64,000 bases of DNA, taken from the NCBI RefSeq assembly GCF_009017415.1, contig NC_092404.1, positions 1,178,001 to 1,242,000 on the forward strand, in the 5' to 3' direction. The DNA is from Aspergillus flavus (Eukaryota; Ascomycota; Eurotiomycetes; Eurotiales; Aspergillaceae). Below are positions 1 to 64,000 of the stretch, piece by piece. A model generated the notes under the pieces. It was not told the origin of the DNA. It did no database searches and was given only the letters and a program-made list of their open reading frames with translations. Within the stretch, counting starts at the first letter, position 1, and each line of letters opens with the position of its first letter. Both the position numbers and the translations under genes were made by a program.

Positions 1-1341
1 CAAGGAAGTGCATCGTACCTTATAACGATCATCCTTAATGGGTGCATGCGGCTGTCCCCCAATAATAGCGACCGATCTCCACCGCAGCACCTCCTTCACA
101 AACGCCCTTACATATGGCAAATCAGACTCATCCTCGAACGTCGGACTCCGATGTGGCCCCACCACCCGATCGAGCTCTTCCCATGCCTTGGGCAGTGTCT
201 CCGGAAATGCACAACAAGCGAGAACAAAAGTGACAAGTGTGGAGCTGGATGTATCGCTGCCTGCTCCAAAAAGGTTACCCGCGAGCGAGGAGATCTCCAT
301 TTTGGTAAGGTTGTGTTTCGGCACTTCTTCGAAGAGTTTCCTTGCGTAGCACTGTTTTGCCTCTGGACCACTGGCGGCTTCTTCTGCTAACGCGTAGAAA
401 AAGGGCCTGCCGCGTCCTTGTCCATTGCCTAATCCGTGCTTCCAGGGTGCCATCCAGTTGGGGAATTTGGCGAGGACTAGACCGTGTTAACTGACGACAC
501 AGGGATAAGAATACATTGATAGAGGACTAACAAGGAAACGACTCCATCAACATGGGAAACGACTTCCCCGGTACATTCAACTCAGCCGCCCGCTGCATCA
601 CCGCAATCACCTCCGTGATAATCGGGTCGGTATATGCACACACACGTCTCCCAAACCCAATTATCGAGACCACGCTCGTCGCGTACCTCTCGAAATGGTT
701 CACGTACTCCCTGAGTTCGCGCAAGAGATCCAAAGCAACGACCTTGCTCTCGTCGTTCTGGAACCCGCGGTAGTTGCGCACTTGCTGCAGTCCAACGCCC
801 ATATGGGTTAGTTTCCTGTGCAGCCGCCATCTATCTCCGTAGTACATGTTGACCATGTTAGACTAGCCGGCACCGAGCTCGCTAAAGACGACCATTCGTG
901 GACGGGATGCATAGATTGCGGCTCGCTTGTTGAGGAGTTCGTCAGCAGCCCAGGCGTCGCAGATCCAGATTGTTGGTCGTCGGCCTGTCCAGAATGTGAT
1001 CATGGGCGTGTTGTACTCTTTTGCTAGTTGCTCGAAGTATATCCATGGTTTTTGGTCTGGTAGGAGATGTGTGTTTCCGATCATGGGAAGGGGGAATGGA
1101 CCTGGTGGCTGTAGCTAAGTGTTAGCGTAGCTATTAGGTTATTCGTTTGATATTGCTGTGGGCTTGCCATTTGGAAATGGAGGTATATCATATATCCATA
1201 GTCTACAATCAAGGCCAGTCCCAGGATTACCACTACCGGAGGTATTAATGTGGCGAGATTCACGTGGCTCCATCCAGGATGGCTGAGGATGCGCTGACCC
1301 TGAATGAGAGCAAAGAGTTGCTCAACCCTCTCGACTATCAT
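1..1341 (-). pseudogene. Cytochrome P450, 3' end off the window, interrupted by an in-frame stop
   Basis: Fungal microsomal P450 of the O-methylsterigmatocystin-oxidoreductase-like type, an oxidase acting at the ER on an unknown substrate. Model: exons 1168-1341, 532-1108 and 19-476, then an intron leading off the edge, so the haem-binding Cys region is not in view. The N-terminus has a membrane helix followed by a proline hinge (PPGPFPLPMIGN). Exon 3 carries the I-helix oxygen-binding motif (GAGSDTSSST) and the E-x-x-R pair in KEVLRW. Intron 1 appears to use a GC donor (ATG|GCAAGC). At 863-865 a TAG sits where the alignment expects CAG (Gln) between ELGAG and SNMVNM; the frame is open on both sides and no good splice pair removes it. 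The gene is therefore probably a recent pseudogene, or the base is a strain variant or sequencing error. It is divergent from the sugar transporter. Confidence 0.75.
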
Positions 1342-2122
1342 AGTTCCTAGATGGCGATATGGAAGCAGAGAGCATGCTATAGCAACTGAGTCAACTAGTC
1401 ATGTACATATATTTACGCCCCCTTACTTCACCCCTCTTCGGATAAGGATGTATACTGGGTTCATGATGATAGACCCTGCGGGGTATCGTCTTCTGAGCTC
1501 ATACGGAAATCAATACGGAAACTGGGGCACAAGTGGCGGCACATGTGGCGGTAACCCTGCGTCTGCTGAGCTTACCCCACATCCTGCACTGATTGAAGAA
1601 TTTCCGGGGAAACGAGTTGCTTAGTCTGAGATATTGGGCAGTGGTTGTGACCACCTGTCGCCGTTGTATTGCACCATTGTTGCGTTGAGAGACCTGCAGC
1701 AATATACAAAATAGCATCCAGATCAACCACATCACAATATGCGTATATTCAAGCTAACAGATGTGTTATATTCTTCTATCTTTGATAACCCTAAGCGGGA
1801 CCCGCTGCGGCAGCCCCAGATGTTTAGAGCCCATTTGCGGGGTTTGTGGGGTAAGGACAGCCGATCTCCGAGAAGAAAGACATTGCATAATCTTGACGGA
1901 CTAATCCAACTGAGTCATGTACACTCCAAAAGAGCGCTGCTAACGGGTCAGAAACAGGTGGGCGATTTCAAGCCCTCGGCATAGGCACTGCTCTTTTATA
2001 GCCGGAGCTACAAATCAATATGTGGGGATACACCTTGAAAAAGAAGTGGCGCTGCACTTTAGCTCTATGGTTGCAGCCGATGTTGCAATTATCTTCCGTA
2101 AATGCCTGCTCTCTAAACCATC
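1342..2122. other. Intergenic, shared promoter region of divergent P450 and sugar transporter
   Basis: 781 bp between two divergent starts. Short open frames here lack codon bias and recognisable motifs. I see no specific operator that I can support. Confidence 0.5.
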
Positions 2123-3909
2123 ATGGCTGAGGTGAGTATATCGACGACAACATTATGGCAGAACCAAAAATGTCTTTTCCTCTGCTCTCTGGTCTCAATG
2201 GCCAACCTGCAATATGGATTTGACCTGGCCGCTATTGGATCTCTCCAGGCTATGCCAGGGTTCCTCAAAGTATTCGGGTACCCAGACCCAGGATCTGAGG
2301 GGGGGTATGCAATTGACGTGAGATTATCTCCTCTTTCGGAAAAGACATGCACGAACTAACGACCCGCCCATCCACATAGAGCACGGTTCAACAACTGATA
2401 ACATCTCTCCTAACCCTGGGTTCCTTCGTTTCTTCACTGGTAGCAGGGTTCTTCTCAGCCTATCTAGGCCGTCGGCATGCCTTGTGGCTTGCTTGTATCG
2501 TGAACGCCATAGCATGCGCAATTCAAATAGGCGCCCCCTCAGCAGGAGTTCTATACCTTGGGCGATTGTTACTAGGATTCGCGAATGGATTCCTGGTGAC
2601 ATTCTCCAACATTTACACTGCGGAGGCATCACTAGCCCACCTGCGTGGCGTAATGGTTGCTCTGTTCGCGTACTGGGTGAATATCGGTAGTATACTCGGT
2701 GCTGCGGTAGACAACAAGACTAAGGAAAGGATGGATCGTCTTTCGTATCGAATTCCCTTGGCTTGTCTATACATCGTCCCTAAGTTCCTCTTCGTGGCAT
2801 TGTTCTTCGTCCCCGAGAGTCCGCGGTGGCTTCTCCATCGAGGAAAAGCACAAGCTGCAAGACAAGCGCTTGAGCAACTCCGCGGTACCAGCTACGCCAC
2901 CATCCGCGCTTCATCCAGCGGCGACGATAGCAGCGACGAGATAACCCCATCTCTCCTAGAACTCGAATGGGCCGAGATGGTCAAAGGCGTCGAAGAAGAA
3001 AAGCGCGAACAAGGCAACGTCACAGCATTAGACATGTTCCGAGGTGCGTCCCCCCTTCTTACCTCCCACCCTAAACAAACTTGATAAGGAATCATTCCTC
3101 ACCATATAAATTATACCAGGAATCGACCTCCGCCGCACAATCCTCTGCTACGGCATGATCGGCTGCCAATCCGCCTCCGGCGTATGGTTCCTAATCGGCT
3201 ACCAAACCTACTTCTTCACCGTCTCCGGCATAACCAAAGCCTTCGAGTTCTCGATCATGAACACCTGCTTCGGCTTCCTAGGCGTCAACATCGGCATGTA
3301 CGCAATCCGGAACTGGCTCGGTCGTCGCGCAATCCTCATGCTCGGCGTCATCGCCTGCGGCCTATGCCAACTAGCAAGCGCCATTGCCGCAACAGTGAGT
3401 CCGAATTCCCTTCCCACGGGTCAGGCGTTGGTGGCCTTCACGGCGTTGTTCATGTTCTTCTATAACGGCTGTGTTGGGGCGGCGAGTTACCCTGTTGCGA
3501 CGGAGTTGGTGAGTTCGAGGTTAAGGGCGTGGACGGTCGGCACGGCTACGTCGTTGGGGTATTTGCTGGCTTGGTTGGTGAATTTTTGTACGCCGTATTT
3601 TATTAATCCGGAGCATTTGAATTGGGTATGTGGACTCCTCCTGGGGTTTGGTTTCTGGGTGTTAAGACTGACGGTTAGGGGTAGGGTGCTCGCTATGGGT
3701 ATATTTGGGCTGGGTCGAACTTGGCGTGTGTGGTTTTCTTTTACTTCTTTATCCCTGAGATGAAGGGGCGCACGTTGGAGGAGTTGGATGAGATCTTTGC
3801 TGCCAGGGTTGCGGCTCGCAAGTTCAAGTCCTATCAGTGTCTTATTGGGGAGGCTGCGAGGATTGCTGCTGTTCATGCGGAGGGCCGTAAGCAGAACTGG
3901 GAGATGTAG
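2123..3909 (+). CDS. MFS sugar transporter (hexose/lactose-permease-like)
   Basis: Plasma-membrane sugar:proton symporter of the major facilitator sugar-porter family; the substrate cannot be told. Exons 2123-2317, 2380-3043, 3120-3625 and 3685-3909 join in frame to 529 residues, the usual length for a 12-helix transporter. Visible family marks are the loop 2-3 motif AYLGRRHA, PESPRWLLHRG at the start of the central loop, NWLGRRA in the second half, and the C-terminal PEMKGRTLEELDEIF. The start is the first ATG in frame with a hydrophobic first helix soon after. It lies between two P450 genes, a placement often seen for transporters in accessory metabolic blocks, but no biosynthetic backbone enzyme is in view. 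No damage is seen. Confidence 0.88.
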
Positions 3910-4953
3910 TTGGCGATTATGCTACAGTCTATTCAGTCTGACATCTGCACCGTCATCAATGAAGACTGAGATTGACCATCCACTGGCTCCAAGTCATTGT
4001 GATTGTAGCTTGCGTGCCAAAGCGGACATATAACGTAGAGATCGCTGCTATTAGCATTCTAGGGAAAGACAATCAAACGGATAAAAATGTGTACTGCCAG
4101 CTAGAAATTGTTTCCCGGGATTAGTATCCTACCTAGGGCTGATTTATAGGCCCCGGTAAGGCAATGGACATCAGTATGTAAATTATAGTAGGTCGAATTA
4201 GGGTTAGGTCAGCGGATATTGCCAATTCTTCATGAGGGTGAGGATCGCATGCATTCTCTTGTATGCCTAACACTCCTGGACGTCATGTATATATAGACGA
4301 TCTTTTGACCACCGCTACGGTAGCAAGTTCTTTCGACAGACAGCAGTTCTATCTAGGCATATATACATTACCCAACCGCCACGACAGAAGCTGCAGGATG
4401 TCAGAAAGAGCATGTCTAACGCAATCCCCGTGGGGGTTCAACCAATCATTTGTCAATCAAACTGTCCAGAATTAATCAAGTGGATCTTATCAACGAAGAT
4501 GCCTACTGTAGTCTGTGGGTGGTCAATTCAGACTCGCAAAAGCTTCAACCCTCGTGACGTGAGTGATGTGATGTATCACTTCATCCCGTATCCTGCAGAC
4601 TAAGTGATGATCTCTGAACCAATAATAGCTGGATAAGCTGAAGATCAGGATGAACTCATGCATCTTAAACTTCTCCTCATGATTAATGACTCTCTTCTAT
4701 TGGATCAACTCCAAGACCAGAAGATGATTCGCCCATAACATTATCAGTGCGTTCCATGACAACTTCGTGCTAATAAATAGCACGGTCATGAACCTATTTT
4801 CTGATTTGTAAATCTCGAAACGCATAACTTCAGTAGCCGAGTCAGACTCTTTGCTTCGCTCTTCGTCTGCGACCGGATACATTTTTCTTCTTCATTCTTC
4901 TCCAGGCGAAGCTCTGAAAAGCAGAAACTTGCCGGACAGTGTCTGTGCCCGCC
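3910..4953. other. Intergenic, nothing coding seen
   Basis: 1,044 bp between two co-directional genes. It must hold the transporter terminator and the promoter of the second P450. The short frames here look random. Confidence 0.5.
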
Positions 4954-6940
4954 ATGGAGTCTATACTTCTATTTCTCACTATTAGCCTTGTTGGTTTATA
5001 TCTCGTTGGATCTCATCTCAGCAAAAAGCACTCTCTGGGACACTTACCACCAGGGCCTCCCCGAAAGCCAATAATCGGCAATCTAACCGACCTGCCATCA
5101 CACGATGTGTGCGATTGGGAATACTGGCTTAAACACAAAGACCTCTATGGTAAACACCTCACATATAGAACAGGATATCCTCTCCACCAGGATGATTATA
5201 ACACTGAACAGGCCCAATCAGCTCATTGAGTATATTCGGCGACAACATCGTCATCCTCAATGATGCCCGCTTCGCACGAGACATACTCGAGAAGCGCTCT
5301 TCCATCTGGTCCTCCAGACCCAGTTGGAACTTTGCTAAAATGTTGACTTCATCCTTACTGACATCTTTGTATTCGGTATGGCTGCTGACACCAGTCCAGG
5401 GCCGGTTGGAATAAGATTCTAGGCACCTTGGCATATTCAGATCCCTCGTTTAAGGATATGCGGAAGGCCATTGGTCATCAGATTGGGTCCAAAACAGCTG
5501 CGTCTCGATTCAACGCAGTGCAGGATCTTGAGGTTCGTCGATTTCTTCTTCGTGTGCTGGAGGATCCGGATAATTTACTTCAACATATACGCAAGTATGC
5601 TTTACGATATCGTCCGGAATGGTGAGTCTCCGCTGACAGAGTAGCTAGAGAGGCCGGTGCTATCGTTTTAAAAATCGCATATGGCTATACCATTGAGCCA
5701 CACGGGCATGACCCCCTTGTTGACCTCGCTGATGAGGCTATGGCTACTTTCGGGTTGGCGATTCTTCCCGGGACCTGGGTGGTGGATTTTATTCCGATCT
5801 GTAAGCTGTGAGAGGCAATCTCTCTTTTCGGTGCTCCAGTTGACTTGAATATCAGTGAAACACGTGCCTACATGGTTTCCGGGGGCTCAGTTTGCACGAA
5901 TGGCAAAGCAATTTCGAAAGAGTGCTGCAGCTTTCAGCGACGTCCCCTATGCATTTGTTAAACGCAGACTGGCCCAACGAGACTTTGAGCCATCTTTTCT
6001 TGCCGGTTTGATCCGAAAGAATGAGGAGCAGCCAGGCCCGGGGTCTTATGAAGAAACAGTGATAAAGTGGGCTGCTGCATCCTTCTATGGTGGGGGATCT
6101 GATACGGTATATATATACCCTTGCCATACTGCGCATCAACTGACGCTGATTCATGCCAGACTGTATCCACCATGTCTAGTTTCTTCCTAGTCATGGCACA
6201 GTACCCCGATGTGCAACGGAAGGCACAAGCGGAAATTGATTGTGTTGTAGGGCCAGATCGTCTGCCTAGTTTTCAGGATCGCGAAAATCTTCCGTATATT
6301 AATGCCATGGTCAAAGAGATCCTTCGATGGCATCCGGTGCTCCCGATGGGTACAGCGCACGCCTCCGTTATGGATGACACATATGAGGGATATACATTTC
6401 CCAAAGGGACTCTGATGGTCCCGAATGTCTGGTGCGTATCGTCCTGGTTGTGTCACCAACGCTATGAACATCGTCTCAGTTGGGTTGTTCAGTCCTTAGG
6501 AGACAATTCGTGTTTCACATAATCAGCCATCCCCGCTAATCTCATTCAGGGCTTTTACGCACGACCCCAGTACTTACCCAGACCCTCACACCTTCAAGCC
6601 AGAGCGCTTCCTAAGCTACGAAGGGCATGAGCCAGAGGCCAATCCGTACTACTTGGTCTTCGGGTTCGGCCGCCGTGTCTGTCCAGGCCGCACGCTCGCT
6701 GATGCGAACCTGTATATCTCCATCGCTCAATCGGTGGCAGCCTTCACCATCACCAAGCCGATTCGAGATGGCAAGGAGGTTGATCTACGGGCCGAGTATC
6801 AATCGGGTGCGATCAGTCACCCGGTGCCTTACAACGTTACTATCACACCGCGTAGCCCGCGGTATGAAGAGCTTATTCGGGCTGTGGAGACGGAACATCC
6901 GTGGGAGAAGAGCCATTCCGAAGAGCTTAGGCTGGTGTGA
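4954..6940 (+). CDS. Cytochrome P450, OrdA-like
   Basis: ER-bound P450 mono-oxygenase close in layout to O-methylsterigmatocystin oxidoreductase-type enzymes of fungal secondary metabolism; substrate unknown. Seven exons (4954-5149, 5212-5341, 5400-5594, 5649-5800, 5856-6106, 6160-6431, 6550-6940) join in frame to 528 residues, the usual length. Seen: N-terminal membrane helix, hinge PPGPPRKPIIGN, I-helix GGGSDT, K-helix KEILRWHPV, and the haem loop FGFGRRVCPGR with its Cys ligand. A second in-frame ATG at 4939 would add five residues; 4954 is preferred because the hydrophobic helix follows directly. Unlike the P450 at the left edge this gene is intact. Intron 2 has a weak donor (GTTGAC), so that border is the least certain. 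Confidence 0.88.
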
Positions 6941-7318
6941 TGTCTGGCGTCAGTACTTGGGCTCTTTGAAGAATAAAGCCTTTTTTTCCCGTCACTCCTC
7001 TGTTCATCTTGGAGGTATGGCGAGATCCGTGACGGCGTCCGGTTTGTTGAGTTTCATCTGAGAACAATATATTTTGCACGGGGTCTCCGCTAAAGTAGGT
7101 AATGTATGCCATGGTACCAAGGGGCCTCGAGCCGGTGCCTTGGTAGTCTGGACAAGCTATGGAATAAGTGTTTCCAAGGTCGAGGAACAACTAAGGGCCT
7201 GGATCTGGCTATAAGAGCACATACTTTGGCGCAAACCAACTCAGGAAAAGGGAAAAGCGGAGCAACACTGAGAACACGTGTCCTGGAGAGGTCCGCAAAA
7301 GCAATGAAGCAAAAAGAT
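6941..7318. other. Intergenic between P450 and tRNA
   Basis: 378 bp with no convincing gene; downstream flank of the P450. Confidence 0.5.
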
Positions 7319-7389
7319 GGAGACGCGGGGAATCGAACCCCGGACCACTCCCATGCTAAGGGAGTATTATACCACTAAACCACATCCCC
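7319..7389 (-). tRNA. tRNA-Ala (anticodon AGC)
   Basis: On the minus strand the 71-nt stretch folds as a tRNA: acceptor GGGGATG pairs with CGTCTCC, the anticodon stem CTCCC/GGGAG closes the loop TTAGCAT, and the T-arm carries GGTTCGAAT. The loop places AGC at the anticodon. The third acceptor pair is G-U, the identity mark of alanine tRNAs. No intron is present. Confidence 0.95.
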
Positions 7390-8965
7390 AATTGGATGAA
7401 AGGAGGATGGTTAACATAACATATGAGGCAAATTCAACAATCAGGTCAAATGTGAAGCCGCGGACTTACGCATTCCTGACCAGATTCCAAGAATGCGGTC
7501 AAAATCCAGAGTTCAGCTAATGCGGCAACCCACGTGGAAAAGGAGATAATCCCGTTGAGACATAAGTTCCAGACCGTCTAGCGAGCTATGTGGTGTGATA
7601 TTCCCGACCGCCCGTTAACGGACAATGAAGATCAACTTGGTGATGGGGGCCGAGCATCATGCAGCAAACTCCGGAAATATATATTTTTGTCTGACATGAT
7701 GCAGGTTGTCGCATACACTTTCCCGACCCCATCAACTCTGCCATGTAATGTCGGTGGACGACAAGGCAAGTTTACCTTCTGTCAGACCGACTAAACTTGC
7801 CGGGATTCTCCCGTTGAAGTTTAATTATAGTATCGAGTGGAGTGAGATCATCTTCCAAAACATAACTGCCTGGTGTCGTGGCTGTGGAAATTAAAACGTA
7901 TGCAGCTGAGATAGGCAACCGAATTTCAACTATAAGCGGACCGGGATTTCCGTACATATTATTCACCGCAATCGAGATAGCTGGCTGAACGGTTTGTGTG
8001 ACCGGATTCGAGACGGAGTTGTCTTTCTGTGAGACCTACAGTGACAGCTCACGAGGTGGAGGAGAGAATGCATCTCTGGTCCTGTTATGAATCCAGAAAA
8101 CGGAGACCGTGTATTAAGGTATGCAGCCCACATTTCAAGGTGGAGACCTGCTGTGGGCACTGAAAGACTCGGCAGGAATGCTGAATGGTCTGGAGATGCC
8201 TCGGGCGCTAAGTGTGCGCCTGACGATGACGATGACCAGGAATTAGTGTTGCAAAGTGGATATCTGATTGAAAAGTATGTCGACCAGTGGGTGAAATTGA
8301 GAGTGGCTGGATATAACGAAGGAAAATAACAAGTGTGAGGCTGTTGCGTCAAAGGTCTTGAAACGGGGGAAAATCAAGTGTATCGGAAACTGCGACCGAT
8401 AAATACAGGACACTAGGCTGAACGGGGGACAGTGGGTGCAGTTTTGCATGCAGGAACAGCAGGGCTCCACTAATCAGGAATCATCCCCAGCCACCCCCAG
8501 CCACCCCAAATCCCAGCGCCTGACCCAGGGACCCGCCCCGCATCCAATCAGGCTGCTCATCGGGCGTAATAACGTAAGATGTGGTAAAGTTTCGTTTCCA
8601 TACTCTTACTATCGCTCAGATCGTCTTATCGAAAAGTCTTGTTTGGTTTCCCCTCCCTTTCTTCATCTCATCTCATCTCATCTCTTCCTCTTCCTCCTCT
8701 CTTTGGTTTATCAATTCCTCCCCCCTGCAGGTGTTAAGCCCCCTGTCGTAAAAAGAGTCCCCGGAACTGGCACCATTGGTTTTTTTCCTGTTTGTTATTG
8801 TGGCCGTTGCATAGATCCCCTGTATTCTTGTATTACTACACTTGCCCCCAAGCTCACAAATCGTTTTCGTTGCGACGAATGCGGTGCCTCCCAGTGATAT
8901 CGCATTCCTTTGATTAATCCCCTTCGTTCCTCTCGGGCGACTTGTCAACTGACGGTCATTATAAT
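7390..8965. other. Intergenic with long pyrimidine-rich leader
   Basis: 1,576 bp without a supported gene. The part nearest the next gene (about 8,590-8,720) is rich in CT, with repeated CTCAT units at about 8,664-8,683, a common look for the core promoter and 5' leader of fungal genes. Confidence 0.5.
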
Positions 8966-11792
8966 ATGGCTTCTAAACCGCCCCGGTTGTCCATGATCAA
9001 CCATGCCGCCGGCATTTACGCTGACATGTCCGTCGATGGGCCTGCGATTGGAACTCTGGTTCTCGTCATCGACCGGGCAAAGAACCTGCCCAACAGAAAG
9101 ACAATGGGGAAACAGAATCCCTATTGTGCGGCTCGTCTAGGGAAGGAAGCTAAGAAAACTGAGACTGACTTGCGAGGGGGCCAAACGCCGAGATGGTACG
9201 CGCTAGGAATTCCCTTTGTTTGATCTAAGTCTCTTCTCTGTCGAACCACATGATTTTAACTAGCGCATGTTGACATTCTCTAGGGACCAAGAACTTCGAT
9301 TTACCGTACACGAGTCGCCAGACTATTTCAGACTCAAGGTAACCATATTCAACGACGACAAGAAAACTGACCTGATCGGAGAGACCTGGATTGATCTGAA
9401 AGACTTGATCATCCCCGGTGGTAGCCAGAGCGATCACTGGCATCCATTGCAGTTTCGTGGAAAGTATGCCGGTGAAGTCCGTATCGAGATGACTTATTAC
9501 GACACTAGACCAGAAGATGAGGCAGTGATTGAACGACGGTTGCATGCGGCAGAGAAGGTCAACGTCCAGGGTAAACCGAGCGCCTCCAGCTCGAGTCTAA
9601 ACTTAAGGTCGAGTCCAGGGCCAATCAGCTCCTCTTCGTCTCTATCAGGACCCCGACAGCTGAAAGAGGTCAAGCGACGCCCACTGCCCAGTGGTCCTCC
9701 GGGGTCAGGTTCAGCACGTCCTGCGCTTCCAGAGAAGACTGCCTCAGCTCCTCCAGCACCCACCCAATCCCCTCCTCGACCCACTCCCGAGCACACCCAT
9801 TCCACCCCACCCCTGCCAACCCACGATTATCCTCACTCGACGCCGTCCCCAGTGGAATATCCACGCCACTCGTCGCGACATCCGGGGCCTCCAGAGGTCC
9901 CCTTGGATGCGTCGGCGTATGGCCCACCACCGGGGGTAGCTTCGCACTCCGCGAGAACCTATGAATCTCCCGATGATTTCCAACGGGAATGGAGTAATCC
10001 ATCCCATCAGGCTCCGGCTCCCCCTCGGCGTCATCTGCAGGAAGTACCCTACCATTCGCACCGTGAAAGGCCAGACTCGTACGATACACGCTCTCATGCA
10101 CGGCCACGGTCTGGGTACGGCAATGCGCCGCCCACGGACTTTCGCTCTTCTAGGCATGACCGGCCAACAAGTCGTTCGGGACCGGAGATGTATGCGCCCA
10201 TGTCAGGGGCAACGCCACCACGTCCGAGCAGCCACCACAGCAATCATCATGCATTCGCTTCCCAAGAGCAATATGTGCCCAACGAGATAGCGCATGCACA
10301 GCAAGTCTCACGGTATAGACAACGCTCTCCGGCGGGGATCCGTGAATCTCAGGTAGAATATGGATCCCACCCAGTGGAAACGGAACTCCGTTATCGCCCG
10401 CATAGCAACTCCCTGGTCAAAGAAACTAGTCCAATCCGTCCTCCCAGTAGTCGTGAAAGCCTACCGGCAGAGTATGCAACGATGCAGCCCCGGGTGGAAG
10501 ACGAAGAAGAGGAAGGCCCTCCGCCTCCGCCCCCGGTTCATCGATCAGGCCTGGTGCAGACCAGTCAGCAGTTAGTACCGTCACCAACCCCTTCGTACCA
10601 AGCTTACTCGCCAGAGTTTGCATCTCCCCGGACCTCCAACGAAATCAACCTGTCGCAGCCGTCGCACATGCAGTCCGACGGAGGCCGGATGCAGGACCTT
10701 CCCCCCCATACGAACGGACTGTCCATGCCCCCCAGTCTAGTCGCCGGGTTTGATCCCGCCATTGCAGAGGCCGAAGCGGACCGTGCCGAACACGAACGGC
10801 GCCAGAGCCGAAGACGCAGTGAGCTGATCGAAGACATCATCATGCCGCCCGAGCCGACTTCTGTGATCGTGCCTTACCCCGTAGAACCTTCCCCGCCAAT
10901 CATGGACGACCGCCGTTCACTGATCAGTCGAGGATCAGCGCATTCATCCGAGACTCGTCTCGTCCCTCGCCGGAAATCTGTCAGTCCCCGGCCACCACCC
11001 CTCGGCGAGCGGGAAACTTCGCAAATCCCCTTCTCGCCGGATTCGTTTGATGCCTTTAATCCAAACGCAGCTCGCGCAGCGGTCCTCCGGGACCCAGCTC
11101 CGGCATATGACACACCAGCCGAGGCGATGGACGCCGCCCGACGGTCTGAGAGGGAAGCAGCGCGGGACCCGGGCCCAATCATCGGTGACGATGGTCGAGA
11201 GATCGATCCCTCCGACCACCTACCAACCGATACGTGGGCCCCAGAGCCAGAACGGAAGACTAAGAAACCAGGTGTGGTAGTCCGCTTCAAGAATGTTCCA
11301 CGAAAGAGGAGCCCCGCGCCACCGCCGGTTCGGGAGTACGCATCACGGTCTCGGCCCTTGGTGGACGGACAACATAGACGTCAGTCATACGTGCCGGATC
11401 CTGCTATGCGAACCTCGCCCGGGGAGAATCGTGGTCGCGCACTCTCGCCTTACAGACACGGACGGACCATGAGTTCCCCAAACGCAGCCCCCTCTCATCG
11501 AACCTCTGTTTCCCCATCTCCACGGGGACACTCCCCGTCAAGCTTGTACGCCCCGGTCAACACGGGCCCACCCATTCCAGCCAAGGTGCCGATTGCCCAA
11601 CCCATGAACCAGAACTACCCGGTGATGAATGGTAACGGGACTCCCCAGGGCTTTCCCGTGGCGGGCAGTCACCCAGGAATGGACGCGCTAAGTCGAGAGC
11701 TGAACACCATCGATATCGGGTCCGTGGGGTGCAGCAACCAACGGGCACTCAGGAGATACGTCCCCAAAGTGCCTGCGGGATATGCCGCATGA
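8966..11792 (+). CDS. C2-domain cytokinesis protein, Inn1/Fic1-like
   Basis: Probably the filamentous-fungal member of the Inn1/Fic1 ingression-protein family, which links the actomyosin ring to membrane ingression and septum synthesis. Exons 8966-9195 and 9284-11792 give 912 residues. Residues about 20-150 form a C2 domain that begins IGTLVLVIDRAKNLPN and includes KQNPYC and the strand around GEVRIEMTYY. The rest is a long disordered tail rich in Pro, Ser, Arg and His, with many P-x-x-P motifs such as PPLPTHD and PPPPPP that would bind SH3 domains of F-BAR partners. A weakly basic segment, KKPGVVVRFKNVPRKR, lies near residue 740. The ATG at 8966 is chosen because the C2 domain follows closely. 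The last 30 or so residues may be altered by an unmodelled intron. Confidence 0.8.
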
Positions 11793-12452
11793 TGTCGGTC
11801 TATGACTTGATGAATTTCTTCTGTCTGTCTTCTTTTCTTTTCTTTTCTTTTCTTTTTTTGTTCTTGGCCTCTAAGATTGCATGGAGAATGAAAAAACTGT
11901 ACGAACGTGGTTTCTAGGTTTATCTTTTCGGGCGGCGTTCAGGTTTATACGCAGCGATATCTATACATACGCAGATTGATATTTGGCATAGCTTAACGTG
12001 ATTTGGCTTGGGACATGAACACGATTATAAAAGACGATTTGCATTGCCTAGCATTACTCCAAGACTGAATCCTTAGTCAATTCTTCTCTGATTCGCTCTG
12101 ACCACTTACCACCTATCATATCCAGGCATCTACAAAACCTCACCAAGACCAACAACCCGACAGTGAAGAAAGAAGAACCCCTTTGTCTCCCATCCACCTA
12201 CAAGAATCACTATCCCTCCCAACCAGGCACCAGGAATTAATCCCTTTCTCCAATCAAGACACCACACACGACATTTGCCACATAAAACCCCATATATAAG
12301 AGTAAAATAAAGAGACCCTCCCCATCATCCCATATCCCCCTAAACAAAGCTATCCATCCCATCCATCCAAACCAACCCAAGCCCCCAATCCAAAGCCAAA
12401 ACACAAAAGCAAAGAACCCCTTCTCCCAGAGAAAGGAAGACAGAAAACAAAA
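11793..12452. other. Intergenic with TTTTC microsatellite
   Basis: 660 bp. A TTTTC pentamer run lies at about 11,834-11,861 just after the stop of the C2 gene. Toward 12,450 the sequence is A- and C-rich, as in many fungal 5' leaders. No gene is supported. Confidence 0.55.
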
Positions 12453-13265
12453 ATGCCCCCAAAACCAAAACCCCGAAAAGAAAACCAACCCCAAGAAGAA
12501 CCCCTCCCACCCTGCGAATTCACGTTCCCCTGTCCAGCAACAGACGATAAAGCCAACAATCCACGCCGAAAGGTCATATCCCATATCTTCGGCCGAAATA
12601 AGTACGCCACGAAGCGGTTCCCGGACCATGTGTGGGTGCATTACTGTCGACAGCATTACCAGCGGGCGCGGTATAGGGTTGAGTGGCCGGTCACGCAGTG
12701 TGAGCTGTTGATGGTTGTCCTGGGACGCATGGAGAGATGGGGTGGTGTTAAGGGGTGGGATGTTGTGTTGAGGAAGAGGGAGGTGGAGAGGTTGAAAGGG
12801 GAGGATGGGGGAGAGGGCACCTCTACTTCTACTTCTACTTCTACTACCGAGTGTGATCTTATTACGCTCTCGTCTGGGTCCGGCTCGTCGTCTGCCTGTG
12901 TTGGGTTTACTACTGATGATGGTAGTGAGCATGGCAGACGTAGGAAACCAAATATTGTGGCTTCGCCTGTGCCGGGTTGGCTTTTGAGGGAGGTTGGTTC
13001 GGATAAGTCTTTTGCAGATTTGCGGGACCTTGTTCGTCGGGTACGTGAGGATATGGATTCTCTTCGTGGACGGGGCGTGCCGGCCCGTCGAGTCGTGTTT
13101 CCGGATATTGAGCTTTTACCGACGTTTCAGTCTTGGGTTCTGGCTCCGGCGAAGAAGAGGCGGAGGAGTGTGAGGAGAGATGTAGGTCGAGGGAAGAAGG
13201 GTGGGATTGGAGAGAAGGTTTCGAGGGTTAATGGGAAGGGGGCTGTGAAGAGGGTTCACCAGTGA
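12453..13265 (+). CDS. Fungal-specific protein with conserved HIFGRNK/HYCRxHYQRARYR region, function unknown
   Basis: Single-exon gene of 270 residues that I do not recognise by name. A basic, Pro/Glu-rich start precedes a compact segment, residues about 45-95, containing RRKVISHIFGRNK, FPDHVWVHYCRQHYQR and ARYRVEWP. With C27, C31 and C65 and several His it could form a small metal-binding or nucleic-acid-binding fold, and it has the look of fungal regulatory proteins, but this is only inference. A Ser/Thr repeat encoded by TACTTC triplet pairs (about 12,823-12,846) separates it from a C-terminal half with a short helical stretch (DLRDLVRRVREDM) and a Lys/Arg-rich tail that may act as a nuclear signal. 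GC content rises sharply after the repeat. Confidence 0.65.
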   Translation: MPPKPKPRKENQPQEEPLPPCEFTFPCPATDDKANNPRRKVISHIFGRNKYATKRFPDHVWVHYCRQHYQRARYRVEWPVTQCELLMVVLGRMERWGGVKGWDVVLRKREVERLKGEDGGEGTSTSTSTSTTECDLITLSSGSGSSSACVGFTTDDGSEHGRRRKPNIVASPVPGWLLREVGSDKSFADLRDLVRRVREDMDSLRGRGVPARRVVFPDIELLPTFQSWVLAPAKKRRRSVRRDVGRGKKGGIGEKVSRVNGKGAVKRVHQ

Positions 13266-13606
13266 GATTGATTTAACTTTATTTTTTTTTATCATGTCGG
13301 AGTTGAATGGATTGGAACAACTTGTTTAGTTGCATTCCTGTTGTTTAGTCAGTTCTGGACAGTGTGATGTTGAAGTCAGTCGGTATTGCTCAATGAACAG
13401 CAACTCACGTGTCATAAACATTACTCGTAGACATCTAGTCTGTATGTACATTCAAAAAAGAACGAAAGCCACCAAGCTAAAAAGAGTGCAGAAGCAGGGA
13501 AAAAAGAATGCTGCATAAAAACGCGGAATCGCGAATCACAAGTGCACCGCCGTAAACGTATATCGAATCGTACCACCGTTGACAAATCGTCTCCATAAAA
13601 ATGGAA
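13266..13606. other. Short convergent intergenic region
   Basis: 341 bp between convergent genes, expected to hold both 3' ends. Nothing else seen. Confidence 0.5.
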
Positions 13607-14426
13607 TTAAGAATGGTCGGGGATCAACTCATAGCCACCTTCAGACGGTAGCACGCGACCGGCAACAATAAGGGCAGCCGCGCAGAGCAAGCTAATGCAC
13701 CAGCTGATGGTGCAATAAATCCAGGACTCGTCCAGTCTCCAGCCGGGGAAAAACCGCGTGTCATGGTCGTATAAATAGGCCTGAAGTAGCAATACTTAGC
13801 ACGCATCTCATTCGCAAGCCAGATCAATCAAAACCTACCACGATGGACATGCTCGCCGCCTGGACAACAGCCGATAACACGATCAACAAACTGAGAACCT
13901 TCCACCCAGATTCCCGCAGTCGCTTCCCACCAGACAATATGATCAAGTATGCGACGATACTCATGCCCTCCAGAACGACGGCAAAGGACATAAGGAAGCC
14001 CACGGAGCGCCACATGGAACAGAAATAGCGGCCTCGGCCACTGCAATCGTCCTGCTGGGGGAAACTAACGCAGGCATCGGTGACTGAGGAACAGCGCCGA
14101 TGGAGGCCGTATGAATACCAGATCTAGATCGATGAAGGGTTAGGACGCATGCTGATCGAGGCTGGAAGACAATGAATGAAACTACGAGAGAATCCGCACC
14201 TGATCGTTGCGATAGCTGATCCATTTTGGAACCACAATGGAGGATACGGTTAAGCCGAATGCTGCGTTCCCTGTCAGTCTGTCGTCATACTCGTTGGCCA
14301 AGTGCGATTGCGACCGGAACACTTACAAGCTAGAAAAACAACCAAGGATGATGTGTAGACGATGGTCTTCGTTAGAAAGCCTGTGTAGTTTCGATCTTCG
14401 CCGCGCGGTACTAGATGAAAATCCAT
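13607..14426 (-). CDS. Four-helix membrane protein, claudin/Sur7-like topology
   Basis: Four exons (14327-14426, 14200-14261, 13839-14123, 13607-13780) join in frame to 206 residues. Predicted layout: helix 1 over TIVYTSSLVVFLASFGLTV, an extracellular loop with a paired Cys pattern (RRCSSVTDAC and DDCSGRGRYFC), helix 2 (SVGFLMSFAVVLEGMSIVAY), helix 3 (VLSLLIVLSAVVQAASMSIV), and helix 4 (CTISWCISLLCAAALIVAG), ending GGYELIPDHS. The Cys-rich first loop and four helices match claudin/Sur7-type cortical membrane proteins, which sit at the plasma membrane, but sequence alone does not settle the family. The start ATG at 14426 is the only one that joins exon 2 in frame. Confidence 0.75.
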
Positions 14427-15962
14427 CGTGGGGGTGGTATATATAGGAATGACGACAGAGGGAGTAACCGTTGAGCAATCGCGGCGACCGACCGATCGGG
14501 AAGAATTAATGACAGGTCTCGAGGGTGGAATATGGCGAGTTTTGAATCCACTAAGGACAGGTCGAGAGCTTCCAGCCCGGAGAATAAAGGTTGATACTGT
14601 TAGTGGGATAGATTTAATGTGTCATTAAAGGAGAAGAAGGTGAAGAAGGGAGGAGAAGTTCTTGCTTTCAATGGGCGAGCGAGAGCGATTAAGTTGGGTT
14701 CATGCCTGAGGTTTCCTTTCCCCCAGGCCAGGTGATACACAACGGTTGCGGAGCTCCAGCTTTTCTTGGTGGAGCTTCGCAATCAATTCAATGGGACAAT
14801 TCTTGCACTGTAGAGTTTGGACTTGGATTCTCGAGACCTCCAATATTCCACAGCAATGAATGAATGATCTGAAGCTGGACAATCACGAGAAGAGAAGAAG
14901 AGGAATCAAAAAGGAAGCGTGGGATTTTTTCGTTCTTCGTGGGATAAAAAAAAAAAAAAAAAGAAAAAACAAGGAAATGCATGAAGGAACAGGTGACTCG
15001 GACGATCCTCACGGGTTGTACAGTACATACATTCATTCATACCATACCACTTGATGGTATGATTGAATGTATGTATGTCTATGTACTGTACTGTTTACCC
15101 GACTTGAAGGAACCCAAGTCCCTCAAATCCACCATACAGTCATATATAAAACCGACGAAATATTCGAACGATTCTTTATACGTGACCATTTGAGTTCTTC
15201 CAAGACTGATAACGGGATGGTTGCCTGGTACGGAGGATTGCATACGAAAAATGCCTCAGGCTCGGTCCAAGCGACACCCCCCCGCTTTGGGCGGTAAGAG
15301 ATCAACTCTAATTCCTTAGTCCCCATCGACTAAGTCTGTCATATCACCCAAGCTCTAGCCAGCAATGGCTCGGAGAATGTCGTACTAAAGCAGGTCATTC
15401 TGTCGCGAAACACTGGTTGGATCGGTGATATGTACTACTACCTTGGATCCCTTTCTTTTCGCATGAATTCAAAGGGTAAAAACACATGCGTGTTGATGTC
15501 ACGTTACATGGAGAGGGTCACATCGCGAAACTCCGTCCTCGGTACAATAGAAGGCAGCTATGAACGAGATTCGCGGGTTCATTCCGATGGGAGACGGCGT
15601 ACGCCTTCCCGGGTTATCTAGCAACAACTACTACTAACTATGTAGTGACATCATAAGTAATGGTAGATAGAGAAAGCGAAAGGGAACAAAGCCCGCAGGA
15701 ACAAAGAGGACAAAGATACATCAAAGTAATCTACAGTCAACAGCAACCTGCAAATCCAGCTGCAAAATAATGGTAGAAACTTGGTCATGGTACTTATACA
15801 ACATGCAAGTGAAACGGCACCCACCAGGGACAAGTGTGACAGTGTTCAAATCAATTCATTTCATCAGAAACATAGGGAAATAGGAAAAGAAAATCAAGAA
15901 AATTAAGGGCAAGCGACTGGGGAGGAACGCCAAACCTGCCATGCAATCCGTTGCGCCATACC
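14427..15962. other. Intergenic with a long hairpin
   Basis: 1,536 bp upstream of the four-helix protein and downstream of PRP24. It holds an A-rich tract at about 14,946-14,970 and a strong inverted repeat listed separately. No gene is supported. Confidence 0.55.
15018..15091. repeat. Imperfect inverted repeat (hairpin)
   Basis: Outer arms 15018-15028 and 15081-15091 are exact reverse complements (11 bp). Inner arms 15029-15044 and 15055-15070 match at 15 of 16 positions. The loop is 10 nt and the right arm has a 10-nt bulge (15071-15080) of ATGTATGTCT type. It could be a MITE remnant or a structured leader; neither is shown. Confidence 0.85.
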
Positions 15963-18900
15963 TCACTCCTCGCGACCCCGCTGGATCATCGCACGGAAGT
16001 CATCATTGCTCTTTTTCGTCTTCCCCCCTTCGGCGGAGGGTGCGCTGTCGGTCGTCATCATTGTCGTCGTCATCGTTTTCTCTCCGTTGTGTCCTCCATG
16101 AGGGCCGGCGCGTTTCACACCGAGACCCCCTCGTCGGCCACCCCGCGAACCCGGTTGTTGTGGTCGCTTGATCGGCCCCGTGGGCTGGAGGAATCCCCCT
16201 TGCTTCTCCTTCGGCTTGCTGGATGGTTGTATCCGACCATCTTTATTCTCAGCGGACTGTTTTAGCATCTCTGGTACGGTGCCCACATGCAATTTGCGCC
16301 CGGGCGCAATCTCCTGGCCCTCGAGCTCCAAAGAAGCCCGGCCCGCATGATTCACATCGGCAAACTCCACAATGGCACCCTGGTGATCGGGCCGTAAGAC
16401 AATCTTGATCAATTTGCCGTACGGCTCCACAAGGGCCCGGATACGCGCGTCATTCACCGTGTCGGGAATATTCATCAGTCCCAAGCTACGCGCAGCGCGT
16501 TCCCTGCTGGGAGTGTCCGCATCGGCTGATTCTTTACTGCCGTTGACTACGGCTGCAGGGGACTGGGATTTCCCAACTTGAGACACGATGGTGGTCGCGC
16601 TTCGCTTCGTGCTCTGGGGAGCGGAAATCTTCACGTGGAGGGTTCGCGATCGATACTCTTGCCCGTCCATAGCAAGGGCGGCAGTGGCTTCCTCTTTATT
16701 CGAAAAGACAACATAACCGAAGCCCTTGCTGCCACCGTCAACCTTCCTAGGCAGGCGGACCAACTCCACGGTTCCGTACTTCGAGAAGAGCTCTTGGACA
16801 TCACGCTCACTGGCCTTGAAGTCTACATTCGACACGTGGATCTCCCGTCCTTCGTATATAGGACCATGACGGTCCTGTTTCCGGGAAGGGTCCGAGATCT
16901 TAGCCGTTAGCGTCAGACCTTTACCAACCGTAGTCCCATCCAACTTCGTGGCGCTATGCGCTGCCTCTGCAGTCTTGAATTGCACGTAACAGAAGCGTCG
17001 GTGCGTATTATATTTAAGCGATGGGAAGCGAACATCGATGATTTCGCCATACTGCCAAATGTCAGTAACGCCATGTGGCAAAGAGGTAGAAAAGAGGGAC
17101 AGAAACAACTCACCTCACGGAACAGGCCACGAATGTAGTTTTCGTCTGCCTCCGGGGGAAAGTTGGTGACAAACAATGTTGAACATGTCCCAATCTGCAC
17201 TTCGATGGTAAAACCATCCAGTGATTTCTGGTCGCGTGTTTGCGCAACAAGGGCTTCGTCCCTTGAGTTAAACTCGATGACCGCAACCTCCGAGTTCCCG
17301 TCACCCGGAAACATCTTGACGCTGTTTATCGTACCGCACTGCCATGCTACCAATTAGTTGTACGTTTACCAAGGGGGGTCAACCAGAATAACGTACATGA
17401 CGGAAGAATTGTCGAACTTTATGTTCGCTGATCTGGTGGGGTAAGTTTTTCACCACGACTGTCGCATTTTCCCGGTCTCGCTGAAGGACCGCTGGCTCTG
17501 CTTCCGCAGCCGACGTTTCCTCTTCTCCGCGAGCCTTTTTAGCGGGCAATCCATTTACATTAGCTTCCTCCTCCTCCCGTTTCCTCTTTTCAGGGTGCGT
17601 CGCTTGTTCGGATGATGCGGCTTGTTGCGCATGCTGTGCGGCCAGTTCTCTCGCGTCACGTTCTCGCCGAGCTCTGACCGCCCGCATTGCCTTCCTCGTT
17701 TCCAAAATGGCCAGCTGCAATTCATCAGAGTCCTCATAATCCTCACAATGTGCGATGTAGGTTTGCATGATTTTCTCGGGCCAATCCAGGTCCGTCCGCT
17801 TGATAGCTTGTTTCAATACAGCGGTGGCAAAACTGGGGTTAGGGGTCCGGCGCGCGGCATCAACGGTGGCTTCGCCTTGCACGAATTTGCTCCATGAGAT
17901 CAATTCCCATTCATAGTACGTGAGCCAGAACTCATAGCTGTTGCCTCGTCGACCCATAAGACCCTTGAAGGTTTCCCGTGCACTATCCCAGCTGCCACTT
18001 TCACTGAGATAGCGAATGTAGATGCGCTCTAGGCGAAACAAGGGATCGCCTTGGTAGGACCGACCGTACTTCTTTTCACCCAGCTCTTGAACGCTTTCGA
18101 TGGCAGAGCGGATGCCAACTTCGGCAACATCGAGATCTTCATCGGTGGAGTCCGGCATGAAAGCTCTCCTCCGGAGGTAGCTGCACCATGCTGTATGTAC
18201 CTTGAGGACCTCCTCCATGCCGGCCACATCGAGTAGACCAGTGCTGGTGGCCTTGTGTTTGATGTCGGCGATTTTGGAGAAGGACTGACCCTCCCGTTCT
18301 GAGCTGAGTAAATACTGAGACCAAAGGGTACCGGAGCATGGGCAGTGCCGAGTTGCCCGTTCCAGGGTAGAGATCGTCGTGGTGTTCGCATTGCCATGCA
18401 TGGATTCATCGATGAGGAACATGACAAAATCCTCCCACATGTTGGCGTCGGTTGGGAACCGAAGCACTGCACGCTGGTAGACAGCGTTGACTAACTCAAA
18501 GTTGGAATGGTGGTTGCGACGATTGTTGCTGATTTCCCACTCAATGTACTCCGTGAAGATGGTCCACTCCTGGGTGACATCGCCCGCCTCGGTGGCATTC
18601 CGGAGTCGGATTTCAAACTCTTCGCGAGCGGAGTACTGTTCTTTGCAAGAAGTTGCATATCGGCCTGCAGTGTCTGCCATAATAGTTTCGTAATTTGCGT
18701 TATAATAGGTGGAGACAAAACCCGAGAACGCCTGGAAAGTCTGATCCCAGGTGGCATGAGGGGTTTGCAGTCTGATATCGAATAAATTCCGCACATGCCC
18801 AATTTTCTCCTGGCTGGGGTTCCGAGTGATGTCCTGCACCTGCAGGTCGAGCAGTCGATCCCAGACCAAATGGCTATCGGGAGTCCGCCACCGAGTCGCT

Positions 18901-19955
18901 TCGGCACCCCTCTGCCAGACATCCAAGACCATGTGCCAAGAGAAGACCTCGCGACCGATCATACGATCCTCTTCCGTCCACTGATGTTGAGCACCCTCAG
19001 CGTGCGCAGAATTATAGAGATAAAGAACCCATTCCCCGTAGATGCTCCAAAGCTTCGTACTGCCGTACTCTTCCTCCACCGACCGCTGGCAAAGCTCCAT
19101 AACTACGATGCGCTCATCCACGGTTTGTGCGAGCATGCTCTCATCTTGTATCCACTCTGCCCAGAGGTCTTCACCCATGGCAAAGAGCTTGTCCATCTCT
19201 TCGCGAGCGGTCCGCATATCCTTGAGCAGGTCATATTTCCGAGGGTCGCCATGAATGTCGGGGTTGTTCGGTGGGTATACATGGTTGACGAATCCTGCAT
19301 GGAGTAGTCGAACGAAGTTTACATGCGCGTCGTACGACTGAGGGTTTTCTTGTATCTGAGCAAAAAGCTCGGTTGCCATCCGCTGTGCATTCGGAACTAA
19401 CGAGGTATCCATATAGTTTCTGCGGGCGGCCTCCCTGGGGCCATCCGACATGGCTATATCGAATGACGACCGTGGCGTAGGTGTATTGTGGGCGACCGAA
19501 CTGACGTGGGGGTACATAGTCGAAGGAGAAAGTTGACTCTCGTAGGATTCGGTGCTTCTGAGGAGCGGGGCATTCGAGCGTTGGGGTTGGTGATGCTGCA
19601 TTGAAGCCAAATCGGCGAGTGTGTCCATTCCAGGGGTCGAGGGCTGTCTAGGAGGAGGTAAGTCCGCCGCCGGAGGAGTCCCGCTTCCACTACCCACGTT
19701 GGGACCAACCGTCGGGCTTATCGCTGGCGGCGAGGGTTCTGAGACATGCGGCGGCGCGAAAACGTGCTGCGCGAGCGGGGATGAGGTCATGCCCTGTCTG
19801 GTTTGACCGGCGCGATTCTTGCGCAGAGGTTTTGGAGGTGGCCCTGTGGACGGGATGGATGTGTTACTGACAGAGGTTGGGGCCGCCGAGGGCGAAGACC
19901 GCCCCGATTGGGAATTAGACTCCTGCGGCGAGAGGAGTGAATTGATGTCCATCAT
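15963..19955 (-). CDS. prp24: U4/U6 snRNA-associated splicing factor Prp24/SART3-like
   Basis: Nuclear splicing factor that anneals U4 and U6 snRNAs during snRNP recycling. Exons 17397-19955, 17114-17338 and 15963-17051 join to 1,290 residues. The N-terminal 150 residues are disordered and Pro/Ser-rich. Residues about 160-700 are a run of HAT half-TPR helices with Trp/Tyr spacing (LWSIYGEWVLYLY, EFWLTYYEWELIS), as in SART3. Four RRMs follow: one around ATVVVKNLPHQ, then STLFVTNFPPEADE, REIHVSNVDFKA with KGFGYVVF, and a divergent fourth around RSLGLMNIPDTV. The C-terminus is Gly/Arg-rich and ends RAMIQRGREE, like the conserved Lsm-binding tail of Prp24 proteins. Two adjacent ATGs (19955 and 19952) could both start it. 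It is divergent from the mitochondrial uL22 gene. Confidence 0.93.
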
Positions 19956-21717
19956 CGAATCTGATATGGATTTGAAGATGGGTAAAAAGAATCAGTTGCT
20001 TCTGAGGCCCTGGGGCAAGTGGAACCCAGGAACTGACAAAAAGAGAAGTTACCAAATCAAAGAACAGCTTTAAGTCGCCTCATCAACGAGTCCATTCCTG
20101 CCCCGGCCACAGCCTGTCTAGACTCTGGAACCGGATAATCACAATTTCTTTCTTGCGAAGGGGGGTGGTAAACTTAACCACGATAGGTTGCGCAAAACAA
20201 GGAGCGAAGAGTAAAACGAAAATGATAGAAAAAAAAAAGTTTTTTTTCTTTTCTTTCCCTTTTCTTCGATCAGTGTTCTCAGATTAAAATTTCTTTTCTT
20301 CTTTCAAGCCTTTGTGCTCTTTCTTTTGGCAGCAGAAGCTCGGGTGGTCCGGGCGCTGACGAATTGGTAGAGTGAGGCGCTTCGGGTTGAAGAATGAGAC
20401 GGCTGGGAGAGAGAATGAGACAGAGAGGAGGGGGATGGAAACAAGCTATTGGAAGGATGGAGTGATTCACCCGACCATAGGAAGGGAGACAGCTAAGAAA
20501 CAGCTGGTGAGCGGCAAAGATGCAAAGAATCGAAAAGGCGGAAAGAATGAATGGGGAAATGCCGCAATTAACCTACAGGTGTAAAAAATAAAAAATAAAA
20601 TAAAATAATAGACAATAAAAAATGCGTGAGAGCAACACGCCGTAAGACCCTGAAGGGCTTAAAAGGGGAAGGAAAAATTGAAAAAGAAGAGGATGAGGAC
20701 AGTGGATCGACACACGGTAGAGATGGGTAGAGAGTAAGAGACTGCTCGAGTACTCGAAGGAGGGAAAGGAAAGAGAGCTCGGCATGTAGAAAAAAATAGC
20801 TGAGAGAAGAACAAACAGCACAGCACAGCAGGAGGTCTGCAAACTGCTCCGTACGGTAAACCTCTTCTCCTCCCCTCCACTACAGGGAATTTATTTTCTA
20901 CCAACTAAATTAAATGACTTACTACCAGTACATACGAACTACTAGTATTTGACCACCACAACTAGACAAGAAATGCGACCAATACGACCGGAGCAGATGG
21001 GAATAGCAAATCCCATCGGACCTGATATTATGACGAAAAGAAAACTGCAGTGCCTCCAATCGGACGATGGGGTTTATTGTCTGCAGTGATCTGTAACTTG
21101 GTTCCTAGTAAGACTCTTGTCGATCGGACTGATGACGGTGTAACGGGACTAGAACGCGAGACTAGTAGAAATCTATTCTACGCGAACATTAGTAGGTCCA
21201 TCAGCAAAAGTTAGCTCGAAAAAATAAATACTAAATCAGAAGAAGGGAAACATATCACGAGCTCCTAGGATATGCATGCCTGCAGATGACTGGGAAGACA
21301 CTACTGTATGTACATACAGAGAGGTAAAAAAAGGTCCAGTATTGTTATTTTTTTGTTACTATGGGAATAGGGCTGCTCTGGAAAGGGTTTAGCTCACAGC
21401 TCCCGAGAACGACACCCTTGTCCAAGTATGAGGTAATGATACAGGAGAGTAGGAGGCCTGATTGGCAGGAAGCCTCACGCGGTGCATGGACCTCCAAAAA
21501 AGCCACATGAGAGCCGGAAGACGGCATTACGTCGGAGCCCATGTGTGGCTCACCCGAAAACTGTGGCTTGACACTTCCCCCAGGCACCTGAGCCGCTACG
21601 GCGGGCCGTGAGAACCTAAGCCGCAGCCAAGCATTTTGCATCTCGACACTTTTTTCCATCGGGTCTCCGAAGTCACGTCCCAACCAGCCTTATCTGCCTT
21701 GCTGGTTGTCCGTCACC
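19956..21717. other. Long divergent intergenic region
   Basis: 1,762 bp between PRP24 and the uL22m gene. It contains poly-A/poly-T tracts (about 20,230-20,260 and 20,580-20,610) and purine-rich stretches. I find no gene with codon bias or motifs; the 112-codon frame at 21,345-21,683 on the minus strand looks random. Long leaders for the flanking genes could fill part of it. Confidence 0.5.
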
Positions 21718-22844
21718 ATGGCCACTCTCGGTGCTCTCAACCCTTACGGGCATCTAGCTCGATCAGGTAAGTTATCAAATGGCTTTTCTCCGATCACCCT
21801 AGCCCATCAATGGCGAGTTCTCACCTATCCGAACTTCCAGCCCGGACCGGCATCACCTACATCCCTCGCCGCACCTTGACCTATACTGTGCCTCGCCGTG
21901 CCCAAGAAAATGGTGACAATGGAAACAAAGAACCCCAATCGAAGTCCTCTGCTTTTTCGTCCATCAAGAACTTCTTCTTCGGCGGAAAGTCCGACGCAAA
22001 GCCCACGGTCCAACGGAGGACGGCCCCCCAGAAGCGAGAGGGTAGCCTGAGTGCGGACTCGATTTTCGCAGAGGACGAGGCAACTCCCAAGCTGATTGCA
22101 TCTGGTCGCACACCGGCTGCCCGTAAACAGGAGGCTGAGCCCACCGAGGAAGAAGAGGTTCAGACTGGTGTGGAGCACCGGAACCGTGCCAATATGCAGA
22201 TGGTGCTAGACCCCCGTCCCGAGGCCCGTATTCGTTGGGAGCGTAAGATGGTCGTCCGGGAGGTTCGCCGCCGAGGACGTCTTTCAAAGCCCGAACAGAT
22301 CATGCGCACGGAGCGCGAATCGGTCTCCAAGTCACACTGGTTCAAGACTTCCGTCAAGAAGCTTGGTCCCCTCGCTCGTCAGATCGCGGGAAAGAACATC
22401 GACGAAGCCATGCTGCAAATGCGCTTCAGCAAGAAGAAGGCTGCCAAGGATGTTCTCGAGCACCTCAAGCATGCGAAGAACGTTGCCGTCGTCCGCTCCG
22501 GTATGGGTCTTGGTGCCGCTGAGGCGACAATCCGCAAGCCCATCACGATCACTCTGAAGTCGGGAGAGCGTAAGACTATCACCGACCCGACCTCCATTTA
22601 CATCGAACAGGCGTGGGTCAACCGCGGTCCATATGGTGTAGATTACGACCACCGTGCCAGAGGCCAAATCAACCTCCTCCGCCCCCCGTACACATCTCTT
22701 TCGGTTGTCCTGAAGGAAGAGAAGACACGAATCAGGGAGTGGAAGGACCGCGAGGCTGTGTCGCAGCGCAAGCGCAAGACTCAGCTTTGGACCCAGCTGC
22801 CTGACCGGAAAATCTCCGCTCAGAACCAGTACTACAGCTGGTAA
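21718..22844 (+). CDS. mrpl22: Mitochondrial large-subunit ribosomal protein uL22m
   Basis: Component of the mitochondrial 54S subunit. Exons 21718-21766 and 21841-22844 join through a 74-bp intron whose acceptor is CTTCCAG; this is the only acceptor that links MATLGALNPYGHLARS to the open frame. The product is 350 residues. The first 60 or so residues are basic and suit a mitochondrial presequence. A charged linker follows, and residues about 180-330 hold the L22 fold, including KLGPLARQIAGKNIDEA, FSKKKAAKDVLEHLK and the end of the domain near RARGQINLLRPP. The length fits fungal mitochondrial L22 proteins, which are much longer than bacterial L22. Confidence 0.9.
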
Positions 22845-23271
22845 GCTTTTTCTCCCGACGTTTATCTGCGGCCTCGTCTTGGCAAATGATGGGTTTCTTC
22901 GGCGTTTGTCTCTTGTATTATTTTAGACCGTTAGCACTCCACCTGGCAGGTCAATCAGCGCATGTTCCTTATTCTTTCTCTTTGCGGCATTTCTTTTGAT
23001 CTAAACGCGGTTTCACCATCTCCTCGTCCCTTTGGGTTGTTCGACGTGTGTCGAGGCAGGATGCACCTTGGCCCAACCTGTTCAGATTATTTCGTGATGG
23101 AAGACGCCGACCAAACTTCTCAAGGAGCCTGTAGTGGACAGAGCTCAACACATGTACAATATTGAAATATACAACATATATCTACATGCTCTCTTATCAC
23201 CCACATCCCATTCACTTACTAGATCTGTCTATCCCAACCATACCACACCCCCCAAACAAAAACCAAACTAC
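22845..23271. other. Convergent intergenic region
   Basis: 427 bp between convergent genes holding their 3' ends. Nothing else supported. Confidence 0.5.
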
Positions 23272-24561
23272 CTAAACCCAACCCGCAGGACAGACAGGCG
23301 CCCTCGTCGGCGGCTCAACCTGCACAGGGGGACTCGGCCCCTCAACCCTCACCCCCCTAACCAGCACCGGAATAACCGCGCCCGTCATCAACGCAAACCG
23401 CCGATGCCCCACCACCTCCAAAATACTCGTAATAGCCCCCGAATGCGCCGTCAACGAAACAACCGTACTGGCATCATGCGCAAACACATCAGACAAGAGC
23501 TCCCGGAGCCGGACATCCCGCGCAGAGTCCGACTCCCGGAGCTCAGGGTCATACAGCGGATCTTCTTCCGCAAAGCCCTCTTCGAATCGGTACAGTGGGT
23601 ATTCCTCCGCGATGGCCGTTTTACTAGATCGGCTGTCGCAGGTGTGCAGGCCGAGTGTTTCGCGGAGGAGCTAGTTTATCCTCGTTAGTCAATCGAGTCT
23701 TATCGTGGAATTGAGTAATTGAGAATAGCGGGAGTCATGTTGTAGTGTTGCAGTATTAGTTGGGCAAACTCACCTCTTTAATCACAGGCCGAAAAGGTTC
23801 CGTATGCGGTAACCCTAGGTCCTTGAAGGTGATGCTAGCGGTCGCTAGACACCGGTTCAGGGGACTCACGTAGTAGGACTGTGGGGAGGGGATGTTGTTT
23901 TGGATCTGTGTTCTCCAGGCCTGGTTGGCTGTTTCGGCTTGGGAGATTCCCAGCGGAGTGAGACGGGCGTCGACCCAGGTGCCTGTTTCGTCGCCGTTTT
24001 GGAGAGACCAGTAGCACTTTTCCCCCCTTTTCATTAGTATCAAAGATATGGAATGTACGGTAAACCAGGCTAGAATTGGATCATGGTCATGGAATCCTGC
24101 AGAGCCAAACAAAGAGAAAGAGCGTAAGAAACTGAAAGGAAAAGAAAGGAAACATACATCCCAAAGCTCAGTCCCATACCTCCTCTCAGCAACATTATGG
24201 ACGCCCTCTCCATGTCTACCCAGGAAGAGCAGCTTGAACTGCGTCTCGGGACCACTATCCCGGTTTAGCTTGTCAATGTGGTACTCGAACCGTTCCCATT
24301 GGGTTTTGCGGCCCTCTGGGTCGAACTCAGGGTCGGAGTCGTAGCTCCGAGGTATGAGTCCGAAATTGGATGATACCTGTGTTTTTGCTGTGAGTGTCTT
24401 GTCCTTCTTTCTTGTTTCTGTGTTTATCGGGGGTGAGTTGCAGGGTAGATGGGACTTACATAGTCGAAGTTGTCGGGGTCGGTCTTAGGGTCATCTTGGA
24501 GGAAATAACCCGTCACTGTTGTGAAGTTGAAGTGGAAGTCTGAAGGTGATTTGGATGTCAT
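23272..24561 (-). CDS. Histidine phosphatase superfamily protein (phosphoglycerate mutase-like)
   Basis: Four exons (24460-24561, 24158-24376, 23774-24016, 23272-23670) join in frame to 320 residues. The catalytic RHG signature is in FLGRHGEGVHN (near residue 87), and the second active-site His is in SLTAHSGAI in the last exon, with the supporting Arg in SPLNRCLAT. The pattern and length match the fungal PMU1-type branch of the family, cytosolic phosphatases of loosely defined substrate, rather than glycolytic phosphoglycerate mutase. All key residues are present. The start is the first ATG, giving a short leader (MTSKSPSDFHF). Confidence 0.85.
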
Positions 24562-24969
24562 GGCGATGGCAGTGTTGTGCTCAGTGATAGTGGGTGGGTT
24601 ATGTTAGTTTTGGTTTCCGCGTGTATCTTGTGGATTGGGATCCGTTGTTAAAGGTATGGACATACAACGTAGTTGATACTGGTGTGGATACCCTCCTAGC
24701 CCTAAACTTAATGAGGATAGGTGGGGAACGACCGGCAAGTATTCCCTTGACTACAGAGGACAGAGGCTGGAATTTGAGTAACTTGGTAAAATTATGTATT
24801 TGTCTAACTCTAGCCAATCGTCAAAGACCGATGGAATATTCATGAAAATATGCCCAAAACACCGCTAAAAAAACCTAGCAACAAACCAAACAGGTATCTT
24901 TTCCCACAGCCAAAAAAAATCAAAAGGACAGAAGCTTCAGCACCAGCAGAAGCTCAAGCAGGCTCGAGG
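24562..24969. other. Intergenic region
   Basis: 408 bp between the phosphatase start and the 3' end of the next minus-strand gene. Short frames here look random. Confidence 0.5.
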
Positions 24970-26763
24970 TTAAATTAACCCCATTCCCTTCCTAGCAAAC
25001 CGATGTTCTTTGGAAGCAAAGACAGCAAGTCTGCCAAACATGCCTCCGGCCGATGAAACAGCCGATCCAATACTTTGCCAAAAACCGGCAAATGCGAGAC
25101 CACTCTTGAAAATCACTGTGGTAGCATAGCTGCTGAGCGCGGTACAGTAGTTTCCAACCGACACTGGTTGGCTTGTGACGGTAGACATCGTCTGTGAAAT
25201 GCGCAATTGTTGGCTTCCACCACTCGACGAGCGGTTGGTAGACACAGATTGGAGTGGCAGAGAGTTCATCTCCACACTGGTGGACTGTATGCGAAGTGAA
25301 CCTTCGTTGTTGCCATTTGGAACTTGGCGGACACGCCAAGTAATAGTTTGCGGCGAACCGCTTGACACGCGATTGGCGGCACTGTGGCAGATTCCCCGTT
25401 CCAGGACAGATTGCTGCTTTGAGGTCGTTACAAGCAATGTCTGCGTTGGCGACATCAGGCGACCAGGAACTGAAGGAGTCTGGTCGACACCACGCAAGGG
25501 CGTTGTCGACCTGTAAGGCTGCGGCACCTGCGCCCTGAGTTGTCCCGTGTTTGCAGCATTCATAGGCTTTGACAGAGAACCCGGCGAGTGCCTTCCATGG
25601 TACACATCCAATGGTGAAGGCGCAGTGACCGAGTAATTGTCCTGTGGAGACCGACGAACGTCTCTCTCCCTGTGCTTCCAAACCACAGTCTTTGGAGTTT
25701 CTACAGTCGGTGGAAGCACACCAGGCTGCGTCTGTTTAGTAAGTGAAACATGACGTGGCCGTACGTGGGACGGGCTATGGAGTGGCAGACTAGTCTGCCT
25801 AGTTGCATCAAGCACAGCTGTAGTAGGAGAAAGTGCGGGGTTGTTGACATTTAGACGAACGCCCTTGATCTCAAGGCAATTGCACTACATCCTTGTCAGT
25901 ACACTCTGCACACCCAAAGGCATGGTCGGTTTACTTACCCTCTTATGCTGTTTTCGATGTTTTTCACAGGCACCATGTTTTCGAACTTTGATGTAGTTTT
26001 CCTTTTGAGCCCGTGACCGAGGTTTCTGCTTCCTCGGTAGATTCGCTGGCGTGTTCATGTTGAGGTCCAAGACGAGCTCAATCCCGCCGGGTGTCGCATC
26101 GGCGGAGGGAGGTGTTGGCGACTTGGTTGAATCGGACAGTGAAGTAGTCGCAGGGCTGGCGCATGCAGGGTCATGGGAAACACTCCACTGAGGCGATGGA
26201 AAACTGGTATTTGAATCCGAAGACATATCTGTCTCGGGAAGTGGGGCATCTTGCAAGCGCTGTAGATGTAGGGCTATGGCTGCTTCTCGGCGCTTTTCTT
26301 TTTTGGATGAGCAGCTCGGGTCAACCGCCGCTTGCGACTCTACCATATGCCGAATGGTCGAATAGTAATGGTCGTCGTAACCGTGCGCACCTGGCAGCCA
26401 GGCATTGTCAAACTCGGATCCAACGAAGACTTCACTTGGTGAAGTTGACGGAAGTTGAAGGATATCATTGGGGTCTACAACGGGCTCGGCATTCGCGGAG
26501 TCTCCGAAGTATTCCTGGAATGATGGTTCGTGGTTGACAAAGTCGGTGAATGGAAATTGAGTGCACATGTCGAGTCCCGAGTCCCAATTTGAACCGTCCA
26601 GGTCGTTGTAAGTCAGGTCAAAGTCCTTGGGGGAAATTGAGTTCACCGAGGTCGGGTTACTGTCGACATAATCCGAGGGGATATCAAAGAAGTTGTCAAA
26701 GTCAAAGAATTCATCACCCTGGGATGAGTGACCCATTGAGTAAAGCAATTGATCCGCAGACAT
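24970..26763 (-). CDS. Unknown protein with a basic GACxxHRKxHKRC motif
   Basis: Exons 25939-26763 and 24970-25884 join in frame to 579 residues. The N-terminal third is acidic and rich in Asp, Asn, Ser and Phe (for example DEFFDFDNFFDIP), like a transactivation region. At residues about 245-285 lies a dense basic motif, RKQKPRSRAQKENYIKVRK followed by HGACEKHRKQHKRCNC, split by the intron directly after HKR. Its Cys/His spacing suggests a small metal-binding or DNA-binding element. The C-terminal half is Ser/Thr/Gln-rich, and ends with a hydrophobic stretch (SGLAFAGFWQSIGSAVSSAGG). I recognise the motif only as recurring in filamentous-fungal proteins; nuclear regulator is a guess. An upstream TTG could not serve better than the ATG at 26763. 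Confidence 0.7.
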
Positions 26764-27442
26764 TATCAAAGAGTGACTCGTGGTTCAATGGGGGAAGAAT
26801 TGATAGATGGTGTATTATACAGTCAGGGTCGAGCCCGATGAAGCCTTTCCTGATAGGGTATTGTAATGAGGGCTTTTCAGGCGGCTGAATTTCAAAGGAT
26901 TCACCCGAAGACGAGGAGGTCGCTGCGCTTAGAAAGCGAGAAAACAGCCTATCCAACGTCGCACTGAGGAGTAATTTGTGTAATGACTAAGGAACACAAA
27001 GCGTTCACTCTTGAGGGGAAAGGAGATAGATGTAGAAAGAGATGCCTGAATCCTTGAAGGAAGAACTTCCCTCGTTCTCCAGACACCACCTTTCCTCTTC
27101 GGGATCCCGACTCAGCGCTAGACCCGATTGGGTGCCCGACGGCCTCTTCCGTGTTGCAATGCGACATCACATGTCCTTCGTCACTGGGTTTGTGGCTGTG
27201 CGCTTCTTTTTCTTCAACGGGCAATACGAACAATGCCCACTGAGGACACCAATGGCAGTGCATTCTCCCCCCACAGCCTGCCTTGAATACGGAGCGATCG
27301 ACCCCGCCAGGTCACGGTACTGAGTAGTCACAGACCTTGTTGCTGCTTCTTTCTTTTAAACCTTAAAAAACTTGGGTTTGCATGATTTGCATTCTTTCTC
27401 TTTGTATTCATAACACAAGTATCTATATGGCGCACACATGCT
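26764..27442. other. Intergenic region
   Basis: 679 bp: promoter of the basic-motif gene on one side, 3' end of the GPI-type protein on the other. No gene supported. Confidence 0.5.
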
Positions 27443-29569
27443 TTATTCCATGTCCAGCACTCCATAACCACAACAACCAACAGCAATCACTGAAGCCGTC
27501 AAAATACTCAGCGGGAGAATTCCAAGACTTTCTAACAACCTTGCGGCACCAGACTGTTTATCCGAATCGGACGAACTGTCAGCGGCTCCTTTAGTTGACC
27601 CCGAAGTTGCGGTAGCGCTTGGCGTCCGTGAAGGAGTACCATATGTGTGGCTCTTCGCATCATACTTCAGACAAGCGGTGGGTAGAGGATAGGAGGTTGA
27701 TGCCAAGACAGCTTGTACTCCGACCCTTTCACTAAAATCAGCAACGTCGACCTCCATGTTAGCGAGGACACCCATGTCGATGTCCACCGAAGGGGCGATA
27801 TGTGTCAGGCTGTCGAAGACATCATCCAGGACAGATATCAAGCTGCTACCTTCATTCCCTTTATCAGCCACGGGCTCACACTTTTCACTGACATGACTCA
27901 GTTGAGTCGCATTCACAGATACTTTTGGCAGATTGACGAATGCTCCAACACCGCCGGATACGAAGCCCTTGGCCGTACTGATTCCAAGCAGGATCTGCGG
28001 CGTGAAGGTAACACTGAAAATCAAGGACGCCGGTGCAGACGTAGATTCAAACTCCAGCGCGTGGACCTTTGTTTTATCACTACACCCTGTTAGCTCGCCG
28101 TTCAGCGTTCATGCATTGCTGAGGATAACGTACAAACCCGAAATGGAGGAATTCCCGGGCTCACTCATGTTGATCTTAATATTCGAGTTATCAGGTACCT
28201 ACATATATTAGTATAATCGGGGCGAATCTCTCAGCTAGGAAACAGTACCGAAAGATTGAAGCCGTAAGAGAACCCTATCTCCTCCACCATATTCAAGCTA
28301 AGTGAGAGATCCGGCTGGATTATTGGCCCGAAGGCTACAACTCCTGGTATCTAGGGTTGTCAATACCGTCATAGTAAAGCATGATAACACCTTGTGCCCG
28401 GATGCCTACCTCAAATGGAGTGAGAGGAATTGTAGGGAGAGACATGTTAAGGGAAGCCAGAGATTGGCTCAGCGAAAGGCTAAGACCAAGTTCAACCTGT
28501 GCGAAAAGGCCATTCGATGTGATTTCAAGAGCACCGTCGTCAAAAAAGGCAATTGTGTCTTTAATCGTATTCCCAGAAATGTTGAACGAGCCTCGAGTTA
28601 TCTCAATATCGCCCTGGAGCGTGCAGTTTTTGCAGGTCACTGTTACTCCTTGCGGACTAAGATCGTTAGCACCGTGAATATTACATACATTTGCGCTTAT
28701 AAGACCTACATGAACATGTCAGCGGCAGGAGTATCTGGCGGAAATATCTTCTGATTGACATAGTGCTTGTCGAGCGATTTAGTCACACTCGAAGGCAGTC
28801 CCGTTGTCGCAGTGGGAACCGCTGGAAAGGATATGGAAGGCGTAGAGCCTTCCCCTACTACCCTCGTGGTTGTCGGCGCACTTGTTGCCTCCTGCTGTCG
28901 TTTCTGATGCAAGGTATATGTACGCCTCTGGATCCTTGATCGGTGCCTGTGGGAGAAAGACACGCTGGTAGAATGGCTTGCATCGTGCCAGTCGCATTTG
29001 ACCTTCTCCAGGGTGAACACTTGACGAGCAAGGTCGACACTCGTCTTCGTCACACTATATACCGTATGAGATGGACTCAGCCTCGCTTCAAGCTCAGGGA
29101 CTTACTGATGGATGGACCTCTCGCCTTCCAAGTCACAGCCTTCATGGGAAGTGACGACAACAAAATCTGATACAGCCTCGAGTTCCTGCTTTAGGGCTCT
29201 GGCCCGAGTAGGCGAGTCGATGGACAGTTGAATCTTTGAATCCGAGCACGACATATCATCTATGTCGGTTTCTAAAGCCTCAAGGGCAAGAATCGGGTGT
29301 TGAGATGCCACATTGAGGGTAGTGGTGAAGACATATTCCGTGTCATCTCCTGGGACCTCGTGTATAAAGTCGAAACTTGCTTCTCTCTTTAGAGCGACCA
29401 TTTCGATCTCTCTCACTCTGAGGCTGGGGGGCAGACTGGCTGCAGAAAGTCGCCGGGCCTTTGGGAATTCCAAGGTTTGGGAATGCTGATCGAGTGCCAA
29501 GTTGGCCCCTTGAGCAACGCTAAAGATAGCCAAGAGAGCCAACAGGCCAAAGGTTCTAAAAGTGTTCAT
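27443..29569 (-). CDS. Secreted GPI-anchor-type protein, function unknown
   Basis: Six exons (29106-29569, 28710-29054, 28391-28656, 28249-28343, 28079-28198 with donor after 28134, and 27443-28079; the fifth exon is 28134-28198) join in frame to 623 residues. It starts with a signal peptide (TFGLLALLAIFSVAQGANLA). Two extracellular beta-rich regions follow: one ending near residue 150 with SHEGCDLEGERS, and a second after a Thr/Ser-rich linker that contains TCKNCTLQGDIEI. The tail is a Ser/Thr/Gly linker and a terminal hydrophobic segment (LGILPLSILTASVIAVGCC), the layout of a GPI-anchor signal. This two-domain plan is familiar from many uncharacterised fungal cell-surface proteins; adhesion or cell-wall roles are only guesses. 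Confidence 0.75.
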
Positions 29570-31169
29570 CGTACCTGATCGAAAGAAAAACTCGTCCATG
29601 GCGGCGACATGTATACACGCTCTTCTGGCGATAAAAATACAAACGAAACAGAATACCCTCCATCTTGCAGGGTACCATGCATATTACATATACCCCTTTA
29701 ATGCACAAGGTGCCTCAAGGAACACTATATGTGAGCGGACCGTCGCTTCCGCCTCTAGTGCCCTAAGCTAGAGGAAAATGTAATAACGAGGGAGTGATGA
29801 TTATAGGTTACTAACTGCACAGCCCTGTGTCCGTTCAACCTAAGCACAAGGGAGCTGCCGCTATTATGCTCTGTTGGGTCTAGCACCAGTTACTAGACAT
29901 GCAGAGTCACTGTGCCGCAAGGCTGAAGCCGGCGTTAGTACAGCAGCTAACAAACGGCCCCTCAGACGCGACAGGCTAACATCACATTTCTCGCTTATAT
30001 CATTGGTTGTCGAGACCACTTACTGATAACTGTCAGACTGTCAGGGGAATGACGGGGCTGTACACTGCATGGTAACTTGCATGAGGTTTCAAATAGCAAG
30101 AAGCTGCCTGAGAATGATCATGACTGACCCACGAGACGTAAGACTGTACACAGCAGGTACCATAGCATAACTCTTCATGAAGGAGCCACCTTCAACATGG
30201 TTCTTGTTCCGAAGTACCCATGGGTGTTGTATAATGATGAATTGATTATTGTGTCTTGGGTTAGTGTTCCGCCGCCGTTGGCCAACAAAATAAATACATA
30301 CTCCGGAGTACATAAAAATTCGGTCTGTTTCTTACTTTCCAGGGCTCACTGCGATAATTACATAATTTGTATGAAGGTGAGAAATTAAACTATTTCTAGA
30401 CTCAATTCGATGGAGCTCTTACTAGTGCGACGACCAGGCGAGGCCTTCTACCAATATATATCTTAACCTCGGTCGAATTTAACCCTAACCTCCTTTTTGC
30501 CACAACACCATTGCGAAGTGACCGCGACAATCGGGCACATTACTGGATAATGATACTATATTAGGGATAATCGTGAAGTAAGTCTCTGAGACGACGGAAG
30601 ATTAAGCAAAAATGTGTACGTGTTGCCTAGCACTGCACAATGACGATGAAACGTGGAGAATAGGAATGTGGCCACTCCACCAGGAACCTTCCAGGTTGAG
30701 TCTCAACTGGCCAGACCACCTGAATCAAGAACGGTCTAATTATCTAGTGTAGATCCACTGCAGCATTTGAAGAAGCTAGGTCGGCAAGTCAGGTACGCTA
30801 TTAGTCAAAACCAGAGGAACTCGGCAATCCGCGGTCACGATGATGGGGCCGAACCCCGCATAAAAGGGAGCATGCATGATTGACTTAATGTGAGGGGAAG
30901 ACCTGAAGGTCCGCCACCACCTTTCCTTCGTCCTTTCTTTCTCTCTGCAACTTATAAGAGCTCCCAGTGAACCTGTCGACCTGTACAATCTTCCTTCCCA
31001 GCAATCAACCACCGCGATGGTACAGTCATTAAACAATTGGCCCTAATTGAAACTATTTGGTGATCATTTACTGCAACCGGTACGCAAGGGGTGACTGGTG
31101 TAGCCGCGACCCATTCAGAAACGAACGACGCCAACGACGCCTTTTGGTACCACAAGTGATGTGGCTGCG
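29570..31169. other. Divergent intergenic region, 1.6 kb
   Basis: Shared upstream region of the GPI-type protein and the acyl-CoA ligase. It contains the palindrome TACTCCGGAGTA near 30,299, which could bind a Zn2Cys6 factor, but this is not shown. No coding region is supported. Confidence 0.5.
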
Positions 31170-33450
31170 ATGATTGCTCTCAAAAAGTGTGTCCCATTTG
31201 CCTGTCGCCCGAGTGCTGTTTCCCGTGGGACGCCTCGGAGTGCCAGGCACTTGTCCAAGGCCTTGCAAGCACTGCCCCCGTGGCGGCGAGGTTTGCTGAC
31301 CCAGAGCTATGCTCGTGGACCACTAGAGGTACCCTTGTGCTACGTGTTGAGCGTCTAGATCGCATGAGGCTAACATTTACTCTTTTTTACCCTAAGCCTC
31401 CATTGCTGGAATCAACCATTGGGGATCATTTCGCTCAAATCGTTAGCGCATATGGTGACCGAACAGCGTCTGTTTCCTCATCCATTTCAAACTCATCTTG
31501 CTCTGACATAGAAACTAACGCGTGATCAGTGTCATCTGCAAACATCAAAATGACCGAGTAACTTATGCCGGTCTCGATGCGAAAAGCAACGCCCTCGCAC
31601 GGGGCTTGGAGTCTGTAGGCGTGCGCACAGGCGACCGTGTGGGAGTGATGCTGGGAAATTCCATGGAATTCTCCATTGTATGCTATAAGTCTAATCTCCG
31701 GCGCCAATGACGCTCATTATCATTACCAAGATAACTCACGTCCATTGTGCTGCAGGCGACTTATGCGTTGTTTAAACTCGGAGCCATTCTCGTGAGTTTC
31801 TGTCGTCGCGCATACCGCAGAATGGAATTTTAATCTCGCTTCCCAGGTCCCAATAAACCCATCATTCAACGCAACCCAAGTGGTCTCGGCATTAACTCAC
31901 CTAGAGGCTACCCATATGATCGTCAGCACCGAATCTAATCTGCCGCGAAAAGAGCCCCGGAGCAACATCCCAATCTTACAGCACCTGGTCCAAGACCTTC
32001 ACAAATCAAAACTGGAATCCGCGCTTGTCCCATCCCTGAAGCATATCATCATAGTCGACAACTCCTCCGGCCGGGTTGACATCTCCGAGTACAGATCTTT
32101 GACGAAGTTTTCCTCGGTGACATCCGCCGCAAAGGCAGATGAGGCCGCATTGCCATATCGAGATCTATCACCTCATGACGTCGTAAACATCCAATTCACA
32201 TCCGGCACCACCGCCATGCCCAAAGCAGCCTGCCTGACCCATCGATCGGTTCTCAACAACGGCTCCCAGATCGGCGACCGCATGCGCCTCACCCCGGAGG
32301 ATATCGTCTGCTGTCCTCCACCGCTGTTCCATTGCTTCGGCTCCGTGCTAGGATATATGGCTACGGCAACGCACGGCTCGGCCGTCGTATTCCCCACCGA
32401 ATCATTCAACGCCCGGGCAGCGCTCACGGCCGTCCAAGAGGAGAGATGCACCGCGCTTTACGGCGTCCCGACAATGTTCATCGAAGAACTCACCCTGATC
32501 GACGACGGCGAAGTGCCCAATGAAGGATTCGGCCATCTGCGAACAGGCATCGCAGCCGGAAGCAGTGTGCCAGCTGCCCTGATGCAGAGACTGCACAAGG
32601 TCTTAAACCTAACGGAATTGACCATCTGCTATGGCATGACGGAAACCAGCCCCGTCTCCGCCATGACGACCACCGACGATCCGATCGACAAGCGAATCAA
32701 TACCGTCGGCCGACTCATGCCGCATGTAGAAGCGAAAATCGTGAACCCAGCCGATCGGAGCCAGATTCTCCCCGTCGGTGTGCCCGGTGAACTAGCGGTG
32801 AGCGGATACCTCTTGATGAAAGAATACTGGGGCGACCCGCAACGCACCGCGGAATCGATGATCGCGGACGAGAAGGGGAAGGTCTGGATGCATGTATGTT
32901 CTTTTTCCTCTAATCGACCGAACCCATCACATAGATCTCAGCTAGCTAACAATGACATACTAGTCCGGCGACGAAGCGACCATTTCCCCTGACGGGTATG
33001 TGACGATTACTGGTCGAATTAAAGACCTCATTATCCGCGGCGGAGAGAATATCCACCCACTTGAGATCGAGAACTGTATATTGACGCACCCTGGCGTCAT
33101 GGATGTGTCGGTTGTCGGCGTGCCTGATGAGAAGTACGGAGAGGTCGTGGCTGCTTTTATTATTCCCAAAGAACATCAGGATGAGGCTGCGCCTTTGACT
33201 GAGGAGAATATCCGGGAATGGGTACGGGGGCGGTTGAGCAATCACCTTGGTAAGACTTCCTTTCAACAGATTGCTATTATTTATGAGCAAGAGCACATAG
33301 AACTGATGTCCTTACGATACAGTCCCGAAGTACGTTTTCAATTTGGAACACACGACCATCTTCCCCAAAACTGCCAGCGGAAAGATACAGAAGTTTAAAC
33401 TGAAGGAGGATGCTATCAGAACCCTCAAGGAAAGGAACTCGTTGAGCTAA
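31170..33450 (+). CDS. ACSF2-like acyl-CoA synthetase, probably mitochondrial
   Basis: ATP-dependent ligase that activates a carboxylic acid, probably a medium-chain fatty acid, to its CoA ester. Seven exons (31170-31328, 31397-31467, 31530-31677, 31756-31791, 31847-32893, 32964-33249, 33323-33450) join in frame to 624 residues. The first 45 residues are Arg/Ser/Ala-rich without acids, a typical mitochondrial presequence. The AMP-binding loop reads [10 protein letters not shown] (Ala in place of the usual second Gly), then [10 protein letters not shown], the hinge [14 protein letters not shown], and the catalytic Lys region [12 protein letters not shown]. The C-terminus (RNSLS) is not a clear peroxisomal signal. 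Exon 4 is only 36 nt. It is divergent from the GPI-type gene. Confidence 0.9.
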
Positions 33451-33689
33451 TCTCAGCACTTAGTCTGGTGAGTAGTAATGGGACAGACAGACAATCGAAT
33501 CTTGGAAGTAGCAAGCTCAAGCGATAACCTACCTACCAATTCAAGCTATAAAGAAGGAGAGAAGTGAAAGATAAAAAATCTATATGCCTCCAAAACGTAT
33601 GTCCAAGTGTAGCCCTAAAAGATATCAAACGCCATGAACTCCATTTTTCGCAACCCAGCTCTAGATCTAAACTCTATAGTATATGCAAA

Positions 33690-35678
33690 TCATGACACAT
33701 AAACCTCACTCTTCCCCATCCTCCTAGCCCTAGAATTCAATCTGAGATAAATAACCTCCTGCCCAATCGCCAACACCAACGCCCCAGCCACCAAGGCAAT
33801 CATAACGACAAGCCCAGTCAGATACCTACAAACCAAACCAAGCATCAGTCCACATCCACAAATATTGAAAAAAAAAAGTAAAATAAAAGAAAACAAGAAC
33901 TCACAAAGGCGAATCCCTCCCCTGGAAAATCTGCGATCCACCCATCAAACCCGCATTCGAAGCCATGACCCCTAAGTCCATATACTCATCAGCCGCTATC
34001 CGACCACCAGTATCTCCTCCAACAACACATCAGACACTTACACATCCTAGTGATAGTAATGTAACCAATTAGCCCCACAAGCCCAAAGAAAGGATAAAGG
34101 AAAAGAGGAATAACTCACGCAATAGCAATACTCCTCTCCCCACTACACCGACAATTAAGCTGCAACCACGTATTATGCACGGGATGATAGCAAACCGCAA
34201 AGGCATTGATCACAGTCCAGATACCGAATTTTCCCCATTTCCCCTCTACCCTGGGCAGAAGACACCGACACACGATTAACACGATTAGATAGCACGTTAC
34301 GGCGGCGATGACTGTTAGGCCGCGTTTGGTGGTGCGGTCGCTGATATACGAGAAGAAGAAGACGAGGGGTAGGGCTAGGGTGGCGCCGATTGCGGTGAGG
34401 GCGTTGGATTGGAGGCGGGTGAAGCCTAGGGTCCTTTCTCTCTCTCTCTCTATTAGGGGGCTCCTAGATTGTGTGTTTGTTGGGGGTTTGAGGGGGTGTA
34501 CGTACATCATGATTGTCGGGGTGTAGGTGGTTAGTGGACTCCAGGTTGAGAAGACGCAGGGGGCCAGGAGGAAATGGGGCCAGCGGCGGTAGTTGAGGAG
34601 GGCTTTTTTGATGTTGGATTTGTATGCTGGGGAGGAGTGGTGGGTTTTGGAGGGGGTTTCGCTTTCTATTTCGCTTTCACTTTCTCCTTCTCTTCGAGAA
34701 GTTCGAGTGAGTAGAATGTCTCTATCTTCCGGGGAGAAGGATATCACACCCCGCTTTAGAAGATAAGGTCTAGGGTTTGAGGGGCTTTGGGGAAGGAGTA
34801 GCAGGATTATAATTGCTGTTGTTGTGGTGAAGATACCCTCAACTGCGTGTTTGTTGGTTGTTAGAGTAGACTAGGGTTATATGGTGTGATTATTGAAATG
34901 GACATACTAAGAAATATCCACTGCCAACCTTTCAGACCATGTTTCCCATCCAATTTCAAAATCCCCGCCCCTAAAAGAGGCGAGATAGCGTTTCCACCGA
35001 ACATCCCGAAGAAAAAGATGCCGACTCGTTTCGCGAGTTCGGTTTTCTCGTACCATATCGATAAAGTGTATAATGAGGCCGGGATGTATCCTGCTTCCGC
35101 GAGTCCGAGCAGACTCCGTACGACTAGGAAGCCTGTTCGATTGTGCAGGAAGACCTGAAAGGTTGCGATGGTTCCAAATGCGAGGACCTGCGCGGGGATC
35201 CATTTATCGGGCCCGATCTGTATTTTGGTATGTGTTAATTGTGGTTATGGTAGCATATGTACATTGTGTTGATCGAAGACACCAAGTGATGGACGTTATT
35301 AGTAGCAATTGGTGACTTACTTTCTGGAGGATAAGATTAGAAGGAATCTCCAGCACAATGATACCCAAGAACATCAACTGGTTTCCTAGATTGACTGTAC
35401 TCTGGTCGATGTGTATATCCTTGCCAAAGCCGCCGGTCAAGGCACTGGCGATATTCATGCGGTCCAACTGAAATACCGTCATGCCGAATAGCAAGAGGGG
35501 CAGGACTGAGAGATCAATTCTGTACACAATTAATCATTGCCCGTATAACCAAAAAGTCAATTGGGACTGACTTTCTCCGCGTCTTTCGCTCCGACACGGC
35601 ACTCCATAATGTCTCTGTGTCGCTGTTGGATTCCCGCTCCGAATAGTTCTGCTCGGGTTTAGTTTGCGATATAAGCAT
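33690..35678 (-). CDS. TNA1/Dal5-like MFS permease with a 5-nt microexon
   Basis: Plasma-membrane anion:cation symporter of the allantoate/nicotinate permease family. Eight exons join to 491 residues: 35572-35678, 35321-35519, 34908-35217, 34506-34842, 34119-34433, 34042-34046, 33905-33971 and 33690-33825. Family marks include FGMTVFQLDRMNIASA in helix 1, EIPSNLILQK, ARS-like VRSLLGLAEAGYIPA, the conserved GWQWIFLIEG and, across the microexon, AMWVMASNAGLM. Without exon 34042-34046 (five bases, GATGT) no splice choice restores frame or the conserved MWVM. The start ATG at 35678 gives a short cytoplasmic leader. It is convergent with the acyl-CoA ligase. Substrate is unknown; nicotinate, amide or vitamin-like acids are typical for the family. 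Confidence 0.85.
34042..34046 (-). other. Five-nucleotide coding microexon
   Basis: Minus-strand context is ATCACTAG|GATGT|GTAAGTG: an AG acceptor, five bases, and a perfect GTAAGT donor. Together with the flanking exons it encodes the Met and part of the Trp of the conserved AMWVMASN segment. Confidence 0.75.
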
Positions 35679-36235
35679 ATTAATTACAGTAGGAGGTACA
35701 TGAGATGAAGAAGCTTCCTACTGATTGTGAATTTTAAGGGATCTTCAAGGTTAGGGTCCACTGTAAGAAGTGGGATGCTGGCGTGAGGACCTTCCGGGCA
35801 TGATGCAAGATATACTACGTACCTTGAGGGCCGTGGTTCAACAAGGTGTCGGGATTTGAAGAAAATCTCACAACCCTCTGCCTGGATGGCGTCATGAATA
35901 TTCTTATCGGTCATTGAGGCACTAGCTTCATGGTTATTTAGAGATCTTCCAATCAGTCCAGCCTCTCGGCAAAAGCGGGTCGTGATCTTCCAATCTATAG
36001 TTTACATTTTGGATGATTCTAAATAATAAGTCCTCGTACTTATCTACATCATACATTATGTCCTCTTTCGTGACATGCAAAGCTCGGCTGTAGACAAAAT
36101 TCATCAATATCATATAGCCACGAGGGTATCTTGGCCATGAATCGGCGTCATGAGACATCATCGTCATTTATAGTACCACATGGGCCTGCAGTGGTACCCA
36201 AAAACATCATTCGCATAGAGAAACATTGACCATAA
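35679..36235. other. Intergenic region
   Basis: 557 bp between the permease start and the chitin-synthase stop. A 77-codon and another 77-codon minus-strand frame lie here; neither has a motif or joins a neighbour in frame. Confidence 0.5.
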
Positions 36236-39200
36236 TTAAACACCACGGAACTGGAAACAAAAAAATTCATCAGTAAAGAATCATCACAAGCATCGATCAG
36301 GGAGGAACATACCATTCGCACAACCAAGTACCACAGCGCTCCGATAAACTTGAAGATAGACAATCCCGCAACACTCCAGAGGACGACTGCCATGTAGATT
36401 GTGGATCGCTTGTTCGAATCTTCACTGGTCTTCTCACTCTGATCGAAACGGTCCAAGCCGGCTGCGCTGAGCACGACGGCTCCCAGAGCGAAGTTGCAAA
36501 ACACCCATGCCAGCACGACCGCACTTCGGAATCCCTTGTAGTAATCGGCCTGTCGTTCTTCTTCCGAGATGACCTGTACTTCCTTGGGTGGCTTTTCGGC
36601 AAATTTGGCCAACTCCGTGTCGTATTGGGCGTTCAGATCGCCATCATCCTGCGGAATGTCGACGTCCACCTTGCCGCCAGGCTTCAGGTTCGCGGAGGGC
36701 AGCTTTTCCGCCTTGTCGTCACCCTTGGTACCCCATGTGATATCGTGAGTATTGCAAAACGCATAAATATTCAACACGTTGATATACGTCGGAGTGAGCA
36801 AGATATATTGGATGAACTGTCCCGGGTTAGTAAGACCAGCTGAAGAGCCGGATAGGAGGACTTACGCTGGTGAACATATGCCAGGGATCAAGGAAGATAA
36901 TCGATGCGACAAACCACATGACATACGTTGAGCCCAAGGACACAATGATCGTGAAGAACGTCGAGTTGGTGAACAGATCCGTGAAGGTAAAGCCATCCTG
37001 CTGCACCTCCGTCTGGATAGATTTCACCGTGACGAAAATGCAAGCAAATGCTAAGTAAATCATAATACCAATCCAGAAATAGACCATGGTCATGTAGAAC
37101 TTATTGGATCCGCCCGGGCGATTGCCCAAGGCCAGGACGAAGCACGTTACCAATGTTGCGAGGTAAAGCCACTCGAAAACCACACCAAGCACTTTACCGG
37201 TGGTGCCGAGGAGGTCTTTCTGACCGAGATATGTCGTGAGAATGTGGAAAACCAAGAAGAAATTACCCTGAAATACAAGTTAGTGTGACAGTGGCAGGTG
37301 GAAGGTAGGGTGGTGCTTACAATGCCAAACCAAGCGAACAGCATGTTGATGGTTTGATAGAAAAACTCGATGAGCAACGCGAATTTCCGAATAGCAGAAT
37401 GGTCGCTTCTCCAGATCTGATAGAAATGGGCGATTGCATATACCGCAGCGAAGAAACTGCCGTTCAGCCACCGACGGCGCTGAAGAATGAACTCCGCCAT
37501 CTGATCCGGAACATCGGTCTCGCCAGTAGAAGACTTCACATATTGCAGTAGCCAGCGACAGTTACGTTTGGTGACGATTTCGAAACACAGAATGCGATCC
37601 TCAGCCAGGTACATATTGGCCGTGAAAATACCGGCATTGGCGCCATGCATCTTTTCACCGAGGAAATACCGCTCCAACGGACCTTGGCCGTTCTTATCAT
37701 TCTGTAATGCGACAAACCGGTACGCAGAAAATGCACCAGGAAGCACACTAATGAACCCAAAGGCCGACTCCATAGGTTTGTCGAGGATATTGCTCAGCTT
37801 ATACTCGAAGTTCTGACCAGCAACCAGGGGGTTGAGCAGTTTCTTTCCGTGCGAGAGCATGACTTTGATTTCACCACAAGCCCCTCCACACATCGGCTCC
37901 ACATCGAATGCCTTCCAGAGACGATAGATGGAGTCCTTGCCGGGCTTCGTTCCAGCATCCAGCAGGACACAAATGTTGGGGTCCAGTACTCGACCAAATG
38001 CCTGGAAGAACCAGCGGTGGGAGTTGATCTTCTTCTGATTCTTTTCCTTCAGACAGAAAATCATCTGAACGGGCACTGCCGAGCGTCCCTTGATATGGAC
38101 CTGGGTTCCCTTCAGCTCGAGAGCTATCTGAGTGGTGTATTCGTAGATGTGCGCTGTCACGTCCTTGCCGTTGACTTGTTGCTTAGCAATTCCGTCCTGG
38201 TATACTCCCAAAGCGGCCAACACTGCACGGGTTCGCGGGTTGATTTTCGCACGACCATCGCTGATTACACAGACCACGATCTTCTTCCATGCGTCTTTGC
38301 CCCAGGTCTTGCTATGCGTCCTCGAGCACATATGTTCAATGTTCTTGAATACACCAATCAACGTTCGCGCGAAAAGAAAGTCATCCTCGTTATACATCGT
38401 TACCACGATGAAGAGTTCGGTATGACGGGGCTTGGCGAACAGTTTCTGGCGCAATGTGAAGCGCTCCTCAAAGAAGTCGTTGGGGTCGCATGTTGCGGCG
38501 GAATAACGCATATGTGTGAACTCGTCACGGCCCGGAGGCTCAGCATGAGGAACCTGGTTAAGAAGTTTGGGTGCGATCGGGCAATCTAGAACAAGATTAC
38601 CATTGAATAATTGCACTTCTTTGACCGTTTTCCACCGTCGGATGGGTGCCGGGCTAGGGGTGTGGCCGTCCGCCGGCTCTTCCACTTGGTATTCATCGCT
38701 GTAGGGATCGGGTCCGAATGGATTATCCTGTTGTAGCATGGGAATGCGATCATCGCTATAAGAGTGCTGGTGCTGGTGTTCGGGGTATTGTCCTAAGTCA
38801 TAATCATCATGTGGCGTGACTGTAGGTTGGTAAGGTTGAGTATAATAGGCGTCATGATGTGCCTCGGGATCCACTGCATACTCGTATCCGGGGTAAGACT
38901 GCTGGTGGTGCTGTTCGTAGGCTTCGTTATGACCGTAAGAGTTAGGCAATCTCTCCACTGAATACTGTTGTCCCAAGTTCGTCAGTTACCACACCGTGGT
39001 ATATGTCAGACGGGGATGCTTACCGTTGGTTGCTCGGCCAGTAAATCACTCGAAGGCATATGAAGGCGCTCCTGTGGCCCGTAAGAAACATCTGAGAGCT
39101 GGTAGGCATTCAATGGCCGACCCGGTGACGGAGACCGATTGTTCGTTTGGTGGGGGTTCATCATGGGAGAGTGACTATGGTCGTCCTCCCCATAAGACTC

Positions 39201-39489
39201 TCCTGGAGTAGGGCGTCAGTATACTAGAGGATGTAAGAAGGCTGGAGGATTCCAGCGATCGCGAGCGCAAGCGGAAACAAAAGAAAAACACAAACAACAA
39301 CAAAGAAGGACGAAAAAAGATGCTGTCAGCTTGCGCGCCGAGCCTCTAGACAATCTCCTTCAATATTCTAAAGTTTCAGAAAGGAGATGGATATCGGTGC
39401 GACAGCCCACAGCGACGCAATCGGAACAACATTAACAAGGGAAACCATGCGCAATGGGAAATATACTGACCCAGGCGATTGTACGACAT
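36236..39489 (-). CDS. Chitin synthase, division 1, probably class I
   Basis: Plasma-membrane family 2 glycosyltransferase that polymerises UDP-GlcNAc to cell-wall chitin. Six exons join to 920 residues: 39471-39489 (19 nt), 39024-39202, 37321-38964, 36866-37267, 36313-36816 and 36236-36250 (15 nt, encoding FRGV and stop). The first 190 residues are disordered, His/Gln/Tyr-rich. The catalytic domain shows [39 protein letters not shown], the EDR motif in LAEDRIL, and QRRRWLNGS. About seven helices follow. The [10 protein letters not shown] and [13 protein letters not shown] segments fit class I better than class III, but that call is from memory of class patterns. The start MSYNRLG comes from a 19-nt first exon that joins exon 2 in frame. 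Confidence 0.9.
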
Positions 39490-42400
39490 GTTGGACGATC
39501 GTGTTTCGGGTTAACAATCGTTCCAATCGGCGCGGATTCCTCGAACAGGGAAGTTGCGGAGAGAGATTGCGCCAGGAGCGCAGGTGGAATGCTCTCAATT
39601 CACTTTTAATGGTTCCCAGGTCGAATTCTCGGCGAAAGTTTCAGAGGAAGTGATAGGCGGTTGACAAGATAAAAGGTGGGTACCGTTGATTCGTTGTCAA
39701 CAATGGAAGATTGATCGGTGAAACGTGAAGCACGACGAAATGACGAGTTTAAAGAAGAAGATTGATGAGAGGCAGCGTATTTCTTTTGACGAGTGCCTGG
39801 GAAGCTGCCGCGCCACTTTTCTTCCCCAAGCAAAGCAAAGCGCGAGGCACAAACTTGTCTTGGCGGGGTTTACGTTTGTTGACCAAGGAACCGAGGGATC
39901 AGCGGGAGAGATTCGTGGACAAAGATAGCGAACTAATTAGTTAGTTAATGGGGGAGGATCTGACTAAAGGAAAGAAGTGAGTTGAGGTACGAATGAGATT
40001 TCCTTTTTCAGGCGACGATCGTGAAGTCATGTGGGCCCCCAGCCCATTGGGCGGGAGGATTCATGTTACGGTACTTACAGTACGGGGTCCCTTTTCGGAC
40101 TCTTCTCTATGTTGGTTATTTATATCGATGATGTCTGTCCTGACAGCGGGGGAATATCTCCTTCTCGACAAACCCGGAGAATTAATTCTCAACAGGACCT
40201 TTCTCGAATCAAAAAATACGGAGGATTACTCTCCTATGGAACCAAGCCCTGGCCAGCCGTGGATACCTGAGGAGAGTTGCACTGGTCCTTTGGGTCATGT
40301 CTCCACTCCCCATCACTGGGCCAACAACATCTCGTCCACAGCCACATTGCCGTGGCGGTTCCTTGGGAGCGTCATTGGAAATGTTCTTTTTGTTTGTCAG
40401 TTCTTTTTATAGGAACTTTTTCTTGGTAGCCTAACAGAAAGACGTTCTTCAGCCCTGTCAAGGGCTGTCACGACTCACAATGGAGGAATATTCCATTTCG
40501 TTCGTGGATTTTATCTAACTATAGACATGCGCTAGTGTATGTATACTAATCCGACCAACGTCATAGTATCAGCAATGGGCCGCCGGGAAGTATCTCCCGG
40601 TAGTTTATACTTCCCCCAAGCAACTTCAAGCTTTGAGTCGGATTGTCTCTTGGTCAAGGACCTGAGGATACGTATTACGAAGTATTTCTATCTACCAAGG
40701 TTTCATTGCTACTATTTTGGAGGCCCAATAACTCATAAGATTACGTGAGATATCATCTGACATAAGCTCGCCATTTGTGACTGATCCTGGTGCACCTCTT
40801 CCACCGCCTAGACCAAGGGCGAATAACATCGAGTCGCAGTATACCATGTCTCGGCAGGCAGAATAAGCCCAGTGTAGTAGGCGGTAACATTGTATATCTT
40901 GTTTATCTTGTTCCTGTTCGATATTTTGTCCCTGGCTTATTCGGTGAGTCGATAGGGGCCAAACTCGACTGAGCCTGTAAGCACTATAATTCCACGTCGC
41001 TGGATAGCGAGGTCATATACACTTCGACAGGGCGTATTGGACCATCCATGATCTGTAACATCCTGGTAAATACTGATCAACACATACCCAGACGTTGGGA
41101 CTTTTATCTGTTCTGTGCCTCCTGCAAAGGTGCTCTCATTTTCTAATTTCAACCTGGTAGAGGATCGGATTTAGAGGCAGTACTCGTGGCACACAGGCTA
41201 GTCATAAGCATACTGGTCAGCGTGGTGTTTACATCACAGAGAAAATACAACTCAGAACAACTAATACCTGAGAAGTCGAGCATATACCTGGTAGTAGCAC
41301 AGGACAGAAATAATTACTCTGCAAGAGCCATGTGCCGAGGGACTGTAATTAGATACGGCTTTCGTGGGTATATCCAAACCTGGTTTGATAATGAGTAAAA
41401 CTCTTGGAATCAGACGAAGCTCATCTACACAGTTTGTTTAGATATATACCATGATTAAGGGTATGTGTCAGCTAAGCAATGGGCCTTCAAAGTAACAGCC
41501 TGGCTAAGGACAATATCTTAGAAGACGATGGACAGGATATGTGCACCTTGTCTGAGGCTTGACAATGGGCAACTCGAAAGAATCATACTGAAAGGAACTC
41601 GGCACACTCACCGAACTCCTGATATATCGTAGTGCACCGGCTTTGAGTGCATAGCCTATAGCTATATGGCCATGATTAGTAATGTGGCCTGATGGTCTCA
41701 ATATTGCCATGAATTAGGCCATGACCTGACCGGTTAGAGCGCCAGAGCTAAGACAGGAAATGAAGTAGATCGCCATTTGCGGTCACACGAGGGTCTACAA
41801 GTGGAGTATGAGTATGAGTAACCTGAGAAACGATATATCATTTGAGCAACGCACTTACAATCATGCTAAGCATATGCGGCACCTAAAATAGCAACAGTGC
41901 ATCCTTTGTTATCAGGATCCAAGGAACAGAGATTGGAATATCATTAGCTAGAATCCAGCAGTATCTTCTATGAAGCTAGACTAGCAGCTCAACCATTACA
42001 ACCGGACTATCTTCGTCATTGGAAGGGCAAAGGACAAAGAGCCAAGGAACCAACAACTGACGATGATTTGTTTAGTTATGATGCAATGATAAGCACGTTC
42101 TTGTTCAAGCATTGCCAACCAAGACTCTTTGTATTTCGCCCAGCCAAGTCATATGAAGTACTGATTCAAAGGACTAGATTTGTGGGTCCCCGTGTTCTCA
42201 GGGCATGTTTTTAATAAAACTGGTCCCGCTGTTTGAGTAAATTGACCCCCACGCTCTTTATTCGAGGAACGTGGCAGTGATATCGGCCATGGATGGCACG
42301 ATTTGAGGTAGTATCATCGCCAGACTCTCCACATATGGCAAACACAAAGAGAGATACTCCAACAACCCCCTTTGAAGGCGTAGTCGTCGGTAAGACAAAT

Positions 42401-43722
42401 TGGGAAATTACTTCCCAGACTCAGGTCTCCGATTTGCCCGGGTTAATTGGTGAAATGTAAGTCCTTTCTCAGAACCAAACGGGGTCCTTTCCTGTGCTCA
42501 TGCACGAAAGGTCGTGGTGTGAGTTTATCCATATAGTGTTGAATGAGCTGTTATAATGCTACACGAATCACAGTTAATGCGTACAGGGGCAATAATCGCC
42601 CCTGTTTACTCGCGACAGAATACCCCGACAGTCAATCTCATGGGGCTCTAAAGTAGTATTGCGCGACATGCCATGAGTAGTTGACTTTTAATAGCTACTC
42701 TCGGCAATTTTTCCCCTGGTCTTTCCCGCGTATCGTGACATTACTGTTGGATCCTTTAGTCAAACAACCCCTTGACAGCCGCTGTGGGCGTCAGCCCTAG
42801 TCTCACATTCCCTGTTTTTGAACGTCCCAATGCCAACATGGCTCCGTGTACGGTGCCTGCCGATCACGAAATAGACTGTCTTTGTCCTCATTTGAGTTTC
42901 AGTGCCCGATGAGAACAACTTCAGGTCTTTATTAGGGCATCGCGAGTCACTAGGTTGACTAGTCAGGAACGACCTTGGATTAAGGTTTGGTGCCCGGCAG
43001 TCTGGCCTCAGGGCCCATGTTAGGGCACGGGTTGACCATGTGTGACTATCTAAGATTACTTTCATAAATTCCTACTCCGGACCTAATCAAACTTACCAGA
43101 GTCTTGAATTCCTTTCTTCCCCGCACGTTCGGGATCTTTGTGTGAGGATGTGATATATCAATGCGTCCGTGTCTTGGGTTGTGCTTTCTGATTGCAAGAA
43201 TCGGTTGGTCTGTATGATGAACGGCATCTGTTCTTTGTCTTGGATATCTGTTTGTTCATAGAGTCAAGGTGAGACGACGGTCAAAAACCTTAATATATGG
43301 ATTTCTGCCATGATTGTGTATTTCTAATCTTAACGGCCAATGTGAGGCCGAGGACTGGTATCTCTCAGGGAGTGGATCGTGACTTAAGTCTAAGTAGCGC
43401 AATTGAAATCTTACTAGGATGGATTCCATATCGAGCAAGGCACAGAATGGCCCGGGCGCTGTCTTCGGACGTCTTGATGAATTAGACTGATCAAGTAGCC
43501 AAACGAAAGGAAAGGGTTACCAAAATAGAATATTCAGTAGTTGAAAGAAACACAAGTCATAATCTTAAGATACACTAAAGAACAAAGCTGAGGGATCTGC
43601 GCACATGAGACAGATACGTTAACTCCAACAAAAGCACTCTCCCTAGGGGTATCAGTTGCAACAAGGCCATCATAACATGTGCCCGGCATACTCCACATCA
43701 ACACTTCCCACTATCCCTGTCT
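39490..43722. other. Gene-poor region, 4.2 kb
   Basis: The longest non-genic stretch in the window. The first kilobase is the chitin-synthase promoter and leader. From about 40.4 to 43.7 kb stop codons are dense in all frames, with only short frames lacking codon bias; a 139-codon frame at 39,993-40,412 and a 101-codon frame at 42,760-43,065 have no motifs. It may be decayed repeat DNA, but I cannot identify an element, terminal repeats or a transposase relic. Confidence 0.5.
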
Positions 43723-44232
43723 CTAATGGTTGGTATTGGCATCCAGAATAGCCTGAAGACGTTGTAGCTCATCATCATCTATCCCACTGAACCCTATAGA
43801 TGCGGAGCCTGCAGATCTAATGTTAGCAACAGAGGCTAAATAAAGCAGTGTCAGGTTGTCCTTACCAAGGGGAATGGGATCGGGCGAGTCAGGACCATCA
43901 AGAAACAGGGTTGCAAGCGTCATGCACGCAGGTGGGACGTTATCAATTCGAAAGGCCCCCGGTCCAGTAGGGATGAACTCCACATTAACATCTTTCAATT
44001 GGCCATCGCACAGGTCACCTGCTGGTTGGGGAAAGCTTGCAAGTACATCGTACCCGGGCTTTTCCAGTTCAGAGTCGCCCTCTGTACCATTGCTAGTATG
44101 TCATTAGTTCTGTGCGTAGACTTGCTCTCGCTACTGATATGCTTACAGGTTCTCAGTTCCAGTCGGATGAGCAAGGCTGAATTGAGGTGCCCCAAGGAAC
44201 AGCAGTGCAAGAGCTGAGACAGATGACTTCAT
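43723..44232 (-). CDS. Small secreted protein sharing a C-terminal domain with its divergent neighbour
   Basis: Three exons (44147-44232, 43866-44092, 43723-43808) join in frame to 132 residues. A signal peptide (SALALLFLGAPQFSLA) is followed by a potential N-glycosylation site (NGT) and a mature domain with two Cys: one in GDLCDGQ and one in DNVPPACMTLATLF. The tail ends GSASIGFSGIDDDELQRLQ. The stretch from FRIDNVPPAC onward aligns by eye with the C-terminus of the large repeat protein encoded at 45103-47151 (SIRLDDVPPSC), with matching Ser-Ile and acidic helix after it. Function is unknown; a secreted, Cys-paired effector-like or wall-associated protein is plausible. It shares an 870-bp upstream region with that neighbour. 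Confidence 0.75.
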
Positions 44233-45102
44233 TCTGACTATGAGTGGAGTACCTGGAGAGAAAGTAAGAGAAATTGCTTGTCGGTGATCAACTGTCAACG
44301 TGGGTTAGCATTGATGATAGCCCGAGATGCTGATAAGATCAAATGCAGATCCAGGGGGGTTTATATAGACAAAATTGGGAACCATCATCGAAGCGGCCGA
44401 GGTTGATGTTCATATGTCCTGCCATGGCGTTTGTGGCTCAACTGTAGCCTCCTTTGTAATCTAAATGTAGAATGATGGTTTGCCTTCTACCTAGCTATCA
44501 TGTTTATGTAGTATTAATTGGCTGCAGCCCACCTATTAAGTATTCCACAGTGGGCCACTGTCATGAATGCTTAAACCTATGCTGAAAAAAGATCACGATA
44601 AACTGTGACCGCCAGAGATGGTATCGTTGATAGAGACATTGAGTACCACAAAAGACGAACGGGTGATGCAACCATCAAAGTTCTGACGGTCTGTCCCTGC
44701 ATACGCCCCGTTCGAACACAGTCCGACACTCCCGCTTCTGTCATTCAGTCTGGCAGACAAAGAACGTGGAAGTGGAGGACATTAGTCCCCTTCCGTCGAT
44801 GTTGAGGCTTTCTGATAGGGTTACACTCTCACCGGGCAAGACACGGGGCGCAGCTTGTGCGTGATTCAACATTATGTTTATCATATGTGGTGTCATTTTG
44901 ACCCGAAACCTAGAATGAGTAACATCACTGCCAATCTCCAAGCCTAAGACGGGAGCTGTGGGCATAAATAGATATACCATGTCCCCGTTCCTACATTGTT
45001 TATTTCATTTCCAACCAACCAACTGTTTGTCACTCTTTTCTCATAGTAAGCTCGTTCATTTATCCACTTTATCAACTTACGTTCGTTAAAACCATCCAAG
45101 CA
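44233..45102. other. Shared upstream region of two secreted-protein genes
   Basis: 870 bp between divergent starts. A CT-rich leader precedes the ATG at 45103. No coding region supported. Confidence 0.5.
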
Positions 45103-47151
45103 ATGGTCTCCCGACAAATCCTCGGGGTGCTTGCTCTGGCACTTCTTTGCCTTTTCCAATCATGCGGAGCGCTGCCACTTGAATCCAGAGTTTCACTGTC
45201 CGCTTCTGGTTCTGAAGCTAAACTGGAACCTCGTCTGTTTGGTTTGGGGAAAATAGCGTCTCTTATAGGCAAGCTTGTTGGTAGATCGAAAGGCTCGGGG
45301 GGGAGTGTTGGGGGTAGTCATAGGAAGGAAGAGCCTAAGAAGGAAGAGCCTAAGAAAGAAGAGCCTAAGAAAGAAGAGCCTCCAAAGGAAGAGAAGAAGG
45401 AAGAATCGAAGAAGGAAGAACCGAAGAAGGAAGAACCGAAGAAGGAAGAACCGAAGAAGGAAGAACCGAAGAAGGAAGAACCGAAGAAGGAAGAACCGAA
45501 GAAGGAAGAACCGAAGAAGGAAGAACCGAAGAAGGAAGAACCGAAGAAGGAAGAACCGAAGAAGGAAGAGCCAAAGAAGGAAGAAAAGAAGGAGGAAGCG
45601 CCAAAGGACGGCAAGGCAGAGGACAAGAAGGAAGAAGCGCCAAAACAGCAGTCAGGACAGGGACAACAGCCTAGACAGCAACCAGGAGACCCGACGCAAG
45701 GACAGCAGCTAGGGCAGGGACAGTCCCCAGCGCAGGGACAACCCCCAGTGCAGGGACAAGCTCCAGTGCAAGGACAAACCGCAGTGCAAGGGCAGCTGGC
45801 AGCACAAGAGATAGCACAGCAAGTACCCCCGCAGCAGCAATCAGCACAGCAACAACAGCCAGGGCAAGGACAGCCGAAAGCACAAGATACCACACAACAG
45901 CAAGGATTCCAGCAGCAGCAACCAACACAGAAACAACAGCCAGGGCAGGGACAACAGACAGCACCAGAGACGGCACAGAAATCATCCCAGCAACAACAGC
46001 CAGGGCAAGGACAACAGGCAGCAGAGACGGCACAGCAGCAGCAATCTACACAGCAACAACAGCCAGGGCAGGGACAACAGCCAGGGCAGGGACAACAGCC
46101 TCAATCACCAACACAACAGACATTCGCGCCGCAACAAGCATCGACAGAGCCAGCAAACGTCCACGTAGATAATACCCCTACCAGACAAGATATCTATGGC
46201 TCGGCTGTTCTGGGAGCTGGGATTGGAGCGATTCCTGCCAGTATCAGTGCCGCGACACTTAAAAACGAGAATGAACTGAATAGGGAGCAAAATGCTCACG
46301 AAGGAGAATTGAATAGGCAACAATCTCTCGACCTGGCCAACAAGCAAAATAACAATAATAGTGGTGGTGCCACTAGCCCTGCTCCTCCTGCCAGCCCTGC
46401 TCCTCCGGCCAACCCTGCTCCTCCTGCCGACCCTGCTCCTCCTGCCAACCCTGGAAACACTGGTTATGGCGGCGCCGGTGATACTGGAAGCACTGGCTAT
46501 GGAAACACTGGTAATACTGGCAGTCCCAGCTACGGCAACCCTAGTAATGCCGGCAGTCCTAGCTACGGCAACCCTAGTAATGCTGGTAGTCCTAGCTACG
46601 GCAGTGCTGGAAATACTGCTAATGCAGGCACTGTAGGCACTACTGGCAATGTTGGAAACACTGGATATGGAATTCCTAATACAGCAGGCACTACGGGTTC
46701 TACTGGCACCGTTGGTACTACTGGCAATGCCGGCTATCCCGGAAATACTGCCAACGCTGGTTATTCTGCCAGTACTAATCAGAAGCGAGGGTTTCCACAG
46801 ATTGACCAGGGAGTTCCTCGAGAAATCCAAGAGGTTTATGATTCTTGTAATAAGGACATTGATGGTCCTTCCTATCTGGTCACCTACTATGCAATCAGCT
46901 CTGACTGTAAGTTCTTATTCTCAACTTGAGTATCCTGACCTACTTACTAACAGACTGGGGTTCTAGCTATTCGATTGGATGATGTTCCTCCATCCTGCAT
47001 AAAACTCGCAGAGATCCTCTCTGGTCAGCCTGAACTGTCTTCTAGCGGCCCCGTGCCAACTCCCATTGGTTCTACAAGCATTGAGTATCATGGGCTCAAC
47101 GAGCAAGAAAAAGAGAACATCATGAACTCTCTACATGAGTCGCATATTTAA
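45103..47151 (+). CDS. Secreted low-complexity repeat protein with conserved C-terminal domain
   Basis: Exons 45103-46906 and 46967-47151 give 662 residues. A signal peptide (LGVLALALLCLFQSCGA) leads to a basic segment, then a tandem EEPKK array (residues about 74-160), a Gln/Gly-rich region with GQGQQ units (about 180-350), a short helical patch (NELNREQNAHEGELNRQQ), PAPPA repeats, and a Gly/Asn/Ser/Tyr region with SYGNPSNAGSP repeats. The last 80 residues return to normal complexity and hold two Cys (VYDSCNKD and DDVPPSCIKLAEIL), matching the small secreted neighbour. The splice at 46906/46967 is the only one of two nearby acceptors that avoids a stop. The whole suggests an extracellular or wall-spanning stalk carrying a small C-terminal domain. 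Expression is not shown. Confidence 0.75.
45323..45590 (+). repeat. 15-bp tandem repeat encoding EEPKK
   Basis: Units of AAGAAGGAAGAACCG repeat about a dozen times, nearly identical from 45,410 to 45,570, with more diverged copies upstream. Length polymorphism between strains is expected. Confidence 0.92.
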
Positions 47152-48092
47152 TTGCTATGGTGATTGACTCTCTCTCAAAATTGTTGAGGAGGGACGAGTG
47201 AGACATTTGTATTTCCATGTGTTTTGATCAACAAGTTTGAAGTACTCAAATATTTTTATTCGATTTTGCAGACTTTCCAAGATTTGTACCTAACCAGGTA
47301 GTCCATTGTAATGCTTAAAGGCAAATGCAAGAAGTAATTCATGCTATTCATATAATATGTCCTAGGCACAAGAGCTGCTAAGGTTTAAGTAAAGCTAGTA
47401 GTAGACTTCCGATTTATAAAGATCTCGGTGGGAGCTGCTGCTGAGACTGTATTCAAGGTTGGTAAACCAGTGAGCATTTTCTCAGATGCATCGTGGTGTA
47501 ATTGGATTCATTCCAGCTGACTATTCTGGATAGCTCTGTTCTGGAGGTGATCCATCCATCGCTAACCAGTTCATGTTCCTTTCTCCATGGGTTAAAACCC
47601 CACTCATCAATTACCTGTTGTCCGGATTTGAATCAATATCTAGGATAAAAACTGGATAATCATTAATGATAGTCGCTGACATTACTGTTGAGGAAGCATC
47701 CACCCTCGTCCCGCTGAGATACACTTATCGTGTAATAAAAGACTATAATAGAGGTCATACCAACGACTGCAAGTTTATTTCTAGATTTATTAAACTCTAT
47801 ACTTTCTCTTATCGAAATAATAAAAGAAAATAGCATTATAAGCATATATCACTAAGTGCACAATTCCCTTCTATAGTGCCACATAAACGTATGGATGATC
47901 CCCACGCTACAAGCCCACGGTTTTAGGGCTAGAGCCCCTGTAGCGTGCGCAACGGATCTCAGATCTCAGATCTAACGATCCATATTTCACGCTTAACCGC
48001 TAGCGAACAATAGCCCGAGAACCTCTGGATGACTTCTACACACTTTTCCCCCGCCAATCTGCCAATTCCTAGGAGTAAGAGAATAATTAACC
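47152..48092. other. Intergenic with an inverted repeat
   Basis: 941 bp. At 47903-47910 and 47940-47947 the 8-bp arms CACGCTAC and GTAGCGTG face each other, with further pairing of AAGCCC and GGGCT inside. Three GATCTCA-like units follow near 47,955. No gene supported. Confidence 0.6.
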
Positions 48093-48774
48093 ATGACCCG
48101 CGCTGAGCCGGTGACCTTCACAGACGGTCTACCTCTGCCACGCCTCATCGCTTTTGACCTGGACCACACATTATGGCCATTCAAGGTCGACGCGGATGTT
48201 TGCGAGCCAGTCGAGGCTCGCGACAACAATTCATGCGTCGTGGACCGGTATGTCAGAACAGAATCGTGGAGTTCAGTTCCATTAGTTTCGTTTGCCTAAG
48301 CTCTCTCAACCAAATAGACGGGGTAAGTCCTTCGCCTTCTATCCCGCTGTGTCCTCAATCCTCTCCTCCTGCAAGGATCGGTCAATCCCCTTGGCACTCG
48401 CTTCGCGGAGCCATGCTCCCGATTTGGCGCTTGCGATGCTCGAAGCCTTGCACATCAATCTCGCGTCCTCGGATAGCACTGCCCTTAATACTCCCTCTGT
48501 GGGCGCGCGGAACTACTTTGACTACATGCAAATTGTCTCTGGGACTAAAACGCAACACTTTACGCGCATCCATCATGCCAGCGGCATTGCCTATGAGGAT
48601 ATATTGTTCTTTGATGACGAGGCGCGTAACCTCGACGTGGAAACTGAGCTCGGGGTCACATTTTGTCTGATTAGCGGTGGAATAACCAGAGACGAGGTGG
48701 ATCGCGGAGTTAGGGCTTGGCGGAAGCGGAAGGGGATTGCACAGAAGACGACTGATAATAGGTCGTCCGTATAG
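48093..48774 (+). CDS. MDP-1-like HAD phosphatase
   Basis: Magnesium-dependent phosphatase of the haloacid dehalogenase superfamily, MDP-1 branch, which acts on small sugar phosphates or phosphotyrosine in known members. Exons 48093-48247 and 48318-48774 join to 203 residues. All four HAD motifs are seen: nucleophile DLDHT (D22, D24), Ser in ASRSH (about 81), Lys in SGTKTQHF (K129), and the acidic pair in FFDDEARN (151-153). The C-terminus (ITRDEVDRGVRAWRKRK) is the usual fungal MDP-1 end. It converges on the HldE gene 428 bp away. GmhB, the bacterial heptose-bisphosphate phosphatase, is also a HAD enzyme, so this protein is a candidate for that step; this is inference. It may be a housekeeping MDP-1 instead. 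Confidence 0.85.
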
Positions 48775-49202
48775 GAAATGCTTGTATATAGCGGTGACCA
48801 CCGGTCACTAACATAAATACATCACCTACCGCAGTAGATCTCATCACGCTTGGATACTACACAGAATTATGGTGGCAACCTCAGGTGTGGATCCGAGACC
48901 ACTTAGGATGAGATTAAACACACACTAGGGGCGCCACCGGCTTACCTCGCTTCTGCACTCTGTGCTGGCTTACTTTGGCATGTGTGCCTGATGTCTCTTT
49001 CGTCGCTGTCTCTTGATCTCACCTGGAAAAGCTTTGGCAGTATAAGAAATTCTTTCTCGGTCATTTCACCTTTCCCCTTAAAGTAATCCTTATCTTGTGC
49101 CATAGACAGGTAGTATTTAGCCTTACTATTCTTGACCTACGAATCATGATGCTGGTGAGCCTCGGGAACCGAATTGGAAATGAGCATGTCAATGATAAAG
49201 GG
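48775..49202. other. Convergent intergenic region
   Basis: 428 bp between the convergent MDP-1 and HldE genes. Nothing coding seen. Confidence 0.5.
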
Positions 49203-50696
49203 CTACTCGCTGTAACGATTCATGATTTCCTGGATTATTTTAGAGGTAGAAATGCCCTGGTTCGATGGGAGAAGTTCCACCCGTCCCCCATTAGCCTCTA
49301 CAAAGTCGCGTCCGACCACTTGATGCAATTCATAGTCACTTCCCTTGACAAGAAAGTCCGGCTTGATGGCCTGAATCAGATGAAGGGGAGTTTCTTGGTC
49401 GAACAGAACCACAAAGTCCACACATTTTAGTCCGGCCAGAGTCTGAACCCGTTGGGCCTCTGGGACGATAGGTCGACGGTTCCCCTTGATCTGCCGTACA
49501 GAAGAGTCTGAATTGAGCCCCACGAGCAAAAGATCCCCGAGAGCCTTGGCTCTCTGCAAGTAACTGACGTGTCCTGCGTGAAGCATGTCAAAGCAACCAT
49601 TGGTGAAAACAATTTTCGCTGACGGCTGGGACTGGCGCACAGCGTGAATGTCGGATAGGAGTTGCTCGAGGGTTCGATTCTTGCTTGGGCCAAGTTCTCG
49701 GTCGAGCCCATTGATCGAATGGACTTCCACAAGGGAGAGCAGTTCGTCCACGTTAATTGTGCTGATTCCCTTCTTACCAACGGCAAGAGTGCCTGCGTCG
49801 TTGGCCAGCTTTGCGGCCTGATGGACTGAGAATCTGCGGATGGTGAGAGCCCAGGTGAATACTGCAATCACAGTATCTCCCGCACCACTGACATCAGCTA
49901 CTGTTTCTGCATGACCCGGAAAGTGTGTCCTTTGCTGAGAGTCCGAATCATACAACCTTATACCGTTCTGTCCACACGTGACAAGAAGCACGGGTGCCTG
50001 AATCTTGTCCATGAGCTCTCTCGCAGCCACATCGATATCGGACGGAGAGCACAATAATCGACCAGTGGAAAGCTGGAGCTCGTTGATATTGGGCGTCAAA
50101 GCGGTGACACCGCGATAGTGGTCGAGTACCTGAAGTTTCGTATCCGCAATGACCGTCTTCTCCAGCGATTGTGCCTGGCGAATAATCGCCGTTACAATTG
50201 ACGGACTAAGGAAACCCTTATTGTAGTCCGAGAACACTAGACCGGCGGAACCTGCGAGGCACCCTTGGATAGCCTCCAGTACGCGTGACACGTCTTGCTC
50301 CCCCAACGGTGTGGTTACCTCACGGTCAACGCGGACAATTTGTTGCTGTTCTGCAATGATTCGAGTCTTGAGACTCGTTGGCCTGCCAGGGATGACCTGA
50401 ATCAAACTGGTGTCAATTTTGGATTGCGACAGGGAGCGCATCAGTTGTCTGCCTTCTTCATCATCTCCAATCGCTCCAACCAAGACTACTGCCGCACCAA
50501 GTGCAGCAAGGTTGCAGGCTACATTGGCAGCACCGCCGGGATAGAACGCCGCCTCCTGTTGCTCCACAACTGGTACTGGTGCTTCTGGAGAAATCCTTTT
50601 GACTGTCCCACGGATGAATTGGTCCAGAATCAGATCCCCGACGACGAGAAGGGGCCTTTCGGCGTAAGGAAGCGTAGCTGAGTCTTCCGACAGCAT
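49203..50696 (-). CDS. hldE: Bifunctional heptose-7-phosphate kinase / heptose-1-phosphate adenylyltransferase, HldE (RfaE) type
   Basis: In bacteria HldE phosphorylates D-glycero-D-manno-heptose 7-phosphate at C1 and, after a phosphatase step, adenylates heptose 1-phosphate to ADP-heptose, the LPS-core precursor. Here one exon encodes 497 residues, close to the usual bacterial length of about 475. Residues 18-330 are a ribokinase-family (PfkB) domain: VVGDLILDQ, ISPEAPVPVV (35-44), GGAANVACN (54-62), and the catalytic DVSGAGDT (268-275). Residues 360-497 are a nucleotidyltransferase: FTNGCFDMLHAGH (364-376, with the HxGH signature), KGSDYE (451-456) and ISTSKII (482-488). No motif is missing. 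The ATG at 50696 is used; an upstream in-frame TTG would add four residues. The lack of introns in a long gene, among spliced neighbours, and the bacterial architecture suggest horizontal transfer. The PMI paralogue is divergent from it. Confidence 0.93.
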   Translation of the reverse strand: MLSEDSATLPYAERPLLVVGDLILDQFIRGTVKRISPEAPVPVVEQQEAAFYPGGAANVACNLAALGAAVVLVGAIGDDEEGRQLMRSLSQSKIDTSLIQVIPGRPTSLKTRIIAEQQQIVRVDREVTTPLGEQDVSRVLEAIQGCLAGSAGLVFSDYNKGFLSPSIVTAIIRQAQSLEKTVIADTKLQVLDHYRGVTALTPNINELQLSTGRLLCSPSDIDVAARELMDKIQAPVLLVTCGQNGIRLYDSDSQQRTHFPGHAETVADVSGAGDTVIAVFTWALTIRRFSVHQAAKLANDAGTLAVGKKGISTINVDELLSLVEVHSINGLDRELGPSKNRTLEQLLSDIHAVRQSQPSAKIVFTNGCFDMLHAGHVSYLQRAKALGDLLLVGLNSDSSVRQIKGNRRPIVPEAQRVQTLAGLKCVDFVVLFDQETPLHLIQAIKPDFLVKGSDYELHQVVGRDFVEANGGRVELLPSNQGISTSKIIQEIMNRYSE

Positions 50697-51264
50697 ATTA
50701 TCGGCCAATATCCTTTTCGAAAAATGTTGGTCTCTCGATGCATCAGTAATGGAATACGGCCTGGCACTCCTCTAGTAATATATCTCTCATAACTTTATTT
50801 GGTTAAGAGCTGCATTAGTGACTACTCATGCGTCTTACCGGACCAACAATCTCTGCAATTTTACCCTATGGCGTAGTGTGGCGTGTCTCCTCCATAGCTG
50901 AACTGAACCTCAGCTCCCGACGTAGTGGGGGTAAAGAACGCCGATCGATCGTACATACGTGGCACCAGTATACCCTAACCATGGACCCGCGATCCCTCAT
51001 TTAAGAAGCTTTTGTCGATTGGCCAGTAAACCGCAGTAGGATCCGGGAGTGGGGTTCTTGCAGATACGGTGCTAGCCCTTGCGAGAGAGATTTGCAAGAA
51101 GTAGTAAATGGGCATGTGAGGGCAATGCACAAATTTAGGGGTGAACTAATCCGCAGCAAATATTCATTTCCTTTCCTTGGAGTAGTCCTTGAACCACTCT
51201 CGTACGACCTGCTTTCTCGTCAAGAATCATTTGTTTGTGAATCTGGGTTAGTTACTGGAGACCA
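50697..51264. promoter_or_regulatory. Shared upstream region of hldE and the PMI paralogue
   Basis: 568 bp between divergent ATGs, long enough for one bidirectional promoter. I see no specific factor site that I can name. Confidence 0.45.
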
Positions 51265-52885
51265 ATGACCATCACCATACCGACGCAACCACGGGGGAGC
51301 CATTTAAGGCGATTGAAGTGTGGTGGGTTTAGTATAATGCTCCGATGGATAAAATCGTACTGACTGAGCGTCTTAAGGAGTTTCTAACAATGATTGGGGT
51401 AAGGACGTCTCTATATGTGGAGGGGAGACAATTTGAGAATGGAGACTGAAGATTGGCAAAGGAAAGCTTGGAAAACAATCCATAGTGGCCCAGTTTGCTG
51501 TCACCACGTCCGCCGTAGAGGACAAGGCCTTGGATGAGAATAAACCCTATGCTGAGTTTTGGATGGGAGCGCATCCTTCTCTTCCTTCTTATGACCATTC
51601 CACCGGCCAGTCTTTACAAGATGTCCTTAGGGATAACCCACATCTTCTCTCAACCCATGTGAGCCAGAAATTCCGTACGACACTACCGTTTCTATTCAAA
51701 GTCCTTTCCATCAGAGAGCCGCTTTGTATACAAGCTCACCCGGACCGAGATCTTGCTCATGACTTACACGCAAGGGATCCGCTTACATATCCTGGTAAGC
51801 TGACCAGGGGTAGAGTGGTTTTGCCTATACCCTAGTAAAAAGTATAGGGGATAGAAATATATATAACTTCAATTGTAGATTCGAACCATAAGCCCGAAAT
51901 GATTGTCGCGTTAACCCCATTCGAAGCGTTGTGTGGATTTCGGCCCCTGAAAGAAATTGATCGTTTTCTTTCTAGTGTACCACCACTACGAAATCTCATC
52001 AGCGATGGCACTGCTATGGAAGTACGATCTACCTGCGGAAGCGCAGGAGATAGATGTGATCAAAAAAGCGCTGAAATAGCGCTCAAGAGGGCCTGGTCAG
52101 AACTACTGACCGCGCATCCATCACGAGTCCGTTCGTGCGCAGAAGACTTGATCCGCTTCGCGACTAGCAGACCAAGCAACGAATCTTTTGCGGTTGAGCA
52201 TGGAAATCTCACTGATCTTATCCTTCAGTTGAGTGAGCATTATCCCTATGATGTTGGGCTTTTCGCCGTTCTATTCATGAACCACGTCTGCCTAAGCCCC
52301 GGGGAAGCTTTATTTGTGAGATCTAATGAGCTTCACGCTTACCTAAGTGGCGGTATGTTGCTTCTTCTTCTACTACTGATACAGATCTATAATTTTTGAT
52401 CTGCCATATCTAACGGGCTGCTTTCAGATGGTATCGAATGCATGGCCTCATCGGCGAATGTGGTACGGGCAGGATTCTCACGGAAAACCAAGGACGTTGA
52501 TACGCTCATATCGATGCTCAAATATGAATACCTGCCACCCTTCATTGTAAGAACACCGACTCCCTATTTGCGGGTGGCAATGAGTTCTCAGCAATCCACA
52601 TCGGTATTATACGAATCACCCGCCGAAGAGTTTAATATCATCAAAACTTCCCTGGCACCTAGGTCTGCAAGGGCGAACTTCCAAGCGTTTCGTGGCCCTA
52701 CAGTGCTGATATGCACCCAGGGAAGCGGGAAGATCGGCGTAGCAGACCATGCTGAACTGATTGAGTGTGGTTACGTCTTTTTCGTAGGCGCCGGGGCGGA
52801 GATCTTCATCCAGAGTAGCAGTGAGGAACCATTGATCCTGTTTCAATCTTTCTGTGAAATTGAGGAGTGCAACCCCCAATTATAA
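51265..52885 (+). CDS. Type I phosphomannose isomerase paralogue
   Basis: Zinc-dependent cupin isomerase; known members interconvert mannose 6-phosphate and fructose 6-phosphate. Five exons (51265-51322, 51378-51398, 51462-51794, 51879-52352, 52428-52885) join in frame to 447 residues. Exon 2 is only 21 nt and is needed to rebuild the N-terminal LKCGVSNNDWGKLGKQS. The metal ligands are all present: Q117 and H119 (IQAHPD), E144 (NHKPEM) and H290 (ELHAYLSG), as is the catalytic Arg in VVRAGFSRK (R309). The protein ends like eukaryotic PMI, with VFFVGAGAEIF. The gene is divergent from hldE, so a role as ketose-aldose isomerase on sedoheptulose 7-phosphate, replacing GmhA, is an attractive inference. 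Alternatively it is the main PMI of the organism. Confidence 0.88.
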
Positions 52886-53323
52886 AACAGTGATTTGGAT
52901 ATTCACAAAGATGCTCCACGGATGAGATGAGATAATATGAGTGGCCAAAGGAGCTTGTCCAATGTTCCATCGGGGACTATTGATGTCCTGACTGAGATAG
53001 GGTTATGTCCGTCATGTGTGGTGATACCTCATCGTGTTTTGTTTTTCGAACTGTGCGTGATATTCCATTCTTCGAAGACCGAATGATATTTACTCATTTT
53101 CCACTCCGTCGTAGTATAAGGGCATTAGTTTACTCTGTACTCTGTATATGTATAAATATCTCCTACGCACGGACCACTCGCTATCGATAAAGAATCTGCG
53201 GCAAACCCCGCGGCCATATTTAATTAATTGATAGCGATTCCGGAGTACAGTAGTTTATCCTTCAAACACCTCCACCACTACATAGACCGGAACAAATCAT
53301 TCTGCCCGTGAAAACAAACCAAG
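52886..53323. other. Intergenic region
   Basis: 438 bp between two co-directional genes. Nothing coding seen. Confidence 0.5.
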
Positions 53324-53990
53324 ATGACAGCTACAAAAGCAGCACCATCCGGACATCAAGTCAATGTCCTGTTCGTCTGCCTCGGGAACATCTGTACAGT
53401 TCTCCCTTTTCCCTCCCCGCACGGGAACGAAAGGAATCAAGTCTAACCTCCTAATCACCACAGGCCGGTCTCCCATGGCCGAAGGAGTCTTTCGGAACAT
53501 GGCTGCTTCCCATCCTCTAATTAACGAGATCGATTCCGCCGGCACTGGTGCTTACCATACCCACGAACCCCCGGATTCTCGCACCATGTCTACTCTCCGC
53601 CAGCACGGTATCAAGAACTACAACCACGCCGCCAGAAAGGTTACTAAGGAGGACTTCCTGACATTCGACTATCTCATGGCTATGGATAAGTACAACTTGC
53701 GCGACCTCCTGGATGTGCGCGAATCTGTCATCGCTTCCCTGAGCAAATCTAAGAAGGGCACCCGCGCGGCGAGTGGAGAAGCGGGTGCTAAGGTTGCGGA
53801 GGTGCGGTTGTTTGGGGACTTTGGAGCCGGTGGAAAGTTGCATGAACGTGTTGGGGGTGGTGAGGTGGTGCAGGACCCTTATTATGGGGGTGTTAATGGG
53901 TTCGAGGAGGTTTATCAGCAGGTGGTGAGGTTTTCGAAGGGCTTTTTAGATTACCTGGAGAAGAACCAGGGTGGTGAGGATGATAACTGA
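53324..53990 (+). CDS. ltp1: Low-molecular-weight protein tyrosine phosphatase
   Basis: Cytosolic phosphatase of the LMW-PTP family. Exons 53324-53393 and 53464-53990 join in frame to 198 residues, the intron splitting the active-site loop CLGNICRS (Cys and Arg of C-x5-R) after Ile. The general acid Asp is in QDPYYGG near the C-terminus. It is about 40 residues longer than the animal enzyme, with an Arg/Gly/Ala-rich insert around KSKKGTRAASGEAGAK and another near GAGGKLHERVGGG. It lies just downstream of the PMI paralogue on the same strand but is a widespread housekeeping gene, so a link to that cluster is not assumed. Confidence 0.9.
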
Positions 53991-54349
53991 ACGATTATAT
54001 GCGGAGGGGGACATGCGTTTTGAGGTTTTCTCTTGCATCGGAGCGACGTTGAGAAGAAGTGGCTTAGATACCCAGCGCTTGTTTAGACCTTGAGCGATTG
54101 AAGCGTGAGTCAATGCTTTACAGGCGTGTTTAGACGTCCATATAGTACATGCTATACATAAAGAATGTAGAAGGATGATAAAAAGATACGTTTCCAAGGA
54201 TCGTCAATGTTCATGGAACGTTAATGAAGAATATAATACATCTACTATGAGTGTGGTATTGTACAAAAGACCTGCAGTTTATGAGCGGTCCACCATCCCG
54301 AATGGTACCCCTTGCTGCTCTTGAGATTATATCAGGCTCGCTCGCTGGA
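53991..54349. other. Convergent intergenic region
   Basis: 359 bp between convergent genes holding their 3' ends. Confidence 0.5.
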
Positions 54350-55126
54350 TCATACCTTCTCACTGATATTGATCGCCGCTCTACACCCTAATCGGATGAC
54401 GCTGACTAGCGGGTCGTAGGGCCGAGCTTCTTTGGCATCATTCTCGACAGCATGATCCAAATGCTCTAATTCTTCGTCGCGTATCCTTCGGAACGTTGCC
54501 AGCATATCCTTCAATTCATCGTCCAGTTCTTCCCCCCTACGCTCCGCTTCAGCCTGCCACGACAGGATCTCCCGCACTTGTTCATTATAGTGAGAGCCAA
54601 TCTCCGTCTCCACAGCTTCTGTGCAGGCCATGGCAGCCTCGCGCCCCATTGCTCCAGTCGACCAGCCGAGAAATGTTGCCGCCACCTCCCATATCGGATA
54701 CATTGCCGTTGGCCGAACTTGATGTTTCGCAACCATTTGATTGAACGTCGAAAAGTGCCCAGCCTCTTGATCATACATGTGCTTCATCAAAGGACGCAGG
54801 TGGGGATGGGAGCGCACGACCTGCGGCGTTTGCGCCTTGTAGATTAAAGTAGCTGCAAGCTCTCCTGCCTGGTTGACCCGAAGAGCACTATCCAAGAACT
54901 CGCGTTGTTTTTGACTGAGGACATATTTGGGTTTTGGTGAAATAGGGGTTGTGTCGGGCGATGGAGATGCATCATGCGATTTGCCCCAAAAGGGTGTCTT
55001 TGCTGTGGATTTGTATCCGCGAGAGCTCTGTCGCAAAGTTGACGGTGCGAGGAAATCGAACACCAACGGTGATGGCCGGTAGGAGTGGGTAAGAGGACAC
55101 CTCCGGAGTGCTGCGACGGTCTTCAT
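54350..55126 (-). CDS. coq7: 5-demethoxyubiquinone hydroxylase Coq7/Cat5
   Basis: Mitochondrial inner-membrane di-iron enzyme that hydroxylates demethoxyubiquinone in ubiquinone synthesis. Single exon, 258 residues. The first 50 or so residues are a presequence rich in Arg and Ser. The di-iron ligands are in place: Glu in NQAGELAAT, Glu and His in DQEAGHFSTF, Glu in EAVETEIGSHY, and Glu/His in RDEELEHLDHA. Length and end (RAAINISEKV) match fungal Coq7. The start ATG at 55126 precedes the presequence directly. Confidence 0.95.
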   Translation of the reverse strand: MKTVAALRRCPLTHSYRPSPLVFDFLAPSTLRQSSRGYKSTAKTPFWGKSHDASPSPDTTPISPKPKYVLSQKQREFLDSALRVNQAGELAATLIYKAQTPQVVRSHPHLRPLMKHMYDQEAGHFSTFNQMVAKHQVRPTAMYPIWEVAATFLGWSTGAMGREAAMACTEAVETEIGSHYNEQVREILSWQAEAERRGEELDDELKDMLATFRRIRDEELEHLDHAVENDAKEARPYDPLVSVIRLGCRAAINISEKV

Positions 55127-55692
55127 CTCGGTCGAATATGGGATTGGTGAATAGTGAGTGAGTATTAGGGAAGCGATAGGAAGAGGAACAGAAAAGAAGG
55201 TAGAAAGAAATTCACCAGAGACGGAGTAAAGACATTCATTCCGAGGTGGTCCAACCCGCTCAATTGAAATCCGCAGACGCGCGCTTAAAGGCCCGAAAAG
55301 GGCTTGGCACGACGGACGTCATGCCGACCGCGACTCAAGTTAGTCGCTTCTTTTCACTTCCAAGTTCAGTCAAAGTCAACTTCTTCAACCCGCCACCCGA
55401 CCTGCTCCCTTTGCCGGTGTTCGTATATCATTGTCTCTCTATAGTCCGTTCTTGAGCGGCTTCTTCTCGTACGAGTCATCTATAATCCTATATACGACCA
55501 TTTAATCCGATTCTTGAATACAGTCCGGCCAGTGAGACACTGTTGCATTGCGACTACCGCCCAGGGGTCGTCCGTTCATTATCCTCTCACCAATCTCCTC
55601 TGCCTGAGCCCGGCACTTTCCGTCGCTGATAGGCGCTTCTTTCCGACTGACTCAGCCACCTCATATTTCAGGCACCTTTTGTGTTATTCACC
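55127..55692. other. Divergent intergenic region between coq7 and rtf1
   Basis: 566 bp shared upstream region of two housekeeping genes; the rtf1 side is CT-rich. No gene supported. Confidence 0.5.
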
Positions 55693-57739
55693 ATGGCGGA
55701 TGATCTTGATGCCGAACTGCTCGCGCTTGCGGGTGACGCCTCAGATGAGGAGGCGTCTTCGCCCCCCAGGCAGAAGGATGCTTCTCCTTCTGCATCCCCC
55801 CCACAATCCCCTGAAGAATCGTCAACCATGGGTCGCAAAGGAACTGCTAAGCCCGTCCGTCGGGGTCGAAAGTCACGGAAAGACGATGAGGAAGACGGAG
55901 AGGTGTACGTTCGAAATATTTCTTTTCTTTTCCCCTGACAGAAAGCCCAACTTGTGGTTATATCGTGGTGCAATAAGGTCACTGACACGGCACCTTTGAC
56001 CAGGTCCGCGGCTGAATCTCACAACTCTCTTGACTCGGCCAGCATGGTTGAATCGGAGTCAGGCTCTGATTCGGAGGGGTCAGACGCCGGTGCTGAAGAC
56101 GACGGGCCCATCTTTCCTTACGACAAGCTATATTATTCCTCCAAGGACAAAGAAGAAATCATGGCGATGCCAGAAATTCAACGAGAGCAAATTCTCTCCG
56201 AACGAGCGCAACAGGTTGACCGCCACAATCAAGATCTAGCCCTAAGGCGCCTTTTGGCTTCCCGTGAGCGCGAAGAAGCCCGCCAAGCGAAAAAGAACAA
56301 GCGGAAAGCCAGCATGGCAAACCTGGAGGATGGCCAACGGAAGAGCTCGCGCCAGAAGACAACACTTGGTGGTCGCAAGGTCGGCGAGACCTCCGATGCT
56401 ATCGAGGCCTATAAACGACAGCGTGAGCAGAAGGGCAGACGTGATGAACTTCGTCGTCGTGAACCGGCATCCAAGGATCAGACTGTTCGTCCGAGGGATA
56501 GGGTTTCTGACGAAGACGCGGAAGGAGAAAGCGATGCTGAGTGGGACGATGGAGATCGCTCACCATCGCTACCTAAGGATGATCCGCCAGCTGAGCTTAG
56601 GGATATCCAGCGAGCTCGTGTAGGCCGGACCAATTTCGCGCAGGTCTGTTTCTATCCTGGATTTGACGATGCCATCTCTGGCTGTTATGCACGAGTCAAC
56701 ATCGGACCGAATAGGGAAACTGGCCAGAATGAGTATCGGCTTTGTCTGATCAAGAGTATGTCTTGCCAATTTTTCGTCGACTCTATTTATGAAAACTGTT
56801 TCTAATAAGCGTTAGAATTCACTGAGGGCCGACCGTATTCTATGGAGGGGCCTAATGGCCGATCATTCGTGACCAAGCAATATGCTGTGCTTGCGCATGG
56901 GAAAGCAGAGCGGGAGTTCCCTTTCGTTGCTTGTTCAGACTCTGCCATTACCGAGGTTTGTTTCATATTTCTTCCTGCAAACCCACTTTCTAACACTGTC
57001 GCAGGCGGAATTCAATCGTTATCGTCAAACTATGGCAGTTGAAGACTGCAAGATGGCTACGAAGTCCACAGTAGCCGAGAAGGTGGTGGATATTAACCGA
57101 CTGTTGAACCATAAGTTCACTCCGGAAGAGTTGACTGAAAAATTGAGGAAGCAAGGATCACTGGACACCAAGTCGACTGTTTTCAAGCGCATGGAGACAG
57201 AAAAGAAGCTGAAGCTTGCGAAGGCAGCTGGTGACGATGCTGAAGTTGAGAGATTAGAGTCCGAATTGGCCAGCATGAGCACACCAAAACTTGCTTTCAA
57301 CGCGACCTCTTCTAAACCTCGTGCAGACAAGCCTTCCGAGCATGAACGTCTGCTAGAGCTGAACCTCCGCAATCAGAGACTCAACACTGAAAATGTGCGC
57401 CGCGCTCAACTGGAAGAGAGAAAGGCCAGCCGAAAAGCCGCTGCAGCAGTTGCCCGCGGAGAAGCTCAGCCAAACCCGTTCATGCGCGTCAGGACACACG
57501 CGAGGACACATTACGATGCCAACGGCAATGGTACAACACTATCAGAAACCACTACTCGAGATGGGACCCCTGCAACTGGGTCCGACACGCCATCAAAAGC
57601 AAATACCCCCAACGGAAGCAACACTCCCTCTGGCTCCCAGAAGAAAACCACCAAGGGTGGCGTCGCAACAATCCGTCATCGCAATATGGACGATGAGAAT
57701 ATTGCGGCTCTAGATTTGGACCTAGATATTGAGATCTGA
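55693..57739 (+). CDS. rtf1: Paf1-complex subunit Rtf1
   Basis: Nuclear elongation factor that promotes histone H2B ubiquitination and binds phosphorylated Spt5. Exons 55693-55904, 56004-56755, 56816-56955 and 57005-57739 join to 612 residues. The N-terminal region is acidic with casein-kinase-like Ser sites. A basic segment, EREEARQAKKNKRKAS, fits the histone-modification region. The Plus3 domain spans residues about 225-365, starting near LRDIQRARVGRTNFAQ and including DDAISGCYARVNIG and YRLCLIKKFTEG. A long coiled coil (KLKLAKAAGDDAEVERLESE) follows. The C-terminus ends NMDDENIAALDLDLDIEI, the usual acidic tail. All joins keep frame. Confidence 0.93.
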
Positions 57740-58399
57740 TCCTCGGCAACGCATTGCTACATGCCGAAGTTCACGAACTGTGTTTTATCCCACGTACAGC
57801 TCTGTTTATTGGATAGCCAACGATTCCTTGATGACGTATAGACTCTTGGAGATTGGACCAGCTACAACTTCCCTTTTTCCAACCGCGAAGCATCTGGCAC
57901 AGCGTCGGTTCTTGTATTTGAAAACGGATGGAGTTCACTTGGCGTTACATGGCTCTACTACCAATATCTTGCATGAACATGTATTATTGAACTATAACTA
58001 CTATTACCTACCTTAAAACTGAACTCCAAGTACATTACCACTTTCTATCACTGTCATATAGCGAAATGTCCCAAATAACCTTCAATACAAAGACTCAATA
58101 TCCAGAACCCTTCCCAGTGTTACATTAAAAACTCCACTGAAAAGTAGGGCTCTCCACATATCACGTGCGATAAGAGAATGTGACGGCAATCGGAGGATAC
58201 GCGCTCAACACGCGGCGCGTCGGTCAGTAGTAGATTCTCCGCCCTAGATTGACTTGACATTTACTCCATAGCCCACTCTACATTTTCCCACCTCCTATGA
58301 CCAAAAAGAACACCCTTAAAACCTACAATTAAACACTATAGTAATGATACAATTTCCACTTGCCACCTATTAACACCAATTCTCACATACGACACAACA
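57740..58399. other. Intergenic region
   Basis: 660 bp between two co-directional nuclear-protein genes. A CACGTG-like ACACGCGGCGCGT stretch near 58,208, rich in CGCG, may be an MBF-type (MCB) site suited to a replication gene downstream. Confidence 0.4.
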
Positions 58400-61300
58400 A
58401 TGTCGACTCCCTCCACACCGCGGACGGCGCGTTCCGCGTCACCAGCAGCCAACTCACCAAAGATGCTCACTCCAGGGCAAAAAATCAAAGCAATGCTCGC
58501 CCAATTCGACAGCGACTCAGATTCAGATAGCGGAAAGCCACAGCCTCAACGATCTATCTCCAAACTCACCGACACTCTTAAGAACAGCACAGTTTCAGAT
58601 CAACCACCAAGCATGGACTTAGACGAAGAGGCCTCAGACGAGGACGACGATATTATTATGCCCAAGGGCCGCATGGCTGCTCGACTACAGGCTCAGAACG
58701 ATGAAAATAACGAATCGGCATTTGATCGAGTATCGAAGAGCTTAAGGAACGCACAGCAGGAAAAACGGGATTCAAAAGCTGATGGGGCGATGTCTGAGGA
58801 TGATGACGACGATGATGATCTTCCTGTGGCTGGTCCACGGAGGAAAACTAATAATCGGGTGGTTGAAGAGCGTGAAGAGAGTGATGCGGAGGAGTCGCCT
58901 TCTCGTGCGCGCGCATTTTCGCCGCTGTTTGTTTCTTCCCCGACTCGTGGTAATGATCAGGAACAGGATGGAGCGGAAGATTCGGAGCAGGATGAGGTTC
59001 GGCCGAAGGCGAATTCCAGATTCCTTGCCCTTGTTGCTCAGAAACGCAAGGAGCGGGAGGAGAAGGAGAGGATTGAAAATGAGAAGAAGGCTGCGAAGGC
59101 GAAGCAAAGAGAGCAGTTTAGCTCCGAGATACTTTCGGGTGAGGATAGTGAAGGGGATGATGAATCGGGACGGAAATTATCACAGCCTGCTCGACCAGCG
59201 CGTAAGGCCAGTAAGAAGGCCCTCGAAGAGATGAACCGGGAAACCCAACGAATCAGCAGAAGTATGCAACTGGTTCATCAGGCCCAGACCAAGAAGAAGA
59301 TTAGCAAGGAAAGCTTCTTTGCTCGGTTTAACTTTATGCAGCCTGATCAGCAAAATGCCTCCGGATCTGCGCCGGATAACTCGTCAACTACTGCTGATTC
59401 GCAGAATTCGTCGGATGCTGAAGCTCAGAAGAACAAGGACACGCCGCATACTTCGCCGATTTTAGGTCCATCTGAGAAGCCTTCAACCGGCAATGATACC
59501 AATGATGCGTCCAAGGAGGCTTCAACCGAATTCCCGACATTGGAGGAAATGATTGCCAAAGCGCCGCAGCACTCAGAGCAACCCATTGTTGGCCGCATGG
59601 AAGAACAAACGACGGATAAGAAACCTCATGTAGCTGAGGAGAAGAAGCAAAAGAAGGTTCTAACAATGCCACCTGTTCGAGTTCGCCTTTCTCGAGAGCA
59701 AGTAGCGCGGAACCAAAGAGATGACTCCGACAGTGATGACTTGGAAATTGTTACATCTCCCGCCAAATGCCGACGATACGCGGCGTTCGAGAACGTTTCT
59801 ATGAGAAGACACCAGGAATCGGCCACTATGCTGAAACTGAAGGCTTTGGCACAACTCACATCTCCTCCGAAGAAGTCAGGCATGAATTATGCCGAATTAT
59901 CCGCACATCTCTTGCATCAAGCGAGGCAGCAGGCAAGCAAAGAGAGGATGGAGAGAATTGAAGAGCTGAGGGCAAAGGGTGTCATCATTGAAACGGCTGA
60001 TGAGCGAGCTGCTCTGGAAGATGAATTAGAGAACCTTGTCGAAAAAGCACGGAAGGAAGCCAATGAAATCGCAAAGAAAGAGAAGGCAGCAGCTAATGGT
60101 GAAGGCGATGATGAGGATGATGACTACGAATTCTCCGGGTCTGAGGAGGAAGCGGATGAAGCTGACGAGGACGGCGACGATGACGACGAGGAAGAGGAAG
60201 AGGAAGGCAATGAAGAGGGCGAAAAGGAAGGAGACCTATTGGACGCCGAAGCTGGAGAAGACGAAGAATCCGATGATGACGAACTCGAAGTCATGTCATC
60301 CGAAGAGACAAGCCTGCCAACCCAGAGACGGAAACGGCCTACTCGAGTCATTAGCGACGACGAGGACGAACCTCCCATACCGAAGACGCCTGCAAAGATG
60401 ACTAACCGAATTAAAGTACAATCTGTGGAGCGACCACACATTCCCGGTTTGCCTTCTGATGACATGACTATGAGCTTAACCCAGGCATTCGCGGGAACTC
60501 TGGGCGATAATCACAGCCAAGCAGGATCTACCATCCCTCATTCGTTGCCTGATCCAGTCGATGGTCGACAAGAATCAGACTCGCAGATGATCATCAAGGA
60601 TAGCCAGGAACAACGACATGAAACTCCCGATGTGCTGGCGGGATATGCACAGTCTGAGATACGAGTTTCTGAATCCCCTGCTCCACGAGGGATGTCTCAG
60701 TTTTCTCAGATTCCGGACCCAACACAGGATGCTGGCTTTGTACTATCACCTTTTGATCCTTCGAAACGATTCATGAGTACCCCTGCGTCCACCGTAGAGA
60801 CTGTTCTCATCAACCGGAACCAATCCCAGAACAACTCCCCTACTGTTGAGCGGAAGTCGAAGCATCTGCGTCGCGGACGGACAACAGAACTCTCTGCCAT
60901 TGAAGAGCAAAGTGAAGGCGATTTTGAGATTGATGCTAGTGCATTCGACATTATGAAGGCGAACAAGAAAAAGTCCAGTGTCCCGTTTGATAAAAAGAAG
61001 AGTAAAGCGAAGGACGTGGTGGAAGAAGCTGCGGAGGAATCAGACGACGAATATGCTGGGCTTGGTGGCGCGAGCGACGAGGACGACGACGTGGAGGATG
61101 CCTACGATCGACAAATGATTGACGATAACAGCGGAGAAACTGCCGACGAGAAACAATTAGCCGCTCTCAATGCGTATGTGATGCAATTCTGGAATAACAA
61201 TGATGAGAGCATATACTGACCTTTTCCACAGACTCCATCAGAGAAATGCAGATGAAAAACAAGTAGCCAAGCTTCTGAAAGACATTACAACGGGTGCTCT

Positions 61301-62303
61301 TCGACGACGCAGGGGAGGCGATGATGAGTTCGACCTGGATGATTCTGACGATGAGCTTCTCGCACGTCGGCGAGAGAAACAGAGAGAATTTGCACGGATG
61401 CGAAAGGCACTGATGGCTGACGAGAAGATTGGTGAGATTGCCGAGAACCCTAAGAAAGCCGCATTCTTCAAGGCTGTTGAAGATCGCGATATGGACGACG
61501 ATGGCCTCGATTTCTTAGAACCCGAGGAACATCCTGAGTCTCAAGGGGAATCGTCATCGCAAGACGTGATTCCGGACTCACAACCAGATACTACCACAAC
61601 GGGTGATAGCAACAAGAGAAAGAGGCCCCTTGAGCCTTCAGCTGAAGACATTAACAATCGGCCTCCGCCTCATATGCGTCGTAAGCCGGCAAGTGTCATG
61701 TCCAAGAAGCCAGCTACCCTTGCTGAGATCCGCGAAACCCTTTCCTTCCTGACCGAAACGCCCGAATATGACTCGTTCCACGAAGATGCAACCGTCGATG
61801 ACGATGAGGAACAGGACAAGGCTATCGACGGTGAGGCTGCGGATGAGCAGCCCTCCAACAGCCAGTCTACGGAAGAATTTGCCGTCCCCCGGCATCCACG
61901 CCGGACCAAGGGCCCTGTCGTTGACCGACTTGCTCTGCTACGACAAGCATCATCTAACTCGGCCACATCTGGTTCCTCTAACACTCGATTCGCTTTCCAA
62001 ACCGGCTCTGGGCCCGATCCCATAGGATTCCGCCCACCCTTACTTCGAAAGACTACGACCAGCTCTTCTTCGACCAGCAGCTCCTCCAAGTCGGACACAT
62101 CGCGACGAGTAACCAAACCTGCATCTGGTGCCTCGGTTGCCAAGAAGGGTGCCGTGAACTACTACACGGCCGCGCGAGAAAAGGAACGTGAGAGGGAGCT
62201 CCGGGCCAGGACCCGTAACACCGGCACCAATATCACTGCGTTGGTGAACAAGCATTCTAGCAACCGACTCGGCGCTCTTGGCAGAACCGGGCAATGGGAC
62301 TAA
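58400..62303 (+). CDS. mrc1: Replication checkpoint mediator Mrc1/Claspin-like
   Basis: Fork-associated adaptor that passes Mec1/ATR signals to Rad53/Cds1. Exons 58400-61173 and 61232-62303 join to 1,281 residues. The protein is highly charged, with many SQ/TQ sites (for example ESDSQMIIKDSQ and SSSQDVIPDSQ) that are the expected ATR targets. Acidic runs of Asp/Glu lie at residues about 570-630. The C-terminal conserved Mrc1 segment starts around DEKQLAALNA|LHQRNADEKQ, spanning the intron, and continues through REKQREFARMRKAL and NPKKAAFFKAVEDRD. An N-terminal motif, TPGQKIKAMLAQFDSD, matches other fungal Mrc1 starts. It is co-directional with rtf1. Confidence 0.87.
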
Positions 62304-62586
62304 TTCAAGGCATTCTGCGAGCACTCTTTGTACATATGGTATTTGTTTTTGATGTTTGGTGTTCCGGAGCAGGGATGTTTCACAGTCATGGCCATGAATG
62401 ATAATTTTAGCTAGAGATTTCCGATGGAGGCTGGGCTTGAATGGTGTTGATTTGCACACCAATTGATATATCTTGTCCTTTATGTTGATTATGCATTATA
62501 TACCGCGCCTTGAGCTTACAAACAGCAACAATAGAGTGGAGAGAGCTCTACCATACAACCATACCAGAGTATCACACATACTCGAG

Positions 62587-63690
62587 TCAACGATAAGCCT
62601 CGAGCATAGGGATCAAATCCACAAGCGACCGAATGACATTATCGGCATCAGCACTCCTCGCCTCGTCGCCACGAGCCAGGAAATACCCATCCCAACCAGC
62701 CCCAACAGCAGCCCTATAATCCTTGTCAACGTCATCCCCGACATGAACACAAGTCCAGCCACCAAGATCTTCAACCCGAGTCAAAGCCTTCGCCTGCCTC
62801 CTCGCCACCTCAAAGATTCGAGGACTCGGCTTCTCCACTCCAGCCTCGTAACTCGTAATAACCAGATCGATATCGCTGACACCGTCATTCACACCGGAAC
62901 CTTCGGTCATTTCAGAAGAAGACCTCTCTTCAAACCCCAACAATCGCATGCTATCCACCCCCTCATCAGCCCTACAGTCCCCAACCCGCAGCCCTAACGA
63001 CTTCAACACCGCCGGAACCCGATCATCCGAGTTCGAAACCACGCCGACCACCACCCGCTCAAACGGACCCAATCTGCCCCCGTTCTCCTTCACGGCCCGA
63101 ATATGAGAGAAAAACGGCCCCACATCATCATACAGCGCATAGCCCTCTTTACTGGCAAACCGATCAAGTAAATACCCGACCAGTCCGTCGGGAAGATCTA
63201 CTTGACTCCGACTGTTGCTGTTGTTATTATCACTATCAGTAGTAATGTTATTATAATGATAGTGTTCAGCCAAAACCCGCGAAAAAGTCCCCCGGATAAT
63301 CTCCCCCCACCATTGCCGGGGTCCGCCGTAGCAGCCGCGAATGACGTCGTCGCGACCGTAGTTCGGGCGCGCTTGCGACTGCGCTTTGAACACGGGTTTG
63401 AAGGCGGAGAGGACGCGCTCGGCCGTAATTGCTGTTTTGGGGAGCCCGAAGTGGTGCGCGGCGGACGCGTATTGTTCCGGCACGGAGGGGCGTGGGTGGA
63501 AGAGGGTTTCGAAGGCGTCGAGGGTGAGGAGGAGGGTGCGTTTGTGGGTTTGGGTCATGGCTGTTTTTTCTTTTTTTGGTTTTTGGGGAGAGGAGGGTTG
63601 GATTAGGGGGTTTAGGTAGTAGGTGCTAGGTTTATTGAAGAGTTTCTTCAGGATTGACTGGGGTAGGGCGGGGAGATTTACTGCGGACAT
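62587..63690 (-). CDS. HAD-superfamily hydrolase (HDHD3-like)
   Basis: Single exon, 367 residues. The nucleophile motif reads LTLDAFETLFHP, with Ala and Glu where many HADs have x-D, so the second Asp of D-x-D is not present; this is also seen in some HDHD3-type proteins. Motif II is VVSNSDDR, motif III the Lys in AGVEKPSPRIF, and motif IV VHVGDDVDKDY. The first 45 residues are basic and Pro-rich and could be a mitochondrial presequence; an alternative start at the Met of AMTQTHKR (residue 45) would remove them. Substrate unknown. It is convergent with mrc1. Confidence 0.82.
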   Translation of the reverse strand: MSAVNLPALPQSILKKLFNKPSTYYLNPLIQPSSPQKPKKEKTAMTQTHKRTLLLTLDAFETLFHPRPSVPEQYASAAHHFGLPKTAITAERVLSAFKPVFKAQSQARPNYGRDDVIRGCYGGPRQWWGEIIRGTFSRVLAEHYHYNNITTDSDNNNSNSRSQVDLPDGLVGYLLDRFASKEGYALYDDVGPFFSHIRAVKENGGRLGPFERVVVGVVSNSDDRVPAVLKSLGLRVGDCRADEGVDSMRLLGFEERSSSEMTEGSGVNDGVSDIDLVITSYEAGVEKPSPRIFEVARRQAKALTRVEDLGGWTCVHVGDDVDKDYRAAVGAGWDGYFLARGDEARSADADNVIRSLVDLIPMLEAYR

Positions 63691-64000
63691 ACCGAGATTC
63701 GGGAGGATAGGGTTCGGGTCTGATACCCAGTAAGTAGATTAGATTAGATTATCTGGTTGAGGAGATTCTTTGGAATTAACTAAAAATAAGCGAATCGTCT
63801 ACGACTATATTAATAGGGAATTACCCTCTTAGTGTTATTTATAGAATCCAATGTGTATCTATTCAGAGTAGTAAGATGTAATTGGGTGTTGCCGTAGTCA
63901 TGCATGTCATACATCTTGACAGTCAACAACTGCCAAGCATACATATCACGTTTAACAATCGCAGATAGTTGAAAAGTTAGATACTAATATAGAGAATAAA
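63691..64000. other. Right-edge upstream region
   Basis: 310 bp upstream of the HAD hydrolase to the window edge. AT-rich, with repeated AGATT units at about 63,738-63,751. No gene supported. Confidence 0.5.

Follow-up and report, generated by a model that had tools for sequence, protein, structure and literature searches.

In bacteria, GmhA is the isomerase and GmhB the phosphatase of the pathway to ADP-heptose, a sugar nucleotide that activates immunity. As set out in PMC11573728, the route runs from sedoheptulose-7-phosphate to ADP-heptose in four steps. Enzymes of this kind can no longer be considered exclusive to bacteria, since PMC11461863 and PMC11573728, both commentaries on Tang et al. 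2024, describe heptose enzymes that function in archaea, in viruses, and in certain eukaryotes. The eukaryotic holders given in PMC11573728 are dinophytes, arthropods, and molluscs; viruses and eukaryotes lack the phosphatase according to PMC11461863. The main texts of both papers give (F/L)XXGXSTT as a motif of heptose nucleotidyltransferases; they contain no mention of Aspergillus, Ascomycota, or yeast, and fungi appear once, with regard to beta-glucan. Among the papers listed in literature searches, no title or opening of an abstract concerns a fungal HldE or a phosphomannose isomerase (PMI) active on sedoheptulose-7-phosphate, and the supplement of Tang et al. may include fungi. As far as the literature was searched, a eukaryotic HldE is not new as a kind, and a fungal cluster that includes candidate replacement enzymes is.

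The window, meaning the entire 64,000-nucleotide stretch of Aspergillus flavus DNA that was analyzed (C7:1178001-1242000), contains a bacterial-type hldE gene positioned between two extra paralogs of fungal genes, one resembling type I PMI (PMI-like) and one resembling the HAD phosphatase MDP-1 (MDP-1-like; Table 1). We propose, with a confidence that stands at about even, that these genes constitute a three-gene cluster for ADP-heptose, or a similar compound, in which a bacterial enzyme is combined with two fungal enzymes that were repurposed; on sequence evidence, an ADP-heptose cluster is plausible. An earlier, sequence-only reading of the same DNA had interpreted the locus as a bacterial-type HldE in a fungal chromosome, which stands, and had overlooked the two flanking paralogs.

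Table 1. Features of the hldE locus (window coordinates)
Feature	Position	Strand	Basis or remark
Extra MDP-1-type HAD phosphatase gene (PF12689), 203 aa, one intron (48248-48317)	48093..48774	+	Pfam; convergent with hldE
hldE-like gene, 497 aa, intronless; N-terminal PfkB heptose-7-phosphate kinase and C-terminal cytidylyltransferase-like adenylyltransferase	49203..50696	-	ORF, Pfam, NCBIfam, structure matches
C-terminal SNQGISTS, counterpart of heptose nucleotidyltransferase (F/L)XXGXSTT	49242..49265	-	Sequence letters; motif as given in PMC11461863 and PMC11573728
Adenylyltransferase motif CFDMLHAGH (HxGH)	49569..49595	-	Sequence letters
Kinase motif DVSGAGDT (GAGD)	49872..49895	-	Sequence letters
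568-base intergenic stretch of the divergent hldE/PMI-like pair	50697..51264	.	Gene coordinates
Divergent type I phosphomannose-isomerase paralog, 447 aa, five exons	51265..52885	+	Head-to-head with hldE; splice sites by inspection
PMI-like exons	51265-51322, 51378-51398, 51462-51794, 51879-52352, 52428-52885	+	Inspection

The hldE frame begins with ATG and comprises 497 open codons, and the protein (analyzed with Pfam and NCBIfam as a 501-aa version with four extra upstream codons) matches PfkB (4.3e-42) and CTP_transf_like (5e-19) in a single chain, with the kinase first. The gene is thus the complete, intronless hldE that the sequence-only reading had announced, and all four motifs quoted there are present: GGAANVACN at residues 54-62, DVSGAGDT at residues 268-275, CFDMLHAGH at residues 368-376, and KGSDYE at residues 451-456. 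The GAGD of DVSGAGDT presumably holds the catalytic Asp of the kinase family, and the C-terminal SNQGISTS deviates from (F/L)XXGXSTT in its first and last letters. The closest solved structures to the two halves are a heptose-7-phosphate kinase (4e84) and a cytidylyltransferase (5x9q). The window protein scored below the NCBIfam cut-offs for full-length HldE (2e-133; 445.5 bits, cut-off 521) and for the kinase domain (313.9, cut-off 345), and above that for the adenylyltransferase domain (197, cut-off 181.5). Four other fungal-clade proteins behaved alike, none passing the kinase or full-length cut-off and all four passing the adenylyltransferase cut-off, and among six comparison proteins from outside the fungal clade the cut-offs were passed by five (kinase), two (full-length), and six (adenylyltransferase). 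A search of the genome (37,736,778 bases in 8 contigs) found one hldE copy, at C7:1227206-1228708, and the encoded protein differs at 2 of 497 residues from an A. oryzae 100-8 record (P0001). Codon usage of hldE correlated with that of three neighbors at 0.31, 0.05, and 0.33, values too noisy to be of use, since the neighbor pieces were partial, one of them was out of frame, and the MDP-1 piece lacked one base. HldE is real and intact, and it is probably functional.

For HldE and for each of the two flanking proteins we considered the best 120 homologs, which were available as 90%-identity clusters that hide member species; the HldE and PMI-like searches scored only the candidates with the most words in common. 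Among the matches listed, HldE proteins with 86-100% identity occur in A. oryzae, A. minisclerotigenes, A. nomiae, and A. caelatus, and proteins with 47-51% identity occur in A. thermomutatus, A. wentii, A. turcosus, and A. hiratsukae. A scan of bacterial and archaeal genomes contributed 38 HldE loci, 23 of which, near full-length, entered a quick tree and six a more careful one. In the quick tree (94 rows, including L022 and L024, which have internal stops), 10 Aspergillus rows, counting the window protein and its 100% match P0002, formed one starred clade together with P0006, P0007, and P0011, and because these three sit within the clade the Aspergillus label requires three changes on that tree. 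The contig carrying P0007 is 308,841 bases long and has a bacterial-style name; P0006, P0007, and P0011 are perhaps from unrecognized fungal contigs. In the careful tree (37 chosen rows), all 10 fungal-clade rows grouped together with 100/100 support and in 100% of 200 bootstrap trees, and their sister group consisted of 10 rows that include a Deltaproteobacteria MAG; both trees were midpoint-rooted, with comparison rows chosen by similarity to the query and many of them metagenome proteins, so they do not assign a donor. In agreement with the affinity claimed by the sequence-only reading, the fungal protein groups with bacterial HldE, in trees that contained no eukaryotic fusions of another function. 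The best reading of these data is horizontal acquisition of a bacterial gene. Since the fungal clade has deep internal splits, the acquisition appears to be old, and fungus-to-fungus transfer may have followed.

The protein has retained nearly all of the residues that characterize its family. A set of 79 HldE rows from beyond the fungal clade, which includes many metagenome proteins and from which L022 and L024 were dropped, has 64 columns with conservation of at least 97%; the window protein keeps 63 of these, and the remaining 12 fungal-clade rows retain between 56 and 63. The single change in the window protein, A302G, is common to 12 of the 13 fungal-clade rows, with a gap in the thirteenth, and positions 265 and 302 are the only ones at which at least 9 of 11 fungal-clade rows deviate from a residue that is at least 85% conserved elsewhere. 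When four section Flavi HldE proteins are compared, 94 columns vary and 403 are constant, and the variable ones have the higher entropy in the 79 outside rows (p=1.6e-9), a comparison that serves, here and for the neighboring genes, as a weaker stand-in for dN/dS. Because variation within section Flavi is concentrated in columns that are variable among other HldE proteins, the gene is apparently under constraint, as the sequence-only reading had supposed when it called selection probable. Two records depart from this picture: the A. nomiae protein (P0004) reads HAEH where the transferase motif HAGH is expected (residue 375, numbered as in the window HldE), and 6 of the 64 conserved columns are gapped in the A. 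hiratsukae model (P0015). Errors in the sequence or the gene model may be responsible, or local decay.

The gene that diverges from hldE across an intergenic stretch that could be a shared promoter is one of at least three type I PMI loci in the genome; of the others, the one on C4 matches the PMI of A. melleus at 84% identity over 336 residues, and the one on C3 shows 32% identity over 351 residues. Its product contains the PMI catalytic domain (Pfam) and keeps IQAHP, HKPEM, and LHAY, which we take to be zinc-ligand motifs, and it is 45-49% identical to 17 aligned ordinary fungal PMIs. Five of its best 120 homologs are close (86-97% identity) and the rest are at most 47% identical; among the matches listed, the close proteins are from A. 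oryzae, A. transmontanensis, A. caelatus, A. arachidicola, and A. nomiae; the models from A. arachidicola and A. nomiae are partial. The section Flavi PMI-like copies carry other residues at many positions that reach 97-100% conservation among 115 ordinary fungal PMIs. D296A, at the Asp that precedes NVVRAGF, and P305R occur in all five section Flavi models (P0123 numbering), while K103E and S106C occur in all three that cover the site; each replaces a residue with a frequency of 1.00 (rounded) in the 115 ordinary PMIs. Since D296A and S106C may affect catalytic or phosphate-binding residues, the PMI-like protein is possibly inactive. In a tree built from 41 of the best 120 homologs and two sequences from the genome (one incomplete), the branch separating the PMI-like clade from ordinary PMIs measures 1.98 and 1.4 changes per column on either side of the midpoint root, and the tips are short. 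Variation among the section Flavi copies falls mainly where ordinary PMIs vary (p=1e-8, using three of the five PMI-like rows). Public PMI-like gene models of A. oryzae and A. transmontanensis (P0121, P0122, and P0124 are concerned) look wrong at the N-terminus, and that of A. arachidicola runs on into the adjoining gene, which encodes a low molecular weight (LMW) phosphatase.

On the other side of hldE, the MDP-1-like gene is one of two MDP-1 loci in the genome, the second, on C2, being 92% identical to an A. parasiticus protein over 164 residues. Two of the best 120 homologs are close, from A. pseudonomiae (90%) and A. pseudocaelatus (85%), and the rest are at most 70% identical. The protein matches PF12689 and keeps DxDxT and FFDDE. 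Seven substitutions (Y25H, W31K, T34A, H35D, K41E, T83S, and N158D) are present in all three MDP-1-like copies at positions that are 98-100% conserved in 98 ordinary ones; the 98 are listed rows of at least 200 aa, and P0242 (198 aa) was added for the residue comparison. Five of the seven fall at residues 25-41, in and directly after the DxDxT motif I, and the ordinary MDP-1 loop FDLDYTLWPFWVDTH is altered at its Y, W, T, and H in all three copies. The stem of the MDP-1-like clade has a length of 0.81, and variation among the section Flavi copies is found mainly where ordinary MDP-1 proteins vary (p=1.8e-5). Strong change followed by constraint in both neighbors fits the adoption of new substrates.

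Among the matches listed (the best 120 for each protein), close orthologs of both neighbors were restricted to section Flavi, to which we assume all seven species with close PMI-like or MDP-1-like proteins belong. A. oryzae, A. nomiae, and A. caelatus are named, among the matches listed, for HldE as well as for a neighbor; A. pseudonomiae and A. pseudocaelatus are absent by name from the HldE and PMI-like matches listed, in which the 90% clusters hide members. Because the HldE and PMI-like records give the same longest-contig value in A. nomiae (215641) and in A. caelatus (86208), the two genes appear to be linked in these species, and the A. arachidicola model, in which the PMI-like protein is joined to an LMW phosphatase domain, reproduces the gene order of the window; linkage outside the window species is suggested by longest-contig values and a single fused gene model. 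No close PMI-like or MDP-1-like ortholog from A. thermomutatus, A. wentii, A. turcosus, or A. hiratsukae was among the matches listed, and therefore generality of the cluster beyond section Flavi is not supported. A rough, post hoc estimate of the chance that the two neighbors of hldE would be a PMI and an MDP-1, based on three PMI loci, two MDP-1 loci, and a presumed total of about 12,000 genes, is on the order of 1e-7, a figure that rises by at least an order of magnitude if all isomerases and HAD phosphatases are allowed. To the right of the cluster lie ordinary genes, encoding an LMW phosphotyrosine phosphatase and COQ7. A chitin synthase gene (37150-38985, minus strand) is located about 9 kb from the cluster, and a long open frame at 45103-46926, with tandem EEPKK-type and Q/G-rich repeats and, by eye, an apparent signal peptide, perhaps encodes a lineage-specific secreted protein.

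HldE covers two of the four steps to ADP-heptose, and therefore an isomerase and a phosphatase would also be required. In the scheme that we envisage, an ancestor of Aspergillus acquired a bacterial hldE and retained it, and in section Flavi the gene was joined by two repurposed fungal paralogs to make one metabolic cluster. The PMI-like cupin enzyme would carry out the GmhA step, converting sedoheptulose-7-phosphate to D-glycero-D-manno-heptose-7-phosphate; the kinase domain of HldE would then phosphorylate C1, the MDP-1-like HAD phosphatase would perform the GmhB step by removing the C7 phosphate, and the C-terminal domain of HldE would adenylylate the product to yield ADP-heptose. The substrates, the product, and the joint action of the three proteins are what we infer. 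In chemical terms a HAD phosphatase would fit the GmhB step, and a PMI would fit the GmhA step because the C1/C2 conversion of a ketose to a manno-aldose is the same, with one additional carbon at the phosphate end: by stereochemistry, D-glycero-D-manno-heptose-7-phosphate should relate to sedoheptulose-7-phosphate as mannose-6-phosphate does to fructose-6-phosphate. Searches of the genome with the GmhB model (TIGR00213), which was positive in 5 of 14 control genomes, gave no match, and a GT9 heptosyltransferase was sought there without success. None of the seven matches to the HldD epimerase model reached its cut-off (best 65.8 versus 274.6 bits). The GmhA-type SIS_2 model (PF13580) gave one weak match (C2:1514367-1514585; 28.4 bits against a cut-off of 27, covering profile positions 8-77 of 138), which is another possible isomerase candidate. 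The wider claim, that molds of section Flavi, including those used in food, make ADP-heptose with a PMI paralog in place of GmhA and an MDP-1 paralog in place of GmhB around a captured HldE, and so possibly possess a fungal ligand of ALPK1, we advance tentatively, as somewhat less probable than its negation.

Alternatively, HldE could act on heptose with its neighbors unrelated to it, the other substrates arising from side activities of housekeeping enzymes and the adjacency being coincidental. HldE does appear to be constrained by itself, and aspergilli outside section Flavi have HldE with no close neighbor orthologs among the matches listed; yet both flanking genes are extra paralogs of the two missing enzyme classes, both changed at near-invariant sites and were then constrained, and their close orthologs were limited to section Flavi among the matches listed. 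We consider coincidence unlikely. The cluster might instead build some other nucleotide sugar, for example a hexose-based one, with all three proteins using a different sugar phosphate, as the kinship of one neighbor to PMI and the scores of all five fungal-clade kinase domains below the heptose-kinase cut-off could indicate. Retention of 63 of 64 highly conserved family positions by HldE, departure of just two of its positions in at least 9 of 11 fungal-clade rows, and loss of several ordinary PMI residues from the PMI-like protein argue against such a switch, which strikes us as distinctly improbable.

Our preferred reading of a functional heptose cluster must also be set against the prospect that hldE is a horizontally acquired relic in the course of decay, with no present function. 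HAEH in A. nomiae, the gaps in the A. hiratsukae model, and the small number of Aspergillus species among the best 120 HldE matches would be expected of a relic, but reading frames that are intact along long fungal branches would not, nor would the concentration of HldE changes at columns that are variable in other HldE proteins (p=1.6e-9) or the same pattern of variation in both neighbors, and we therefore regard decay as very doubtful. That the gene is bacterial in type and intronless could also point to bacterial contamination or misassembly. The sequence-only reading had thought contamination unlikely, and we reject it, together with misassembly, as having practically no chance of being correct: hldE is internal to a contig that reaches at least base 1242000 (and is thus at least 1.24 Mb long), 13 kb or more separates it from each contig end, and the HldE proteins of several Aspergillus species share a clade of their own with the window protein.

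If these molds make ADP-heptose, they would present a fungal ligand to ALPK1, which would be relevant to infection by Aspergillus and to fermented foods. If the proposed cluster is real, a gene of bacterial origin has been brought together with duplicated fungal genes in one unit, and two missing heptose steps have been supplied in a eukaryote by non-homologous enzymes. With its MDP-1-like gene, the cluster further provides a concrete candidate for the phosphatase reported in PMC11461863 to be absent from eukaryotic heptose pathways.

The locus shares features with several known systems and differs from each. The window protein resembles bacterial HldE (RfaE) in domain order, in 63 of 64 conserved positions, and in tree grouping, but it is encoded on a fungal chromosome, has G at position 302 as 12 of 13 fungal-clade rows do, and scores below the kinase and full-length cut-offs. 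The PMI-like protein has the domain family and putative zinc-ligand motifs of type I PMI (1pmi, 5nw7), whereas several near-invariant residues of the latter are replaced. The MDP-1-like protein shares PF12689, DxDxT, and FFDDE with MDP-1 HAD phosphatases (1u7o/1u7p, 2wm8), from which it differs at seven near-invariant positions in all three cluster copies. If our hypothesis holds, the two neighbors perform the same steps as GmhA and GmhB but belong to different families: GmhA is a SIS-type isomerase and PMI a cupin, and GmhB and MDP-1 are separate branches of the HAD phosphatases. In the STTR5 nucleotidyltransferases, which are promiscuous for NTP, the fifth position of (F/L)XXGXSTT is Arg according to PMC11461863 and PMC11573728, whereas SNQGISTS in the window protein has no Arg there. 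Like the NDP-heptose enzymes described, in the same two papers, from archaea, viruses, and eukaryotes, HldE of the window is a heptose kinase/nucleotidyltransferase-type protein outside bacteria. In those eukaryotic NDP-heptose pathways, however, the phosphatase is reported to be absent (PMC11461863), whereas here a candidate phosphatase and a candidate isomerase adjoin hldE.
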